From contig CAIUOU010000107.1 in assembly GCA_903900845.1 (NCBI GenBank), forward strand, positions 1-56,463: a stretch of 56,463 nucleotides of DNA. The letters run 5' to 3'. This document shows positions 1 to 56,463 of this stretch, piece by piece (positions within the stretch are counted from its first letter, which is position 1; each line of letters opens with the position of its first letter). The notes under the pieces were generated by a model that did no database searches, had not been told where the DNA came from, and saw only the letters and a list, made by a program, of their open reading frames with translations. This stretch comes from an uncultured Opitutia bacterium (GTDB lineage: Bacteria; Verrucomicrobiota; Verrucomicrobiia; Opitutales; Opitutaceae). Both the position numbers and the translations under genes were made by a program.

Positions 1-1
1 C

Positions 2-2680
2 GCCGCCGCCCTTTTCGCCGCGCTGGTCGCGATCCTGCTGGCGCTGGAAAAAGCCCCCGGCTTTCGCGCGGCTCTCGCGGCCGCCGCCGACCGACGGTCG
101 ACGCGTCCGGCTCTCGCCGTGATGCTTGCCGCCGCCGTGGCTGTGATCGCGAGCGCCTATCCGATAGTGTTCCTGGGCCGGAGCCTCGTCTCACCCAACC
201 TCGGCACGACGCTGCTCTACGACAAGTTCCCCACGCTGCCGGGCTACCGTTCGAGCGCGATGACCGACCCGAAGCTGTCCGACGTCGGCGCTGTGATGTG
301 GCAGCACGTGCCCTTTTCCGTGATCCAGCACCGTGCGCTTTCGCAGGGAGAATTGCCGCTGTGGAACCGCTACAACGCGCTGGGGGTACCATTGCTCGGC
401 CAAGGGCAATCGATGTTCGGCGACCCGCTCCATTTTCTGGTCATCGCGGCCCGCGGCGCCGCCTGGGCCTGGGACCTGAAATACCTGATCGCGAAGTGGC
501 TCTTCGCGTCCGGACTCGGACTAGCCGTACTCGCGCTGATCGAGGGACGAAGGGACCAAAGAACTAAGGGACCAAGGGACAAAGGGACTAACCGACCAAA
601 GGACGAGGCGCGATCGGAGGCGGGCTCCCACGCCTCACTCTCTGATTCCCTCACTCCCCCACTCCCTCCGTCCCTTAGTCCCTTAGTCCTTTCCTCCCTT
701 GGCCCCTTGATCGTCGCCTTCGCGGCGCCGTTCATCGGCTTCTTCCTCTACCGGATCAACCACCCGGCGTACTTCAGCCTCTGCTATGCCCCGTGGCCCC
801 TTTACTGCCTGCTGCGCGTGGCGAACGCGGGGGATCGCCGCGGGGTCACGCTGTGGTCGGCCGGGTTGCTGGTGGCGAATCTAGCCCTGATGAACAGCGG
901 CACGGTGAAGGAGGCGTACATGCTGCTGCTCAGTGTGAACTTCTCCGGGCTATGCGTTCTGCTGGCGGGGCGCGGCGGCTGGCGCGAAAAGTTCTCGAAA
1001 CTCGGGACGCTCGCGTGGTTCGGGCTTCTCTTCGTCCTCATCACCGCGCCGGTGTGGAACACATTCCTGAACACCCTGCGCCAGGCCTACACGGGCTACA
1101 ACGCCGCCAGCGCTTACCAGCTGCAGCCTTCGCTGCTGCTCGGGCTCTTCGACGAGATCTTCCACCGCCCGCTGCTCTCGCGGAACCAGGTCTACGCGCC
1201 GTCACTCAACTTCCTGCTCCTCGGCGGGCTGCTCCTGTTTCTCGCCACGCTGCGGCGGCAATTCGACCGGCCGGCCGTCATGGCGCTCGCCGCCAGCTCC
1301 CTCCTGCCGCTGGCCCTCGCTTTCGGTTTCATCTCCCCCGACTGGATCGTGAAGATCCCGTTCCTGAGCAACGTCGCCCACCTCGATAACACGTTCTCCT
1401 GCGTGCTGATCGTCCTGTGGGCCGTGCTGGCCGGAGTCGGTTTCACGCAGGCCGCCGGGCGACTCGGCACCCGCGAAGGTCGCGACGACCTCATCATCGC
1501 CGGGCTCCTGCTGTTCGGGCTAGTCTTCGCATGGCTTGCGTTCGGCCACGCCGCCCACCGCCCGATCTACGGGCCGGTCTTCACCGTGAACCAGCCGGGG
1601 CGGACCCTGCTGATCGACCCGTTCATCTTGGATTACCTGATCGCACTCCTCGCCGCGCTCACCGGACTCGCGGTCGCCGCGCACCTAGCTCTGCGCCGCC
1701 GACGTCTGACCGCGGCCACCGGCCTGGCGATCGCGGGCTGCACGGTTCTCCTCCTCTGGCGCCATGGCGCGCACGATTCCGCACTGGGTTTCGAGGACTT
1801 CGTCAACCGCCCGACGCGCCGGGCCGATTTCCACGCCCGCTCCGAGGCCATGGAGACCGCTCGCGCCGCGCAGGAAGGAACCCCGGCCCGCGGCTACGGC
1901 CTGCATGGTAATTTCTTCCCCGGCTGGACCGGTGTCTACGGGCTGGAAGGCGTGCACGGCCCCGACGCGCTCGTGAACCCGTTTGTGCGCGAACTGATGG
2001 GCGCGTCCGGCATCACGCGCATGTGGGATTGGCGCTTCTACGCGGAGGCCCGCGAAGCGGGAAATGTCCGGCCGTTTTTCGACGCCCTGAACGTGCGCCA
2101 CTATTTTGACCTCGCGAGCGACCAGGGCGTGCTCGGCCGCGCCCTGCGCCTCGTGCGCACTGCGGACCTCGACGTCTACGAGAGCCCGACCGCGTGGCCG
2201 CGAGCGTTCTTCAGCGACCGGGTGGTGGTGTATGAGACACCCGCCGAGCTCGCCGCGCGCATCCGGGCGGCCGCCGGCCGGCCGTTCGCCGCGTTGCAGA
2301 GGAAGGATCACTCCTCCCAAGGAATGCTTTCGGCGGTGCCCCGCGCTGAGACCGGTGCCACGGTGAACCCCGCGCGCGATTACCGACTCACCGCCAATTC
2401 CACCTCTTTCACGGTGAAGGCCAACGGTCCCGGGGTGATCACGGTCCTCGAAGCTCACTGGCCCGGCGACTTCCGTGCGACCCTTAATGGCCGGGAGGCC
2501 GGCGTCGTCCGCGTTAACCACGCCTTCAACGGGATCGCGGTGCCGGCCGCCGGCGAGCACCGGGTGACCCTTCGCTACCACCCGCGAGATCTTTCCCGCG
2601 ACCTGATCTTGTCCGCCCTCGGCGCGGCGCTGCTCGCCGCGACCCTGCTCCTCGCGCTCCGCCCGGCGCGCCGCGCATGA
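2..2680 (+). CDS. YfhO-like polytopic membrane protein (5' end outside window)
   Basis: The reading frame is open from the window edge, so the N-terminus is missing; the GTG at 119 is only the first start codon visible inside. The protein has many hydrophobic segments, then a soluble C-terminal part and a last membrane helix. The end, with an LEAHWPGDF segment, an asparagine-rich turn and an AGEHRVTLRYHP segment, resembles the C-terminus of YfhO-family proteins, which are linked to glycosylation of cell-wall or lipid-linked polymers. It is the first gene seen of an operon and overlaps the next gene by ATGA. About 57 residues (codons 542-712) are hydrophilic, Arg/Lys-rich then Ser/Pro/Leu-rich, and derive from an inserted palindromic element. 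The substrate is unknown. Confidence 0.75.
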   Translation, partial: AAALFAALVAILLALEKAPGFRAALAAAADRRSTRPALAVMLAAAVAVIASAYPIVFLGRSLVSPNLGTTLLYDKFPTLPGYRSSAMTDPKLSDVGAVMWQHVPFSVIQHRALSQGELPLWNRYNALGVPLLGQGQSMFGDPLHFLVIAARGAAWAWDLKYLIAKWLFASGLGLAVLALIEGRRDQRTKGPRDKGTNRPKDEARSEAGSHASLSDSLTPPLPPSLSPLVLSSLGPLIVAFAAPFIGFFLYRINHPAYFSLCYAPWPLYCLLRVANAGDRRGVTLWSAGLLVANLALMNSGTVKEAYMLLLSVNFSGLCVLLAGRGGWREKFSKLGTLAWFGLLFVLITAPVWNTFLNTLRQAYTGYNAASAYQLQPSLLLGLFDEIFHRPLLSRNQVYAPSLNFLLLGGLLLFLATLRRQFDRPAVMALAASSLLPLALAFGFISPDWIVKIPFLSNVAHLDNTFSCVLIVLWAVLAGVGFTQAAGRLGTREGRDDLIIAGLLLFGLVFAWLAFGHAAHRPIYGPVFTVNQPGRTLLIDPFILDYLIALLAALTGLAVAAHLALRRRRLTAATGLAIAGCTVLLLWRHGAHDSALGFEDFVNRPTRRADFHARSEAMETARAAQEGTPARGYGLHGNFFPGWTGVYGLEGVHGPDALVNPFVRELMGASGITRMWDWRFYAEAREAGNVRPFFDALNVRHYFDLASDQGVLGRALRLVRTADLDVYESPTAWPRAFFSDRVVVYETPAELAARIRAAAGRPFAALQRKDHSSQGMLSAVPRAETGATVNPARDYRLTANSTSFTVKANGPGVITVLEAHWPGDFRATLNGREAGVVRVNHAFNGIAVPAAGEHRVTLRYHPRDLSRDLILSALGAALLAATLLLALRPARRA
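537..713. mobile_element. In-frame palindromic element with 6-bp target duplication
   Basis: The arms at 538-587 and 663-712 are inverted repeats matching at 41 of 50 positions, separated by about 75 nt. The left arm is built of 8-bp units of the type ACYAAGGG. TGATCG occurs at both 537-542 and 708-713, which fits a target-site duplication. Element plus one duplicate is 171 bp, exactly 57 codons, without a stop, so the host frame survives. Removing it joins Leu-Ile directly to Val-Ala-Phe. It carries no gene of its own and looks like a MITE-type element. The family is not recognised. Confidence 0.8.
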
Positions 2681-3603
2681 GCACGCCGGCCTGCCGCGCC
2701 TGCGGATCCGCGCGCACCCGGACGCGCGGGGAGAAGACCGGCGCGCACCTTCGTCGGGTCTTCACGTTCCACGACTGCGCGGATTGCGGCCTGCTGTTCG
2801 TGGAGCCCTTCTCCGGGTTCGGAGTGTACGACGACGCCTACTACCGCGGTGAGGGACCGGATCCCTATGTCGATTACGAGACCGAGTACCGCGACTGGCG
2901 GTCCAGCGACCGGCGGCACGAACTCGAGGACCTGGTCGGGATCGCGGCCGGTCTCCTGCGGCGCGAAAACGCCCCGGGCCGAGCCGGCGAACCGCTGCGC
3001 TGGTTGGATTTCGGGTGCGGCGCCGGGGCGCTGCTGAAATGCCTGCGCGACACCGGCCGCGTGGCGGGGCGAAGTCTGGAACTGACCGGGCACGACGTCG
3101 GCTCCTGGGCCGATCGGCTCCGCTCGGAGGACAGGCTGAAGATATTGAGCCTCGCGGAACTCGCGTCGCTGCCCGGAGGGTCGTTCGACGTGATCAGCAT
3201 GATCGAGGTGATCGAGCATCTGCCGTTCCCGCAGGAGCCGGTCGCGCTGGCGACGCGCCTGCTGCGTCCGGGCGGTTTGCTGCTCCTGACCACCGGCAAC
3301 CTCGGCTCGCCGGCCGCCCGCCGTGCGGGCCTTGCCCACCATTACTGCGCGCCGGAAATCCACGTGAGCCTGTTCAACCCCGATTCCCTCTCCCGCGTCT
3401 ACACCCGGAGCGGACTGCGTCCGGTGAAGGTGCGTTACCGTGGGGCGATCCGCTTCAAGGTGCTGAAGACGCTGCGCCACCGGCCGCTACTGCGCTTCGT
3501 GGCTTCGATCGCCCTGCGGCTGCCGCCCGTGATCGCCGCCGTGGACCTGCTGTACGGCGTCTCGGCGATGCCTTGCGCGGTGAAACCGCGCCCCCCAGCG
3601 TGA
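2677..3603 (+). CDS. Zinc-ribbon class I SAM-dependent methyltransferase
   Basis: This 308-residue protein starts with a probable zinc ribbon (C6-x2-C9 and C34-x2-C37), a common opening in methyltransferases of sugar and surface-polymer clusters. A Rossmann methyltransferase domain follows, with motif I LDFGCGAG at residues 110-117 and a post-motif segment SFDVISMIEVIEHL, as in Methyltransf_23-type enzymes. The C-terminal third, after residue 210, is basic and hydrophobic, with a possible amphipathic or membrane-associated helix. The ATG overlaps the stop codon of the upstream membrane protein (ATGA), so translation is probably coupled. In this context it probably methylates a sugar or lipid-linked intermediate, but the acceptor cannot be told from sequence. 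Confidence 0.85.
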   Translation: MSTPACRACGSARTRTRGEKTGAHLRRVFTFHDCADCGLLFVEPFSGFGVYDDAYYRGEGPDPYVDYETEYRDWRSSDRRHELEDLVGIAAGLLRRENAPGRAGEPLRWLDFGCGAGALLKCLRDTGRVAGRSLELTGHDVGSWADRLRSEDRLKILSLAELASLPGGSFDVISMIEVIEHLPFPQEPVALATRLLRPGGLLLLTTGNLGSPAARRAGLAHHYCAPEIHVSLFNPDSLSRVYTRSGLRPVKVRYRGAIRFKVLKTLRHRPLLRFVASIALRLPPVIAAVDLLYGVSAMPCAVKPRPPA

Positions 3604-3622
3604 ACACGCGCCTAGCCCGCTG

Positions 3623-4378
3623 ATGCACCCACGCCCCTTCCCGCCCATCACCGACGGCACGCTTTCCGTGGTGGTGCCCATCTACAACGAGGCGGCCACG
3701 GCGCGGCCGGCCCTTGAGGCGATCCTCGCGAAGGAGGTGCCGGGGTGGACGCTCGAAATCATCATCGTCGAAAGCAATTCGACCGACGGCACGCGCGCGA
3801 TCGTGGAGGAATTCCGCGAACATCCGCGGGCGCGTCTGATTCTCGAGGATCGCCCGCGCGGCAAGGGTTTCGCGGTCCGCACCGGGCTGGCGTCGGCGAC
3901 GGGTGACGTGGTGCTAATCCAGGACGCCGATCTCGAGTACGACCTGAATGACTACGATGTGCTGCTGGCCCCGCTGGCCGCGGGCCGCCAGTCGTTCGTG
4001 CTGGGCTCGCGCCACGGTCAGGGTGGATGGGCGATCCGGACATTCTCCGACCAACCCGTGCAGGCGCTGGTGCTGAATTGCGCGCACTGGGGTTTCACCC
4101 TGCTCATCAACGTCTCGCTGGGCGTCTGGCTCCGCGACCCGTTCACGATGTACAAGGTGTTCCGCCGCGATTGCCTCGCGGGCCTGACCTTCGAGTGCAA
4201 CCGCTTCGATTTCGACTGGGAGTTGCTGATCAAGCTCATCCGCCGAGGCCACCATCCGATCGAGATCCCCGTCAGCTACAAGTCGCGCTCGTTCAAGGAG
4301 GGGAAAAAGATCTCCATGTTCCGCGACCCCGTGACCTGGCTCTGGGCGCTGGCGAAGTTCCGCTTCCAGCGCTTCTAG
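3623..4378 (+). CDS. Glycosyltransferase family 2
   Basis: The protein has 251 residues. The GT-A fold is shown by VVVPIYNEA at residues 16-24, the IVESNSTDGT nucleotide-sugar segment at 48-57, and a DAD metal-binding motif at 101-103. It resembles the dolichol-phosphate-mannose synthase-like branch, which moves a sugar from a nucleotide donor onto a polyprenyl phosphate. There is no clear transmembrane pair at the C-terminus, so it would act as a soluble or peripheral enzyme on the cytoplasmic face. Its neighbours are GT-C-like membrane proteins, which typically use such polyprenyl-linked sugars as donors. That functional coupling is inference; the family call is firm. Confidence 0.9.
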   Translation: MHPRPFPPITDGTLSVVVPIYNEAATARPALEAILAKEVPGWTLEIIIVESNSTDGTRAIVEEFREHPRARLILEDRPRGKGFAVRTGLASATGDVVLIQDADLEYDLNDYDVLLAPLAAGRQSFVLGSRHGQGGWAIRTFSDQPVQALVLNCAHWGFTLLINVSLGVWLRDPFTMYKVFRRDCLAGLTFECNRFDFDWELLIKLIRRGHHPIEIPVSYKSRSFKEGKKISMFRDPVTWLWALAKFRFQRF

Positions 4379-4381
4379 CGG

Positions 4382-7300
4382 ATGCGCCCGCGTCTCGTCC
4401 TGCTCGCGCTCCTGGTGTGCGCCGTTCTGGCGGCGGTCGCGCGGTTCTCGCTTCGCACCGGACCGCAATTCACGGGCCTCGCGGCCGAGACGACAGGCCG
4501 CTTCACCGAGGGCGGCGGCTGGTTCCAAGGCGATCCGCTGGTCACCCATGCGCCGGTGCGCGCCTGGGGCTCGTGGAACGGTTCCGATGAAAACACCGGC
4601 GCGCTGCGGCTCGGGCCTTTTCCCGCACCGGCCCGGCTGCGCCTCGCCGTCGGCGGCTACCCCCCGTACCCGGGGAACACGCTTAGGCTGGAACTGGCCG
4701 GCACCGCCGAGACGGTGCCCCTGAAACCGCCCGCCGTCGGCGAACGCTGGCGGATCATCGACCAGGATTTGCCCGCCGCCTGGCGCGGCCGGTCGGTCAC
4801 CCTCGTCGCGATTGACGAGGCAAAGGCGATCGGCGGCTGGATAGCCGTCACCGAGCCCCTGCGCGGCGGCGTGGGCGACGGTCCCGCCGGGCTCTGGCAG
4901 ACCCTCGCGGCCTGGGCGGCCAACGGGTTGCTGCTGGGGCTCGTCTGGTGCGCCGCGCTGCGCGCGCTGGCACGACGCGACTGGATCCCGAATGCGTGGC
5001 TGCCGGTTGCCGCCGCGGCGGTCGTCGCCGGCGCGGGCTATCTTGTCTTCTGGGCCTACTTCACGGGACCAGGCGCGGGTCTCGCGGCCGCGCTCGCCGT
5101 ACTCGCGGGGGCCGCGTGGTTCGGCCGGCGCGGAACCGGTCTCGGTCCGGAGGCGGAAAGCGAGGTCCGGCCCGTCGTGCTGCTCACCCTCGCCACGGGA
5201 CTGCTGCATCTATCGCTGCTGCACCTGTTCCCGTCCTCCCTCGATTTCTACCAGCTTGCCGCGAACCGGTTCCGGCAGGAGCTGCCCACGGACAACCAGC
5301 TGCCCCACGAGGCCGGCGAGCGGTTGATTGCGGGCCAGCCGCTGAAGCAGGCCGAAACCGACTGGCTGTCGAGCGACCGTCCCCCGCTGCAGACGGGCTG
5401 GCAGTTGATCACGTGGCGAACGCTCGAGGCCGCGGGTCTCGACCCGCGGGCGGCGAGCGGCACGGCGGCGGTGTGGTTCCAGCTCACCTGGGTCGCCGCC
5501 GCCTTCGCGCTGCTGCGCACGCTCGGGGTGGGATCGCGGGCGGCCGCCGCGTGGACCGCGGCCCTGGCCCTCAGCGGCTTCTTCCTGCAGAACACCGTCT
5601 TCACCTGGCCCAAACTCTCCGCCGCGGCGTTCGCCGGCGGGGCCTTTGCGCTCTGGCTGGCGCCCGGCGCGACGCTCGCGCGCGGCCGCCGCGTCCTGCT
5701 CGGCGCGGCGCTGGCCGGAGCCGCCTGGCTCTCCCACGGAGGCGTGGCGTTCTCCTTCCTCGCGCTGGCGCCGTGGGTGCTCTGGCGCTGCTGCCGCGGC
5801 GAATGGCGCGAATGGCTTAAGGCCTCGCTCCTGTTCGTGCTCATCGCCTCTCCGTGGGTCGCCTACCAGCGCTTCTACGATCCCCCGGGCAACCGACTCC
5901 TCAAGTGGCATCTCGGCGGGCAGATCCCGAAGGACGACCGCGGCGTGTGGCCGACGATCCGCGAGAATTACGCCAAGCTGACCTGGGAGCAGATCCTCAC
6001 CAACAAGGCGCGTAATCTAGCCCTGCAGAACGACGGCCGCACCGCGGCTCTCCTCGAGACCGCGCCCGCGGCCGCCATGGACCGCCGGAACCAGGAGTTC
6101 TTCCTCGCAGGTCGCGCGCTCACGTGGTGGCTCTTCGGCCTGCTGCTCCTGCCGTTCGCGTGGCGCAACCTGCAGCCTCCCGCCAGGCACACCGAGCGAC
6201 GGCTGCACCTCGCGCTGCTCGGTTGGACGGCACTGACGGTACCCCTCTGGTGCGGGCTGATGTTCGACGCCAATCAGACCGTCATTCACCAGGGATCCTA
6301 TGCCATGATGCTGGGGGCCTTCGTGCTGCTTTCCGCGTGGTTTCACGCGGCCGGCCGGATCTGGCTTCCGGTCATCACGGCGGCGCAGATGTTCACCCTT
6401 CTCACCACGTGGGCACCGGCCAGCGGGATCGTGGGAGGGGATGTGTCTTCCGGAGCCACCATGCTGGGTGCAACCGCGGGACTGGTGCTCATCGCCATCA
6501 TCGTGCGCGGTTGGCGCGAGGCCCGGCCCGAAGCCGTCGCCCCGCATTCCGCGCCGACAGCCACAATCGCGACGGGTGAAAGCGCTTGGCGGGCGGCGCT
6601 GCCTTGGATCGCCGCCGGGCTGGCGCTGTTGCCGGGCGTGCTTTGCGCCCGCGCTCTGGCCGACCTCTGGTGGTTCGGTGACGATTGGGATCTGCTCGAC
6701 CAGATCCAGCGCCTGGGCTTCGGGCGGTGGATGATGGTGCCTTTCGCGGAGAACTTCGTCCCGCTGTTCAAGGCGCTCTGGGGAAGCCTGGTTTTCGCGG
6801 GCGGCGGCGACTACCGGCCGATGATCGCGGCGCTCTGGCTTACCCACGCGCTCAACGCCGCGCTCCTCGCGCGCCTTTTGCTCGCGGCGGGCTTCGCTCC
6901 GCTACCGGTGGCTTTCGCCGCGGCGCTGTTCGCCGTATCCTCCGCCAATCTCGAGTCGCTCGCGTGGTCCGTGCAATGGTCGGCGCTGCTCGCGACCTTG
7001 TTCTTCTTGGCCGCCGCCGGGATTCACACTCGGTCCGCCTCCTCCGCCTGGCGCCGCCGGCTCCTGCTGGCGGCGTTCTCCGCCGCGAGCGCGCTGGCGT
7101 TCTCGCGTGGCGTGCTCACCGGCCTGGCGCTCGCCGCCGCGGTGCTGTTCCCGTGGGTGGCGAACGAGCGCCCGTGGCGTGAACGCTGGAGCGATGCCCT
7201 CACGGCCGCCCTCCCCGCGCTCGCGATCGGGGCCGTGATCTTTTTCGCGGCTGCCGGCAACCATCGCGCGCTGGGCGGGCACCTGGGAGACGTCGCCGCT

Positions 7301-7843
7301 TTCGCGTTCTGTCATTGGTCCGTCGCCCCGCTGCACCGGCTGCTCGGCGCCGTGTCATGGCATTGGCCGCTGATCATGACGCTCGGCGTCGTGAAACTCG
7401 CCGTCATCGTGGCCGTACTGCGCACCGCCACCATGCCGCAACGCCGGCTGCTTGTCCTACTGCTCCTGCTCGACCTGGGCAACGCCGCGCTGCTCGGTAT
7501 CGGGCGCCACCACACCGGGCTGCCCGCGGCCAACAGCGAGCGCTACTATTACACCGCGCTGCTCTGTTTCCTGCCCTTCCTCGCCCTCGCCTTGGAAAAC
7601 TGGCTGGCGCCGTTCGATCGCTACCGCCGATCCGTCGCCGCCACCGCGCTCGCTCTCGCCATCCTGCTGGCTGCGTGGGGCTGGCCCGCCGCCGCGGAAG
7701 GCTTCGCCCAAAATCGCGGCCGCAACACCCGCGAATTGCTGCTGCGCCGGAACGACGCTCCCGCCGAGGGTGCCGTGCCGGGCATTCCCTTCCTGTCCAC
7801 ACGGCGCGCGCGCGAGTTGATCGAGGCTTACCGGCTCCACTGA
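4382..7843 (+). CDS. Two-module GT-C-like membrane protein (fusion)
   Basis: This 1153-residue protein has an N-terminal signal anchor and then a soluble beta-type domain (about residues 30-160, AVGGYPPYPG core). A multi-helix region carries an FTWPK motif near residue 405, and after about residue 730 a second multi-helix module opens with WWFGDDWDLLDQ. The first module has the same layout as the product of 10941-13205, which also has an FTWPK motif. The second starts with an acidic Asp-Asp pair in a loop, typical of GT-C catalytic loops. At more than twice the length of a single GT-C protein it looks like a fusion of two units. It begins 3 bases after the upstream stop. Substrate unknown. 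Confidence 0.7.
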   Translation: MRPRLVLLALLVCAVLAAVARFSLRTGPQFTGLAAETTGRFTEGGGWFQGDPLVTHAPVRAWGSWNGSDENTGALRLGPFPAPARLRLAVGGYPPYPGNTLRLELAGTAETVPLKPPAVGERWRIIDQDLPAAWRGRSVTLVAIDEAKAIGGWIAVTEPLRGGVGDGPAGLWQTLAAWAANGLLLGLVWCAALRALARRDWIPNAWLPVAAAAVVAGAGYLVFWAYFTGPGAGLAAALAVLAGAAWFGRRGTGLGPEAESEVRPVVLLTLATGLLHLSLLHLFPSSLDFYQLAANRFRQELPTDNQLPHEAGERLIAGQPLKQAETDWLSSDRPPLQTGWQLITWRTLEAAGLDPRAASGTAAVWFQLTWVAAAFALLRTLGVGSRAAAAWTAALALSGFFLQNTVFTWPKLSAAAFAGGAFALWLAPGATLARGRRVLLGAALAGAAWLSHGGVAFSFLALAPWVLWRCCRGEWREWLKASLLFVLIASPWVAYQRFYDPPGNRLLKWHLGGQIPKDDRGVWPTIRENYAKLTWEQILTNKARNLALQNDGRTAALLETAPAAAMDRRNQEFFLAGRALTWWLFGLLLLPFAWRNLQPPARHTERRLHLALLGWTALTVPLWCGLMFDANQTVIHQGSYAMMLGAFVLLSAWFHAAGRIWLPVITAAQMFTLLTTWAPASGIVGGDVSSGATMLGATAGLVLIAIIVRGWREARPEAVAPHSAPTATIATGESAWRAALPWIAAGLALLPGVLCARALADLWWFGDDWDLLDQIQRLGFGRWMMVPFAENFVPLFKALWGSLVFAGGGDYRPMIAALWLTHALNAALLARLLLAAGFAPLPVAFAAALFAVSSANLESLAWSVQWSALLATLFFLAAAGIHTRSASSAWRRRLLLAAFSAASALAFSRGVLTGLALAAAVLFPWVANERPWRERWSDALTAALPALAIGAVIFFAAAGNHRALGGHLGDVAAFAFCHWSVAPLHRLLGAVSWHWPLIMTLGVVKLAVIVAVLRTATMPQRRLLVLLLLLDLGNAALLGIGRHHTGLPAANSERYYYTALLCFLPFLALALENWLAPFDRYRRSVAATALALAILLAAWGWPAAAEGFAQNRGRNTRELLLRRNDAPAEGAVPGIPFLSTRRARELIEAYRLH

Positions 7844-7852
7844 ACCGCTGCC

Positions 7853-9109
7853 ATGCCGGGAACTCCCTTCCCAACCTCCGGACTCGTTCCGAAACTTGCG
7901 GCTTGGTGGCGCGAACCGCGGCGTAACGGTTGGGTCTTGGCCGGCCTCGCGGGCCTGCTCCTCCTGCGCCGGCCTGACGCCCTCGCGGCACCCCAGCTCT
8001 GGGCCGAGGACGGCAGCGTCTTCCTGCTGGGGCAGGACGCCCATGGACTCGCGGCCGTGCTCCATCCCTACATGGGCTACCTGCACACGCTGCCGCGTCT
8101 CACCGCGTGGGTGGCGGACCGGGTCCTCGATGTCGCGTGGTGGCCCGCGTTCTACAACTCCGTCGCCTTCGTGGTCTGGCTCGGCGTCCTGGCGCGCCTT
8201 TTCTCGCCGCGCCTCAACCTGCCCCACCGGCCCTGGCTCGCGGCCGGAGTGCTGCTCGCGGTGCAGACGCCGGAGATTTTCCTCAACCTCACCAACGCCC
8301 AGTGGGCCGGCGCGCTGCTTTTGCTACAGCAGACGCTCATCGTCCGGCCGGCCGGACACCGCCAGCGCGCGGCCGACCTCACGCTCGTCGCGCTCTTCGG
8401 GCTGACCGGACCGTTTATCATCCCGCTGTTTCCGTTGTTCGCGTGGCGCTCGTGGCGCGACCGCCATGGGGACAACCTCGCGGTGCTGGCGCTCGCCGGA
8501 CTTTGCGCGGCGATCCAAGGCGCCTGCCTCCACCACGCCGCGATCACCTTCGAGCACCAGCACGCGCCCCTCGACGCCGTCACGGCCGCCGTGGCGCTCG
8601 CCCGCCGCCTCGTCGTCTGGCCGCTGCTCGGACCGACCGCCGCGCGCGACCTTCCCTCGATCGTCCAAGTCGCCCTCGGCGCCACCGCCCTCGGCTTCCT
8701 GATCTGGCGCGCGGCGCGGGCGGAATCCGGCCGCTTCACCCGCGCCGCGCTACTCACCGCAGGCACACTGCTGATGACCGCCGGCTTCATCCGCATGCGA
8801 CCCGACACCTGGACCGGCGACGACCTCGCGTTCAGCGACCGGTACTTTTTTCACGCGCGCGTCATCCTGTTCTGGTTGTTGGCCCTCGAGCTGGACGCCG
8901 CCGGGCGAGCGGCCGCGCTGACCAGCCGGTTCGCGTTGCTGTTGGCATTGTTCACCCATCTGCCCGGGTACCGCTTCCCCGCGTCGCCGGATTTCCGCTG
9001 GGCGGAGCGCTGCGAACCCATCCGAAACGGAACGCCCGCCGACATCCCGATCCTGCCGGACGGATGGACGCTGCATTACCCGGGCCGGCCGGCGCCACGT
9101 CAGCGATGA
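7853..9109 (+). CDS. GT-C-like membrane protein, short tandem copy
   Basis: This is a 418-residue polytopic membrane protein. After a first hydrophobic segment it has PQLWAEDGSVFLL, then GYLHTLPRLTAW and DVAWWPAFYNS, and it ends in a soluble tail with LPDGWTLHYPGRP. All these motifs recur in the next gene, so the two are tandem paralogues. This copy lacks the N-terminal beta-type domain of its neighbour. The acidic ED in the first external loop could be the catalytic acid of a GT-C enzyme, but this is inference. The stop codon overlaps the next start (ATGA at 9106-9109). Confidence 0.7.
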   Translation: MPGTPFPTSGLVPKLAAWWREPRRNGWVLAGLAGLLLLRRPDALAAPQLWAEDGSVFLLGQDAHGLAAVLHPYMGYLHTLPRLTAWVADRVLDVAWWPAFYNSVAFVVWLGVLARLFSPRLNLPHRPWLAAGVLLAVQTPEIFLNLTNAQWAGALLLLQQTLIVRPAGHRQRAADLTLVALFGLTGPFIIPLFPLFAWRSWRDRHGDNLAVLALAGLCAAIQGACLHHAAITFEHQHAPLDAVTAAVALARRLVVWPLLGPTAARDLPSIVQVALGATALGFLIWRAARAESGRFTRAALLTAGTLLMTAGFIRMRPDTWTGDDLAFSDRYFFHARVILFWLLALELDAAGRAAALTSRFALLLALFTHLPGYRFPASPDFRWAERCEPIRNGTPADIPILPDGWTLHYPGRPAPRQR

Positions 9110-10944
9110 GCACCCCGGGGCAATCGACGCAATCGCCTGGGCGCAACGCGGTGGCCGCGATGGCACTGCTGCTGATCGCGTTGCTGGCGCCCTTGGTCTC
9201 CCGCCTGATCCCCGTCCCGCGGGAACTGCCCCGCGCCGACGGCGCCACCGGTCTGCCGTGGGTGACCGGGAGTTTTGCTCCGCCGGCGGGTTACCACGAG
9301 CTCAACGACCCGCTGCGCCTCGAACGCGTGCAGCGCGCCACCTCTTTCACCGATGGCGACCGCGCCAAAGGCCGGGCCGAAAGCGCCTGGTTTCGCCCTT
9401 CGCGACCCGTGGTGCGGATCGCAGTCGCCGGCTATCCGGGAAATCCCGGCCAGCAGCTGCGCGCAGAGTTCCGCGACGCCGCCGGCGTGATCTCCCCGTT
9501 TTCCTATGCCGGCCCCGACCCGCGCGAATCCTGGCGCGAGTGGGCGCTACCGCGTCCGGACGCAGCTGTGGCGGTGCGGATCGTGGCGGAGGATGCCGGC
9601 GAAGCGACATTCGGTTGGGTGGCGTTCTCCCATCCCTATCGCGCGTGGCCGGGATGGATTGCCCACGCGATCGGCGCCCTCCGCCCCCTCGCGCTCACGG
9701 CGCTCGCGTTTCTGCTCATCCAGACCGCACTCGCCCGAGGCGCCGCATGCCGTGGCTCCGTCGCGCTGCTCACCAGCGTCGCGGCGGCCGCAGCGCTCCT
9801 CGCGCTCCGAAAACCCTGGGCGCTCCACACACCGCAGCTCTGGGCGGAGGACGGGAGCATCTTCCTCGTGCAGGCGGAGCAGCTCGGACTGCGCTCCTGG
9901 TGGGAGCCCTACAACGGCTACCTGCACCTGCTGCCGCGCCTTGTCGCCTGGCTGTCGCTCCGGAGCACCGACGTCGCGTGGTGGCCCGCCGTCTACAACG
10001 GGTGCTCCTTCGCGGTGACGGTCGGACTCTTCCTGCGGATCGCGTCCACCCGCGTCCGTCTGCCCGCGAAGCCCGCGCTCATGCTCGCCGTACCGCTGGT
10101 GGTCGGAACCGGCGAGGTGCTGATCAACCTCACCAACCTGCAGTGGATCACCGCGTTTTTCCTCGTGGCGCACCTGTTCCTCGAGCCGCCGAAGTCGGCC
10201 AGGGCGCGCACCGGCGACCTGTTTATCCTTGGCGTCGTAGGTCTCAACGGTCCGTTCGCCGCGGTGCTCGCGCCTTTGTTCGCCTGGCGTGCGTGGCGGG
10301 AGAGAAGCCTCGACCCCTCGCTGGCGTTCGGCGTCGTCGTGGTGTGCGCCGCGGTGCAGGGCGCGCTCGCGCTCGGCACCGGGCCCACGCTTTACGGAGC
10401 CGGGGAACCGCTCCGCCCGCTGATGTTTTTCTCGGTGCTGGGGAGCCGGCTCGTGACATGGACTTTTTTCGGCCCCGAGGCCGTGCGCGCCCTGCCCGTC
10501 TGGGCGCACGCCGCGGGCGGCATGGCGTTCCTCTCCTTGCTGGCGGTCGCCGCCCTCCAGCCGGGCCGCGACCGGGCCGACCGCGCGTTGCTCGTCGCGA
10601 CGCTCCTCCTCCTCACCGCCGCCTGCGCCTGGCGGGTGCGGGCCGACCTCTGGCAGGACGACAACCTCGTGAATGGCGACCGCTACTTCTTCATCCCGCG
10701 CGTGCTCGTGGCATGGCTCGTCATCCTCGGGTTCCGATCGTCGTTGCGCGCGGCGGCGTGGACCGCCCGCGGCCTGGCCGCGCTCGGACTCGCGCTGCAC
10801 GCCCCGCATTTTGTCCTGCCCGCCCCACCCGACTACCGCTGGAAGGACAGCTGCGACGCGATCCGCCGCGGCGTCCCGGCCCGGATCAACACGTTGCCCG
10901 AGGGCTGGTTCATCGAATATCCGGGGCGCCCGCCGAGACCATGA
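9106..10944 (+). CDS. GT-C-like membrane protein with N-terminal beta-type domain
   Basis: The start at 9106 is chosen because it overlaps the previous stop (ATGA) and begins just before a hydrophobic anchor; the frame is open far upstream but only as a shadow of the previous gene. The 612 residues comprise an anchor (about 15-32), a soluble domain (about 40-185: ELPRADGATG, SAWFRPSR, VAGYPGNPGQ, WVAFSHPYRAW) and a polytopic domain with PQLWAEDGSIFLV, GYLHLLPRLVAW and DVAWWPAVYNG. The tail matches that of the preceding gene. It is the longer partner of a tandem duplication. The soluble domain may bind a sugar or the acceptor; this is not known. Confidence 0.72.
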   Translation: MSTPGQSTQSPGRNAVAAMALLLIALLAPLVSRLIPVPRELPRADGATGLPWVTGSFAPPAGYHELNDPLRLERVQRATSFTDGDRAKGRAESAWFRPSRPVVRIAVAGYPGNPGQQLRAEFRDAAGVISPFSYAGPDPRESWREWALPRPDAAVAVRIVAEDAGEATFGWVAFSHPYRAWPGWIAHAIGALRPLALTALAFLLIQTALARGAACRGSVALLTSVAAAAALLALRKPWALHTPQLWAEDGSIFLVQAEQLGLRSWWEPYNGYLHLLPRLVAWLSLRSTDVAWWPAVYNGCSFAVTVGLFLRIASTRVRLPAKPALMLAVPLVVGTGEVLINLTNLQWITAFFLVAHLFLEPPKSARARTGDLFILGVVGLNGPFAAVLAPLFAWRAWRERSLDPSLAFGVVVVCAAVQGALALGTGPTLYGAGEPLRPLMFFSVLGSRLVTWTFFGPEAVRALPVWAHAAGGMAFLSLLAVAALQPGRDRADRALLVATLLLLTAACAWRVRADLWQDDNLVNGDRYFFIPRVLVAWLVILGFRSSLRAAAWTARGLAALGLALHAPHFVLPAPPDYRWKDSCDAIRRGVPARINTLPEGWFIEYPGRPPRP

Positions 10945-13205
10945 ACGCCGCCACGTTGATGCGCGCCCTGTGGTTCGCCGGCGGGCTGGCGATCCTCCTC
11001 GGTTGGGGTCGGGACACGATTCTCGGCTGGCAGCCCCGGCCCCGCGAGTTGCCGCGGGCCGACAACCGGACCGGCCAGCCGTGGATCACCGGCGATTTCC
11101 AGCGCGACGAACGCGTCGCGCCGGGTCCGCTCCCGGGCCACATCCAGCACGCCAGCTCGTTCGTCTCGGGGGACGCCTTCACGGGCCGCTCCGAAAGCGC
11201 GTGGTTCAGGACGTCGCGGCGCACCATCCATGTCGGGGTCGCAGGCTACCCGAACAAGACCGGCTGCGCGCTGTGGGCGGAGTTCCGGGACCCGGCCGGC
11301 CGGATCGCGCGCATCGATTGCCGGCTTCCGGATCCCCGGGAGGTTTGGTCCCGGTGGGAGATTCGCCGTCCGGCCGGATTCACCGAGGTGCGCATCATCG
11401 GCGAGGACCGTTCCTCGGCCTACGCGGGCTGGCTCGCCTTTTCCCATCCGTTCCGCGCGTGGCCGCCGGAGCTCGAGGCGGTTTATTCCCTCGTGCAGGT
11501 GGCGACGACCCTCGCGCTGGCGCTGGTGCTCGGTTGGGGACCCGGGCTGCTCTGGTGCCCGGCCGGCGCGACATCCACGACGCGCGCCGTTTGGTTTCTC
11601 GGCGCGGGCCCGGCCGCGCTGGTGCTCGCCGGCATCGGCGTGTGGCTTACCAGCGGAATAATGAGCCCTCAGGTGACGGGCACGGCGTTTGGCATCGTAC
11701 TCTGGCTGGTGGTTGGCAGGGGTGCGCGACGGCGGAAGTTCCGGCTCGAGGCCGATCCCTTCCTCATGCGCGCGATCGCCGTGGCGGCGCTCGTGGTGGC
11801 GGCGGTCGCGGCCCGGGCGGCCTGCTCGGCCGGTCCGGCGGGGGAGCTTTTCCGTGGCACCATCTCCCGTAACTTCCAGCTGAGTGACCGGATCGACAGC
11901 CGGTTCAGCTTCTACGCGGTGCAGGCGGCCGCCCACCACTGGGGTCCCGCATCCCCGACCACGGAGAAATTCTACTACCCCTGGACTTTTTTCAGCCGCG
12001 GGCCTCTGGCCGGCCTCGCGGCGATACCCGTCGTGATGGCGACGGCCGGCCGGCCGCCGGCGGGCCACGCCGAGCAGACCTGGGAGCCCTTCGACCGCAC
12101 CGGCTTCGCGGCCTACCGGATCACGATGTACGCGCTCGCCGCCGGCGTATTGGTGGCGTTCCACCTCCTGCTGGCGCCGTTGGTGGGCGGCCGTTGGGCC
12201 CTGCTGGGCTGCGGGCTGGTCGCGCTCGCGCCGTTCGGGCTGCACGAGGTCCTCTTCACGTGGCCGAAGTGGGCAGCAACCGCCTGGCTCGCGACCGCCT
12301 TCGCGTTCGTCATCAGCCGGCGGCCGGTCGCCGGCGGCCTCTGTCTCGGGGTGGGATTTCTTTACCATCCGCTGGTCCTGCTGTGGTCACCCTGTCTGGC
12401 GCTGTGGTGGGCGGGATCCTCGGGACGAAACATCGGCGCGGCCGCCGGGGGAGTCGCGCGACTGGGCCTCGCGGCCGCCGCGCTGGTCCTCCCGTGGATG
12501 GCGCTGGGCAAGATGATGCCCCATCTGCCCGACACCCCCTTCGCGGGACAGGGCGGATTCCTGCGCTATTGGATCCTGGCGGACTCGCATTTCGCGACGT
12601 GGGAAACCTGGCTGCGCACGCGTTGGATGAATTTTGCCAACACGTTCGTGCCGCTGCATCTCTTCGCCGACGCGGAGTCGTTCCGCCATTTTCGATTCAG
12701 CTCCGCCTACGAGACCTCGGGACCGGCGGAGAAAACCCTTTTTCTGGGGTGGAACTCGCTGCCCTTCGCGCTCGGCCTCGGGCTCTGGGTCGCGTCGGCG
12801 GTGGCCGCCACGCGCCTGGTCCGGCGACACTTCGCGGCGGCCGCCGTGCTGCTGCTCGCCCCCGCGGGGCTGCTGGTGGCGTACTGGGGCGGCGACCCGC
12901 TTGGGCTCATGCGGGAATGCGGGCACCCGCTTTTTCTCTCGGTCATCGGCGCGACGGTCTGGATCGCGGCTCGCGAAACCAGCCGCCTCGGCGCCCTCCT
13001 CGCGCATCCCGCGACGCCCTGGCTGCAACTTCCGGAGACGCTCGCCCTGCTCTGGTTCGCAACCTGGGCCAACCCCGCGCCCCACGCACGCATGCACCAT
13101 GGTCTCGACGCCGTGGCGCTGGGGCTGCACGTCGTCTGCCTCGCCGGAGCGGCGGCAGTTCTGGCTCGCGCCCGGCGCGACCTTCCCGACACCGTTTCTC
13201 GGTGA
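10941..13205 (+). CDS. GT-C-like membrane protein with N-terminal beta-type domain, FTWPK type
   Basis: The start at 10941 overlaps the previous stop (ATGA). The protein has 754 residues. The N-terminal anchor and soluble domain repeat the pattern of the previous gene ([38 protein letters not shown]). The membrane part differs: it has a long external loop after about residue 290 with [17 protein letters not shown], then an [11 protein letters not shown] motif near residue 440. That motif links it to the first module of the 4382-7843 protein (NTVFTWPKLSA). It is probably a GT-C glycosyltransferase or a flippase-associated protein of the same glycan pathway. No exact family is recognised. Confidence 0.7.
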
Positions 13206-14263
13206 GCAAGCGTCTTCTCGTCACGGGATCCTCGGGCCTGATCGGTTCCGAGGTTTGTTCCTATTTCGCCCGAGAGCTGGGCTACACGGTGCACGGGCTG
13301 GACAACAACCAGCGGGCGGTGTTCTTCGGGCCGCAGGGCGACACCCGGTGGAACCAGAGCCGGCTCGCGGCGGACCTGCCGGGCTTCGTCCACCACGAGC
13401 TCGACATCCGCGACCGCGCCGGCGTGCTCGCGCTGGTGAAGGAAGTGCGGCCGGCCGTCATCGTGCACACGGCGGCCCAGCCCAGCCACGATCGCGCGGC
13501 GGCGATCCCGTTCGACGACTTCGACACCAATGCTGTCGGCACGCTCAACCTCCTCGAGGCCGCGCGGCAGGCCTGCCCGGAGTCGCCGTTCGTGCATATG
13601 AGCACGAACAAGGTGTACGGCGACGCGCCCAACCGCATCCCGCTGCGCGAGCTGCCCACGCGCTGGGATTACGCCGACCCGCAGCACGAGCAAGGCATCG
13701 CGGAGACGTTCACCATCGACCAGTCGAAGCACTCCCTTTTCGGCGCCTCGAAGGTCGCGGCCGACGTGATGGTCCAGGAGTACGGCCGGTACTTCGGCCT
13801 GCCCACGTGCGCGCTGCGCGGCGGCTGCCTCACGGGCCCCAACCACAGCGGGGTCGAGCTACACGGTTTCCTCAGCTACCTTGTGAAGTGCAATCTGGAG
13901 GGTCGCGAGTACAAGGTATTCGGATACAAGGGCAAGCAGGTGCGCGACAACATCCACTCGCTCGATGTCGCCCGTTTCATGGCCGCGTTCGTCGCCACCC
14001 CTCGCGCCGGCGAGGTGTACAATCTCGGCGGCGGCAAGGCGAACTCCTGCTCCATCCTCGAGGCGTTCAAGATCGCCGAGCAGTTCTCCGGTCGCACCCA
14101 GATCCACACGTACGTGGACCAGAACCGTGCCGGCGACCACATCTGCTACTACAGCGACCTGCGGAAAATGCGCGCCCATTACCCGGCGTGGGACATCACC
14201 CAGTCGCTCGAGGAGACCATCCGGCAGATCGTGGAGTCCTGGCGAAATCGCCGGAACTCATGA
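13202..14263 (+). CDS. NAD-dependent epimerase/dehydratase, CDP-sugar epimerase-like
   Basis: The start is GTG at 13202, overlapping the previous stop (GTGA). The protein has 353 residues of the extended short-chain dehydrogenase fold. NAD binding is shown by GSSGLIG at 9-15 and the substrate region by MSTNKVYG at 133-140. Where the catalytic YxxxK is expected, the sequence is F180-GAS-K184. The closest family resemblance is to CDP-paratose/tyvelose 2-epimerases ([22 protein letters not shown]). It would supply an activated sugar to the glycosyltransferases encoded upstream in the same operon. The 102 bp after it hold only GC-rich inverted stretches and no clear terminator. Confidence 0.82.
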
Positions 14264-14365
14264 AACCCGCGGCGGCGGCCCGCGGCGGGTCCGCCGTCCG
14301 CGTTTGAAGGCGGCGCTGAAATAAATCCGGTCCAAGCAACGGTTCGCTCCTTCCGCGGTCTCCCG

Positions 14366-14995
14366 ATGAAACCCATGCCCACGAAGCGCTCCCCCTTCGC
14401 CATCGCCCTGCTGGGAGTGGTGCTCTGGCTGGGCGGAGTGCGGCCGGCCGGAGCCACCAGCGTCATCCCACCCACTTTCCCAGAACTGGTCGCCGAGGCC
14501 GAGGCGATCGTGCGCGGCCGGGTGAAGGACATCGCCGTCCGGCGTTCGTCCGCGCCCGACGGCACTCCGGTCATTAAAACCCACGTGACTTTCTCCGTCG
14601 AACGCACCCTGAAAGGCGCGGAGCGGCGCGAAATCACCCTCGAGGTCCTCGGCGGCACAATCGGCGACGCAAGCCTCGTCGTGACGGGCCTGCCGCGCTT
14701 CGAGCCGGGGTCCACCGACTACCTTTTCATCGAGCGGAACGGCGTGCAGTTCTGCCCGCTGGTCGCGGTTCGTCACGGCCGCTACCGCCTGCTGCGTGAC
14801 GCCGCCGGACGCGAGTTTGTCGCCCGGGACAACTCCGTGCCGCTCACCGCCGTCGGGGACGTCGTGCTGGCCCTCGCCGCGCTGCCACCCGTGATTCGCT
14901 CCGCGAATGTCGCCGGTGCCCTCGGTCCCGCGGCCTTCGAGGCCGCCATCTCCGCCGAAGTGTCACGCCCCACGCCGGCTGCACGCACGCGCTGA
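14366..14995 (+). CDS. Secreted protein of unknown function, paired with a metalloprotease
   Basis: The protein has 209 residues with a Sec signal peptide (hydrophobic 11-24, likely cut near Ala30). The mature part opens with SVIPPTFPELVAEAEAIV and holds conserved-looking stretches THVTFSVERTLKGA and HGRYRLL. A clear paralogue lies at 54179-54793, sharing SVIPPTF, LVAEA-x-AIV, LKG and GHGRYR-type motifs. Both copies are followed within 10 bp by a matrixin-like metalloprotease gene, so the pair is a conserved unit. The role could be inhibitor, chaperone or substrate of the protease, but nothing in the sequence decides. No known domain is recognised. Confidence 0.75.
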   Translation: MKPMPTKRSPFAIALLGVVLWLGGVRPAGATSVIPPTFPELVAEAEAIVRGRVKDIAVRRSSAPDGTPVIKTHVTFSVERTLKGAERREITLEVLGGTIGDASLVVTGLPRFEPGSTDYLFIERNGVQFCPLVAVRHGRYRLLRDAAGREFVARDNSVPLTAVGDVVLALAALPPVIRSANVAGALGPAAFEAAISAEVSRPTPAARTR

Positions 14996-15003
14996 TCCTC
15001 ACG

Positions 15004-16800
15004 ATGTCCGCGATCCGCCGCATTCTCCGACGCGCGACCCTCGTGGCGCTGTTCGCGAGGTCGTCCCTCGCGTACGATCTCACCGGCGGTTCGTGGAACA
15101 ACGGCGACATCGTGATGCACCTGCAACTCGGCGTGCCCGCGGCGCCGCTCAGCGACGGCGCCTCCGATTGGAACACCATCGCCGAATCCGCCCTCTCGGA
15201 TTGGAACACGCATCTCCAGCGCTGCCGGCTCACGGTCGTCCGGAACTCGACCGCCGAGGTCCGCAACGGCAACCGCATCAATAACGTTGTTTTCCGCCCC
15301 GACATCTTCGGCTCCGCCTTTGGCGGCCGCACGCTCGCGGTGACGGCCGGTTTCACCAACCGCGCCACCGCGCGCTTCACGGAGCAGGACGTGGTCTTCA
15401 ACTCCAACCTCGCGTGGGACTCCTACCGCGGTCCCCTGCGCGGCTCCACCCGCGATTTCCGCCGCGTCGCGCTGCACGAGTTCGGCCATGTGCTCGGCCT
15501 GGACCACCCCGACGAGGCCGTCCCGCCGCAGGCCATCGTCGCCATCATGAACAGCACCGTGGGCAGCCTCGACACGCTCATGAGTGATGACGTCACCGGC
15601 GTGAAAACCCTCTACGACGCCGGCACGGGCGGCGGGGCGGCCGGCGGCGCGATTCCCGTGATCGCGGCGCACCCGCAAAGCCGGAATGTGCAGGTCGGGG
15701 ACTCCTACACGATGAGCGTGACGGTCACCGGAACCGGGCCGTTCACCTACGCGTGGGGTTTTCGCCCCGACGGTTCGACAACAACCGGAACCTTCGACCT
15801 CGCGACCGGCCCCAGTTACACCATCGGCTCCGTGCAGGCCGTCGACGGCGGGGTCTACACCGCGGTCGTCCGCGGGCCCGGCGGCACCGTGGTAAGCAAC
15901 TCCGCGCGGCTCACCGTGACGCCGGGACCAGCAGTCTCGCCGGACACCACCCTCGCCAACATTTCAACGCGCGGCATCGTGACGACCGGCAACGGTGCGC
16001 TCATCGCCGGCATCGTGATCGGAGGCACCACTCCCAAACCCGTCCTGGTGCGAGCGATCGGGCCGGGACTCGCCGACTTCGGCGTCGGCGGCGCCCTGTT
16101 GGACCCCGCGCTGCGAATCGTCGACTCCCGCGACAACCGCACGGTCGCGGAGAACGATGATTGGGACGCGGGTGGGAGTGTGGCGGCGATTGAGGCGGCG
16201 GCGAGACGCCTCGGCGCCTTCACGCTCCGGCGCGGCACGCGCGACTCGGCCGTGCTCACCACCTTACCGCCGGGAAGCTACACCGCGGTGGTCACGGGAG
16301 TGGGCGACCTGACCGGGATCAGCCTTGTGGAGGCCTACGATGCGGACGCCGACGCGGTCACGGCACGCAGCCGCCGGCTGGTGAATATCGCGACGCGCGG
16401 CCAGGTCTTCGGCGGCGAGAGTGTGCTCATCGCGGGTCTCGTTGTGACGGGGCCCGGGCCCCGCACGTTCCTGATCCGCGGCATCGGGCCCACCCTCCTC
16501 AAGGCGCCGTTCAATCTTTCGGGCGCGCTGCTGGATCCGTTCCTGGAGATTTACCGCGGCGAAACGCTGCTCCGCGAGAATGACGACTGGGACTCGCCGG
16601 TGAACGGGCAGCCGGCGCTGCGGGAGACAGCGCGTAAGGTCGGGGCGTTTCCGCTCGTCGAGACCCGCGACGCCGCGCTCCGGACCGGGCTCGATTCCGC
16701 GATGCTCATCACCCTGCCGCCGGGCAGCTACACCGCCAAACTGAGCGGCTTCGAGGGCGCCACCGGCATCGGCCTGATCGAGATCTACGAGGTGCCGTAG
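15004..16800 (+). CDS. Secreted matrixin-like metalloprotease with Ig-like domain and C-terminal repeats
   Basis: The protein has 598 residues. A signal peptide covers about 1-22. The catalytic domain has the zinc motif HEFGHVLGLDH starting at His158, with H158, H162 and H168 as ligands and E159 as the base. A downstream MNS before residue 185 could be the Met-turn of metzincins. Residues about 220-305 form an Ig-like domain (HPQSRNVQVGDSYTM). Two repeats of about 135 residues follow from about 317 and 459, each with (L/V)xNI(S/A)TRG, an IGPxL segment, ENDDWD and LPPGSYTA. No sorting signal is seen at the C-terminus. It starts 8 bp after its partner gene. It probably degrades extracellular protein. 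Confidence 0.83.
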   Translation: MSAIRRILRRATLVALFARSSLAYDLTGGSWNNGDIVMHLQLGVPAAPLSDGASDWNTIAESALSDWNTHLQRCRLTVVRNSTAEVRNGNRINNVVFRPDIFGSAFGGRTLAVTAGFTNRATARFTEQDVVFNSNLAWDSYRGPLRGSTRDFRRVALHEFGHVLGLDHPDEAVPPQAIVAIMNSTVGSLDTLMSDDVTGVKTLYDAGTGGGAAGGAIPVIAAHPQSRNVQVGDSYTMSVTVTGTGPFTYAWGFRPDGSTTTGTFDLATGPSYTIGSVQAVDGGVYTAVVRGPGGTVVSNSARLTVTPGPAVSPDTTLANISTRGIVTTGNGALIAGIVIGGTTPKPVLVRAIGPGLADFGVGGALLDPALRIVDSRDNRTVAENDDWDAGGSVAAIEAAARRLGAFTLRRGTRDSAVLTTLPPGSYTAVVTGVGDLTGISLVEAYDADADAVTARSRRLVNIATRGQVFGGESVLIAGLVVTGPGPRTFLIRGIGPTLLKAPFNLSGALLDPFLEIYRGETLLRENDDWDSPVNGQPALRETARKVGAFPLVETRDAALRTGLDSAMLITLPPGSYTAKLSGFEGATGIGLIEIYEVP

Positions 16801-16864
16801 ACGGGCGAACAAACCTTGGCTTTCATTTTGCGCGCCGCTCTGGCTCCCTCTGCCCGCCCGCCGC

Positions 16865-17656
16865 ATGTCAGACTTCAAGCACTTCTTCGGCTCCGCGCCC
16901 TCCGACCAGAACGCGCTCGATCTCTTCGCGGGGGAATGGTCGTCCCAGCCGCCTTCGAATCGTCCGGAGCTCAAAGCGGGGACGACCCCCCTCTTCGACG
17001 ACCCGCGGATTGCTTGGGCGCATCACCGGCTGATGGAAATGGGCGTGGCGGGCGGCTTCACCGGACGCCACGTGCTCGAACTGGGACCGCTGGAGGGCGG
17101 GCACACGTACCTGATCGACCGACTGGAAGCCGCCTCGGTGACCGCGGTCGAGGCCAACGCCCGGGCGTACCTGAAATGCCTCATCGCCAAGGAGACCTTT
17201 GGCATGCCCCGCGCGCGCGTCCTCCTTGGCGACTGCCTCGAGTTCCTGCGGCAAGGGGACAAGCGCTACGACGTAGGCATCGCCTGCGGCATCCTGTATC
17301 ACCTGACAAACCCGGTCGAGTTGCTGGAACTCCTGGCCCGCCGCTGCAACGCCTTGTTTCTCTGGACGGTATTTTACGACCCGGAGTTCGTGGCCGCCAA
17401 CCCGGTGCCAGGAGCGAAATTTTCGGAGGCGCTCGCCATGGAGACCGCCGGTTTCAAACATACCGTCCATCGTTTCAACTACGGCCCATCCCTGGACTGG
17501 AAGGGATTCTGCGGCGGCGGCGAGGTGTACAGCTACTGGATGGAAAAATCCGAGATACTCGAGGCGCTGCGGCACTTCGGTTTCGTCGAATTCCGCACGG
17601 AGCAGCATCCGAACGTCCACGGCAGCGCTCTGCTGGTGGCGGCGCGGAAGCCGTGA
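16865..17656 (+). CDS. Class I SAM-dependent methyltransferase
   Basis: The protein has 263 residues. The methyltransferase fold is shown by VLELGPLEGGHTYLI (motif I, about 76-90), an acidic VEANARAYLKC after strand 2, and DVGIACGILYHLTNP (motif IV, about 138-152). The GILYHL segment and overall layout recall the CmoB/DUF1698 group and sugar-cluster methyltransferases. It stands alone between the metalloprotease and a secreted protein, both on the same strand with gaps of about 60 bp. The substrate cannot be named. Confidence 0.8.
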   Translation: MSDFKHFFGSAPSDQNALDLFAGEWSSQPPSNRPELKAGTTPLFDDPRIAWAHHRLMEMGVAGGFTGRHVLELGPLEGGHTYLIDRLEAASVTAVEANARAYLKCLIAKETFGMPRARVLLGDCLEFLRQGDKRYDVGIACGILYHLTNPVELLELLARRCNALFLWTVFYDPEFVAANPVPGAKFSEALAMETAGFKHTVHRFNYGPSLDWKGFCGGGEVYSYWMEKSEILEALRHFGFVEFRTEQHPNVHGSALLVAARKP

Positions 17657-17709
17657 GACGGGGCAACGCGGTTTGACGCCCCTTCTCCGGCGAGCACATT
17701 TCCCCTCCA

Positions 17710-18411
17710 ATGCCCGTCCTCCGCCTCCTTCATCGCTGCCTTACCCTTGCCTTGGCGGGGGCGGTCACAGCGCTTGCAGCGGAGGCACCCGCTGCAACCG
17801 GGGGAAACAAGGCTTCACCCTTCATGCCACCTGCAGCCGCCGTGCCGGCCGCAACCACGGGCGCTACCGGCGAGGCCCTCGAATTCGCCGGGATCAGTTC
17901 CATTGGCGACCGCACCGACTTCGTCATCCACGACAAATCGGCCAAAAAGTCGTTCTGGATAGGGATCGGTGAGACCAAGAACGGGGTCGCCTTGGTGAGT
18001 CATGATCCACGACGCGATGTTCTGACGGTTAACGCTAACGGAATTCAGAAGCAGCTACCTCTACGCAAGGCCTCAACCTCTTCCGGATCCGGTGCACCAG
18101 CATCGGCGCCTATCACCTTTCAACAGGCAAGTCCTTCGTCCGCAGATGCTAATGTAGCTTCTTCGCTTCCCCCGCCCGCCCTGCCCCAGCCAGCCCCGCC
18201 TCCGCCTTCCGGCGGTCCGGAACCCAAGTCCCCCTCCGTCCCAGCCAACCCGGAGGCGGTCGTCAAACAGGAGACGGAAGCCCGGATGTTGGTGAGCGAC
18301 CTTCTTGAGATTGGGATGGCCCAGCGCCGCGCCTACGAGGAAGCCCAGCGGCGTGGCCAGCCTCCCGGCCCCGGGGTTTCCCCGGTCCCTGAAAATCCGA
18401 AACAGCCCTGA
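17710..18411 (+). CDS. Secreted Pro/Ala-rich protein of unknown function
   Basis: The protein has 233 residues. A signal peptide covers about 1-23 (hydrophobic LTLALAGAVTALAAEA). A folded part lies at about residues 55-122 (EFAGISSIGDRTDFVIHD, then SFWIGIGE and VLTVNANGIQKQL). This strand pattern resembles the homology region of GspC/PilP-type pilus and secretion proteins, but the similarity is weak and is only a suggestion. Residues about 150-190 are a Pro/Ser linker and the end is a charged helix. There is no clear partner nearby; the next gene is a TonB-dependent receptor 190 bp downstream. Confidence 0.65.
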   Translation: MPVLRLLHRCLTLALAGAVTALAAEAPAATGGNKASPFMPPAAAVPAATTGATGEALEFAGISSIGDRTDFVIHDKSAKKSFWIGIGETKNGVALVSHDPRRDVLTVNANGIQKQLPLRKASTSSGSGAPASAPITFQQASPSSADANVASSLPPPALPQPAPPPPSGGPEPKSPSVPANPEAVVKQETEARMLVSDLLEIGMAQRRAYEEAQRRGQPPGPGVSPVPENPKQP

Positions 18412-18601
18412 TCCGGATTGGGTCGGTCCGGGGTCGGTCAGTATCCCGATATCCGGACCCAAGATAAACGCTGGACTCGGCATAAAAGCGTCCCTTTTCT
18501 GACGCCCCGAAACCTCGCCTTAGATGACCTAGGGGAACCCCTGGCGAAGTCTTAACCCTTTCCGACGCACGTTGGAATTCAGCAACCCTACCTAACCAAA
18601 C
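18412..18601. other. 190-bp gap upstream of the TonB-dependent receptor
   Basis: No gene fits here. It holds an inverted repeat GGTCCGG (18425-18431) / CCGGACC (18453-18459) with a 21-nt loop, which may end transcription of the upstream gene although no T tract follows. Two GGTCGGTC copies are also present. The rest is relatively AT-rich for this genome and probably contains the receptor promoter, but no convincing -35/-10 pair was found. No Shine-Dalgarno sequence precedes the ATG at 18602. Confidence 0.4.
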
Positions 18602-21600
18602 ATGATCCCAACCAAAACCCGACCCGCCAACCTCGCCAAGCTCATCTTGGCGTCGTCGCTGGCCGCGTTGTGCATCGCGCCGACGGGCTTCGCCCAGTCG
18701 GCCGACGCCTCTGCGCTGCGCCGGCTCCAGGAAGAAAACGCCGCGCTGCGCAAGCAACTGGCCGAAATGCAGGGCAAGGCCGCCCCGGCCGCGCCCGCCC
18801 AGCCCGCCGCGGCTCCCACCGCCCGGCCCGCCGCCACCCCGGCTCCCGCCCGCTTGTCGACTGACGAGGGCGTGAGCGCGCTGAGCGCGTTCGAGGTGAA
18901 GTCCGATAAGGACTATGGCTACCTCAAGACGAACGCGGCCACGGCGACCAAGATCAACATGGAGATCCAGAACATCCCGCTGCATCTCCAGGTGATCTCG
19001 CGCGAGTTCCTTGATGACACCAACGCGCGCTCCCTGACCGACCTGTTCCGCTACTCCGCCTCGGCCTCGGGTGACACCCGCTTCGCGATGCGCGTACCGG
19101 CCAACTCCGCCACCCCGCAGGGCACCTTCACGATGCGCGGGTTCGTGGTGAACAGCCTGATGCGCAACGGCGTGTTCCGGTACACCTCGTACAACCTCGA
19201 GACCATCGACCGCGTCGAGGTCGTCAAGGGGCCCGCCGCCGTCTTTTTCGGCCAGGGCTACCCGGGCGGCGTCATCAACTACATCACGAAGCAGCCGGAC
19301 TTTTCGGGCAACAAGACCGACGTCGACTACTACGTGAACAGCAACTCGGGCCAACGGGTGATGATCGACCAGAACCAGACCCTCGGGAAGAAGGCCGCCC
19401 TCCGCATCATCGGCGGCTGGGAGGACACCCAGGGCGAGCGCCGCTTCGAGTACCGCCGCGCCAACACCGTCACCCCCTCGTTCTCGCTCATTCCGTTCGA
19501 CAGCGGCAAGGTGAAGATCACCGCCGAGGCCGAGTTCCTGCGCGAGAAGTTCAGCTGGAACGACTATGACTGGATCTTCAGCGACTTCGCGGGCTGGAAG
19601 GAAGCCGCCACCACCGGCCGGTACAATTCCTCCACGGCCACCCTCGCCAACACGATCGTCGCCAACGCCGGCAACGGCCTGACGGCGAACGTGGTGCAGA
19701 ATACCAACACCCCGACCCTCGCCTACGCGACGTACATCAACAACAAACGTATCGCCACCAGCAATTGGTCCCTGCCGGCCTACACCAACGTGACCCGCGG
19801 CGCCTACTACACCAATGCCGCCGGCCAATGGGTCCACGACGAGGCGTTCAACTACACCACCCGCGGCGCCCACTTCCGCAACACGATCGACAACCTCTCG
19901 GTCACGTTGGACCTCACGCCCTTCAGCTGGCTCGATGTCCGCTACAACTTCCTCAACGAGAAGTCCGAGAACTACTCGGTCGGCCAGGGCGGCGCGCTAA
20001 CCACGCCCTACGCCAACGGCATCAACTGGAACGCCGGCACCGGTAACCTTTCCGGCTACTACCGCTACGCCCAGACGCACAACTTCGACGCAGTCGCGAA
20101 GTTCGACCTCTTTGGCGTGAAGAACAAGCTGCTCGGCGGCTTCCAGCGTGTCAGCCCCTACCAGCAGTTCCTCGGCGGCCAGGCCTTCGGCGACGTGCAG
20201 TGGGCTTTCCTCCCCGGCGCTCGTAACACCACGTCCAACCCGGACTACCGCGGCACCAACGTCTCCCTGTACAATCAAGGTGGCGTTCCGTTCAACCAAG
20301 TCATCCGCGACCGCACCGGCGCCATTAAGCCCGTCCGCCAGATCTACTCGAACTTCGACCCGGGCTTTGAGACCTACCCCGACATCAACGCTTACCACCA
20401 GGACGACCGCAACGCGCTCGACGGCTACAAGGTCAAGAACGAGTCCCTGTACCTCAACTGGCAGGCGACCGCCTTCAAGGACCGCCTGACCCTGCTCGCG
20501 GGATACCGCCAGGAGCGCCGCTGGGAGCGTGGTCAGTACCAGCCCAACAACTATCCGTGGTTCATCTACTTCCCGGATATGCACCTGAACCCGACCCTAT
20601 ATCCCGAGGACGTCTGGGGCCACTCGATCAGCTACCAGCGCGGCCTCTATACCGACCAGAAGGGCAGCTCCTGGATGGGCGGTCTCTCGTTCGCGATCAC
20701 CAAGGAACTGAGCATCTACGCCTCCAACTCGAAGACGTTCAAGTTCAACTCCGGCCGCATCTCCGGCATCTTCGCGGGTGACGAGGCCCTCTGGTTCGAT
20801 GAGGCCCGCCGCACCGGCTTCGGCGGCACCCCGGGCCAGTCCTTCCGCTACCTCGGCCAGACGGTCACGTCGCTGCAGCAGTTCCGCGACATCCTTACCG
20901 GCCGCGGCGTCTTCGACCTGCTGAAGAACGAGCAGGGCATGAATTGGGAAGTCGGCGCGAAGCTGTCCCAGCTCAACGGCAAACTCGTCGGCACGCTATC
21001 GATGTTCCGCGGTGAGCGCGAGAACCAGATGCTCGACGACGGTGCGAAGCAGTCGAACCTCGAGGAGCCGCTCAACTTCAGCACCGATCTGTTCGCGGTC
21101 GGCTCCCCCTACCGCAACACGCGCCTGCTCCGCTGGCGCACGACCGACCTCCTCAACCGCATCGAAGGTGGCGAGGCCGAGCTGATCTGGACCCCCCGCC
21201 GCAACTTCCAAGCCGTCGTCAACGGCTCGTGGCTCTGGACGGCCAAGACCGTGTACGACAAGACCCGCGCCGCCCCCGGCACCGCCGCGTACAACGCGCT
21301 GGCCGCCGCCGGCAAGGTCGCCTCCGACATCTACTACACCGCCCGCATCGAGAACGTGCCGGAGTACCGCATGAACGTCTTCGGCAAGTACACGTTCACC
21401 GATGGCATTGGCGGCGTCGCCCGCGGCCTCAACGTCGGCCTCGGCATGCGTTATTCCTCCGAGACAGTCGTCTCCCGCTCCGTTGACTGGAACCCCCTCG
21501 CGGGCGGCTACCAGGCCGGCGACTACGTGGTGTATGACCTCACGGTCGCCTACCCGTGGAACGTACTCGGTTACCGCATCAACTCGAACTTCGGTCTCTA

Positions 21601-21688
21601 CAATGTGACCGACGAGAAGTACTCCGAGGGCTCCTTCGCGATGTCCCCGGCGCGTAACTGGATCTTCCGCAACACGCTCAAGTTCTGA
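18602..21688 (+). CDS. TonB-dependent outer-membrane receptor
   Basis: The protein has 1028 residues. A signal peptide covers about 1-31, then a coiled coil at about 38-57 (LRRLQEENAALRKQLAEM), an Ala/Pro linker to about 82, and a plug domain from about 110. Plug motifs are IPLHLQVISREFL, FTMRGFVVN, ETIDRVEVVKGPAAVFFGQ and GGVINYITKQP. The remainder is a beta barrel that ends in Leu-Lys-Phe, the usual terminal aromatic. It would take up a ligand such as a siderophore or oligosaccharide using TonB energy; the ligand cannot be told. It is a single-gene unit with its own terminator. Codon choice is strongly biased to C-ending codons, suggesting high expression. Confidence 0.93.
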   Translation: MIPTKTRPANLAKLILASSLAALCIAPTGFAQSADASALRRLQEENAALRKQLAEMQGKAAPAAPAQPAAAPTARPAATPAPARLSTDEGVSALSAFEVKSDKDYGYLKTNAATATKINMEIQNIPLHLQVISREFLDDTNARSLTDLFRYSASASGDTRFAMRVPANSATPQGTFTMRGFVVNSLMRNGVFRYTSYNLETIDRVEVVKGPAAVFFGQGYPGGVINYITKQPDFSGNKTDVDYYVNSNSGQRVMIDQNQTLGKKAALRIIGGWEDTQGERRFEYRRANTVTPSFSLIPFDSGKVKITAEAEFLREKFSWNDYDWIFSDFAGWKEAATTGRYNSSTATLANTIVANAGNGLTANVVQNTNTPTLAYATYINNKRIATSNWSLPAYTNVTRGAYYTNAAGQWVHDEAFNYTTRGAHFRNTIDNLSVTLDLTPFSWLDVRYNFLNEKSENYSVGQGGALTTPYANGINWNAGTGNLSGYYRYAQTHNFDAVAKFDLFGVKNKLLGGFQRVSPYQQFLGGQAFGDVQWAFLPGARNTTSNPDYRGTNVSLYNQGGVPFNQVIRDRTGAIKPVRQIYSNFDPGFETYPDINAYHQDDRNALDGYKVKNESLYLNWQATAFKDRLTLLAGYRQERRWERGQYQPNNYPWFIYFPDMHLNPTLYPEDVWGHSISYQRGLYTDQKGSSWMGGLSFAITKELSIYASNSKTFKFNSGRISGIFAGDEALWFDEARRTGFGGTPGQSFRYLGQTVTSLQQFRDILTGRGVFDLLKNEQGMNWEVGAKLSQLNGKLVGTLSMFRGERENQMLDDGAKQSNLEEPLNFSTDLFAVGSPYRNTRLLRWRTTDLLNRIEGGEAELIWTPRRNFQAVVNGSWLWTAKTVYDKTRAAPGTAAYNALAAAGKVASDIYYTARIENVPEYRMNVFGKYTFTDGIGGVARGLNVGLGMRYSSETVVSRSVDWNPLAGGYQAGDYVVYDLTVAYPWNVLGYRINSNFGLYNVTDEKYSEGSFAMSPARNWIFRNTLKF

Positions 21689-21714
21689 GCGGCGGGTAAT
21701 CCCGATATCCTTCC

Positions 21715-21745
21715 AGGGCGGCGCCTACGGGCGCCGCCCTTTTTT
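21715..21745 (+). terminator. Rho-independent terminator after the TonB-dependent receptor
   Basis: A perfect 11-bp GC-rich stem (21715-21725 with 21730-21740) and 4-nt loop is followed by six T residues to 21745. It lies 26 bp after the receptor stop and before the converging ftsY gene. Confidence 0.93.
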
Positions 21746-21782
21746 GTCTCCCGGTGTTCCCGCGCCTGGCCGGACGGCGGCC

Positions 21783-22709
21783 TCAATCGAGCCCGAAAAC
21801 CGCCTTGGCGTAGGTCTCGGCGCTGAAAGGCTGCAGGTCCTCGGGCTGTTCTCCAAGGCCAAGGAACAGGATCGGGATGCGCAACTGACGGTAGATGCCC
21901 ACGATCGCCCCTCCGCGACTGGTGCCGTCGAGTTTAGTCACGATCAATCCGGTGAGGCCGAAGCTGCGGTGAAAAACCCTCGCCTGCTCGATCGAGTTGC
22001 TGCCCAGCGAACCATCCACCACCAGCCAGCGATGCTGCGGAGCCGCCGGATCGTGCTTCTGCAATACCCGCCGGATCTTGGCCAGTTCCTCCATCAGGTT
22101 GTCCTTGGTGTGCAGACGCCCTGCGGTGTCCACGATCAGGTAATCATACCCACGCGCCTTCGCCGCCTGCCAGGCGTCATAGGCGACCGCCGCGGAGTCC
22201 GCGCCCGTGTGGCTGGCGACGATCTCAACCTCGAGCCGCGAGGCCCACGCCTTGAGCTGCTCGACGGCCGCGGCGCGGAACGTGTCGCACGCCGCAAGCA
22301 TCACTTTCGCCCCATCACGCTGCAGCCGCCAGGCCAGCTTGGCGGAAGAGGTGGTCTTGCCCGATCCGTTCACGCCGATCATGGCGATCACCACGGGGCG
22401 GCCCGAAGCCGCCGTCAGGGGTGGCAAAGCGGCCTCCGCGCCCGCGAGCACGCGCTTCAGCACCGCGGCACCGATCTCGGCCGCCTGCCGGCCCTGCAGG
22501 GATTTGTCGCGCGCGTAGGCCTGGCGGATCTCTGCCAGAATCTCGTTGGTCGTCTCGACCCCGAAATCCGCCGTGTAAAGCGCCTCCTCCAGCTGGTCGA
22601 GAGAGGCGGCGTCGATCGCTCGCCCGCCGAAGAGGCCGCGCGTGCGCTCGGTAATCGCCGCGACCGTCTTGGCGAGACCTTCCTTGAACTTGCGGAATAG
22701 ACCGAACAT
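21783..22709 (-). CDS. ftsY: Signal recognition particle receptor FtsY
   Basis: FtsY is the SRP receptor GTPase that docks ribosome-SRP complexes at the inner membrane. The 308-residue protein has a short NG-type architecture with no long acidic A domain. The N domain is about residues 1-95. GTPase motifs are GVNGSGKTT at 112-120, DTFRAAA at 142-148, DTAGR at 194-198, TKLD at 258-261 and GLGEQPEDL near the end. All key residues are present. It closes the ribH-nusB-ftsY run on this strand, with the GxxExxY gene inserted before it. ATG at 22709 has no Shine-Dalgarno sequence upstream. Confidence 0.97.
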   Translation of the reverse strand: MFGLFRKFKEGLAKTVAAITERTRGLFGGRAIDAASLDQLEEALYTADFGVETTNEILAEIRQAYARDKSLQGRQAAEIGAAVLKRVLAGAEAALPPLTAASGRPVVIAMIGVNGSGKTTSSAKLAWRLQRDGAKVMLAACDTFRAAAVEQLKAWASRLEVEIVASHTGADSAAVAYDAWQAAKARGYDYLIVDTAGRLHTKDNLMEELAKIRRVLQKHDPAAPQHRWLVVDGSLGSNSIEQARVFHRSFGLTGLIVTKLDGTSRGGAIVGIYRQLRIPILFLGLGEQPEDLQPFSAETYAKAVFGLD

Positions 22710-22745
22710 CGGAATCGGGTGGGGAATGCGGAAAGCCGGAGGAGG

Positions 22746-23177
22746 AATCTGGGACTCAGGAAATCAGGACTCAGAGCGCTCGCCCCCGATGCGCTTTATC
22801 CCGAGAGGCATGGAGCCGAAGTTGAGGATCAGACCTGAATCCAACCCGGCCGCTTTCATCTGCGAGCGGCCGACGGCGAAAAAAATATTCTCAATCTCGC
22901 GCACGGCCTTGAGCTCAACCAGCAACACTTCCTCCACGAGGAGATCCAACCGGTGCTCCCCGATTTTCCGTCCCTCGTAAGTCAAAGGAACCACCTTCTG
23001 TGTTTCGTGGCGGACTCCGCGGCGCTCCAGCTCCACGCACAAGGCGGACTCGTAAACGGACTCCAAAAATCCTGGTCCGAGGACTTGATTAACCCTGATG
23101 GCGGCTTCGATGACACGCCCGCTGACGTCACGATTGGCGAGTTCCCCCATTTCTCCTGATTCCCTGATTTCCAGATT
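22746..23177 (-). mobile_element. Palindrome-bounded cassette carrying a GxxExxY gene
   Basis: Inverted repeats at 22746-22769 and 23154-23177 match at 21 of 24 positions. Each consists of tandem 8-bp units close to AAATCAGG. They bound a single gene (22764-23150) whose stop codon lies inside the left repeat and whose ribosome-binding AGGAG comes from the right repeat. The cassette lies 2 bp beyond the nusB stop codon and splits nusB from ftsY. No target-site duplication was seen. Mobility is inferred from the repeats and position. Confidence 0.65.
22764..23150 (-). CDS. GxxExxY family protein, PD-(D/E)XK-like
   Basis: The protein has 128 residues, the usual length for the GxxExxY family. 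The signature GFLESVY lies at residues 27-33 after a helix (VIEAAIRVNQVLGPG). A PD-(D/E)XK-like core follows: Asp69 in EHRLDLLV, then Glu79-Leu-Lys81 in LLVELKAV. The family is widespread in Verrucomicrobiota and has no settled function; a nuclease role is inferred from the fold. The ATG at 23150 has AGGAG only 2 nt upstream. A GTG at 23183, overlapping the nusB stop, is in frame and would add 11 residues. It appears to be an insertion in the nusB-ftsY run. Confidence 0.85.
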   Translation of the reverse strand: MGELANRDVSGRVIEAAIRVNQVLGPGFLESVYESALCVELERRGVRHETQKVVPLTYEGRKIGEHRLDLLVEEVLLVELKAVREIENIFFAVGRSQMKAAGLDSGLILNFGSMPLGIKRIGGERSES

Positions 23178-23179
23178 AG

Positions 23180-23623
23180 TCACCCCGCCTTGCGGGCGTC
23201 GCGGCCGAGCTGGCTTTTCAGGCGGTCGAGGATGCCGTTGATGAAGCGCTTGGAATCGGCGTTGGAGAACTGCTTCGAAAGGTCGATCGCCTCGTTGATC
23301 GAGACCACCGGGGGCACATCCTGCCGGCGGAGCATCTCGAAGATCGCCAGCCGCAGGATAGCGAGGTCGATCTTGGCGATGCGGTCGAAGTCCCAGTTCT
23401 GCGCGAGCGCGCGGATGTGACCATCGATCTCCTGCTGGCTCAGGATCACGCCCTGGATGATCTCCTCGGCATAGGCGTAATGGTCGCGCGGCTTCTCGCA
23501 GCCCTCGAAGAAAGTCCCGAGGTCGTCGGCGAGATTGCGCGGCTCGTTGATACTCCAAGCGTAGAGGTACTGCAGCGCGGCCACGCGGCTGTCGCGCCGC
23601 TGCATGAAAAGCTCTCGACTCAT
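23180..23623 (-). CDS. nusB: Transcription antitermination factor NusB
   Basis: NusB binds boxA RNA with S10/NusE and supports antitermination of rRNA transcripts. The 147-residue protein is of normal length and all-helical. Typical segments are RVAALQYLYAW at 13-23, the WDFDRIAKIDLAILRLAIFEML core at about 77-98, and the PVVSINEAIDLSKQFSNADS-KRFINGILD region near the C-terminus. The ATG overlaps the ribH stop (ATGA at 23620-23623), so the two are coupled. The ribH-nusB pairing is a common bacterial arrangement. Confidence 0.95.
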   Translation of the reverse strand: MSRELFMQRRDSRVAALQYLYAWSINEPRNLADDLGTFFEGCEKPRDHYAYAEEIIQGVILSQQEIDGHIRALAQNWDFDRIAKIDLAILRLAIFEMLRRQDVPPVVSINEAIDLSKQFSNADSKRFINGILDRLKSQLGRDARKAG

Positions 23624-24093
23624 GCGCGCATCCTCCGACGCAGATCCGCCATCGCGAGGGCCGCCGCCGCGAACTCCGCACCGCGGTCGATCCTTCCCGC
23701 GCAGCGGGCGCGCGCCTGCGCGAGGTTGTTCACCACGATCACGCCGTTGATCACCGGTATCCGGGTGTCCAGCGCAACCGCCTGCAGCGCGTGCGATACG
23801 CTCTGCCCCACCATCTCATGATGATTCGTGTCGCCGGCGATCAGGACGCCGAGGGCGATCACACAGTCGAAACGGCCCTTCGCCGCCAGGGTCTGCGCCG
23901 CCCACGGCACCTCGTGGGAACCGGGCACGCGCACGAGCTCCACGGCCTTCGGTTTAACACCCGCCGCCCGCAGGCACGCCCCGACCCTTGCGAGCAGGGC
24001 GTCCACCAGCGCGCCGTTGAAGCGCGCCGCGGCGATGGCAAACCGGAGGCGGGAACCGTCCACGGTTTGCGGGCGAGGTGAATCAAGGCTCAT
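23620..24093 (-). CDS. ribH: 6,7-dimethyl-8-ribityllumazine synthase
   Basis: The enzyme condenses ribulose-derived 3,4-dihydroxybutanone phosphate with the pyrimidine intermediate in riboflavin synthesis. The start at 24093 (MSLDSPRP) gives 157 residues, the normal length; the frame extends 25 codons upstream but without family-like sequence. Motifs are IAAARFNGALVDALL near the N-terminus, LVRVPGSHEVPWAAQ, ALGVLIAGDTNHHEMV with the catalytic histidine region, and PVINGVIVVNNLAQA. The C-terminal part is basic. No other rib genes lie in the window. Confidence 0.93.
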   Translation of the reverse strand: MSLDSPRPQTVDGSRLRFAIAAARFNGALVDALLARVGACLRAAGVKPKAVELVRVPGSHEVPWAAQTLAAKGRFDCVIALGVLIAGDTNHHEMVGQSVSHALQAVALDTRIPVINGVIVVNNLAQARARCAGRIDRGAEFAAAALAMADLRRRMRA

Positions 24094-24175
24094 GAACCTG
24101 CTATTCGCTAGGCCGTTGACAGACACCGCAATCAGAAACTCGGCGCACGGTCGGTTCCGGTCTCCCACCGTTCCA

Positions 24176-24592
24176 CTACTGCCTGAAATCGACGGTGTGA
24201 CTTTCGAAGGGCGCGTCCGCCCCGGCGGCGAAAAGCGAAAGGACCAGCCGGAACTGGTAGGGAGGTCGCACGTTCTTCGGCGAGGTCAGCGCCTTGCCGT
24301 CCGCCGAGGGTTCCAACGCGTAAAACTCGGAGCCAGGTCGGCTGGCCGGAGTCCAACGCACCACGGCCCGCGCGGCGTCGGGCGGCACCGCCTCCCGGCT
24401 CTCATCGTGGAAGGTTAGGCGAAAATTGCCCGCGAGAATCTCCAGTCCGAGAAAGCCTTTCCCGGGCCGCGCGATCTCCCGTCCCGCGATCCTCGGGGTC
24501 TCCCCGGGCTTACCCGCGGCTTTTCCGACAGGCGACGCGGCCGGAGCGGCGGCAGCCAGCAAGCCCAAGATCAAGAGGACAAGGCACCTCAT
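24176..24592 (-). CDS. Small secreted protein of unknown function
   Basis: The start at 24592 (MRCLVLLILG) opens a clear signal peptide (about 1-20), giving 138 residues; the frame is open further upstream but lacks this property there. The mature part is beta-rich (FLGLEILAGNFRLTFHDE, PYQFRLVLSLFAAG) and may form a small sandwich fold. No family is recognised. It lies between rarA and ribH on the same strand, separated from rarA by a strong hairpin and from ribH by 82 bp. Confidence 0.65.
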   Translation of the reverse strand: MRCLVLLILGLLAAAAPAASPVGKAAGKPGETPRIAGREIARPGKGFLGLEILAGNFRLTFHDESREAVPPDAARAVVRWTPASRPGSEFYALEPSADGKALTSPKNVRPPYQFRLVLSLFAAGADAPFESHTVDFRQ

Positions 24593-24619
24593 CGAGCGCA
24601 GCGTACCTTCCGCGCCTCG

Positions 24620-24644
24620 GCCCGCAAGCCACCGGCTTGCGGGC
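24620..24644. terminator. Perfect hairpin after rarA, terminator- or REP-like
   Basis: A perfect 11-bp stem (24620-24630 with 24634-24644) has a 3-nt loop. It lies just beyond the rarA stop codon on the minus strand and upstream of the next gene. No T tract follows on either strand, so it may be a REP-like palindrome or a factor-assisted terminator. Confidence 0.6.
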
Positions 24645-24651
24645 GAAACCT

Positions 24652-26007
24652 TCATCCGCCGTTGCGGAGGCGCGCCTTGAGCTCCCGCCAACGCGCCAAC
24701 CGATCGGCGATCTTCATCTCCCAACCGGCCGACTTCGGGGTGTACAGCGTGAGCGGGCGTTCCAGGTACTCCTGACCCGAAATAGCCTCCGGAAAGTCAT
24801 GCGAGTAGGCGTAGCCCTGACCGTGGCCGTGACGTTTGTTCGCCTGTCCGCCCTTGCTGCGCAGCACTGCCGGCACCGGCTGCACCGGCTCCTCACGGAG
24901 CACCCGTTTGGACTCACCCAACGCGAGAGTGGCTGAATTGCTCTTAGGCGCGGTGGCGATGTAAAGCGTGGCGTGTGCAAGCGCGTACTCCGCCTCGGGC
25001 AACCCCACAAAATCCACGGCGTGGTGCGCCGCCACCGCCAGCGGCAACGCCTGCGGATCCGCCAGACCGACGTCCTCGCTCGCTAGGATCACCAGCCGCC
25101 GGGCGATAAAGCGCGGATCCTCCCCGCCAGCCAGCATCTTCGCCAGCCAGTACATGGCGGCGTCGGGATCGCAGCCGCGGCAGCTCTTGATGAAGGCCGA
25201 TATCGTGTCGTGGTGCTCATCCTCGTCGGCATCGTAACGGATCCGCCGCTCGCGCGCGAAGACCTCGAGGTCGGCGGCCGAAATTTCGGCGCCCTCCGGC
25301 AGACCGAGCACGATCACCTCGAGGGAATTGAGCGCTCGCCGCAGATCACCGTCGGAAAGCACCGCCAGCTCCTCCAACCGCCGCTCAGGCGCTGTCACCC
25401 GTCGCGAACCCAGGCCCCGCTCCATGTCGGCCAGGGCGGTGCGCAGGACGCCCCCCACGGCCGCGGTCGAATGAGGCTCGAGCCGGAAGAGGTGGCTGCG
25501 GGAAAGCAGCGGCGGGTTCACGTAAAAGCCCGGGTTGTGCGTGGTGGCCCCGATCAAGCGCACGACCCCCTCCTCGACGTCGGGCAGCAGCAGGTCCTGC
25601 TGCGACTTGTTGAAGCGGTGCAGCTCGTCGATGAAGAGGATCGTCGCCTCGCCCGGACGCCGGCGCGCGGTGGCTAGGACTTCCCGCAGTTCGGCGACGT
25701 TGGACATGACCGCGTTGACGCGGACAAACCGGCAGCCGGTCTCGGCCGCGATCGCCTCGGCAAGGCTGGTCTTGCCGCTGCCCGGCGGGCCGTGGAACAG
25801 CAGGGACCCGAAGCGGTTCTGCGCCACAAGGCGTGGCAGCAGGCTGCCGGGTCGCAGCAGGTGATCCTGCCCCACCACCTCGGACAGGCGCCGCGGTCGC
25901 ATGCGCGCCGCGAGCGGCTGATGCGCGGGACGCGGAGCGGGCGATCCCGGGGCGGCCGGCGCGACCGGCTCGTCGGCGAAGAAATCCCGTTGGTCGGCGG
26001 CGGACAC
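24652..26007 (-). CDS. rarA: Replication-associated recombination protein A
   Basis: RarA (MgsA) is an AAA+ ATPase acting at stalled replication forks, related to clamp loaders. The 451-residue protein is of normal length. Residues 33-50 hold the family opening (PLAARMRPRRLSEVVGQDH). Walker A is GPPGSGKT at 73-80 and Walker B is FIDELHRF at 125-132. Sensor 1 is IGATTHNP and the arginine-finger region SRSHLFRL follows. The C-terminal tetramerisation region has SAFIKSCRG and MYWLAKMLAGGEDPRFIARRL-type sequence. It is divergent from comEC, with a 112-bp shared upstream region. Confidence 0.96.
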   Translation of the reverse strand: MSAADQRDFFADEPVAPAAPGSPAPRPAHQPLAARMRPRRLSEVVGQDHLLRPGSLLPRLVAQNRFGSLLFHGPPGSGKTSLAEAIAAETGCRFVRVNAVMSNVAELREVLATARRRPGEATILFIDELHRFNKSQQDLLLPDVEEGVVRLIGATTHNPGFYVNPPLLSRSHLFRLEPHSTAAVGGVLRTALADMERGLGSRRVTAPERRLEELAVLSDGDLRRALNSLEVIVLGLPEGAEISAADLEVFARERRIRYDADEDEHHDTISAFIKSCRGCDPDAAMYWLAKMLAGGEDPRFIARRLVILASEDVGLADPQALPLAVAAHHAVDFVGLPEAEYALAHATLYIATAPKSNSATLALGESKRVLREEPVQPVPAVLRSKGGQANKRHGHGQGYAYSHDFPEAISGQEYLERPLTLYTPKSAGWEMKIADRLARWRELKARLRNGG

Positions 26008-26119
26008 GAATACGAGGTTTCCGCGCGTCCCGGACCTTGGAAAGGCATTTTCGACCCATACCCGATTTTAGGCGGAAACGCGTTCGCGCCGCCGGTGCGG
26101 GCCGGTACGCCGTGACGGC

Positions 26120-27760
26120 ATGGAGGACCGCACTCTTGGGTACCGCGCGCCACTGCTCTGGCTGGTGATGCCGGCCGCGGCCGGACTCACGGCCGGGCAT
26201 TTCGCGGGGCTGGACCACGCGGCCGCACCCCTCGCGCTTGCACTGCCCACCGCGGCTCTCGCGCTGGCGGTAGTCGATCGGCCGCGCATCTGGGCCGCCT
26301 GCCTATCCGTCGCCTTGTTTTGCGCCGGGACGGCCGCCGGAACGCTCCATCGCAATCGCCTCTCCGCCTGGGAGGAACTCCCTCCGCGCGAGGCGGAGCT
26401 GCGACTGAAGATAGAGCGCCTGTTCGCCTCACGTGACTCCGGAAGAGTCTCCGGGCTGGCGGAAGTCGTATCCAGCGAGGTTCATCTCGCCGACCTCTCG
26501 GGCCAGCGGCTGCATTTCTCGCTCAGTGCCCCCGGCCCGGGACCAGGGCCCATCCGCGGAGCGGTGTTCCAGGCCGTCGGCGTGTTGACGGCCCTGCCGA
26601 AACGGCCCCCGCCCGGATCGTTTGAAGACTACCTCGTCGCCGCCGGAATGAACTTCCGGCTGAACCGCGGGCAGCTGCTCGCGGAGGAACGGTCGGCACC
26701 GGCTTACCACCGGTTTTGCGCCGCCGCCGCAACGCGCTTCCGCGAGATCCTGAACCTCGGATTGGCGGGGAAACGGCCGGAAATCGCCGCGCTGCTCCGC
26801 GGCATGATGCTCGGCGAGAAACACGAGATAAGCGACGAGCAGCAGGCGGTTTTCATGCGCAGCGGAAGCATGCATCTTTTTGCGATCAGCGGGTTGAACA
26901 TCGGCGTGATCGCCATCGCGCTGAACGCGCTGCTTGCGCTGGGTCGTGTTACCCGCGGTCCCCGCTTCGTCCTCGCGGCGACGCTCCTCTGGGTGTTCGT
27001 GGACATCACCGGAGCGTCACCCTCGGCGGTGCGCGCGTGGCTGATGGCGACCTTTCTGCAGGCCGCGTTCGTTTTCGGCCGGCCGGGCAACGTGCTGGCA
27101 GCCCTGGCCGCCTCGGCCGCGGCGTCGGTCGCGGTCGCGCCGCTGCAGGTCTTCAGCGCGAGTTTCGTGATGAGCTACGCGATCGTGCTCGCTCTGCTGC
27201 TGCTGGGCCTGCCGCTGGCCGCATGCTGGGCACGCCGCGGAAGACTATGGCGGGACGTGCCGGAGGTGGCTTGGACCCGCGGCCAGGTGATCGTCGCCGC
27301 CGCGTGGACTTGGATCAGCGGGGCGCTCGCCATCGGGGTCGCCACCTCCCTCGTGAGCGTCCTCACCGGCCTGCAGTATTTCCAACTGGTCACGCCCGGA
27401 GCGCTCGTCGCCAACCTCGCGCTGATCCCGGCCGCAATCGGCGTGACGGTCGCGGGATTCGCCTCGCTGCTGTTCGGACTCGGCGGCCTCGACGCGGCGG
27501 CGATCCTCGCCAACCACGCCGCGGCGCTGGTGCTGCTGCTGATCGAGCGCGCCCTGCAGGTCGGCGTCGAGGTGCCCGGCGCCTTCCTCGCCGCCCGCTA
27601 CACCGCCCCGTGGATCGGCCCCGCGGCCCTGACGACGCTGATCGCCACCATCCTAGCCGGCTACGCCCGCGACTGGCGCCACGCAGCCGGGAGCTGGTGG
27701 CCGCCGTTCGCCGTGGTGCTGGTCACGCTGCTGCTCGGGGTGAGCTACGGCGCGGATTGA
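26120..27760 (+). CDS. comEC: ComEC/Rec2-type DNA uptake channel protein, short form
   Basis: ComEC forms the inner-membrane channel for single-stranded DNA in natural transformation. The 546-residue protein begins with three or so membrane helices and a DUF4131-like soluble part, then the competence domain. The best signature is at about residues 228-265 (GMMLGEKHEISDEQ, then MHLFAISGLNIGV). Further motifs are PSAVRAWLMATF and FSASFVMSYAIVLALLLL. The metallo-beta-lactamase-like domain found at the C-terminus of long ComEC proteins is absent. The window shows no other competence gene. Confidence 0.9.
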   Translation: MEDRTLGYRAPLLWLVMPAAAGLTAGHFAGLDHAAAPLALALPTAALALAVVDRPRIWAACLSVALFCAGTAAGTLHRNRLSAWEELPPREAELRLKIERLFASRDSGRVSGLAEVVSSEVHLADLSGQRLHFSLSAPGPGPGPIRGAVFQAVGVLTALPKRPPPGSFEDYLVAAGMNFRLNRGQLLAEERSAPAYHRFCAAAATRFREILNLGLAGKRPEIAALLRGMMLGEKHEISDEQQAVFMRSGSMHLFAISGLNIGVIAIALNALLALGRVTRGPRFVLAATLLWVFVDITGASPSAVRAWLMATFLQAAFVFGRPGNVLAALAASAAASVAVAPLQVFSASFVMSYAIVLALLLLGLPLAACWARRGRLWRDVPEVAWTRGQVIVAAAWTWISGALAIGVATSLVSVLTGLQYFQLVTPGALVANLALIPAAIGVTVAGFASLLFGLGGLDAAAILANHAAALVLLLIERALQVGVEVPGAFLAARYTAPWIGPAALTTLIATILAGYARDWRHAAGSWWPPFAVVLVTLLLGVSYGAD

Positions 27761-27816
27761 CGTCCGGCGCGGAGAGTGCGCTTGAACCCGCCGCGGGCCG
27801 CCGCACCTTTAAACTC

Positions 27817-28091
<275 letters not shown>

Positions 28092-28098
<7 letters not shown>

Positions 28099-28128
28099 GC
28101 GGACGTTTGCCGCGGAGCCGCTCAGGCG
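28092..28128. terminator. Shared bidirectional hairpin holding both stop codons
   Basis: A perfect 11-bp stem (28092-28102 with 28118-28128) and 15-nt loop lies between two converging genes. Each arm contains the TGA stop codon of one gene. No T tract is seen, so termination would need another factor. Confidence 0.55.
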
Positions 28129-28892
28129 AACTCGAAGTCCGCGGCGAGAACGAGATGGTCGCTGGCCGGGGTAGGCTCCACGCGATGAGCCACGCAGCGG
28201 AGGTGGTTGTTGTGGAAGATATGGTCGAGGACGTAGGGGCGGCGCCGCCAGGTGGGGCGCATGTCCTGGACGGTCCTGAACCCGCGCGCCGCGAATTCCG
28301 CCACAAGCGACGCGTGGCCGCTCACGTTGAAGTCACCCGCCAGGAGCATCGGTCCCTTCGCCGCCTCCAGCTGCTCCGCCACCATCCGGCGCTGGAAAGG
28401 ATTACGCGTGCTGCTCGAACCAAGCATGAAGAAAGCCAGCAGATGGGTGTTGAGAAGCTGAACCTCGCGCCCGGCGATGATCGTGCGCGCGCCGATGAGC
28501 AAGCGGTCGGTGGGCGTCGTCCGCCGGCCCTGGAAATCAAACTCGATCGGCGGCGACGGCAGGTCCAGCCGCGTGCAATCGCTCAGCTCGGCGCGCGCGA
28601 GGATCGCCAGGCCGACGCCGAACGGCAGCTCGCGGGGATCGGCGCGGGGATAGCTGAACCAGCCGTGGTACCCGGGCAGCGCATCCCGCAGCCGGGTGTA
28701 GTTGGGCGGCGGCACCACCTGCCTCCCGCCGGGCTGCGCGTGCTCGACCTCCTGCAACATCACGATGTCGGCGTCATGCCGGCGGATCTCGGCCAGGGTC
28801 AGATCCAGTCGCAACGGGGCCTCGTCGGGACGCTCTTCGTCCCAACACTGCCCGAACTGCATGTTGAACTGGAGGACCCGGAAGCGGCTCAT
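28122..28892 (-). CDS. Endonuclease/exonuclease/phosphatase family hydrolase
   Basis: The protein has 256 residues with the EEP fold. Motifs are VLQFNMQFG (residues 6-14, metal-site Asn), DIVMLQEVEH (about 42-51, catalytic Glu), LLNTHLLAF (about 144), LLAGDFNVSG (about 182-191, Asp and Asn ligands), VLDHIFHNN and a C-terminal ASDHLVLAADF with the catalytic Asp-His. All metal and catalytic residues are present. No signal peptide is seen, so it acts in the cytoplasm. Members hydrolyse phosphodiesters in DNA, lipids or inositol phosphates, and the substrate is unknown here. Confidence 0.88.
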   Translation of the reverse strand: MSRFRVLQFNMQFGQCWDEERPDEAPLRLDLTLAEIRRHDADIVMLQEVEHAQPGGRQVVPPPNYTRLRDALPGYHGWFSYPRADPRELPFGVGLAILARAELSDCTRLDLPSPPIEFDFQGRRTTPTDRLLIGARTIIAGREVQLLNTHLLAFFMLGSSSTRNPFQRRMVAEQLEAAKGPMLLAGDFNVSGHASLVAEFAARGFRTVQDMRPTWRRRPYVLDHIFHNNHLRCVAHRVEPTPASDHLVLAADFEFA

Positions 28893-28905
28893 GCGGAGCG
28901 CGCCT

Positions 28906-29472
28906 TCAGCGGGCGGGAGCGGCTCCGCCCGCCGCCGGAGTCAGGGGTGCGTCAGCCAAAGCCCGGTCCGGCTCCCCGGAATTCTTGCGGAAGACGAAGC
29001 GGTTGATCTTCGCGGTCGTAGCGCCACCCAGGGCGGAAAATCGCGCCATGTTGCTCGCGCTCGCTGCGTCGAGACTGTCCTGGTACCTTTTCACCGTGGG
29101 CGGGCGGATCGTCTCCTCCTTGGTGGAACGGGCGGATGACTGGTGATCGAAGGCGCTCATCGGCCGCGGCAGCGTCTCGGGCGCCCGAACCTCCTTGCCG
29201 ATCATTTCCTTTTCCCGCGTCTCACCCGTGCTAACCGGCGCCCGACGCGCGCCGAGGGAGGAGTCCTTCCGTTCCACAACGGGGGGCACCACGCGGCTCT
29301 CCTGCACCTGCGTGTTGACCGAACCGGACGGCGCCTGTCGATCGGGCGCAAGACCGGGTGCCGGGGCGAACGGCGCGTTGCGCTGCGCCGGGTTGACCGG
29401 ACTGGTGGCATCGGCACCCCGCGCGCCCGGGATCACGGACAAAAGCACGACGGCGGCGATTCGGGAACGCAT
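28906..29472 (-). CDS. Secreted low-complexity protein of unknown function
   Basis: The protein has 188 residues. A short signal peptide covers about 1-19. The rest is rich in Pro, Ala, Ser, Arg and Glu and looks mostly disordered. The only ordered-looking part is near residues 125-160 (RYQDSLDAASASNMARF, TTAKINRFVFRKN). No domain is recognised. It lies 13 bp upstream of the EEP hydrolase on the same strand, so the two may be co-transcribed. Confidence 0.6.
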   Translation of the reverse strand: MRSRIAAVVLLSVIPGARGADATSPVNPAQRNAPFAPAPGLAPDRQAPSGSVNTQVQESRVVPPVVERKDSSLGARRAPVSTGETREKEMIGKEVRAPETLPRPMSAFDHQSSARSTKEETIRPPTVKRYQDSLDAASASNMARFSALGGATTAKINRFVFRKNSGEPDRALADAPLTPAAGGAAPAR

Positions 29473-29544
29473 AACGGGGGACGTAGGTTTGATGTCCTTC
29501 GGCGGAATCGCCGCCAGCTAAAACTCCGCGCGGGACCGGCGGTC

Positions 29545-30891
29545 CTACTCCGGCTCCGCGGAGCCCTCGGTCACCCAACCGCGGGCCTCGGGAACCGCCG
29601 CGAGGAAGCGGGCGAGCGCAGCGCTCAGGTGTTCGGCATAGCGGAAATGCGCGCCCATGCCCGTGCGCAGCTCGGCCTCGTAGATGAACTTGTCCGCGTG
29701 CGTTCCGTGCTCGAAGGGCGTCTGGGCTCCGAGCAACAGGGAATGCACGTAGGCCGGGGAGCCGCGCGCCAGCAGCTCGCGGGTCAGCGCCAGCTGGTCC
29801 CCAAGCAACCGCGCATGAACGGAGCGATCGACCTCTGGCGGCAGATAGAACCCGGCTTGAATGAAAGGCGTGTAGCGATGGCCGGTTCGATGGCGGTTCA
29901 AGTCGCGCAGTTCGGCGATCGCCATGTTGTTCCAGGCGAAACTAACGCGCATCCGGCGCGTGGCGGTTCCCTGCTGACCGTAACGGTTGACGCGGTGGCG
30001 CAACGCCTCGGCGACCGGCTGCGTCTCCGGCAGCCAGGGAGGAGTGGCGCGGTCGACGTGAACCCAAACCTCGTCACGCAAGGCCTCGCACGAAAGCCGC
30101 TCGCGCCCCAGCGCGAGCGAGCACTCCAGCTCCTGCCTGGCCTGCTCCCGATAGGATTCGTCGGCCTGGCTATGCCGCATCAGCCGCGGCGACTGCTTTA
30201 AAAGCTCCTCCCGGATGAGGCGGGCCGCGGCCTGGGCCTCGGGATGCGGAAGCGACGCGAGGTGCTTCACCGTCATCGCCCACATCCGCGAGGACTGCAC
30301 CAGCCCGAGATTGGTGCGCGTCGCCACCGGAATGAAGTAGCGGGCCCGATCGAGGGCGAAGTTCTTCCGCAACCGGTTCGCCACCGCCGGGCTCGCGCCA
30401 GCCGGCAGACGCACACGGTGTGGCTCCGCGGTTCCGAGCGCATCGAGCCGCGCATACTCCGCATGGTAGGCGGCGAACGCCCGGCTGACCATGTCCCGCC
30501 AGCGACCTGCGAGGTCAGCCGGGATCCCGAGTTCCTCCGCCGACGGCACGTTGGCGGCGTCCATGGTGATGTAGCGCGTGCTCGATTCCTGGCCGTCGGC
30601 CATGGTCGCGATCTCAAACACCTTGTACGCTAGCCACATCGAGACGTCATCGAGGGCGATCGCGAGCCCGCCGGTCAGGCCGCCGATCGAGGCGTGGCCG
30701 TAGTCGACAAACTTCAGGATCCGGTCGATCGAGGCGTCGGGATGGGCGAGGTCGACTTTAGCGAGGATGGCCGCCAGGCCCTCGTTGCTGCGCGAATAAC
30801 GCGCCAGCACCGAGGCGAGCAATTCCGGGGTGACCTTAGGAAGGTCGGCGGCGGAAGGCGGGGGTACGAGTGCTAGCCCGGTGATTCTCAT
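29545..30891 (-). CDS. thyX: FAD-dependent thymidylate synthase-like protein with two ThyX-type halves
   Basis: The protein has 448 residues, about twice the length of classical ThyX. The first half has YGHASIGG (64-71), then DDVSMWLAYKVFEI and QESSTRY (101-107), the pattern of a ThyX motif that lacks the RHR part. The second half has NRHRTGHRYTPF (332-343), which keeps RHR, and a C-terminal ThyX-type helix region (QTPFEHGTHADKFIYEAELR). ThyX methylates dUMP using FAD, NADPH and methylene-tetrahydrofolate. Long ThyX-annotated proteins like this are known in Verrucomicrobiota. Whether both halves are active is unclear. It is upstream of nothing obviously related. Confidence 0.8.
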   Translation of the reverse strand: MRITGLALVPPPSAADLPKVTPELLASVLARYSRSNEGLAAILAKVDLAHPDASIDRILKFVDYGHASIGGLTGGLAIALDDVSMWLAYKVFEIATMADGQESSTRYITMDAANVPSAEELGIPADLAGRWRDMVSRAFAAYHAEYARLDALGTAEPHRVRLPAGASPAVANRLRKNFALDRARYFIPVATRTNLGLVQSSRMWAMTVKHLASLPHPEAQAAARLIREELLKQSPRLMRHSQADESYREQARQELECSLALGRERLSCEALRDEVWVHVDRATPPWLPETQPVAEALRHRVNRYGQQGTATRRMRVSFAWNNMAIAELRDLNRHRTGHRYTPFIQAGFYLPPEVDRSVHARLLGDQLALTRELLARGSPAYVHSLLLGAQTPFEHGTHADKFIYEAELRTGMGAHFRYAEHLSAALARFLAAVPEARGWVTEGSAEPE

Positions 30892-30915
30892 GCGGCGCGG
30901 AAGATGGCCGCAAAG

Positions 30916-30938
30916 CGGGGCCTCTGGCGCAAGCCCCG
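30916..30938 (-). terminator. Possible terminator of the nuo operon
   Basis: A 6-bp stem (CGGGGC with GCCCCG) with an 11-nt loop lies 56 bp beyond the nuoN stop on the minus strand and is followed there by CTTT. It is weak, and the rest of the 102-bp gap shows nothing better. Confidence 0.3.
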
Positions 30939-30993
30939 AGGGGAGGTCCGCGGCGGAATGATCCGGGGGCGGCGGCCGGCCCGCGACCGAACC

Positions 30994-32520
30994 TCAGCGC
31001 AGGGTCAGGAGTTCCCCGAGCGGGCCGGGATAGAAGCCGATGGCGATCGAGGCCAGAGCGAGAGCGCCGAGCACGAAAGCCGCGACGGGCGTGACTGGCG
31101 AGCGTTCGGGACGAGCGGGACCCGCTCCTTCGCCGGACGGAGGCGTCCAGGTCTCGAAGAAGGCCGCCTTTATCCATCCGAAGTAATAATAGATGGAGAT
31201 CACCACGCCGAGCGCCGCGACCGCGAGCAAGGCACGTGCCCCGGCCTGGAAGGCGGATACCAGGATGAACAACTTGCCCATGAAGCCGGCGAGCGGCGGG
31301 ATGCCGGCGAGCGAACCGAGCCCGATCGCCAGCACCGCCCCGAGTAAGGGATTCTCCTTGGCGAGCCCGTGGTAATGGTCGAGTTCCTGTTCGGAGTCGT
31401 CCTGACCGGCCACATGGGCCATCACGCCGAAGACCGCGAAGGAGGCCGCGAGGTACGCAAAGAGATAGAAGTAAACCGCGCCCGCGGCCATTGGGGTCTG
31501 CGCCGAGGCGATGACGCCCAGCAGCAGGAAACCCGCGTGCGAGACTCCGGAGAGACCGATCAACCGCTTCACGTTGTGCTGGGTGAGGGCGGCGATGTTA
31601 CCGAAGAGGAGCGTGGCGGCGGCAATCGCGGTGAGCACCGGCGTTGTGAGCCAGCCGTAGGCCGCGAACGCCCCGCCCTGTCCGCACAGCGCCATCAGCA
31701 CGGCGAAACCGGCGCCCTTGGAGGCGACTGCGAGGAACGCGGTGACCGGCGTAGGCGCGCCCTGGTAGACATCCGGCACCCAGATCTGGAACGGGAAGGC
31801 GCCGATCTTGAAGGCCACGCCCGCCAGCACCAGCACCACCCCGAGCGAGGCCACGAAGTTGTCGGGGTTGGCAGCGAGGAAGCGGGAGAGCTCGGCGAAA
31901 TGCAGCGCCTGGGTGGTGTGGCCGGGTAGGGCCGGGTTGCCGGCCACGCCGTAGAGCAGGACGATACCGAAGAGCAGCAGCCCGGAGCTGAGCGCGCCCA
32001 TCACCACGAACTTGAGGCCGGCCTCGAGGGAGGCGGTGCTCCCGCGGAAATAACCGACCAGAAGGTAGAGACCGATGGTGGCGGCCTCGAGCGCGACGAA
32101 CAGCATCACGAAGTGGTTGCTTTGGGCGAGGAGCATCATCGCCGCCGTGACCACAAGCAGGATGTGGTGGAACTCGACCCGCGGGGCGGTGTGGCGCGGG
32201 AGGGTCACACGGGCCAGCAGGCAGACGAACAGCGCGGAGAGGACAAAAAACACCCGCATCAGCTGACCGCTCGTGCCATGGAAGAGCAGGCCGTTGAAGG
32301 TCTCGCGGCCGACCGCGACCGAGCTCCAATTAAGCGCAAGCCCGAGCAACGTGCCCAGCAGGCCCGCGGCCGCGACGTCGGGAATGACACCGTGCAGCCG
32401 CCGCGGCAGCACGATCTCCAGGCCGAGCAGCAGCAGCGCGATGCAGCCGAGCATGAGCTCGGGCATGATGGCGCCCCAGAGATTGTCGGCGGCGGCGAGA
32501 CGGAGCGCTTCGAGGGTCAT
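30994..32520 (-). CDS. nuoN: NADH-quinone oxidoreductase subunit N
   Basis: This is a 508-residue antiporter-like membrane subunit of complex I with about 14 helices. Typical segments are MPELMLGCIALLLLGLE near the N-terminus, FKIGAFPFQIWVPDVYQGAPTPVTAFL at about 235-260 with the conserved Lys, and RLIGLSGVSHAGFLLLG at about 320. It is the last gene of the operon and its ATG overlaps the nuoM stop (ATGA at 32517-32520). It takes part in proton pumping. Confidence 0.97.
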   Translation of the reverse strand: MTLEALRLAAADNLWGAIMPELMLGCIALLLLGLEIVLPRRLHGVIPDVAAAGLLGTLLGLALNWSSVAVGRETFNGLLFHGTSGQLMRVFFVLSALFVCLLARVTLPRHTAPRVEFHHILLVVTAAMMLLAQSNHFVMLFVALEAATIGLYLLVGYFRGSTASLEAGLKFVVMGALSSGLLLFGIVLLYGVAGNPALPGHTTQALHFAELSRFLAANPDNFVASLGVVLVLAGVAFKIGAFPFQIWVPDVYQGAPTPVTAFLAVASKGAGFAVLMALCGQGGAFAAYGWLTTPVLTAIAAATLLFGNIAALTQHNVKRLIGLSGVSHAGFLLLGVIASAQTPMAAGAVYFYLFAYLAASFAVFGVMAHVAGQDDSEQELDHYHGLAKENPLLGAVLAIGLGSLAGIPPLAGFMGKLFILVSAFQAGARALLAVAALGVVISIYYYFGWIKAAFFETWTPPSGEGAGPARPERSPVTPVAAFVLGALALASIAIGFYPGPLGELLTLR

Positions 32521-34034
32521 CGGGAGGCGGAGGCGGCCGCGACCGGGGAGGCGGGTAGCGCCGGGTTGATGGCCGGGGAGAGCGAACGCGGCCAGAAGCC
32601 GATGAAGAGAAGGGCGGCCAACAGCACGAGGGCCGGCACCCGCTCGGACCAGCGGAGATCAGAGGGCGCCTGGCGCGACGCCACCTCGTTCATGCGCTCC
32701 GTGGCGGGCCCGAAGAACACCCGGGACGCGGCGCGCAGGCCGTAGACGGCGGAGATCACGACCCCGGAGACGGCGAGGGCGGTGATAAGCGGCGAGTATT
32801 TCCAGAGGGCCACGAAAATCGCGAGTTCACCCCAGAAGTTGGCGAAACCCGGCAGGCCGATGCTGGCGAACGTGGCCGCGACAAACAGCGCGGCGAGCAC
32901 CGGGGCCGGCCGCGCGAGCCCGCCCATTTCGTCGAGGGCGAAGGTCTGGGTGCGGTGGTGGATGCAGGTGGCGAGCTGGAACAGCAGCGCGACCGACAAG
33001 CCGTGCGCGACCATCATCAGGATCACGCCGCCTACTCCGACGGCGGAACCGGCGGCGATGCCGAGGAAAGCATATCCCATGTGCATCACCGAGCTGTAAC
33101 CGATCATCTGCTTGAGATCCCGTTGGGCAATGGTGACGAAGCCTACGATCAGCACGTTTCCGATCACCGCGAGCCAGGCGAGCGCCGAGGCCCAATGGGC
33201 GTGGCCGGCCGGCAGCAGCGGGAGGGCGACCTGGATGAGGGTATACAGGCCGAACTTCTTCAGCACACCGGCGTGGAGCATGGCGTTGGAGCTCGGCGCG
33301 GCGCCGTAGCCGAGCGGGGCCCAGGTGTGGAGCGGCCAGAGCGAGACCAAGACGCCGAGGCCGAGCGCCAACAGACCGAACAGGTCGCGTTGCACGGCCT
33401 CCGCCAACGGAAAGCGCGCCAGATGCTCGCGGAGCGCGATGAGATCGAAGGTGTTCGCGCCGCTCCGGGCGTACAAGGCGATCAGGCCGAGGAGCGAGAT
33501 CATCGCGCCCAGCGTGAGATAGATCGTCATCTTCATCGCCGCGTACCCGCGGTCGCGCCCGCCCCAGACACCGACCATGATGAACGTAGGGATCAGGGCC
33601 AGTTCGTGGAAGAAATACAGGAAGAGGATATCCACGCTCGCGAAGACGCCCATCAGGCCGCCCTGCATCACGAGCAGGAGCATCAGGTAGATCTTCAGCC
33701 GCTCGGCCTGCGACTGGATGGCATAGAGACCGGCGGCGAAGCCGACGATGCCCGCCATCACGAAGAGGGGCAGGGCCACGCCGTTGAGCCCGAGCTTCAG
33801 CGAGACGCCGAGGCCGTCGAGGCCGGTCGAGTACTGTCGGAGAAACGCGTAGCCGGAAACCGGAGTCTGGGCCGAATAGTGCCACCAGACGTGCAGCGCC
33901 ATCAGCAGCGGGATACCGAAGCCGACATAGGCCAGACGCACGGACCACCGCTTGGGCAGTCCGCAGCCGATCGCCAGCGCGACCGCGAGGGGCGCGACGA
34001 TGGCGATGAGCAAGGGATCAAACAGGGCGGCCAT
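32517..34034 (-). CDS. nuoM: NADH-quinone oxidoreductase subunit M
   Basis: This is a 505-residue antiporter-like membrane subunit. Signatures are LFLYFFHELALIPTFIMVGVWG at about 140-161 with the key Glu, LWPLHTWAPLGYGAAPSSNAMLHAGVLKKFG at about 236-266 with the key Lys, and LKQMIGYSSVMHMGYAFLG. The Glu and Lys residues of the proton channel are present. It lies 4 bp after nuoL and overlaps nuoN. Confidence 0.97.
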   Translation of the reverse strand: MAALFDPLLIAIVAPLAVALAIGCGLPKRWSVRLAYVGFGIPLLMALHVWWHYSAQTPVSGYAFLRQYSTGLDGLGVSLKLGLNGVALPLFVMAGIVGFAAGLYAIQSQAERLKIYLMLLLVMQGGLMGVFASVDILFLYFFHELALIPTFIMVGVWGGRDRGYAAMKMTIYLTLGAMISLLGLIALYARSGANTFDLIALREHLARFPLAEAVQRDLFGLLALGLGVLVSLWPLHTWAPLGYGAAPSSNAMLHAGVLKKFGLYTLIQVALPLLPAGHAHWASALAWLAVIGNVLIVGFVTIAQRDLKQMIGYSSVMHMGYAFLGIAAGSAVGVGGVILMMVAHGLSVALLFQLATCIHHRTQTFALDEMGGLARPAPVLAALFVAATFASIGLPGFANFWGELAIFVALWKYSPLITALAVSGVVISAVYGLRAASRVFFGPATERMNEVASRQAPSDLRWSERVPALVLLAALLFIGFWPRSLSPAINPALPASPVAAASASR

Positions 34035-34038
34035 GGGG

Positions 34039-35925
34039 TCAGAAGGTCAGGTAGCCCGTGGCGGCGGCCCAGAGCGCGGCGATGCCGAGGAGAAACCAGT
34101 AGGCGTAGGTGTTGGCGTTGCCGGTGTGCAGTGCGCGCGCCCCGAGGCCGAAGAGGCCGACCACGCCGGCCAGGCCGCGCACGATCAGGCCGGCCAGCAG
34201 GATCTGCTCGAGGAAGTTCAGCAGCATGGCGAACCGCTGCTGTACTTTCGCGACGTACCAGCCGTAGCCGCGATCGAAAGACTCGCGCAGCGCCCCGAGC
34301 AGCCCGAAAAGACCGGGGGCGCGCCGCGCCAGGGCGTCGTCGCCGGCGGGACGATAGAGAATCCACGCGGCGCCCGCCCCGACGAGCAGCACGGCGATAC
34401 TGGTCGCCAGGATGACACTGTGAGCGGCACCCGTCGGGTGGACGACCTCGTCCATGATGCCGTCGAAGCTCCCTCCCAGCGCGACGTTGAAGAACCATCC
34501 ATGACCGCTGACAACCGAAAGCGCGGCGAGCAGCCCGAGGGGCGCCGTCAGCGTGAGGCCGCCCTCGTGCGCATCCCTCGCCCCCTCCCCGCGCGCCTCG
34601 CCGAGGAACGTGATGCGCCAAAGGCGCAGCATGTAAAACGCGGTGAGGGCCGCGGTAAACGCGAGCACGCCGAAGACGGCGGGATCCTTCGCCCAGGCGA
34701 GATAGAGGATCGCATCCTTGGAGAAGAATCCCGCGAGACCCGGCAGGCCGATGATCGCGAGTACTCCGACCGTGAACGTCCAGAAGGTGAATGGCATCCG
34801 GCGGCGCAGCCCACCCATCCGGAAGATGTCCTGTTCGTGGTGACAGCCGTGGATGACCGAGCCGGAACCGAGGAAGAGCAGCGCCTTGAAGAAAGCGTGG
34901 GTTGTGAGATGGAACATCGCCGCGCCCGCACCCGCCGCCATCAGATGAAAGTGATCGTCGTGCGCCACCTTGAGCGAGCCCAGGCCGAACGCGGCCACCA
35001 TGTAGCCGAGCTGCGAAAGCGTGGAGTAGGCCAGGACCTTCTTGATGTCGCTCTGGGTCACCGCGCAAAGCGCCGCGTAGAGCGCCGTGACCACTCCCGT
35101 CCACATGATCACGGTGAGCGCATCGGGTACCATCAGCATCTCGATGCGGCAGAGCATGTAGATGCCGGCGGCGACCATGGTCGCGGCGTGGATCAGGGCG
35201 GAAACGGGCGTCGGGCCCTCCATGGCGTCCGGCAGCCAGACGTGCAGCGGGAGCTGGGCCGACTTGCCCACCGCCCCGCAGAACAGGAGCAGCGGAATAC
35301 CCGCCGAAACCACCGCTCCACCCTCCGTGGCCGAGGCGAGTGCGTCGAGCTGCGTGGTGCCGAAACGGGCCTGGCACCAGACGATGCCCAGCAGGAAGCC
35401 GAAGTCCCCGACCCGATTGACGATGAAAGCTTTTTTCGCGGCGTCGGCGGCGGACTGGCGCTCATGGTAGTGGTTGATCAGCAGCCACGAGCTGAAGCCC
35501 ACCAGTTCCCAGAAGAGGAACATCATGACCAGGTTGTCCGCGAGGACGATGCCGGTCATCGAGAACATGAAGATCGAGAGCCCGCCGAAGTAGCGCCCGC
35601 GGGCCTCGTCGTCGCGCATGTACCCGAGGGAGAAGACGTGAACGCAAAGCCCGACGACGCCGACGACGGTGAGCATCAGCGCGGCGAGGTCGTCGAACTT
35701 GACCCCGAGGGTGAAGGTCCAGTCGCCTACCCGCAGCCATTCGGCCGAATCCGTGAACCGGTGCCCGCCGAGGGCGAGCACGAGGGCGTTGGCGGCTAAG
35801 AGGGCCGCCGCGCCCGCGGAGACGACGGCGGCCGCCGCGCCACGCCGCCGCAGGAAGAGCGCGATGACGGCGGCCGAAAGCAGCGGCACGGCCAGCGCGA
35901 TGACGGAGAACGGATTGAACGTCAT
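34039..35925 (-). CDS. nuoL: NADH-quinone oxidoreductase subunit L
   Basis: The start at 35925 (MTFNPFSVIALAVPLL) gives 628 residues; the frame opens 23 codons earlier but only over the nuoK end. It is the largest antiporter-like subunit and has the long lateral helix. Signatures are FLFWELVGFSSWLLINHYHE with the key Glu, QLPLHVWLPDAMEGPTPVSALIHAATMVAAG, and KKVLAYSTLSQLGYMVAA. It follows nuoK by 4 bp and is followed 4 bp later by nuoM. Confidence 0.97.
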   Translation of the reverse strand: MTFNPFSVIALAVPLLSAAVIALFLRRRGAAAAVVSAGAAALLAANALVLALGGHRFTDSAEWLRVGDWTFTLGVKFDDLAALMLTVVGVVGLCVHVFSLGYMRDDEARGRYFGGLSIFMFSMTGIVLADNLVMMFLFWELVGFSSWLLINHYHERQSAADAAKKAFIVNRVGDFGFLLGIVWCQARFGTTQLDALASATEGGAVVSAGIPLLLFCGAVGKSAQLPLHVWLPDAMEGPTPVSALIHAATMVAAGIYMLCRIEMLMVPDALTVIMWTGVVTALYAALCAVTQSDIKKVLAYSTLSQLGYMVAAFGLGSLKVAHDDHFHLMAAGAGAAMFHLTTHAFFKALLFLGSGSVIHGCHHEQDIFRMGGLRRRMPFTFWTFTVGVLAIIGLPGLAGFFSKDAILYLAWAKDPAVFGVLAFTAALTAFYMLRLWRITFLGEARGEGARDAHEGGLTLTAPLGLLAALSVVSGHGWFFNVALGGSFDGIMDEVVHPTGAAHSVILATSIAVLLVGAGAAWILYRPAGDDALARRAPGLFGLLGALRESFDRGYGWYVAKVQQRFAMLLNFLEQILLAGLIVRGLAGVVGLFGLGARALHTGNANTYAYWFLLGIAALWAAATGYLTF

Positions 35926-35929
35926 GGGC

Positions 35930-36238
35930 TCAGTTCCGCAGCGTGTTGAGTCCGTCGAGCTGCACGGTCCGACGGCGGCGGAACAACGCGACAATGAGCG
36001 CCAAGCCGACGGCGACCTCGGCCGCGGCCACCGTGAGGATGAAGAACACGAGGACGTTGCCGTCCATCGTCCCGTTGTGGCGCGAGAACGCGACCAGCGC
36101 GAGCGTCGCGGCGACGAGCATCAGCTCCAGGCACATGAAGACCACGAGGGTGTTGCGCCGGATGAGCACGCCCAGCAGACCGATGGCGAAGAGCAACACA
36201 CTCACGGCCACGTAGGCGTTGAGGGAGGCGGAGATCAT
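35930..36238 (-). CDS. nuoK: NADH-quinone oxidoreductase subunit K
   Basis: The protein has 102 residues and three membrane helices. The signature [21 protein letters not shown] holds the conserved Glu in helix 2, and a second acidic residue lies in [18 protein letters not shown]. It overlaps the nuoJ stop (ATGA at 36235-36238). A good GGAGG lies 7 nt upstream of the ATG, which is unusual for this window. Confidence 0.96.
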
Positions 36239-36753
36239 GCGGCATCCTCCGGGCCGTCAGGCCGGCGGCTCAGCACGATCACGCCGATCATGGCGATGAG
36301 GAGCAGGAATCCCAGGACCTGCACGGGCAGCAGGTAGGTGGTGAAGAGCTGGTGGGCGTAGGGTTTGAGGGCGGCACCGACCGCGGTGGTGGCCGCGCGG
36401 CCCTCGGGCAGGCGGCCGCGCACAAGGAATGACGCCACGCCGCCCAGCACGAGTCCGGTGGCGATCACGCGCGCGGCGAGCGGCAACCGGTGCAGGACAG
36501 GACGGCTGTCGCCGCGGGCGTCGAGCAGCATGATGATGAAGAGGAAGAGGGCGACGACCGCGCCCGCATAGACCAGCAGCAGGAGAAACGCCAACAGGTA
36601 GGCGTCGAGCGCCACGAACAGGCCGGAAACGCCGACGAGCGACAGAAGCAGGCAGAGGGCGGCGTTGACGGCGTTGCGGTTCAGGACGACGCCGGCCGCG
36701 CTCACCACCGTGAGCAGCGCGAACGCGTTGAAGAGGATCTGGCCGGTGCCCAT
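36235..36753 (-). CDS. nuoJ: NADH-quinone oxidoreductase subunit J
   Basis: The 172-residue protein has about five membrane helices, as usual. Typical segments are [23 protein letters not shown] at about 24-46, [24 protein letters not shown] at about 54-77 with the pi-bulge helix region, and a last helix [21 protein letters not shown]. It lies between nuoI (4-bp gap) and nuoK (4-bp overlap). Confidence 0.95.
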
Positions 36754-36757
36754 GGTC

Positions 36758-37300
36758 TCAGTGGTGGCCCCCGCCGCTCTCCTCCGCGGCCTTCTTGCGG
36801 TCCCACTTGAAATGCTCGTCGGGCAACGTGCCTCCCAGCTCGTAGAGCCGGGCCTTGTTGTTCACCATCTCCTCGCGGGAATAACCGGTCATCGAGTACT
36901 GAGACTGGAGCCAGATCGCCTCCTCGGGACAGACCTCCTGGCACATGCCGCAATAGATGCACCGGAGCATGTCGATCTCGAACTCGCGGGGCGCCTTCTC
37001 AACGTGCGCATGGGGGGCGTCCTCGGCGATGCCGCCGGGCGTGATGCGGATCGCCTTGGGCGGGCAGACGAACTCGCACAACTGGCAGGAAACGCACTTC
37101 TCGCGGCCGTTCGGATCCTTCACCAGCGTGGGCACACCACGGTAGCCGGGAGGCACCGCGGGCCGCTGCTCGGGATACTCGAGCGTGGTCTTCGGGCGCA
37201 CCAGGTGCCGCCACGTGGTGCGAAGGCCCTCCGCGATCTGCGGCAGGTAGGTACGCTCGGCGAAGGTGAGCGGTTTACGTTCGAGAGGGACGACGGCCAT
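36758..37300 (-). CDS. nuoI: NADH-quinone oxidoreductase subunit I
   Basis: This is a 180-residue ferredoxin-like subunit that carries two 4Fe-4S clusters between NuoG and the quinone site. The cluster motifs are CVSCQLCEFVCPP and CIYCGMCQEVCPE, each with C-x2-C-x2-C-x3-C, at about 73-85 and 114-126. The N-terminus (GLRTTWRHLVRPKTTLEYPEQ) fits the family. Gap to nuoH is 21 bp. Confidence 0.97.
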   Translation of the reverse strand: MAVVPLERKPLTFAERTYLPQIAEGLRTTWRHLVRPKTTLEYPEQRPAVPPGYRGVPTLVKDPNGREKCVSCQLCEFVCPPKAIRITPGGIAEDAPHAHVEKAPREFEIDMLRCIYCGMCQEVCPEEAIWLQSQYSMTGYSREEMVNNKARLYELGGTLPDEHFKWDRKKAAEESGGGHH

Positions 37301-37321
37301 GGCGCGGGGAAATCCTGACGG

Positions 37322-38485
37322 CTACCGGGTTTGAATGACGGCGATCGCGGCCGCGTAGAAGACCAGATTGGCGACCGAGAGCGGCAGCAGCTTCCGCCAG
37401 CCGATCTCCATCACCTGGTCGTAGCGGAAGCGCGGGACGGTCCAGCGCACCCACATGAAGAAGAAGATCAAAGCGATCACCTTCCCGAGGAAGATACCGA
37501 TCGAGAGCAGCCCCACGAAGAGCGGATGCGAGAGCAGCGGATGGAGCGGTGCGAGCCAGCCGACCAGCGTGGCGAGCGGCACCCAGGGCAGCGGATTCCA
37601 GCCGCCAAGGAAGAGTAGCGTGAAGACACCGGATCCGATCAGCATGTGCGCGTACTCGGCGACGAAGAAGAGACCCCACTTGAACGCGCCGTACTCGGTG
37701 TGGAAACCGCCCACGAGATCCGACTCGCCTTCCGCCATATCAAAGGGATGGCGGTTGGTCTCGGCGAACAGCGCGATGAGGAAGACCAGCGCCGAAACCG
37801 GCATGAGAAACGCGAACCACATCCCGCCCCAGAAACCGGGCAGGCTCTGGAACTCGACCGCGCGCGCGAGGCTCATCGTGCCCGGAGTGCCGGGAGCATT
37901 GATCCAGAGGAAGACCGGCAGCACCGACATCGTCAGGGAGAGTTCGTAGGAGATCAGCTGCGCCGAGGCGCGCACGCCGCCGAGGAACGGGTACTTCGAA
38001 TTGGACGCCCAACCCGCGAGGATCAGGGAGTAGACGCCCAGCGAACCGACGGCGAAAACGGCGATCAACCCGATGTCCACGTTCGCCAAGCCGAGGGGCA
38101 CCACGCGCCCGGCCGCGTCGAGGTAGGCGCCGAACGGCACCGTCGTCACCGTCGTGAGCGCGGGCATCATGGCGACGACGGGCGCCAGCACGAAGTAGAA
38201 CTTGTTCACGTGCCCGGGCAGGGCGTCCTCCTTGAACAGCATCTTGCCACCGTCGGCCAGCACGTGGAAGAGCCCCAGCCGCTGCAGGAACGGACCGATG
38301 ACCGGGATCCAGGAGACCCAGGGTACGATCGCCCGGTTCGGCCCCGGGCGACCCTGGATCCACGCCGAGACCTTGCGCTCCGCCATGGAGCAGATCCCGC
38401 CGATCGGGAATATGACCATGATGACGGCGAGCCCCTTGAGCACGCCCTGCGCCACCGGGTGCAGGCTGAGATAGAGGTCGATCAT
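37322..38485 (-). CDS. nuoH: NADH-quinone oxidoreductase subunit H
   Basis: This 387-residue membrane subunit forms the quinone chamber. Signatures are MAERKVSAWIQGRPGPNRA at about 34-52, NKFYFVLAPVVAM, and FAETNRHPFDMAEGESDLVGGFHTEYG at about 240-266 with the conserved Glu cluster. Length and helices (about eight) are normal. It starts 1 bp after the stop of the small membrane protein between nuoG and nuoH. Confidence 0.97.
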   Translation of the reverse strand: MIDLYLSLHPVAQGVLKGLAVIMVIFPIGGICSMAERKVSAWIQGRPGPNRAIVPWVSWIPVIGPFLQRLGLFHVLADGGKMLFKEDALPGHVNKFYFVLAPVVAMMPALTTVTTVPFGAYLDAAGRVVPLGLANVDIGLIAVFAVGSLGVYSLILAGWASNSKYPFLGGVRASAQLISYELSLTMSVLPVFLWINAPGTPGTMSLARAVEFQSLPGFWGGMWFAFLMPVSALVFLIALFAETNRHPFDMAEGESDLVGGFHTEYGAFKWGLFFVAEYAHMLIGSGVFTLLFLGGWNPLPWVPLATLVGWLAPLHPLLSHPLFVGLLSIGIFLGKVIALIFFFMWVRWTVPRFRYDQVMEIGWRKLLPLSVANLVFYAAAIAVIQTR

Positions 38486-38486
38486 C

Positions 38487-38708
38487 TCAAAACAACATGG
38501 CGAGGCAGAGCAGCGCGCCGACGCCGCCCACCACGGCCCCCGCGATCCGCATTTTCCGGTTTTCCTCGGCGAGGGCCACTTGCTCGCGCTGCTGGGCCTT
38601 GGTCGGGTTTACGGTATCCTTGCCCGGCTTGCGCAAGGTCAGCGCAAACAGGCCGGCGCCCATGAGTATGAAACCAAGTCCGATGGCGAAGAAGGCGGGG
38701 GTGCGCAT
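38487..38708 (-). CDS. Small two-helix membrane protein inside the nuo operon
   Basis: The protein has 73 residues: a first helix (about 5-25, FFAIGLGFILMGAGLFALTL), a charged linker with KPGKDTVNPTKAQQREQ, and a second helix (about 53-73). It lies between nuoG (3-bp gap) and nuoH (1-bp gap), so it is surely co-expressed with complex I. It matches none of the 14 Nuo subunits; in particular it is not NuoA, which has three helices and about 120 residues. It could be an accessory or assembly factor, which is inference from position only. Confidence 0.7.
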   Translation of the reverse strand: MRTPAFFAIGLGFILMGAGLFALTLRKPGKDTVNPTKAQQREQVALAEENRKMRIAGAVVGGVGALLCLAMLF

Positions 38709-38711
38709 GGG

Positions 38712-40403
38712 TCAGGTTTTGGCGGCGGGCTTGTAGTGCAGCGTCTCGCCTTCGACGAAAGGCAGCGACGCGTATGGGGTTGAGTCGAGCACGAGACCAG
38801 CGTCCGGCACACCGGCGAAGGCGACCTCGCGCAGCGCGGGCACCGCCGCGGCGAGTTCGCGCCACACCGCGTGGAGTTCCGCGGGCGCCGAGCAGTTGGC
38901 CGCGCCGGCCAGCCGCGACAGGGCCGCGAGGTCGTCCATCGCGCCCGCCGGACCCGGCACGGCCTTATGAAAACGCTGCAGCCGGAACTGCTGGTTCACG
39001 AAACAGCCGCTCTTCTCGAAGACGGTGAGCGTGGGGAAAGAAACGCGCGCCGCCGCACTGGTGGCGTTGGCGTGCGTGCCGAGGTAAACCACCGCGACCT
39101 TCCCGAGCTGGGCGGCGCTGAGGCCGGCGGCGGCGAGATCCTCTCCCACGGACACGACCGCGCGAACCTTGCCAGCGTCGATCGCGGCCGCCAAGGCCTC
39201 GAGACGCGAGGAGGGCAGCGCGGAGATGAGACCGGAGACAAGGGCGCCGCGGACATTCGGATTGCGATCGGCCGAGACCAGCAGGCCGTCCCCAGCTCCC
39301 GTGCGGCTGACCAAATGAGCGGCCGCGCCGAGCGACTCGGCGAGGCGGCGGGTGAGAAATTGCTCCTCGACCGAGGAACGCCCGGAACCGACGACCGCGA
39401 TCGCGCCCGCAGACTCGCGGAGGATGGCGCCGGCGGCGAGGACCGCGGAGTCCAATGTGGCCTCGGCGGAGCCGATGCGGCAGGCGGTCAGACGATCGGC
39501 GGCGCGCACCGCTTTGTAGAGCTCGCGGCCGCTGTCGGCCATCCAGGCATCGTTTACCGCGTCGTTCTGCCGCGGTGTGATGCGGTGAATGACGCCCTCG
39601 CGGGACCAGACCACGGTGTTGGCGCCGACGCTGGACTCGGTGTCGATGCTGTTCGTCTGCTTGAGGAACCAGACGCGCATCTTGAACCGGAAGTCGGTGC
39701 TGGTGAGCGCGCCGACCGGGCAGATGTCGACCGTGTTGAGCGAGTAGTTGTTGGCGAGCTCGCGGCCCGGGTAGCAGGTGAGCGTCGAGTAGCTGCCGCG
39801 GTCGACGAACCCGAGGACGTCGTCCTTGGCGATCTCCTTGCTGAAACGGATGCAGCGCGAGCAGAGGATGCAGCGCTCGTCGTCGAGCGTGACGCGCGGC
39901 CCGAGACGGGTGCGCTTCGGCTTCACGTTTTTCTCCTCGACGTAGCGCGAGTAGCCGCGGCCGTAGCCGGTGGCCTGCTCCTGCAGCTTGCACTCGCCCG
40001 CTTGGTCGCAGATCGGGCAGTCGAGCGGGTGGTTGACGAGGAGGAACTCCATCACGCCCTCGCGGCAGTCCTTGATCTGCGGCGTCTGGGTGCGGACGTG
40101 GAGACCAGGGGACGCGTTGGTCGCGCAGCCGATTTGGGGACGGGGGATCCAATTGATCCGCTGCTTACCGGTCGCCGGATCCATGATCGGCGCCTTGGAC
40201 GCAGGATCGACCGCGGGCATGCCGATCTCGACGAGACACATGCGGCAATTGCCGGAGATCGAGAGCTTCGGATGGTAGCAGTAGTAAGGTACGTCGACGC
40301 CGACCAGGCGCGCCGCCTCGATGACGTTGGTGCCCTTGGGCACGGAGATATCCCGGCCGTCGACGTTGACGGTGATGAGGTCGGGTTTCGGCGCGGCGAT
40401 CAT
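38712..40403 (-). CDS. nuoG: NADH-quinone oxidoreductase subunit G, short form
   Basis: The start at 40403 (MIAAPKPDLITVNVDG) gives 563 residues; upstream open frame is nuoF shadow. Cluster ligands are YYCYHPKLSISGNCRMC (2Fe-2S), LDCPICDQAGECKLQ with the preceding His-containing segment, and CILCSRCIRFSKE (4Fe-4S) with a later CPVGAL. The C-terminal molybdopterin-oxidoreductase-like part is shorter than in many NuoG proteins (often 650-900 residues) and ends near YLGTHANATS and NQQFRLQRF. It passes electrons from NuoF to NuoI. Confidence 0.94.
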   Translation of the reverse strand: MIAAPKPDLITVNVDGRDISVPKGTNVIEAARLVGVDVPYYCYHPKLSISGNCRMCLVEIGMPAVDPASKAPIMDPATGKQRINWIPRPQIGCATNASPGLHVRTQTPQIKDCREGVMEFLLVNHPLDCPICDQAGECKLQEQATGYGRGYSRYVEEKNVKPKRTRLGPRVTLDDERCILCSRCIRFSKEIAKDDVLGFVDRGSYSTLTCYPGRELANNYSLNTVDICPVGALTSTDFRFKMRVWFLKQTNSIDTESSVGANTVVWSREGVIHRITPRQNDAVNDAWMADSGRELYKAVRAADRLTACRIGSAEATLDSAVLAAGAILRESAGAIAVVGSGRSSVEEQFLTRRLAESLGAAAHLVSRTGAGDGLLVSADRNPNVRGALVSGLISALPSSRLEALAAAIDAGKVRAVVSVGEDLAAAGLSAAQLGKVAVVYLGTHANATSAAARVSFPTLTVFEKSGCFVNQQFRLQRFHKAVPGPAGAMDDLAALSRLAGAANCSAPAELHAVWRELAAAVPALREVAFAGVPDAGLVLDSTPYASLPFVEGETLHYKPAAKT

Positions 40404-40425
40404 CGAGGTGGGATCGGAAAAAGGT

Positions 40426-41778
40426 TCAGGCCAGCTCGGCGGCGCCCTCGGGGCGCGGGGCCCGCTTCGCCGCGGGATAGGCGGTGAACTCGTCGCCGAA
40501 CTTGGCGACGAAGCTCTGCGTCGGCCACGAGCAGGCCTCGCCGAAGGCGCAGATGGTGCGGCCGGCGATCTGGTCGGCGACGCTGCGCAGGAGCGCGCCA
40601 TCCTCGGCGCGCGCGTCACCATGCACCATGCGGGAGGTGATGCGCTTCATCCACAACGAGCCCTCGCGGCAGGGCGTGCACTGGCCGCAGCTCTCGTGGG
40701 CGTAGAACGCGTTGATATTGGCGAGGGCCTCGACCATGTTGACGGAGTCGTCCATCACGATGACCCCGCCGGAGCCTCCCATGGTCCCACAGGCGGCCAT
40801 GGTGTCGAAATCCATCGGCAGATCCTCGACCGCGAGCGTGCGCGACGAGCCGTCCTTGTTCTTCAGCGTGAAACTCTCGCCCCAGCGGAGGATCTTGGCG
40901 GAGGAGCCGCCGGGGATGACGGCCTTGAACTTGCGCCCGGGCAGCGGCCCGCCGCAAACCTCGTGGAGCAGCTGGCCGAGGGTGATACGGCCCACCTCGT
41001 ACTCGTAGTAACCCGGTCGCTGGACGTGGCCGCTCACGCAGAGGATGCGGGTGCCGGTGTTGTTCGGGGTGCCGATCTGGGCGAAGGCCTCGCCGCCAAC
41101 CTCAACGATGTACTTCACGTGGCAGAGGGTCTCCACGTTGTTCACGATCGTCGGGCACTGGTAGAGACCGAGCACGGCCGGGAAATACGGCGGCTTGATG
41201 CGCGGGTAAGGGCGCTTGCCCTCGAGCGACTCGATCAGTCCGGTCTCCTCTCCGCAGATGTAGGCGCCGGCGCCGCGGTGGACGTAGATCTCGCAGCCGT
41301 AGCCCGAGCCGAGGATGTTGGGCCCCACCAAGCCGGCAGCGCGCGCCTCGGCGATCGCCTCCTCCAGAATGCGGGCGCCGTGCGGAAACTCGCCGCGGAT
41401 GTAGATGTAAGCCTGCTTAACGTTGTTCGCCCAGCAGGAGATCATGATCCCCTCGATCAGCTGGTGCGGATCCTGATGGATGATGTAGCGGTCCTTGAAC
41501 GTGCCAGGCTCGGACTCGTCGGCGTTCACGACCAGGTAGATCGGCTTGCCGCTCTTGCGGTCGACCAAGCTCCACTTGAGGCCGCAGCCGAAGCCGGCGC
41601 CGCCGCGCCCGCGCAGGCCGGATTTCTTGACCTCGTCGATGATGGCGGCCGGGGCCATGGCGAGCGCCTTGCGCAACGTGGTGTACCCGCCGTTCCGCTG
41701 GTAGCACGCGAGGTCACGCGAGTAGCCGGGCTCGTCGATGTGGCGGAAAATGATGCGGCGCTCAGCGGGTGCGGGCAT
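40426..41778 (-). CDS. nuoF: NADH-quinone oxidoreductase subunit F
   Basis: This subunit binds NADH and FMN. The start is placed at the second ATG (41778), 8 nt after AAGGAG; the ATG at 41784 would leave only 2 nt. It has 450 residues. Signatures are GLRGRGGAGFGCGLKW, VNADESEPGTFKDR (FMN/NADH), GAGAYICGEETGLIESLEG, and the N3 cluster ligands in ESCGQCTPCREG with a later Cys in ICAFGEAC. All ligands are present. Confidence 0.97.
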   Translation of the reverse strand: MPAPAERRIIFRHIDEPGYSRDLACYQRNGGYTTLRKALAMAPAAIIDEVKKSGLRGRGGAGFGCGLKWSLVDRKSGKPIYLVVNADESEPGTFKDRYIIHQDPHQLIEGIMISCWANNVKQAYIYIRGEFPHGARILEEAIAEARAAGLVGPNILGSGYGCEIYVHRGAGAYICGEETGLIESLEGKRPYPRIKPPYFPAVLGLYQCPTIVNNVETLCHVKYIVEVGGEAFAQIGTPNNTGTRILCVSGHVQRPGYYEYEVGRITLGQLLHEVCGGPLPGRKFKAVIPGGSSAKILRWGESFTLKNKDGSSRTLAVEDLPMDFDTMAACGTMGGSGGVIVMDDSVNMVEALANINAFYAHESCGQCTPCREGSLWMKRITSRMVHGDARAEDGALLRSVADQIAGRTICAFGEACSWPTQSFVAKFGDEFTAYPAAKRAPRPEGAAELA

Positions 41779-41786
41779 GGTCATTG

Positions 41787-41792
41787 CTCCTT
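41787..41792 (-). promoter_or_regulatory. Shine-Dalgarno of nuoF
   Basis: AAGGAG on the minus strand lies 8 nt upstream of the ATG at 41778 and 2 nt upstream of the ATG at 41784, favouring the downstream start. Clear Shine-Dalgarno sequences are rare in this window. Confidence 0.7.
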
Positions 41793-41800
41793 GCTTGGGC

Positions 41801-42289
41801 TCAGCCGCGGCGGGCCGCCTCGGCCTTGATCCCGTCGCTCAGCCCCCGGGCCGCGGCGGGGTCGACATTCTCGTGCAGCTCGTCGTCGATCATCACGATC
41901 GGCGCAGTGCCGCAGCTCGCGAGGCACTCGACGAACTCGATCGTGACCTCGCCGTCGGGCGAAACCTCGCCGCGCTTCGTGCTGAACTCCTTCTCGAACG
42001 TCGCGCAGGTGCCGTACGCGCCGCGCAGGGCGCAGGAGAGCGTGCGGCAGACCTTGATGTGGCGGCGCCCGATCGGGTGCTGCCGGAACATCGGGTAGAA
42101 GGTCACGACCTCCTGCACGTTGATCGGCTGCAGCTCGAGCTTGGCGGCGACCCACTGCACCGCCTCGGGCGGCAGGTGGCCGATGTCCTCCTGGATTGCG
42201 TGCAGCAGCATGAGCACGGCGCTGCGCTTCACCGGGTAATGGGTGATCACCTCGTCGATCCGCCGCAGGGTCTCGGGCTTGAGGTTCAT
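41801..42289 (-). CDS. nuoE: NADH-quinone oxidoreductase subunit E
   Basis: This 162-residue thioredoxin-fold subunit carries the 2Fe-2S cluster N1a. The ligands are in CRTLSCALRG (first Cys of the site about 81, with Cys at the next motif) and ECLASCGTAP. The N-terminal ETLRRIDEVITHYPVKRSAVLMLLHAIQED helix region is typical. It sits between nuoD (25-bp gap) and nuoF. Confidence 0.95.
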   Translation of the reverse strand: MNLKPETLRRIDEVITHYPVKRSAVLMLLHAIQEDIGHLPPEAVQWVAAKLELQPINVQEVVTFYPMFRQHPIGRRHIKVCRTLSCALRGAYGTCATFEKEFSTKRGEVSPDGEVTIEFVECLASCGTAPIVMIDDELHENVDPAAARGLSDGIKAEAARRG

Positions 42290-42314
42290 CGCGGGTGGGT
42301 AGCCGGGGTGGTGT

Positions 42315-43559
42315 TCAGCGGTCGCATTCGCCCATGACGAAGTCGAGGGAACCGAGGACGGCGACGACGTCGGAAATCAGGCAGCCCGTGCAGACCTTGG
42401 GAACGATCGAGAGGTTGCAGAAGGAAGGGGAACGGATCTTCAGGCGGTACGGCACTCCCCCGCCCTTGCTCACGATGTAGAAGCCGAGCACGCCCTTGGG
42501 ATTCTCCGCCTCAAAGTAGACCTCGCCGGCCGGGATCTGCGGGCCCTCGGTCACGATCATGAAATTCTGGATGAGCTCCTCCATCGAGGTGAGCACCTTG
42601 TCCTTCGGCGGCGCGAAAATCCGGCGCGCATCGGTGGCATGCCACGCCCCCTCGGGGAAACGCGCGATCACCTGACGGATGATCCGCACCGACTGCCGCA
42701 TCTCCTCGCCGCGGACAAGGTAGCGGTCGTAACAGTCCCCGGAGGTGCCCACCGGCACGTCGAACTCGTAATTCTCATAGCCCGAGTAAGGCTTGTCCTT
42801 CCGCAGGTCGAGACCGACGCCGCTACCCCGGAGATTCGGACCCGTGAGACCGTAGGCGAGCGCATCGGCCTTGCTGATGACACCGACGCCGACCGTGCGG
42901 TCCATGAAGATCTTGTTCCGCGTGAGCAGCCGCAGGGTTTCCTCCAGGATCGGCAGGAACTGGTCGCAGAAAGCACCGACGCGGCCCAGCCAGCCCTCGG
43001 GGATGTCGCGCGTGACGCCGCCGATGCGGGTGTAACTCGTGGTGAAGCGCGCGCCGGTGAGTTCCTCGAACAGCTTGTAGAGCTTCTCGCGCTCCTCGAG
43101 CGAGTAGAGCAGCACGGTCCAGGCGCCGACATCGAGGCCGAAGGCGCCCAGACCCATCAAATGGGCGGAGATGCGCGCCATCTCAGCGGTGATCACGCGG
43201 ATCGCCTCGCAACGCGGCGGCACCTTCACGCCCGCGAGCCGCTCAACCGCGATGGCGTAGGCCATGTTGTTCGCCAGCGGGGCAAGGTAATCCAACCGGT
43301 CCGTGTACGGCACGAACTGGTTGTAAGTCATGTTCTCGGCGATCTTCTCGTCGCCTCGGTGCAGGTAGCCGATGACGGGATCCGCCTTGGTCACCGTCTC
43401 GCCGTCGATCTCCAGCTGCAGCCGAAGCACGCCGTGGGTCGAGGGGTGCGAGGGACCCATCGAGAGCGACATCTTCTCGGGCTGGAACTCGTCCGGCACC
43501 GTGGCGGCGCCAGCGGCGAGCCGCGCCGCGCTGTCGGGAAAGGTATGTTCGGCGGCCAT
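42315..43559 (-). CDS. nuoD: NADH-quinone oxidoreductase subunit D
   Basis: This 414-residue quinone-site subunit is homologous to the large subunit of NiFe hydrogenases. Signatures are LSMGPSHPSTHGVLRLQLEIDGE at about 31-53 with the quinone-site His, IGYLHRGDEKIAENMTYNQFVPYTDRLDYL at about 63-92, and the C-terminal CGCL-type segment VCTGCLISDVVAVLGSLDFVMGECDR. It is separate from nuoC here, not fused. The gap to nuoC is 2 bp. Confidence 0.97.
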   Translation of the reverse strand: MAAEHTFPDSAARLAAGAATVPDEFQPEKMSLSMGPSHPSTHGVLRLQLEIDGETVTKADPVIGYLHRGDEKIAENMTYNQFVPYTDRLDYLAPLANNMAYAIAVERLAGVKVPPRCEAIRVITAEMARISAHLMGLGAFGLDVGAWTVLLYSLEEREKLYKLFEELTGARFTTSYTRIGGVTRDIPEGWLGRVGAFCDQFLPILEETLRLLTRNKIFMDRTVGVGVISKADALAYGLTGPNLRGSGVGLDLRKDKPYSGYENYEFDVPVGTSGDCYDRYLVRGEEMRQSVRIIRQVIARFPEGAWHATDARRIFAPPKDKVLTSMEELIQNFMIVTEGPQIPAGEVYFEAENPKGVLGFYIVSKGGGVPYRLKIRSPSFCNLSIVPKVCTGCLISDVVAVLGSLDFVMGECDR

Positions 43560-43561
43560 CG

Positions 43562-44212
43562 TTATTCCTTCACCTGCCGCAGCGGCGTCTGGTCCGGCCG
43601 GGCGACGCGGTCGCTCCAGCTCTCGTCCTTGGCGCGAGGCTCGGCCTCGGAGAGGTTGATCTCACCGCTCGCGGCGACGAACGGTCCACCCGCCATCGGC
43701 GCGGCGACGACCTTGGTACCGGTCTCCTCGACGACGTCCGCGCCGGGCAGTTCGGTCTCGATGCCGGCCAGCGGGAAATCCTTCCGCAACGGATGGTACG
43801 GGTAACCCTCCCACATCAGGATGCGGCGCAAGTCCGGGTGCCCCTCAAAGCGGATACCGAACATATCGTAGCACTCGCGCTCGTGCCAGTTGGCGCCCGG
43901 CCAAAGGGACGTGACGCTCGGCGCGACCGGAGCCTCATCGTTACCGCCGCAAGGAGCGGCAACGCGGACGTAAGAGCCGGACCGGGTGGTCGAAAGCAGA
44001 TGGTAAACGACCGTGAACCGCGGATTCGCCCCCTCGGCCCAGTCGATCGCGGTAACATCCATCAGCAGGTCGAACCCATGCTCGTCCCGCAGGAACTTCA
44101 AGACCGCGACCACATCGGCCAACGGCACGTTCACCGCCGGGTGGTCCGCCGAGGCGCGATCCGCCGCCTGCGGGAAGCGTGAGCGGAGGGCGGCGAGGAA
44201 GTCGGCGGACAT
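43562..44212 (-). CDS. nuoC: NADH-quinone oxidoreductase subunit C
   Basis: The start at 44212 (MSADFLAALRSRFPQ) gives 216 residues; the frame is open over nuoB but as a shadow. Signatures are FDLLMDVTAIDW at about 47-58, RFTVVYHLLST, and ANWHERECYDMFGIRFEGHPDLRRILMWEGYPYHPLRKDFPL at about 117-158. The C-terminal 50 residues extend past the core. A hydrophilic insert CGGNDEAPVAP lies near 89-99. It follows nuoB by 17 bp. Confidence 0.95.
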   Translation of the reverse strand: MSADFLAALRSRFPQAADRASADHPAVNVPLADVVAVLKFLRDEHGFDLLMDVTAIDWAEGANPRFTVVYHLLSTTRSGSYVRVAAPCGGNDEAPVAPSVTSLWPGANWHERECYDMFGIRFEGHPDLRRILMWEGYPYHPLRKDFPLAGIETELPGADVVEETGTKVVAAPMAGGPFVAASGEINLSEAEPRAKDESWSDRVARPDQTPLRQVKE

Positions 44213-44229
44213 ATCGGCTCGGACGGGGC

Positions 44230-44739
44230 TCAGGCGGAGAGCAGCCGACGCGCGGACGGCTCGCGCTGGACCTTGGCCTGCAGCTTCATCAGAGCATCCA
44301 GCAGCGCCTCGGGGCGCGGGGGGCAGCCGCTGACATAGACGTCGACGGGCACGATGCGGTCCACGCCCTGCAGGGTGGCGTAGCTGCGGTACATGCCGCC
44401 CGAGCTTGCGCACGCCCCCATGGCGATGACCCACTTCGGGGAGGCCATCTGGTCGTAGATGCGACGCACCTGGGGCGCCATCTTGTAGGTAACAGTCCCG
44501 GCAACGATCATGCAGTCGGCCTGCCGAGGGGAAAACCGCATCACTTCGGCCCCGAAACGCGCGATGTCGAATCGCGCCCCGCCCACCGCCATCAGCTCGA
44601 TGGCGCAACAAGCGAGCCCCATGGGCATGGGCCACATGGAGTTAGTGCGAATCCAGTTAATGGCGGCATCGGCCCGAGAGACGATCACGCCCCCCTCGAC
44701 CTTGCTGTCATAGCCGTAGTCTGTGCTAGCGGAAACCAT
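44230..44739 (-). CDS. nuoB: NADH-quinone oxidoreductase subunit B
   Basis: This subunit carries the N2 4Fe-4S cluster next to the quinone site. The start at 44739 ([17 protein letters not shown]) gives 169 residues; a TTG 63 bp upstream is in frame but less likely. Cluster ligands are the tandem Cys in [11 protein letters not shown], Cys in [10 protein letters not shown] and Cys in [11 protein letters not shown]. It is the first gene of the visible nuo operon, with no nuoA upstream. No Shine-Dalgarno precedes the ATG. Confidence 0.95.
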
Positions 44740-44924
44740 CAGAGGATACCGGTTTGAGTGAAAAATCTTTCGCAGAGTTGGTTCCGACCCCAGATCGCGC
44801 AAGTCGCTTTTCCGTAAACGTTCATTTTGTAGCGAGAGAGCGGGATGGGCGGGCGGCCGCTAATGCGGCAAACAGGCAAACCGCCCGCATCTCCCCGGAG
44901 CAATCCGCGTGCCGCTCGGAGCGT
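44740..44924. other. 185-bp gap upstream of nuoB
   Basis: No gene fits; it is too short for nuoA. The half next to nuoB (about 44752-44845) is noticeably richer in A and T than its surroundings and probably contains the nuo promoter on the minus strand, but no convincing -35/-10 pair was found. Confidence 0.4.
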
Positions 44925-45665
44925 TCAGCGGGACTTTAACAGCCCGTGACCCTCCATGTCGTAGATTCCGGTGAGGTAACCGCCCTCCCAGCGCGCCTTC
45001 ACCTGCAGTTTTCCCGCGAGAAAGACCGGCACGTCCTGCACCGGAGGGAGCCCTTCCGCGCGCATCCGCACGTGGATCCATTCGTTCATCTCCGGCATGA
45101 TCCCGTAGCAACAGAGCGATGAGTTGCTCAGGAGGAAGAACTCGGTGGCGAAGCCGTTCTCGAGTTTCAGCGGCAGCATGAAGCCGGATAAGACGACCTT
45201 GCGGCCGTCGAGTCGGCGGATCAGCTCCGGCACCTGCGCCACGGCGTCCGGCGGCGCTTCCCCGGCCGGCACCGGCTGGGGTGGTGGACGGTATTTGAAG
45301 CCCGCCAACTGGCTGAAGTGCACCTTGGCGTAACCCGAGACCATTTCCGGGGGCTGCTCCAAGGAGGAGAGCGGCGGTCCCTCGGGCAGAGCCGGAGCTG
45401 GCGGCTTGCCGGTCCGATCGCCCAACCCCGCCGCCCCCGGCGGCGCGGAGTAAGCCACGGCGGAGTCTCCGCCTCTTTGCAGCCCCGCGAGGGCGTTTGG
45501 ATTAAAATCCCCCGCCATTTCCCGCTCTTCGTGCCGGAGGGGATTATACCCCCGGGGACAACAAAGGGAGTGGTCAACCTTGGGTCCCGCGAAAGGCGCT
45601 CCCCATGACACCGCCGCTCCGGCCGCCCACAGGAGCGGAAGCAGAGTTGACGGTGTTGCCCGCAT
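44925..45665 (-). CDS. DUF3299 family exported protein
   Basis: The protein has 246 residues. A signal peptide covers about 1-22. A Cys pair (LCCPRGYNP, about 35-43) follows, then a Pro-rich linker (80-105). The C-terminal domain (about 135-246) has KVVLSGFMLPLKLENG, EFFLLSNSSLCCYGIMPEMNEWIHVRM and VFLAGKLQVKARW, which fits the DUF3299 pattern of a beta domain with a conserved Cys. The function of DUF3299 is unsettled; it often sits near membrane-transport genes. It follows the His-rich lipoprotein by 14 bp on the same strand, so they are probably one unit. Confidence 0.8.
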   Translation of the reverse strand: MRATPSTLLPLLWAAGAAVSWGAPFAGPKVDHSLCCPRGYNPLRHEEREMAGDFNPNALAGLQRGGDSAVAYSAPPGAAGLGDRTGKPPAPALPEGPPLSSLEQPPEMVSGYAKVHFSQLAGFKYRPPPQPVPAGEAPPDAVAQVPELIRRLDGRKVVLSGFMLPLKLENGFATEFFLLSNSSLCCYGIMPEMNEWIHVRMRAEGLPPVQDVPVFLAGKLQVKARWEGGYLTGIYDMEGHGLLKSR

Positions 45666-45679
45666 GGACCGGAGGCGGA

Positions 45680-46153
45680 TTATTTCGCGGCAACGCCGAC
45701 TTTACCCGAAAGTCGCTCGAAACGACGGCCCTTGATCTCAATTGATGGCACGCTCAGTTCGACCGACGCGGCACCCTTCAGCCAGTCGGCCTGGGCCTCA
45801 AACTGGGAGGTGTCACCCACGGTCTCGCCGGTCGCCGCGTTGGCGACGGCCTTGAGCGCGAGGGATTTCTTTTCGCCGCCGACCGTCACCGAAGCCTCGA
45901 TGGCGGCGGCCTTGATGCGCACGAAGTTTTCCGCGTGTCCATCCAGCACCCAGACGGTGATTTTGCCGGACGCCGGGTCCCGCAGCAGCTCAAGGTTGTA
46001 GGCGTGGTCGCCCAACTCGATCAACATGCCGCCGTGCGGAGCGGTGTGCACATGGCCGCCGCTGTGCGCGGCGGGAGCGGGCTCCTTGCGGCCGCAGGCA
46101 ACCAGCAGCAGGGAAACGAGCGCGAGGGAAAGGGTGCGCAGGGTTGGATTCAT
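45680..46153 (-). CDS. His-rich lipoprotein, possibly metal-related
   Basis: The protein has 157 residues. A lipoprotein signal peptide ends in the lipobox LLVAC with Cys20, so the mature protein is lipid-anchored. The first mature residues contain a histidine cluster (HSGGHVHTAPHGG, about 30-42), a pattern common in periplasmic proteins next to heavy-metal efflux genes. The rest is beta-rich (NLELLRDPASGKITVWVLDG). Metal binding is inference. It lies between the M14 peptidase gene and the DUF3299 gene, on the same strand. Confidence 0.75.
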   Translation of the reverse strand: MNPTLRTLSLALVSLLLVACGRKEPAPAAHSGGHVHTAPHGGMLIELGDHAYNLELLRDPASGKITVWVLDGHAENFVRIKAAAIEASVTVGGEKKSLALKAVANAATGETVGDTSQFEAQADWLKGAASVELSVPSIEIKGRRFERLSGKVGVAAK

Positions 46154-46214
46154 CCCGCCATCCTAGCCTTTTCGTCGGGCATTTCCAGCCTGGCGGCGCG
46201 GTTTCTCGAGGGCC

Positions 46215-48977
46215 TCAGGGCACCGAGCGATAAAGGGTGTTGAAGAGCAGCTTAAGCGTCCCGTGCGTCTGCGCCCGGAAAGTGATTTCCGGCGCGAAGA
46301 CGTAGATCCTACCCTCCCCGACCGGCGCCTCGAACGCCGTGACGCCGTCCTTGAGATGATGCTGACCCCACGCCCAGCCGCTCCGCAGGGGCGCCACGCT
46401 GGAAAACCAGCCCAAAGGCCGCACTCCAGCCTTCACCGCCTCAGGCGCGAGACGGAACACATGACTGGAATCAAAATAAATGTCGGCCTCGCGTTCCATC
46501 CCCGCCGTCGCGGGAGCGGACGGGTCGAGGCTCAAGCGCAGGATGCTGCCCGGCACGAAATACTTTTCGCGGGACAGGGGCTGATCGCGGCGCGGCCCGC
46601 TTGTCTCCACCAGCGCGTTGCGCACCGGCAGATCGAGGTGATAAGCGAGGTTCGCGCTCGTGCCCACGGTGACGATGACGCCACCGGCCTCGAGGAAGGC
46701 GCGCAGCGCCGGCACCGTTTTCGCCGTGGTGAAGCGACCCGACCGCCCGCGGTATTCCAGAGGCATCTCCGACTGCGCCGGTTCGCGCACCGCGGAATAT
46801 CCTCCCGAGACTCCCTCACCGCCCGAGGCGCGCGGGACGGCACCGGAAGGGAACACGATCACGTCGTACTTCGCGCGGAGGCTGCCCGCGTCCAGTTGAG
46901 GGGGGAAGACGACGTCGAACTCGAATCCGAACTGCTCGAACAAGAGACGCGTCCAGCCGCTGGGCATGGAGCCGCCGTAACGATCCCAAAGCGCGATCCG
47001 CGCGCGTTCGAGCCGCTTCAGGCCCGCGGGCGCCGCCGCGAGGGGAACCGGCGTCACGCCCAGCTCCGCCGCCAACGGCTCGAGCGCCGCGCGCGCGGTG
47101 GCCGGCACATGGAAATCGCCGCCCTCTGACGCGAAGGACACCTCCGCGCCGGCGCGCAGCAGCCGATTGACCAGCGTGAAGCTGTCGTTGGTCGCGCGGC
47201 TGATCCGCCATCCCGCGGCCGAAGGCATGAGACGGCCGGGCGGCGGCGACTGCAACTCGCCCCAGGGCACGCGCGCGAATGGACCATCGAAGCCCTCGAG
47301 CACGCGGTCGAACTTCACTCCCATCTCGAAGGCGAGCGTCCAGCCGGCCGAGTCGTAGGGTGCGATCGGCGGCCCGCCCTCGTACGCGAAATCGTTGGGG
47401 TGGTCCTGCGGCTCGAACATGTCGATCACGTGCGGGCGGAAGGCCTGCCCGGTCTTCACGACGTAGGAACCGGCCGGATATCGCCGGCCCGCCACGGTGA
47501 AATCCGCCGTGGCGCGGTGCACCAGGATGCCCGTCTTCAGCAATGCGTTGATGAATTTCACCGCCGTCGGGAAGTCGCGCTGGTCGGCGGGCAGAATATA
47601 CCCCCGGGCATCGCGCAATTCCGGCTTGCGCAGCACATCGTCGAAATACCGCGTCGGAATCCGGCGCCGGCCCGCCGCGGAGGCGCCGGAATCGTCGTCC
47701 TCCGTGGCACCGGATTTCGCCGGCGGGTTATCACGCGCATGCGCCTCCTGGATCGCGGCGATCCGGCGCGGATAATGCGTCCAGTGGTCGCGTCCGCCGC
47801 GCTCGATCGAGTTGCGACCCATGCGCCAGATGCCGAACAGCAGCGCGTCGCGGTTGCGGGCCGCGAAATCCAGCACGGCGTAATTCAGCGACAGCGAGTA
47901 GGCGATGGAGTCGGCGTAGCGCCACGGCCGCGGCGTGACCGGAAACGGCGTCGCGCCGTTCGGCAGCAGCCGCGCCGGCACCAAGGGCACCTCCGACGGG
48001 GTCGGGCTGCCGATGATCTCGCTCAGGATGCCCACCATGTTGTGGAAGTAGGTCGTCGTGCGCAGGCCGCCGTTGAACCAGGTGGAGAAGACCGAGCCGT
48101 TGCGCTGGGTGTAGCCGGGCTTACCCTCGAGGTTGAGGCGGCTGCTCATAGCGGCGCCCACCGCGTCGAGCGTCGTTATCACCAGCGGATCGTAGACGTG
48201 GTTGAAGGGATCCCGGTAGGGAGGTCCCGCCACCACCGAACCCGCCGGTCCCGACTGGTGATGGTTGTACATGATCTGCGGGATCCAATCGAGGTACAGC
48301 TGCCGGTTCATGTTCCGGGACTCCCGCAGCGCGCTCATGAAGAAGTCGCGGTTGTTATCGTGACCGGCGTACTTCTGGTAAAGCCGCGGCAGCTGGTCCA
48401 TGACCCGCTTCGGAGGCTCGGGCCGCCGCATGTACCACGAGCTCATCAGCTCCTGCCCGTCGGGGTTGGCATGTACCAGCAGCACCACCGTCTGGTCGAG
48501 GATACGCTGGGTTTCCGCATCCTCCCGGCTGGCGAGCTGCCAGACCGTCTCGATCAGCTGGTGCGTGCCCACGGTCTCGGTGGAATGCAGCCCCCCGTCG
48601 ATCCAGACCACCGCACGGCCCTCGGCCGCCAGCGCGCGGGCGCCTGACTCGTCGGGGTCCTCCGCGCGCGCCAGCTGGCGGGAGATCTCCCGGAGCCGCT
48701 CGAGCCGGGCCAGATTGGCGGGCGAGGAGGCCACCACCATCCACTGCGTGCGGCCCTCCTCGGTGCGGCCGATGTCGACCAACCGGAGCCGCGGCGACTG
48801 CGAGGCCAGCCGCTGGAAATAGGCCTCCGTCTGCGTGTACGTCGCGAGGTGGTAGTCATCGCCGATGGCGAAACCGAAGTGCTCCTTCGGCGAGGTGAGC
48901 GGGGCGGCGCGGAGCGGGCACGCGCCGGCCAGCAGCAGCCCGAGACCGAGGACCATGAGGGGCGAAAGACGACGCAT
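46215..48977 (-). CDS. M14-family zinc carboxypeptidase, secreted
   Basis: The start at 48977 (MRRLSPLMVLGLG) opens a signal peptide (about 1-25), giving 920 residues; the open frame runs 312 codons further upstream but as a shadow of the WD40 gene. The catalytic domain has HSTE at 131-134 (zinc His and Glu), NPDGQE at 171-176, HDNNRDFF at 206-213 and NHHQSGP at 238-244 with the third zinc His. After about 650 residues the chain has a domain with YDVIVFPSGAVPRASGG and GGVIVTVG, like a class I amidotransferase-type fold often attached to such peptidases. It probably trims peptides outside the cytoplasm. Confidence 0.87.
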   Translation of the reverse strand: MRRLSPLMVLGLGLLLAGACPLRAAPLTSPKEHFGFAIGDDYHLATYTQTEAYFQRLASQSPRLRLVDIGRTEEGRTQWMVVASSPANLARLERLREISRQLARAEDPDESGARALAAEGRAVVWIDGGLHSTETVGTHQLIETVWQLASREDAETQRILDQTVVLLVHANPDGQELMSSWYMRRPEPPKRVMDQLPRLYQKYAGHDNNRDFFMSALRESRNMNRQLYLDWIPQIMYNHHQSGPAGSVVAGPPYRDPFNHVYDPLVITTLDAVGAAMSSRLNLEGKPGYTQRNGSVFSTWFNGGLRTTTYFHNMVGILSEIIGSPTPSEVPLVPARLLPNGATPFPVTPRPWRYADSIAYSLSLNYAVLDFAARNRDALLFGIWRMGRNSIERGGRDHWTHYPRRIAAIQEAHARDNPPAKSGATEDDDSGASAAGRRRIPTRYFDDVLRKPELRDARGYILPADQRDFPTAVKFINALLKTGILVHRATADFTVAGRRYPAGSYVVKTGQAFRPHVIDMFEPQDHPNDFAYEGGPPIAPYDSAGWTLAFEMGVKFDRVLEGFDGPFARVPWGELQSPPPGRLMPSAAGWRISRATNDSFTLVNRLLRAGAEVSFASEGGDFHVPATARAALEPLAAELGVTPVPLAAAPAGLKRLERARIALWDRYGGSMPSGWTRLLFEQFGFEFDVVFPPQLDAGSLRAKYDVIVFPSGAVPRASGGEGVSGGYSAVREPAQSEMPLEYRGRSGRFTTAKTVPALRAFLEAGGVIVTVGTSANLAYHLDLPVRNALVETSGPRRDQPLSREKYFVPGSILRLSLDPSAPATAGMEREADIYFDSSHVFRLAPEAVKAGVRPLGWFSSVAPLRSGWAWGQHHLKDGVTAFEAPVGEGRIYVFAPEITFRAQTHGTLKLLFNTLYRSVP

Positions 48978-49082
48978 AGGGTGGCGTCGAGCGTGGTCCG
49001 CGCCAACGGCGAGGCGAGCCCGGAACCGGCAGGGCCGACTCACGCCTTGCGCGCGCCGCGCGTCGCCGCACCGTCGGAACCG

Positions 49083-50099
49083 ATGGACCTGACGAAGCAT
49101 TGGGCCGCGACCCTCGACGACTACGCCATCGACCTCGCTTGGTCGTCCGACGGCGCGCTGCTGGCCGCCGCCAGCGCCGCCGGCCCCGTCGCGCTGCTTG
49201 CGGCGGCCGACGGCGCCCGCGCGCACCTGCTGCCTGGCCACCCCGACGGCGCGAACTGTGTCGCGTGGCAACCCGGGGTCGCCCGCGCCCTTGCCTCCGG
49301 CGGGCAGGACGGGGCGGTGCGTTTCTGGGACGCCGCCGCCGGCCAGCACACGGCGACCGCGGCCCTGGGCGACGCCTGGGTCGAGCACATCGCCTGGGCC
49401 ACCGGCTCGGGGGGCGCGCCCCTGCTGCTCGCGGCCTCCGGCCGCGAGCTCCACGCGGTGCGACCCGACGGCTCCCCCGTGCACGCCTTCAAGCCGGCAC
49501 CGCGCACGCTCTGCGCCCTCGGCGCCCATCCCCTCGGCGGCGCCGTCGCCGCCGCGCATTTCGGCGGCGTGACGCTCTGGGACACCGATGATTTCCTCGT
49601 CCAGAAGGAGTTCCCCTACGCCAACGGCATCCATGCGCTCGTGTGGTCGCCCGACGGACGCTGGCTCGTCTCGGGCAACCAGGATCCGAGCGTGCATCTC
49701 TGGCTGCCGGAGGAGGACCAGGAACTCCACATGAGCGGCTACGAGGGCAAGGTGAAGTTCCTCTCCTTCGACCACACCTCGCGCTGGCTCGCCACCAGTG
49801 GCGGCCGCGACGCCTGCGTGTGGGATTGCTCCGGCGCGGGCCCCGAAGGACGCGAGCCCGCGATGCTGCCGCACGAGGCGCCCGTCTGCGCCGTGCGGTT
49901 CCAAAACGCGCACGGACTACTGGCCACCGGAGCGGCCGACGGCACGGTGCAGCTCTGGAGCCCGGAGCGCCGGCAACCACTGCGCGCCACCGTGCGCATG
50001 CCCAGCCCGGCCACACGGCTCGCCTGGTCGCCCGACGACCGTCTGCTCGCCATCGGCACGGAGCGCGGCGCCGTCTACGTATTGCGTTGCTCGGCGTGA
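49083..50099 (+). CDS. WD40 repeat protein
   Basis: The protein has 338 residues and is almost wholly WD40-like beta-propeller repeats, about seven blades. Clear blades are AIDLAWSSDGALLAAAS, CVAWQPGVARALASGGQDGAVRFWD, ALVWSPDGRWLVSGNQDPSVHLW, FLSFDHTSRWLATSGGRDACVWD and AVRFQNAHGLLATGAADGTVQLW. The start at 49083 (MDLTKHW) is the first ATG adjoining the propeller. No enzyme domain is present, so it probably acts as a binding scaffold. It is divergent from the carboxypeptidase with 105 bp between. Confidence 0.9.
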   Translation: MDLTKHWAATLDDYAIDLAWSSDGALLAAASAAGPVALLAAADGARAHLLPGHPDGANCVAWQPGVARALASGGQDGAVRFWDAAAGQHTATAALGDAWVEHIAWATGSGGAPLLLAASGRELHAVRPDGSPVHAFKPAPRTLCALGAHPLGGAVAAAHFGGVTLWDTDDFLVQKEFPYANGIHALVWSPDGRWLVSGNQDPSVHLWLPEEDQELHMSGYEGKVKFLSFDHTSRWLATSGGRDACVWDCSGAGPEGREPAMLPHEAPVCAVRFQNAHGLLATGAADGTVQLWSPERRQPLRATVRMPSPATRLAWSPDDRLLAIGTERGAVYVLRCSA

Positions 50100-50238
50100 G
50101 CCGGTCTGGGCGAAAGACAGGCGGAAGAGACGGGCGGAGCGCCCGGGGCGCCCCGCCAGCGGAAATCGATCCGGCACCAGCCCGCGAACGCACCTTTGCG
50201 TTGCGCGGCGGCGAGGCAGGTGCGAAGCATCCTTAGTC

Positions 50239-50913
50239 ATGGCCGACGTCCCGCCGACCACTTCCCGCCTCGTCACCTTCCGCAACGCCTTCCTTTCGGG
50301 CGCGCTGCTGCTCGCGCCGCTGATCGTGACCGTCTGGGCGTTCCGCACGATCATCGACGTGGTCGGCGGCACCGTCCGGCCGTTCTACGAGGCCGTCCTG
50401 CCCGCTTCGGTCCGCGGCAACCCCCTCCTTTGGGACATCCTCGCGACGCTCGCCGTCCTCCTCGCCGTCACCGGCCTCGGGTTTCTGTCCAACTACGTCC
50501 TCGGGAAATATTTCGTGAGCGTCGGGGAGCGCGCCATCCTCCGAATCCCCGCGGTGGGCGCCGTTTACCAATCGGTGAAGCAGATCGTCGCGACGTTCGG
50601 CACCCAGAACCGCAACCTCTTCAGCAAAGTGGTGCTCATCGAGTACCCGCGGAAGGGCGTCTGGACCCTCGGCTTCCTCACCAGCAAGCAGCCGGGCGAG
50701 GCGCAGACGCGGATCGGGCCCGAGACGTGGACCGTGTTCGTACCGACGACCCCGAATCCCACCAGCGGTTTCCTGCTGATGCTGCCCCGCTCCGAGGTCA
50801 CCGAGCTGGAGATGAGCGTCGGGGACGGCATGAAGATGATCATCTCCGGCGGCGCCGTCGTCCCGCCGTGGCCCGCCGCCCCTGCGCCGGCGGCGCCCCC
50901 GGCCCGGTTCTGA
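50239..50913 (+). CDS. DUF502 family membrane protein
   Basis: The protein has 224 residues. Two membrane helices lie at about 15-37 and 62-82 (LLWDILATLAVLLAVTGLGFL). The following part shows DUF502 features: VSVGERAILRIPAVGAVYQSVKQIV, VVLIEYPRKGVWTLGFLT, and FVPTTPNPTSGFLLMLPRSEV. The family is widespread in bacteria and plants with no firm function. The C-terminal tail is Pro/Ala-rich. It follows the WD40 gene by 139 bp and comes just before recO. Confidence 0.9.
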   Translation: MADVPPTTSRLVTFRNAFLSGALLLAPLIVTVWAFRTIIDVVGGTVRPFYEAVLPASVRGNPLLWDILATLAVLLAVTGLGFLSNYVLGKYFVSVGERAILRIPAVGAVYQSVKQIVATFGTQNRNLFSKVVLIEYPRKGVWTLGFLTSKQPGEAQTRIGPETWTVFVPTTPNPTSGFLLMLPRSEVTELEMSVGDGMKMIISGGAVVPPWPAAPAPAAPPARF

Positions 50914-50935
50914 CACCGCCGCGCCCCGTCGCGCC

Positions 50936-51553
50936 ATTCCCTCACTTCCGCTCAACACCGACGCCTTCATCCTGGGTAAGCGCCCCGCGACCGACGCGTT
51001 CCAGGGTTTCACCGCTTTCTCCGGCGAGCACGGCGCGCTGCTGGTGCTGCAGCGCCTGCCGCGGAAATCGGCGCCGACGGCCGTCGCGCTCGACCTCTTC
51101 GACGAGGCCGCCCTCGTGCTCGAATCCTCCAACCAGGGCCGCACCTGGTTCGTGAAGGAGGCGCGGCTCCTCTTCCGCCACGCCGCGATCGGCGCGTCGT
51201 ACGAGACCCTCCTGCGTGCCTCGGCGCTGGCTGAACTCGTCGCGCGCAACCCCGTGCTGGAGGACAGCCGCCGCGGGGTCGCGGAACTGCTGCGCTCCGC
51301 GTTCGCCGCCTTCGCCGCCGGCGGCCGGGCGGACATCATCCACTTCAAGGCGCTGTACCGCTTCGCGCGCGACGAGGGCTACCCGCTGCGCGAGCACTGG
51401 TTTCCCACGCTGCCTTCGGCCGACCGGGCGGTCGTCGCGACTCTCCTCAACCGCCCGCTCGCGGAACAAACGGCGACGGGCGAAGAGGTCGCGCGGCTCG
51501 AGGGCCGGCTGGCCGAGTACCTCCGCGGCCACACCGAGATCTTGGTGGACTGA
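50936..51553 (+). CDS. recO: DNA repair protein RecO, with probable ATT start
   Basis: RecO loads RecA with RecR in gap repair. The first ATG, GTG or TTG in this frame is GTG at 51044, which would cut off the start of the OB fold. The frame is open from 50840, and the stretch from 50936 (ATT) reads as a RecO N-terminus: TDAFILGKRP, then FTAFSGEHGALLVLQR. The whole is then 205 residues. Helical C-terminal sequence (HFKALYRFARDEGYP) follows. No Shine-Dalgarno is seen. ATT is a rare start codon (known from infC), so the start is not certain; a base error changing an ATG is the alternative. Confidence 0.7.
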   Translation: MPSLPLNTDAFILGKRPATDAFQGFTAFSGEHGALLVLQRLPRKSAPTAVALDLFDEAALVLESSNQGRTWFVKEARLLFRHAAIGASYETLLRASALAELVARNPVLEDSRRGVAELLRSAFAAFAAGGRADIIHFKALYRFARDEGYPLREHWFPTLPSADRAVVATLLNRPLAEQTATGEEVARLEGRLAEYLRGHTEILVD

Positions 51554-51564
51554 GCGGGCGCACG

Positions 51565-54123
51565 ATGACCATCGACCTTGAAACGCGGTCGGCGAGCCTG
51601 GGCGTCGGAGACTTCGCCGGCTTCTCCACCGGACCGCGCGGCGACAAGGACGGCGCCGCCGGCGGGCTCTGGCGCGCTCAACTCGGCACCCGCTGGCATC
51701 AGGAGTTGCGCCGCCAGGCCGAGGGCGAGTACGGCGCCGCCGCGCGCTTCGAGATCGCGGTGAACGGCGCGATCGCGCACCGCGGCTGGCGCGTCAACCT
51801 CACCGGCCGCATTGATCAGCTGGTCGCGGGCACCGGCGGCCCGCGCCTGCGCGAGGTGAAATCGGTCACCCGCGAATTGCCGGCCGACGAAACCGTGCTG
51901 CGGGCGGAGTTCCCCGGCTACTTCATCCAGCTCGCCGCCTACGCCGCGCTCGGCCGTCTCGGGCTCGCGCGGATGGGCGGGGCCGAGGGCGAGGCGTTCC
52001 CCGCCCCGGCGACGGCGGAGCTGGTCTTCGTGGAGGTCGGCTCCGGACTGGTGCAGGTGGTGCCGCTGGGGCCCGGCGACGACCGCCTGTTCGAGCTGCA
52101 ACTGGAGCGACTCGTCGAGTTCCTCGAGCACCGGCGCCGCGCGCGCGAACGCCTGCGCGGGCTGCGCTTCCGCCCCGCGTTCACCGCGCCCCGGCCAGGT
52201 CAGGAGACGACGCGCGCCGAGCTCACGGCGCTCTTCGCCACGCGCCCGCTCGTGTTCCTCGAGGCGCCGACCGGATTCGGCAAGACCGGCGTGCTCCTCG
52301 AGTTCGCCCTCGACCAACTGCGCTCCGGACATTTCGACCGCGCCCTCTACCTCACCGGCAAGTCCACCGGGCAATTGCAGGTGCTGCAAACGCTGGCCGG
52401 CATGACCACGACCGACGCGCCGGGCGAGACGCCCGTCGCCGCCTGGCAGGTGCGCAACAAGGCCGAGCACTGCGTCAACACGACCTTCCACTGCGTGCGC
52501 GAGACCTGCGGCTACCTCGACGGCGCCGCCGCGCGGTGGCCCGCAAGCGGCCTCGCGCGCTTCTGGCTCGACGAACGCCACGCACGCGACCTCGAGGCGC
52601 TGCGGGCGGCCGGCCGCGACGCGCGCATCTGCCCCTACGAGATCACCCGCGCCGCGCTCGCGTTCAACGACCTCTGGATCGGCGACTACAATTACGTCTT
52701 CGCCCCGCGGAATCGCGGGCTCTTCGGCGACCAGCCGGGCTTCGATCCCGCCCGCACGCTGCTGATCATCGACGAGGCCCACAACCTGCCGGCCCGCGTG
52801 GCCGACGCCCACTCGCACGCGTTCATGGCGACGGACGCCTTCGCGACGCGCGAGGAACTCCACCGCGTGCGGGCCGCCTCCCCGCTCACGGGCGCCTGGG
52901 ATCATTGGTGCCATTTCCTGCACGGGCTCCGCGCCGGCCGGGGCCTCACCGCCGGCGACGAGGACGACGCCCGCCACTTGCTCGGGGAGATCGCCGCTCG
53001 CCTCGCCACCGGCGGAGTCGACTTCGCCGCCCTCGGACCGACGGCGGCCGACGCGCTCTGGTCGGTGCCGCCACTGCTCGACGAGCTCGGGGGGAAAAAC
53101 GGCGGTGGGCCGCCCCGCCTGTGGTGGAGCCCGCGAGACACCGAGCTCGCCCTCACCTGTCTCGACGCCGCCGAAGCCATCGGCGCCACGCTGCGCGAAT
53201 ACGGCGGCGTCGTGCTCGCGAGCGCGACGCTGAGCCCGGTCCAGGGATTCGCCGCCGCCTGCGGGCTGGACCTGCCGCCGGACCCGGCGGCGGAACCGGC
53301 TCCGCGGTCCGCGGCACCGGAACGCCTGGGCGCCCTCAACAAGCGCGAGACACGTCGGCTTTTCCGCCAGCTCACCAGCGCGGCCGACCTGCTGCGCGTC
53401 GAGGAGTCGCGCGCCGCCGCCTCCCCCGCCCTCCTGCCAGCCCGGGCACCTTGGCGCGACGGAGCCTACGACGTGGCGTTCGATGCGCGAGTCGACACGC
53501 GCTTCCAACAGCGGACACGGCATCACCCGACCACCGCGGCGACCCTCGCGGCCCTGCGCGCCGGGGCCGGCGGCGCCGTCGCGGTTTTTCTGCCCTCGTA
53601 CGCCTACGCCGAGTCGATCCAGCGCGAAACCGCGGCTATGGCTCCGCACCTGCGCGTGGCGCTGCAACCGCGCGCGCGGGATCTCGCCGCCCAGAACGCC
53701 TGGGTGGAGGAATCACTGCGGGATGCCGACGCCCTCCTGCTCGTGCTCGGCTCCAGTTTCACCGAGGGCATCGACTCCCTGGGCGGCCGCGTGACCCATG
53801 CGATGGCCGTCGGCCCCGCGCTTCCCGAGGTCAACGCCGTGCAAGAGGCGCGCTTGGCGGAGGCCGTCTCGTCCGGGCTCACGCGCGAGGAAGCCTTCCG
53901 CCGCGTTTACCAGATCCCCGGGATGACCAAAGTGAACCAAGCGCTCGGCCGTCTGGTTCGCGCGCCCGGCCAGCACGCCCGCGTACTGCTGCACTGCCGG
54001 CGTTTCCTCGAGCCGGATTACCGCGGACTCCTCGCGCCCGAATACCAGGCAGGACCGGCGATCGCCGACGAAAACGAACTCGCGACGTGGTTGCGACCGG
54101 ATCATCTTAACCGGGCTCCCTAG
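51565..54123 (+). CDS. PD-(D/E)XK nuclease fused to XPD/DinG-type DNA helicase
   Basis: The protein has 852 residues. The N-terminal domain has a PD-(D/E)XK pattern: GRIDQLV with Asp84, then LREVKSV with Glu97 and Lys99, plus His45 and Glu54 upstream. The helicase part has Walker A PTGFGKT (about 236-242), four Cys at about 303, 310, 315 and 356 that fit the XPD-type Fe-S cluster, DEAH at 403-406, SATLSP motif III, SSFTEGIDSLGG and the motif VI QALGRLVR at 792-799. All key residues are present. It starts 11 bp after recO. The role in repair is inferred from the neighbour and the domains. Confidence 0.9.
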   Translation: MTIDLETRSASLGVGDFAGFSTGPRGDKDGAAGGLWRAQLGTRWHQELRRQAEGEYGAAARFEIAVNGAIAHRGWRVNLTGRIDQLVAGTGGPRLREVKSVTRELPADETVLRAEFPGYFIQLAAYAALGRLGLARMGGAEGEAFPAPATAELVFVEVGSGLVQVVPLGPGDDRLFELQLERLVEFLEHRRRARERLRGLRFRPAFTAPRPGQETTRAELTALFATRPLVFLEAPTGFGKTGVLLEFALDQLRSGHFDRALYLTGKSTGQLQVLQTLAGMTTTDAPGETPVAAWQVRNKAEHCVNTTFHCVRETCGYLDGAAARWPASGLARFWLDERHARDLEALRAAGRDARICPYEITRAALAFNDLWIGDYNYVFAPRNRGLFGDQPGFDPARTLLIIDEAHNLPARVADAHSHAFMATDAFATREELHRVRAASPLTGAWDHWCHFLHGLRAGRGLTAGDEDDARHLLGEIAARLATGGVDFAALGPTAADALWSVPPLLDELGGKNGGGPPRLWWSPRDTELALTCLDAAEAIGATLREYGGVVLASATLSPVQGFAAACGLDLPPDPAAEPAPRSAAPERLGALNKRETRRLFRQLTSAADLLRVEESRAAASPALLPARAPWRDGAYDVAFDARVDTRFQQRTRHHPTTAATLAALRAGAGGAVAVFLPSYAYAESIQRETAAMAPHLRVALQPRARDLAAQNAWVEESLRDADALLLVLGSSFTEGIDSLGGRVTHAMAVGPALPEVNAVQEARLAEAVSSGLTREEAFRRVYQIPGMTKVNQALGRLVRAPGQHARVLLHCRRFLEPDYRGLLAPEYQAGPAIADENELATWLRPDHLNRAP

Positions 54124-54178
54124 CGCGCACCCGTCAGCCGGAAGTACCGGAGGACGATCGCCCATAACCGACCTGACC

Positions 54179-54793
54179 ATGAACCTGCGAAGATTGCTCC
54201 CGGACCGACTCCTCGCCGCCCTGCTCCTGCTGCTCACGGCCATTCCGGCGCTCCGAGCCATGAGCGTGATCCCACCGACGTTCGCCGAGTTGGTCGCCGA
54301 GGCCGACGCCATCGTGCGCGCCCGGGTCGTTTCCATCCAACCCTACCTGGATCGCACTGCCTTGGGTGAAGTCGTGCGCACGCGCGTGACCTTCGAGGTC
54401 GAGACCACCCTGAAAGGCCGCCACGAGGGCGGGCTGACGCTCGAGTTTCTCGGCGGCGAGGTCGACGGCCGCGGCCTGCGGGTGCCGGGCATGCCAACCT
54501 TCGCGCCCGGCGCAACGGAGGTTCTGTTCGTGACCCAACAAGGGGCGGGACTTTGCCCGCTGGTCGCCGCCGGGCACGGACGCTACCGCGTGCTCACCGA
54601 CCGTGCGAGCGGCCGTGAATTCATCGCGCGCAACGACGCCACGCCCCTCGCCAGCGAGCACGACGTGCAGCTCCCGTTCTCGAACGCCGCCGCCCTCGTG
54701 CGTCCCGGGGCCGCCGGACTTTCCCCCACGGTATTCTCCGCCCGGATCCTCGCCGAGCTCGAGCGCGCCACCGGCAACCGCCAGACCCGCTGA
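54179..54793 (+). CDS. Secreted protein of unknown function, second copy
   Basis: The protein has 204 residues with a signal peptide (about 1-27). The mature part begins SVIPPTFAELVAEADAIV and has TRVTFEVETTLKGR, EFLGGEV and GHGRYRVL, close to the paralogue at 14366-14995. Again a matrixin-like metalloprotease gene follows within a few bases. A conserved Arg/Glu pattern and a C-terminal helix (SARILAELERATG) are visible. The function is unknown. The duplication of the whole two-gene unit shows it is a real module. Confidence 0.78.
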   Translation: MNLRRLLPDRLLAALLLLLTAIPALRAMSVIPPTFAELVAEADAIVRARVVSIQPYLDRTALGEVVRTRVTFEVETTLKGRHEGGLTLEFLGGEVDGRGLRVPGMPTFAPGATEVLFVTQQGAGLCPLVAAGHGRYRVLTDRASGREFIARNDATPLASEHDVQLPFSNAAALVRPGAAGLSPTVFSARILAELERATGNRQTR

Positions 54794-54795
54794 CC

Positions 54796-56463
54796 ATGAA
54801 GACCCGACTCCTTCTTTCCGTCTTCGTCCTCGCCTCCGCCGCGCACGCCTTCAACGCCAGCGGCCAACGCTGGTCCGCCGGCGAAGTCCGCTTCCAGCTC
54901 GCTCTCCCGCCGCCCACGACGGCGCTCAGCGACGGCTCCGGCTCGTGGAACGCGGTCATCGAGGACGCGATGGCCATCTGGAACAGCAACGTCTCGGCCG
55001 TGCGCCTCGCCGCCACCCGCGACTCCGCCGCCGCGGTCGGCGAGGGCAACGGGGTGAACAATCTCCTGTTTTCGACCACCGTCTACGGCACCACGTGGGG
55101 CAGCCGGGTGCTCGGGATCACCCTGCAACGGTACGACCCCCGCAGCAGCCGCTACTCGGAGGCGGATGTGCTCTTCAACTCCACGGCTCGCTGGGATTCC
55201 TACCGCGGCGCACTGCGCACCCAGGGCGGCGAGACCGTGAATGATTTCCGCCGAGTCGCGCTGCACGAGCTCGGACACGCCCTCGGGCTCAACCACCCCG
55301 ACGACATCGGGCAGAACGTGACCGCCATCATGAACGCCCGTTCGAGCGACCTCGACACGCTGGCGACCGACGACATCACCGGCGCGAAGTCGATCTACGA
55401 CAACCCCGCCGCCGCGACGTCGATCCTCAGTTTCACCGGGTCCTCGTTTTACGAGTTTCTCGGTACCGAGCTGACCATTTCCGTCGGCGGACTGCGCAAC
55501 CAGGGCGAGGCCGCCTCCGGTTCGCTCCGCATCGACCTCTGGGCCAGCACGGAGCCCTACACCAACAGCGTGCCTGCCGGCGCCATCCTGATGGGGCGGC
55601 ACGCGCTGAGCGCTCCCATCGCCGCCAATGCCTCTGGTCCGGCTTTCACCGCCAAGACGACCTTCACCTCCCCGCCCGACGGCAGTTACTATACCTACTT
55701 CACCCTCAACGAGTCCGTCGGCGGCGCCCAGTTCGCGGTCCGCGATGTGCTTCGGTTCAACTCCTTTCTGAACCTCGGCCCCCCCAAAGCCCCCACCATC
55801 ACGGCGCAACCCGCCGCGCAAGCGGTCACACCGGGCGGGGCTGCCTCGTTCACCGTCACCGCCACCGGCACCCAGCCGTTCACCTACCAGTGGCGGAAGG
55901 ACGGCGCCGCCATCGCCGGCGCCACGAATCGCACTTTCACGCTCGCTACGGTCAGCGCGGCCGCCACCGGCACCTACTCGGTGGTCGTCACCAACGCGCA
56001 GGGCGCCGCGACCAGTTCGCCCGCTGCCCTCACCATCAACGACGGCGGCAACCCCGGCCGCCTCGTCAACATGTCGATCCGCACCGTGGCCGGAAGCGGC
56101 GACGACACCCTTATTGTGGGCGTCGGCCTCGGCGGAGCCGGCACGACGGGCAACAAGGCCGTGCTCATCCGGGCGGTCGGCCCGACCCTCGGAGCGTTTG
56201 GCGTAACCGGCGCGCTCGCGGATACTGAGATGGCGGTCTATCGGGGTGACACCGTGGTGGCGCGCAACGACGACTGGGGTGGCGGTTTCAATTTCAGCTC
56301 GGTCGGAGCTTTCGATTTTCTCGGCACGCCGCCGAAGGACTCCGCGATCTACAACCCGGCCCTCGCGAACGGCAGCTACTCGGTGCAGATCCTCGGCAAG
56401 GGCGGCGCCACCGGCGTGGCGCTGGCGGAGATCTACGACGCCTCCAGCGGCACCTTCAACCGC
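54796..56463 (+). CDS. Secreted matrixin-like metalloprotease, second copy (3' end outside window)
   Basis: The gene starts at 54796, two bases after the stop of its partner, and runs off the window end; at least 556 residues are visible. A signal peptide covers about 1-18. The zinc motif HELGHALGLNH starts at His157, and a nearby MNA could be a Met-turn. A beta domain (about 210-325), an Ig-like domain (ITAQPAAQAVTPGG, about 335-415) and one C-terminal repeat (LVNMSIRTVAGSG, RNDDWG) follow. The zinc ligands are intact. It shares the layout of the 15004-16800 protein. Confidence 0.83.
   Translation, partial: MKTRLLLSVFVLASAAHAFNASGQRWSAGEVRFQLALPPPTTALSDGSGSWNAVIEDAMAIWNSNVSAVRLAATRDSAAAVGEGNGVNNLLFSTTVYGTTWGSRVLGITLQRYDPRSSRYSEADVLFNSTARWDSYRGALRTQGGETVNDFRRVALHELGHALGLNHPDDIGQNVTAIMNARSSDLDTLATDDITGAKSIYDNPAAATSILSFTGSSFYEFLGTELTISVGGLRNQGEAASGSLRIDLWASTEPYTNSVPAGAILMGRHALSAPIAANASGPAFTAKTTFTSPPDGSYYTYFTLNESVGGAQFAVRDVLRFNSFLNLGPPKAPTITAQPAAQAVTPGGAASFTVTATGTQPFTYQWRKDGAAIAGATNRTFTLATVSAAATGTYSVVVTNAQGAATSSPAALTINDGGNPGRLVNMSIRTVAGSGDDTLIVGVGLGGAGTTGNKAVLIRAVGPTLGAFGVTGALADTEMAVYRGDTVVARNDDWGGGFNFSSVGAFDFLGTPPKDSAIYNPALANGSYSVQILGKGGATGVALAEIYDASSGTFNR

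Follow-up and report, generated by a model that had tools for sequence, protein, structure and literature searches.

A palindromic insert of inverted 8-bp arrays in a YfhO-like membrane-protein gene, probably an ORF-less relative of elements that enclose PF05635 genes

How does a long DNA palindrome come to lie within the coding sequence of a membrane protein, and does it belong to a wider class of elements? The question is raised by the first gene of the window, that is, of the whole stretch of 56,463 nucleotides that was analysed, which comes from the genome of an uncultured Opitutia bacterium (G000 in the following). The gene encodes a large multi-spanning membrane protein resembling YfhO, with a match to PF09586 (E 5.9e-5, 22.1 bits) that is below the curated cut-off of 28.5 bits. 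A preliminary description, made from the letters alone, had proposed that a palindromic element is inserted in it in frame, and this is confirmed: the insert at 537-713 is real, and its parts are collected in Table 1. Between the arms 538-587 and 663-712, 41 of 50 positions can pair, with TGATCG at 537-542 and again at 708-713, and a repeat search extends the inverted pair to 55 nt at 80% (533-587 and 663-717). Folded as RNA, the segment 531-720 reaches -95.7 kcal/mol (z -7.4), a stability equalled by none of 200 shuffles; folded as DNA, it has a z of -4.3 and is equalled by one shuffle of 200. The 171 bp from 537 to 707 amount to 57 codons without a stop, the frame of the gene being open from base 2 to base 2680, and on the + strand the element has no stop in this frame versus three and four in the other two. 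The peptide so encoded had been called hydrophilic, which holds for its left half, the right half being rich in Ser, Pro and Leu. In addition, the element shows several traits of a MITE (terminal inverted repeats, short length and no ORF of its own). A known RNA family was discarded as a candidate, as the window has no Rfam match at the gathering threshold.

Table 1. Coordinates of the insert and of its host gene within the window
Feature	Position	Strand	Remarks
Host gene, large YfhO-like multi-spanning membrane protein	2..2680	+	Open frame; truncated by the left window edge; 892 aa in the window
Palindromic element, including both TGATCG copies	537..713	.	About 50 residues more than the bare loop VLALTRH(T/Q)xAAL
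TGATCG, left copy	537..542	+	
Left arm, made of tandem AAGGGACN units (8 bp)	542..605	+	Period-8 segment 543-606; best three units 21/21
Central spacer	606..641	.	Spacer of G026 similar; insert spacers of G003, G018, G016 and G012 not alignable by eye
Right arm, inverted array of the AAGGGACN unit	642..710	-	From the period-8 scan; 653-708 scores 20/21
Related unit GAGGGAGT	inner part of the right arm (642..710)		
TGATCG, right copy	708..713	+	Probably not a target duplication

The arms are themselves repetitive, each of them being a tandem array of a degenerate 8-bp unit and the right one the reverse complement of the left, which can be written as (AAGGGACN)n ... (NGTCCCTT)n. These two arrays (543-606 and 642-710) are the only period-8 segments of the window at a threshold of 24 of 32 positions, and at the same threshold the periods 7, 10, 11 and 13 give no segment anywhere in it. 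As for TGATCG, which had been described as a direct repeat at each edge, its status as a duplicate is not convincing, because it is lacking at both edges of the copy in G026, because GATC is its own reverse complement and also occurs within the arms, and because the empty site of G001 already has GCGCTGA at the left and ATCGTCGC at the right. Given the absence of TGATCG from the sister copy in G026, a target-site duplication is improbable, and the hexamer looks incidental.

Is the insert an old part of the protein or an addition to it? A match to the host gene is present in 24 of the 27 genomes of the genus, its own included, and the alignment of these homologues (24 rows from 23 genomes, with two copies from G022, and with the partial copy of G010 excluded here and from the tree) keeps the frame in all 24 rows. 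The insert is missing from 13 of them, 11 of which have the bare loop (G001, G017, G020, G015, G011, G021, G019, G009, G007, G014 and the second copy of G022) and two, G006 and G008, a slightly longer one. Inserts made of the AAGGGACN unit are found at this same loop in six rows (G000, G026, G003, G018, G016 and G012), with different lengths and with spacers that, except in G026, differ from that of G000; the arms of the six fit the unit at 15-21 of 21 positions (at least 15 for the right arm of G026), the 99th percentile of shuffles being 14. The five other rows (G022, G023, G013, G024 and G025) have intermediate loops that differ in sequence, and none of the aligned rows free of the repeats has the same extra residues. 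Faint traces of an insert can be seen by eye in the intermediate loops of G022, G023 and G013.

The genes that carry the insert have diverged far from each other. At four-fold sites, the identity between non-sister carriers is 0.38-0.60, versus 0.36-0.42 expected at saturation, the pair G012 and G000 giving 0.60 where 0.41 is expected. On the gene tree, a single clade of the six carriers is rejected (p_AU 2.6e-32), the presence of the insert requires 5 changes (with intermediate or degenerate loops scored as absent), and G011, which is empty, is placed next to the insert-bearing G016 with support 91/78. Because the same unit stands at the same site in six species despite such divergence of the gene, the arms have probably been renewed or re-inserted; a relic as old as this and evolving neutrally would be expected to retain little of the unit. 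Probably, other copies have served to renew the arms, or else insertion at this site has happened repeatedly.

Where else does the element occur? The 177-bp query has a full match only to itself in its own genome, each of the other 18 matches corresponding to one arm region, and among the matches listed elsewhere the single near full-length one is that to the orthologous copy of G026 (84%, query positions 2-172). A family of dispersed 165-bp elements, which the preliminary description would lead one to expect, was not found and was rejected, as the arm regions alone match besides that orthologue. What does recur in the genome is the 8-bp unit: a pattern of two AAGGGACN units has 25 matches there versus 1 for the reversed control, and 231 versus 0 in G018. 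Neither of the two observations that the preliminary description had named as refuting was made. The two-unit pattern is present in 19 of the 27 genomes of the genus and the AAGGGACN pattern in 4 of 93 genomes of the class, and named genomes contain at least 120 AAGGGACN stretches. Arrays occur in at least 14 named phyla, including Bacteroidota, Acidobacteriota, Planctomycetota and Verrucomicrobiota, a list that is to be read as a lower bound and not as a frequency.

The unit is also found between genes. Among the matches listed, 46 pairs of arrays lie less than 1.5 kb apart, of which 29 point towards each other (convergent) and 4 away from each other (divergent), and many arrays in the loci of named genomes have no called partner. 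Long open frames contain 1 of the 12 distinct arrays of the own genome versus 18 of 70 random positions, and 20 of 107 arrays of other genomes versus 276 of 535 random positions, the window copy being excluded from the count as too near the edge. Copies within genes look like rare survivors, since arrays are depleted from long open frames.

Do the arrays enclose anything elsewhere? In the own genome, the AAGGGACN arrays at C165:27412-28005 enclose a gene of PF05635 / TIGR02436 (G000:C165:27480-27926) that has a relative of solved structure in 2gsc (E 8e-22). The genome has four PF05635 genes, located on C165 and C110 and none of them in the window copy; two exceed the threshold at period 8 and a third at period 7, and the fourth is below every threshold, its arms being visible by eye only. 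Arrays of AAGGGACN also surround a PF05635 gene in G018 (C245) and G016 (C639), as well as in a Bacteroidales MAG (L179) and an Acidobacteriaceae MAG (L195), and among the matches listed the array loci of named genomes hold four such genes, two of them between arrays and the others 765 bp and 2 kb off. The possibility that AAGGGACN is the general unit of PF05635 loci was rejected, as only 2 of the first 30 loci of the genus have it, the rest having other units or none called.

A scan that presupposes no unit, applied to those 30 loci, found period-7 arrays at the gene ends, with a threshold of 19 over 28 bp that was set after a first look at these loci. Among 58 loci from the class, 32 of the 37 period-7 and 5 of the 7 period-8 segments lie no more than 160 bp from the gene, a zone that makes up 11% of the sequence, and the control periods 5, 10, 11 and 13 give two segments, neither near the gene. 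Thirty further loci, 29 of them from other phyla, were scanned with the 24-of-32 threshold and have 13 of 21 period-8 and 8 of 16 period-7 segments near the gene, together with two control segments, again neither near it. Taking 87 loci together (best-scoring matches rather than a random sample, L301 having been removed because it duplicates L237), 101 of the 174 flanks pass at period 7 and 32 at period 8, compared with 3, 1, 0 and 2 for the control periods 6, 9, 10 and 11. Both flanks pass in 52 of the 87 loci, all 52 having one period common to the two sides, and the left unit and the reverse complement of the right one share 5.9 matches, versus 3.7 between loci. With the flanks defined by the stop codon, 78 of the 87 loci have one or more passing sides and 47 have two, versus none of 30 response-regulator controls. 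In a test free of any period, 38 of 86 PF05635 loci and 0 of 29 response-regulator loci exceed the 99th percentile of swapped flanks, one locus of each set having been dropped for too short a flank; the gene ends of the response regulators, and of the GxxExxY genes discussed below, are approximate (typed or fixed gene lengths).

The association between PF05635 genes and inverted arrays extends over several phyla. PF05635 is present in 25 of 27 genomes of the genus and in 63 of 93 of the class, often several times per genome, and in 28 of 30 chosen array-bearing genomes versus 0 of 14 control genomes, where the 28 of 30 comes from loci picked by hand out of at least 120 (29 from other phyla and one genus member) and is no unbiased rate. 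The units differ from element to element, and AAGGGACN in particular is confined to some lineages, the architecture being the widespread feature.

Does the unit follow the protein? The period (7 or 8) does so on the PF05635 tree, with 11 changes compared with a shuffled mean of 16.3 and none of 2000 shuffles as few, on a tree of 83 of the 87 proteins (four were left out for a stop or for having fewer than 90 residues) that is poorly resolved, with few columns and many open forks. Between proteins at a tree distance below 0.5 whose loci have no detected homology in the outer flanks, 90% of 21 pairs, which stem from few clusters, share the unit (6 or more matches), versus 2-10% in the more distant classes of pairs. 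Over all pairs, protein distance and similarity of the units are weakly correlated, 19 of 300 permutations being equally strong, and AAGGGACN accompanies proteins of several branches. The idea that each protein strictly keeps its own unit even at large distances was rejected owing to that weak correlation.

The intergenic slot on C165 has, in turn, different contents in different genomes. In G000 it is occupied by the PF05635 element and in G026 and G012 by a GxxExxY gene; G018 has an array on a single side, the arrays of G003 and G016 are degenerate (14-16 of 21), and G023 lacks an array. The ORF of G026 was assigned to GxxExxY (TIGR04256, PF13366, PD-(D/E)XK nuclease superfamily) by HMM search, and the gene of G012 was read as such by eye. 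An exchange of cargo between conserved arms seems doubtful for this slot, the left edge in G026 scoring 14 of 21 and the right edge having no called array. In the class, inverted repeats flank GxxExxY loci above the 99th percentile of the swap control in 16 of 30 cases (response regulators, 0 of 29), and they are less regularly spaced, for example CCACGAAGG...CCTTCGTGG. These genes were rejected as regular members with period 7 or 8, as 3 of 30 loci pass.

What, then, is the insert in the membrane-protein gene? It probably belongs, as a MITE-like form without an ORF, to a class of small palindromic elements that are built of inverted degenerate 7- or 8-bp arrays and whose complete form encloses a PF05635 (S23/IVP) gene; since the window copy has no ORF, it is linked to PF05635 through the shared unit and the shared architecture. 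According to this proposal, the two inverted arrays would pair as a hairpin, the small protein would probably recognise the arrays, and these may be copied or renewed by that protein or by enzymes of the host that act on the hairpin. Copies without an ORF might spread or persist via their arms alone, with the help of a partner acting in trans or of the host's repair. The loci compared showed neither a transposition event nor a precise junction or a clean target duplication. The window copy would lie in a loop between two membrane helices, in the sole + frame left open, and because of this position it is presumably translated as a linker and tolerated, its effect on the protein being perhaps neutral. 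A wider proposal, to which slightly less than even confidence is given, is that the S23/IVP four-helix-bundle proteins may be the hallmark of minimal mobile elements found across phyla, with inverted 7- or 8-bp arrays, one small gene and a lineage-specific unit, in which the gene can be shed while the hairpins persist and which occasionally insert in frame, the intervening sequences (IVS) of rRNA being a special case.

The same observations might be explained without any later mobility, by one ancient insertion at the loop that then underwent decay and deletion in some species and whose arms were kept alike by slippage or conversion. The presence of the same unit at the same loop in six species would be the natural outcome, the five intermediate loops (three with their faint traces) could be its remnants, the divergence at four-fold sites is incomplete for some pairs, such as G012 and G000, and gene conversion between arrays would maintain the consensus. 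However, the carriers are scattered on the gene tree with empty species nested among them, the spacers are not alignable by eye, and a unit so well kept requires some renewal anyway, all of which leaves this history unlikely. Could the insert instead have been selected as a useful linker of the host protein, the palindromic nature of its DNA being incidental? The frame is indeed maintained in the 24 aligned rows, but length and sequence vary, 13 of the rows have the short loop only, and AAGGGACN stands between genes too, so that selection of this kind is highly improbable. An assembly artefact or a chance palindrome has a practically negligible probability, given that the same loop is occupied in six assemblies and that none of the window's 110 other 500-bp tiles contains a 50-nt inverted pair better than 31 of 50 positions, compared with 41 of 50 here.

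A different alternative accepts the mobility and attributes it to an unrelated transposase or to RNA copying, the PF05635 genes being passengers in stable hairpins. The four-helix bundle is not known to have a catalytic centre, which would suit a passenger, and so would the finding that GxxExxY genes lie between inverted repeats as well (with the contrast to response regulators given above) and that the C165 slot holds, depending on the genome, the PF05635 element, a GxxExxY gene, or a degenerate array or none. Against it, the period of 7 or 8 tracks the PF05635 tree, poorly resolved as this is, and close proteins retain the unit at loci without detected homology in the flanks. A mere passenger role is considered somewhat unlikely, and the membership of the insert in a class of elements with a PF05635 gene in their complete form is the reading preferred here.

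How do such elements compare with those already described? REPINs are short palindromic repeats that are believed to rely on a protein of their own, the RAYT, which is a Y1 (TnpA-REP) transposase; the elements treated here are likewise short palindromic repeats, but the protein found with them is PF05635 and neither a Y1 nor another known transposase, and their arms repeat a very short unit in tandem. In cyanobacteria, degenerate tandem repeats with units of 7 or 8 bp are dispersed in the genomes as STRR. Further short repeats are known from other work: for TAACTGA repeats, 169 sets of direct repeats and one inverted set have been described, with a repeat-binding protein suggested as the mobile part (PMC4679880), and in Geobacter metallireducens paired octamer or heptamer sites, on opposite strands and at a variable distance, were read as binding sites of a regulator (PMC2700814). 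Degenerate and dispersed units of 7 or 8 bp are common to all three cases and to the arrays presented here, the difference being that no link to PF05635 or to an ORF-bearing element is drawn in the available portions of PMC4679880 and PMC2700814. In the open-licence literature searched, no link of PF05635 or four-helix-bundle genes with inverted 7- or 8-bp arrays was found. Tying PF05635 genes to scattered degenerate 7- or 8-mer hairpins would give a testable role to both.

The closest comparisons are with two systems in which a palindrome interrupts a gene. In Leptospira and Coxiella, according to the available portion of PMC4990558, the IVS of rRNA are palindromes with complementary arms, with or without an S23p (PF05635-type) ORF, which are located in 23S or 16S rRNA, are excised by RNase III, show a patchy distribution and are inserted at sites where a loop is tolerated. 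As far as that portion goes, the elements presented here share with them the complementary arms that form a stem, the optional S23p ORF, the patchy distribution and the location in a tolerated loop, but they occupy intergenic positions or, in rare cases, a protein-coding gene, and they have arrays of a 7- or 8-bp unit, which the same portion of PMC4990558 does not describe for IVS. The window copy, in particular, has the stem arms, but it lies in a protein gene instead of rRNA and contains no S23p ORF, which other copies with the AAGGGACN unit do have. The palindromic elements of Rickettsia (RPE), for their part, are palindromes of about 150 bp that lie in frame in protein genes and are translated, as stated in the available portion of PMC10969869. 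Judging from the open frame and from the in-frame alignment, the window palindrome appears to share such a position, and the likeness is one of concept, as the preliminary description had put it, the architecture being different: here there are arrays of an 8-bp unit, in another phylum, with a PF05635 gene in other copies. Moreover, RPE are found in frame inside genes unusually often, whereas AAGGGACN arrays are depleted from long open frames. Since the insert thus departs from the features that define each of them, it is filed under neither rRNA IVS nor RPE. The tie between PF05635 genes and arrays would place the intervening sequences of rRNA in a wider setting, and the insert in the YfhO-like gene is a case outside Rickettsia of a palindrome that has entered a protein in frame.

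The window perhaps holds a second palindromic small-ORF element at 22740-23177, a region in which short repeats of the CTCAGGA/TCCTGA type flank a GxxExxY gene (PF13366) on either end. In the right flank of this gene a period of 8 passed, with 19/28, and the repeats of the left flank were read by eye.

Position of the GxxExxY gene in the window
Feature	Coordinates	Strand
GxxExxY gene (PF13366)	22788-23129	-

Elsewhere, GxxExxY genes are surrounded by inverted pairs of repeats, e.g., CACGGAT and CACGAAG, as seen in the flanks of the loci L347, L349, L357, L360, L367, L368 and L370, and in the window's own genome scattered motifs resembling such repeats adjoin the arrays of degenerate 8-bp units at L005, L006 and L015.

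One-sided expansion of the arrays may also occur, since long direct runs (~130-310 bp) are found without a called inverted partner close by (L110:8-143, L128:1641-1944 and L185:7101-7410). At L002, L009, L015 and L114, the array starts at or a few bases from the apparent stop codon, read by eye, of the upstream gene, and the array unit can itself provide TAA or TGA.

As for genomic neighbourhoods, three genes of the S23/IVP family (PF05635) lie inside ~5 kb of the own genome (L304; G000:C165:21500-29500), with putative sugar-phosphate and polysaccharide genes, read by eye, on both sides. Surface-polysaccharide clusters may be gathering places of PF05635/array elements; in five contigs of other genomes of the genus (G003:C181, G008:C22, G011:C29, G020:C7 and G023:C50), the YfhO-like gene and a PF05635 gene are at most ~25 kb apart.
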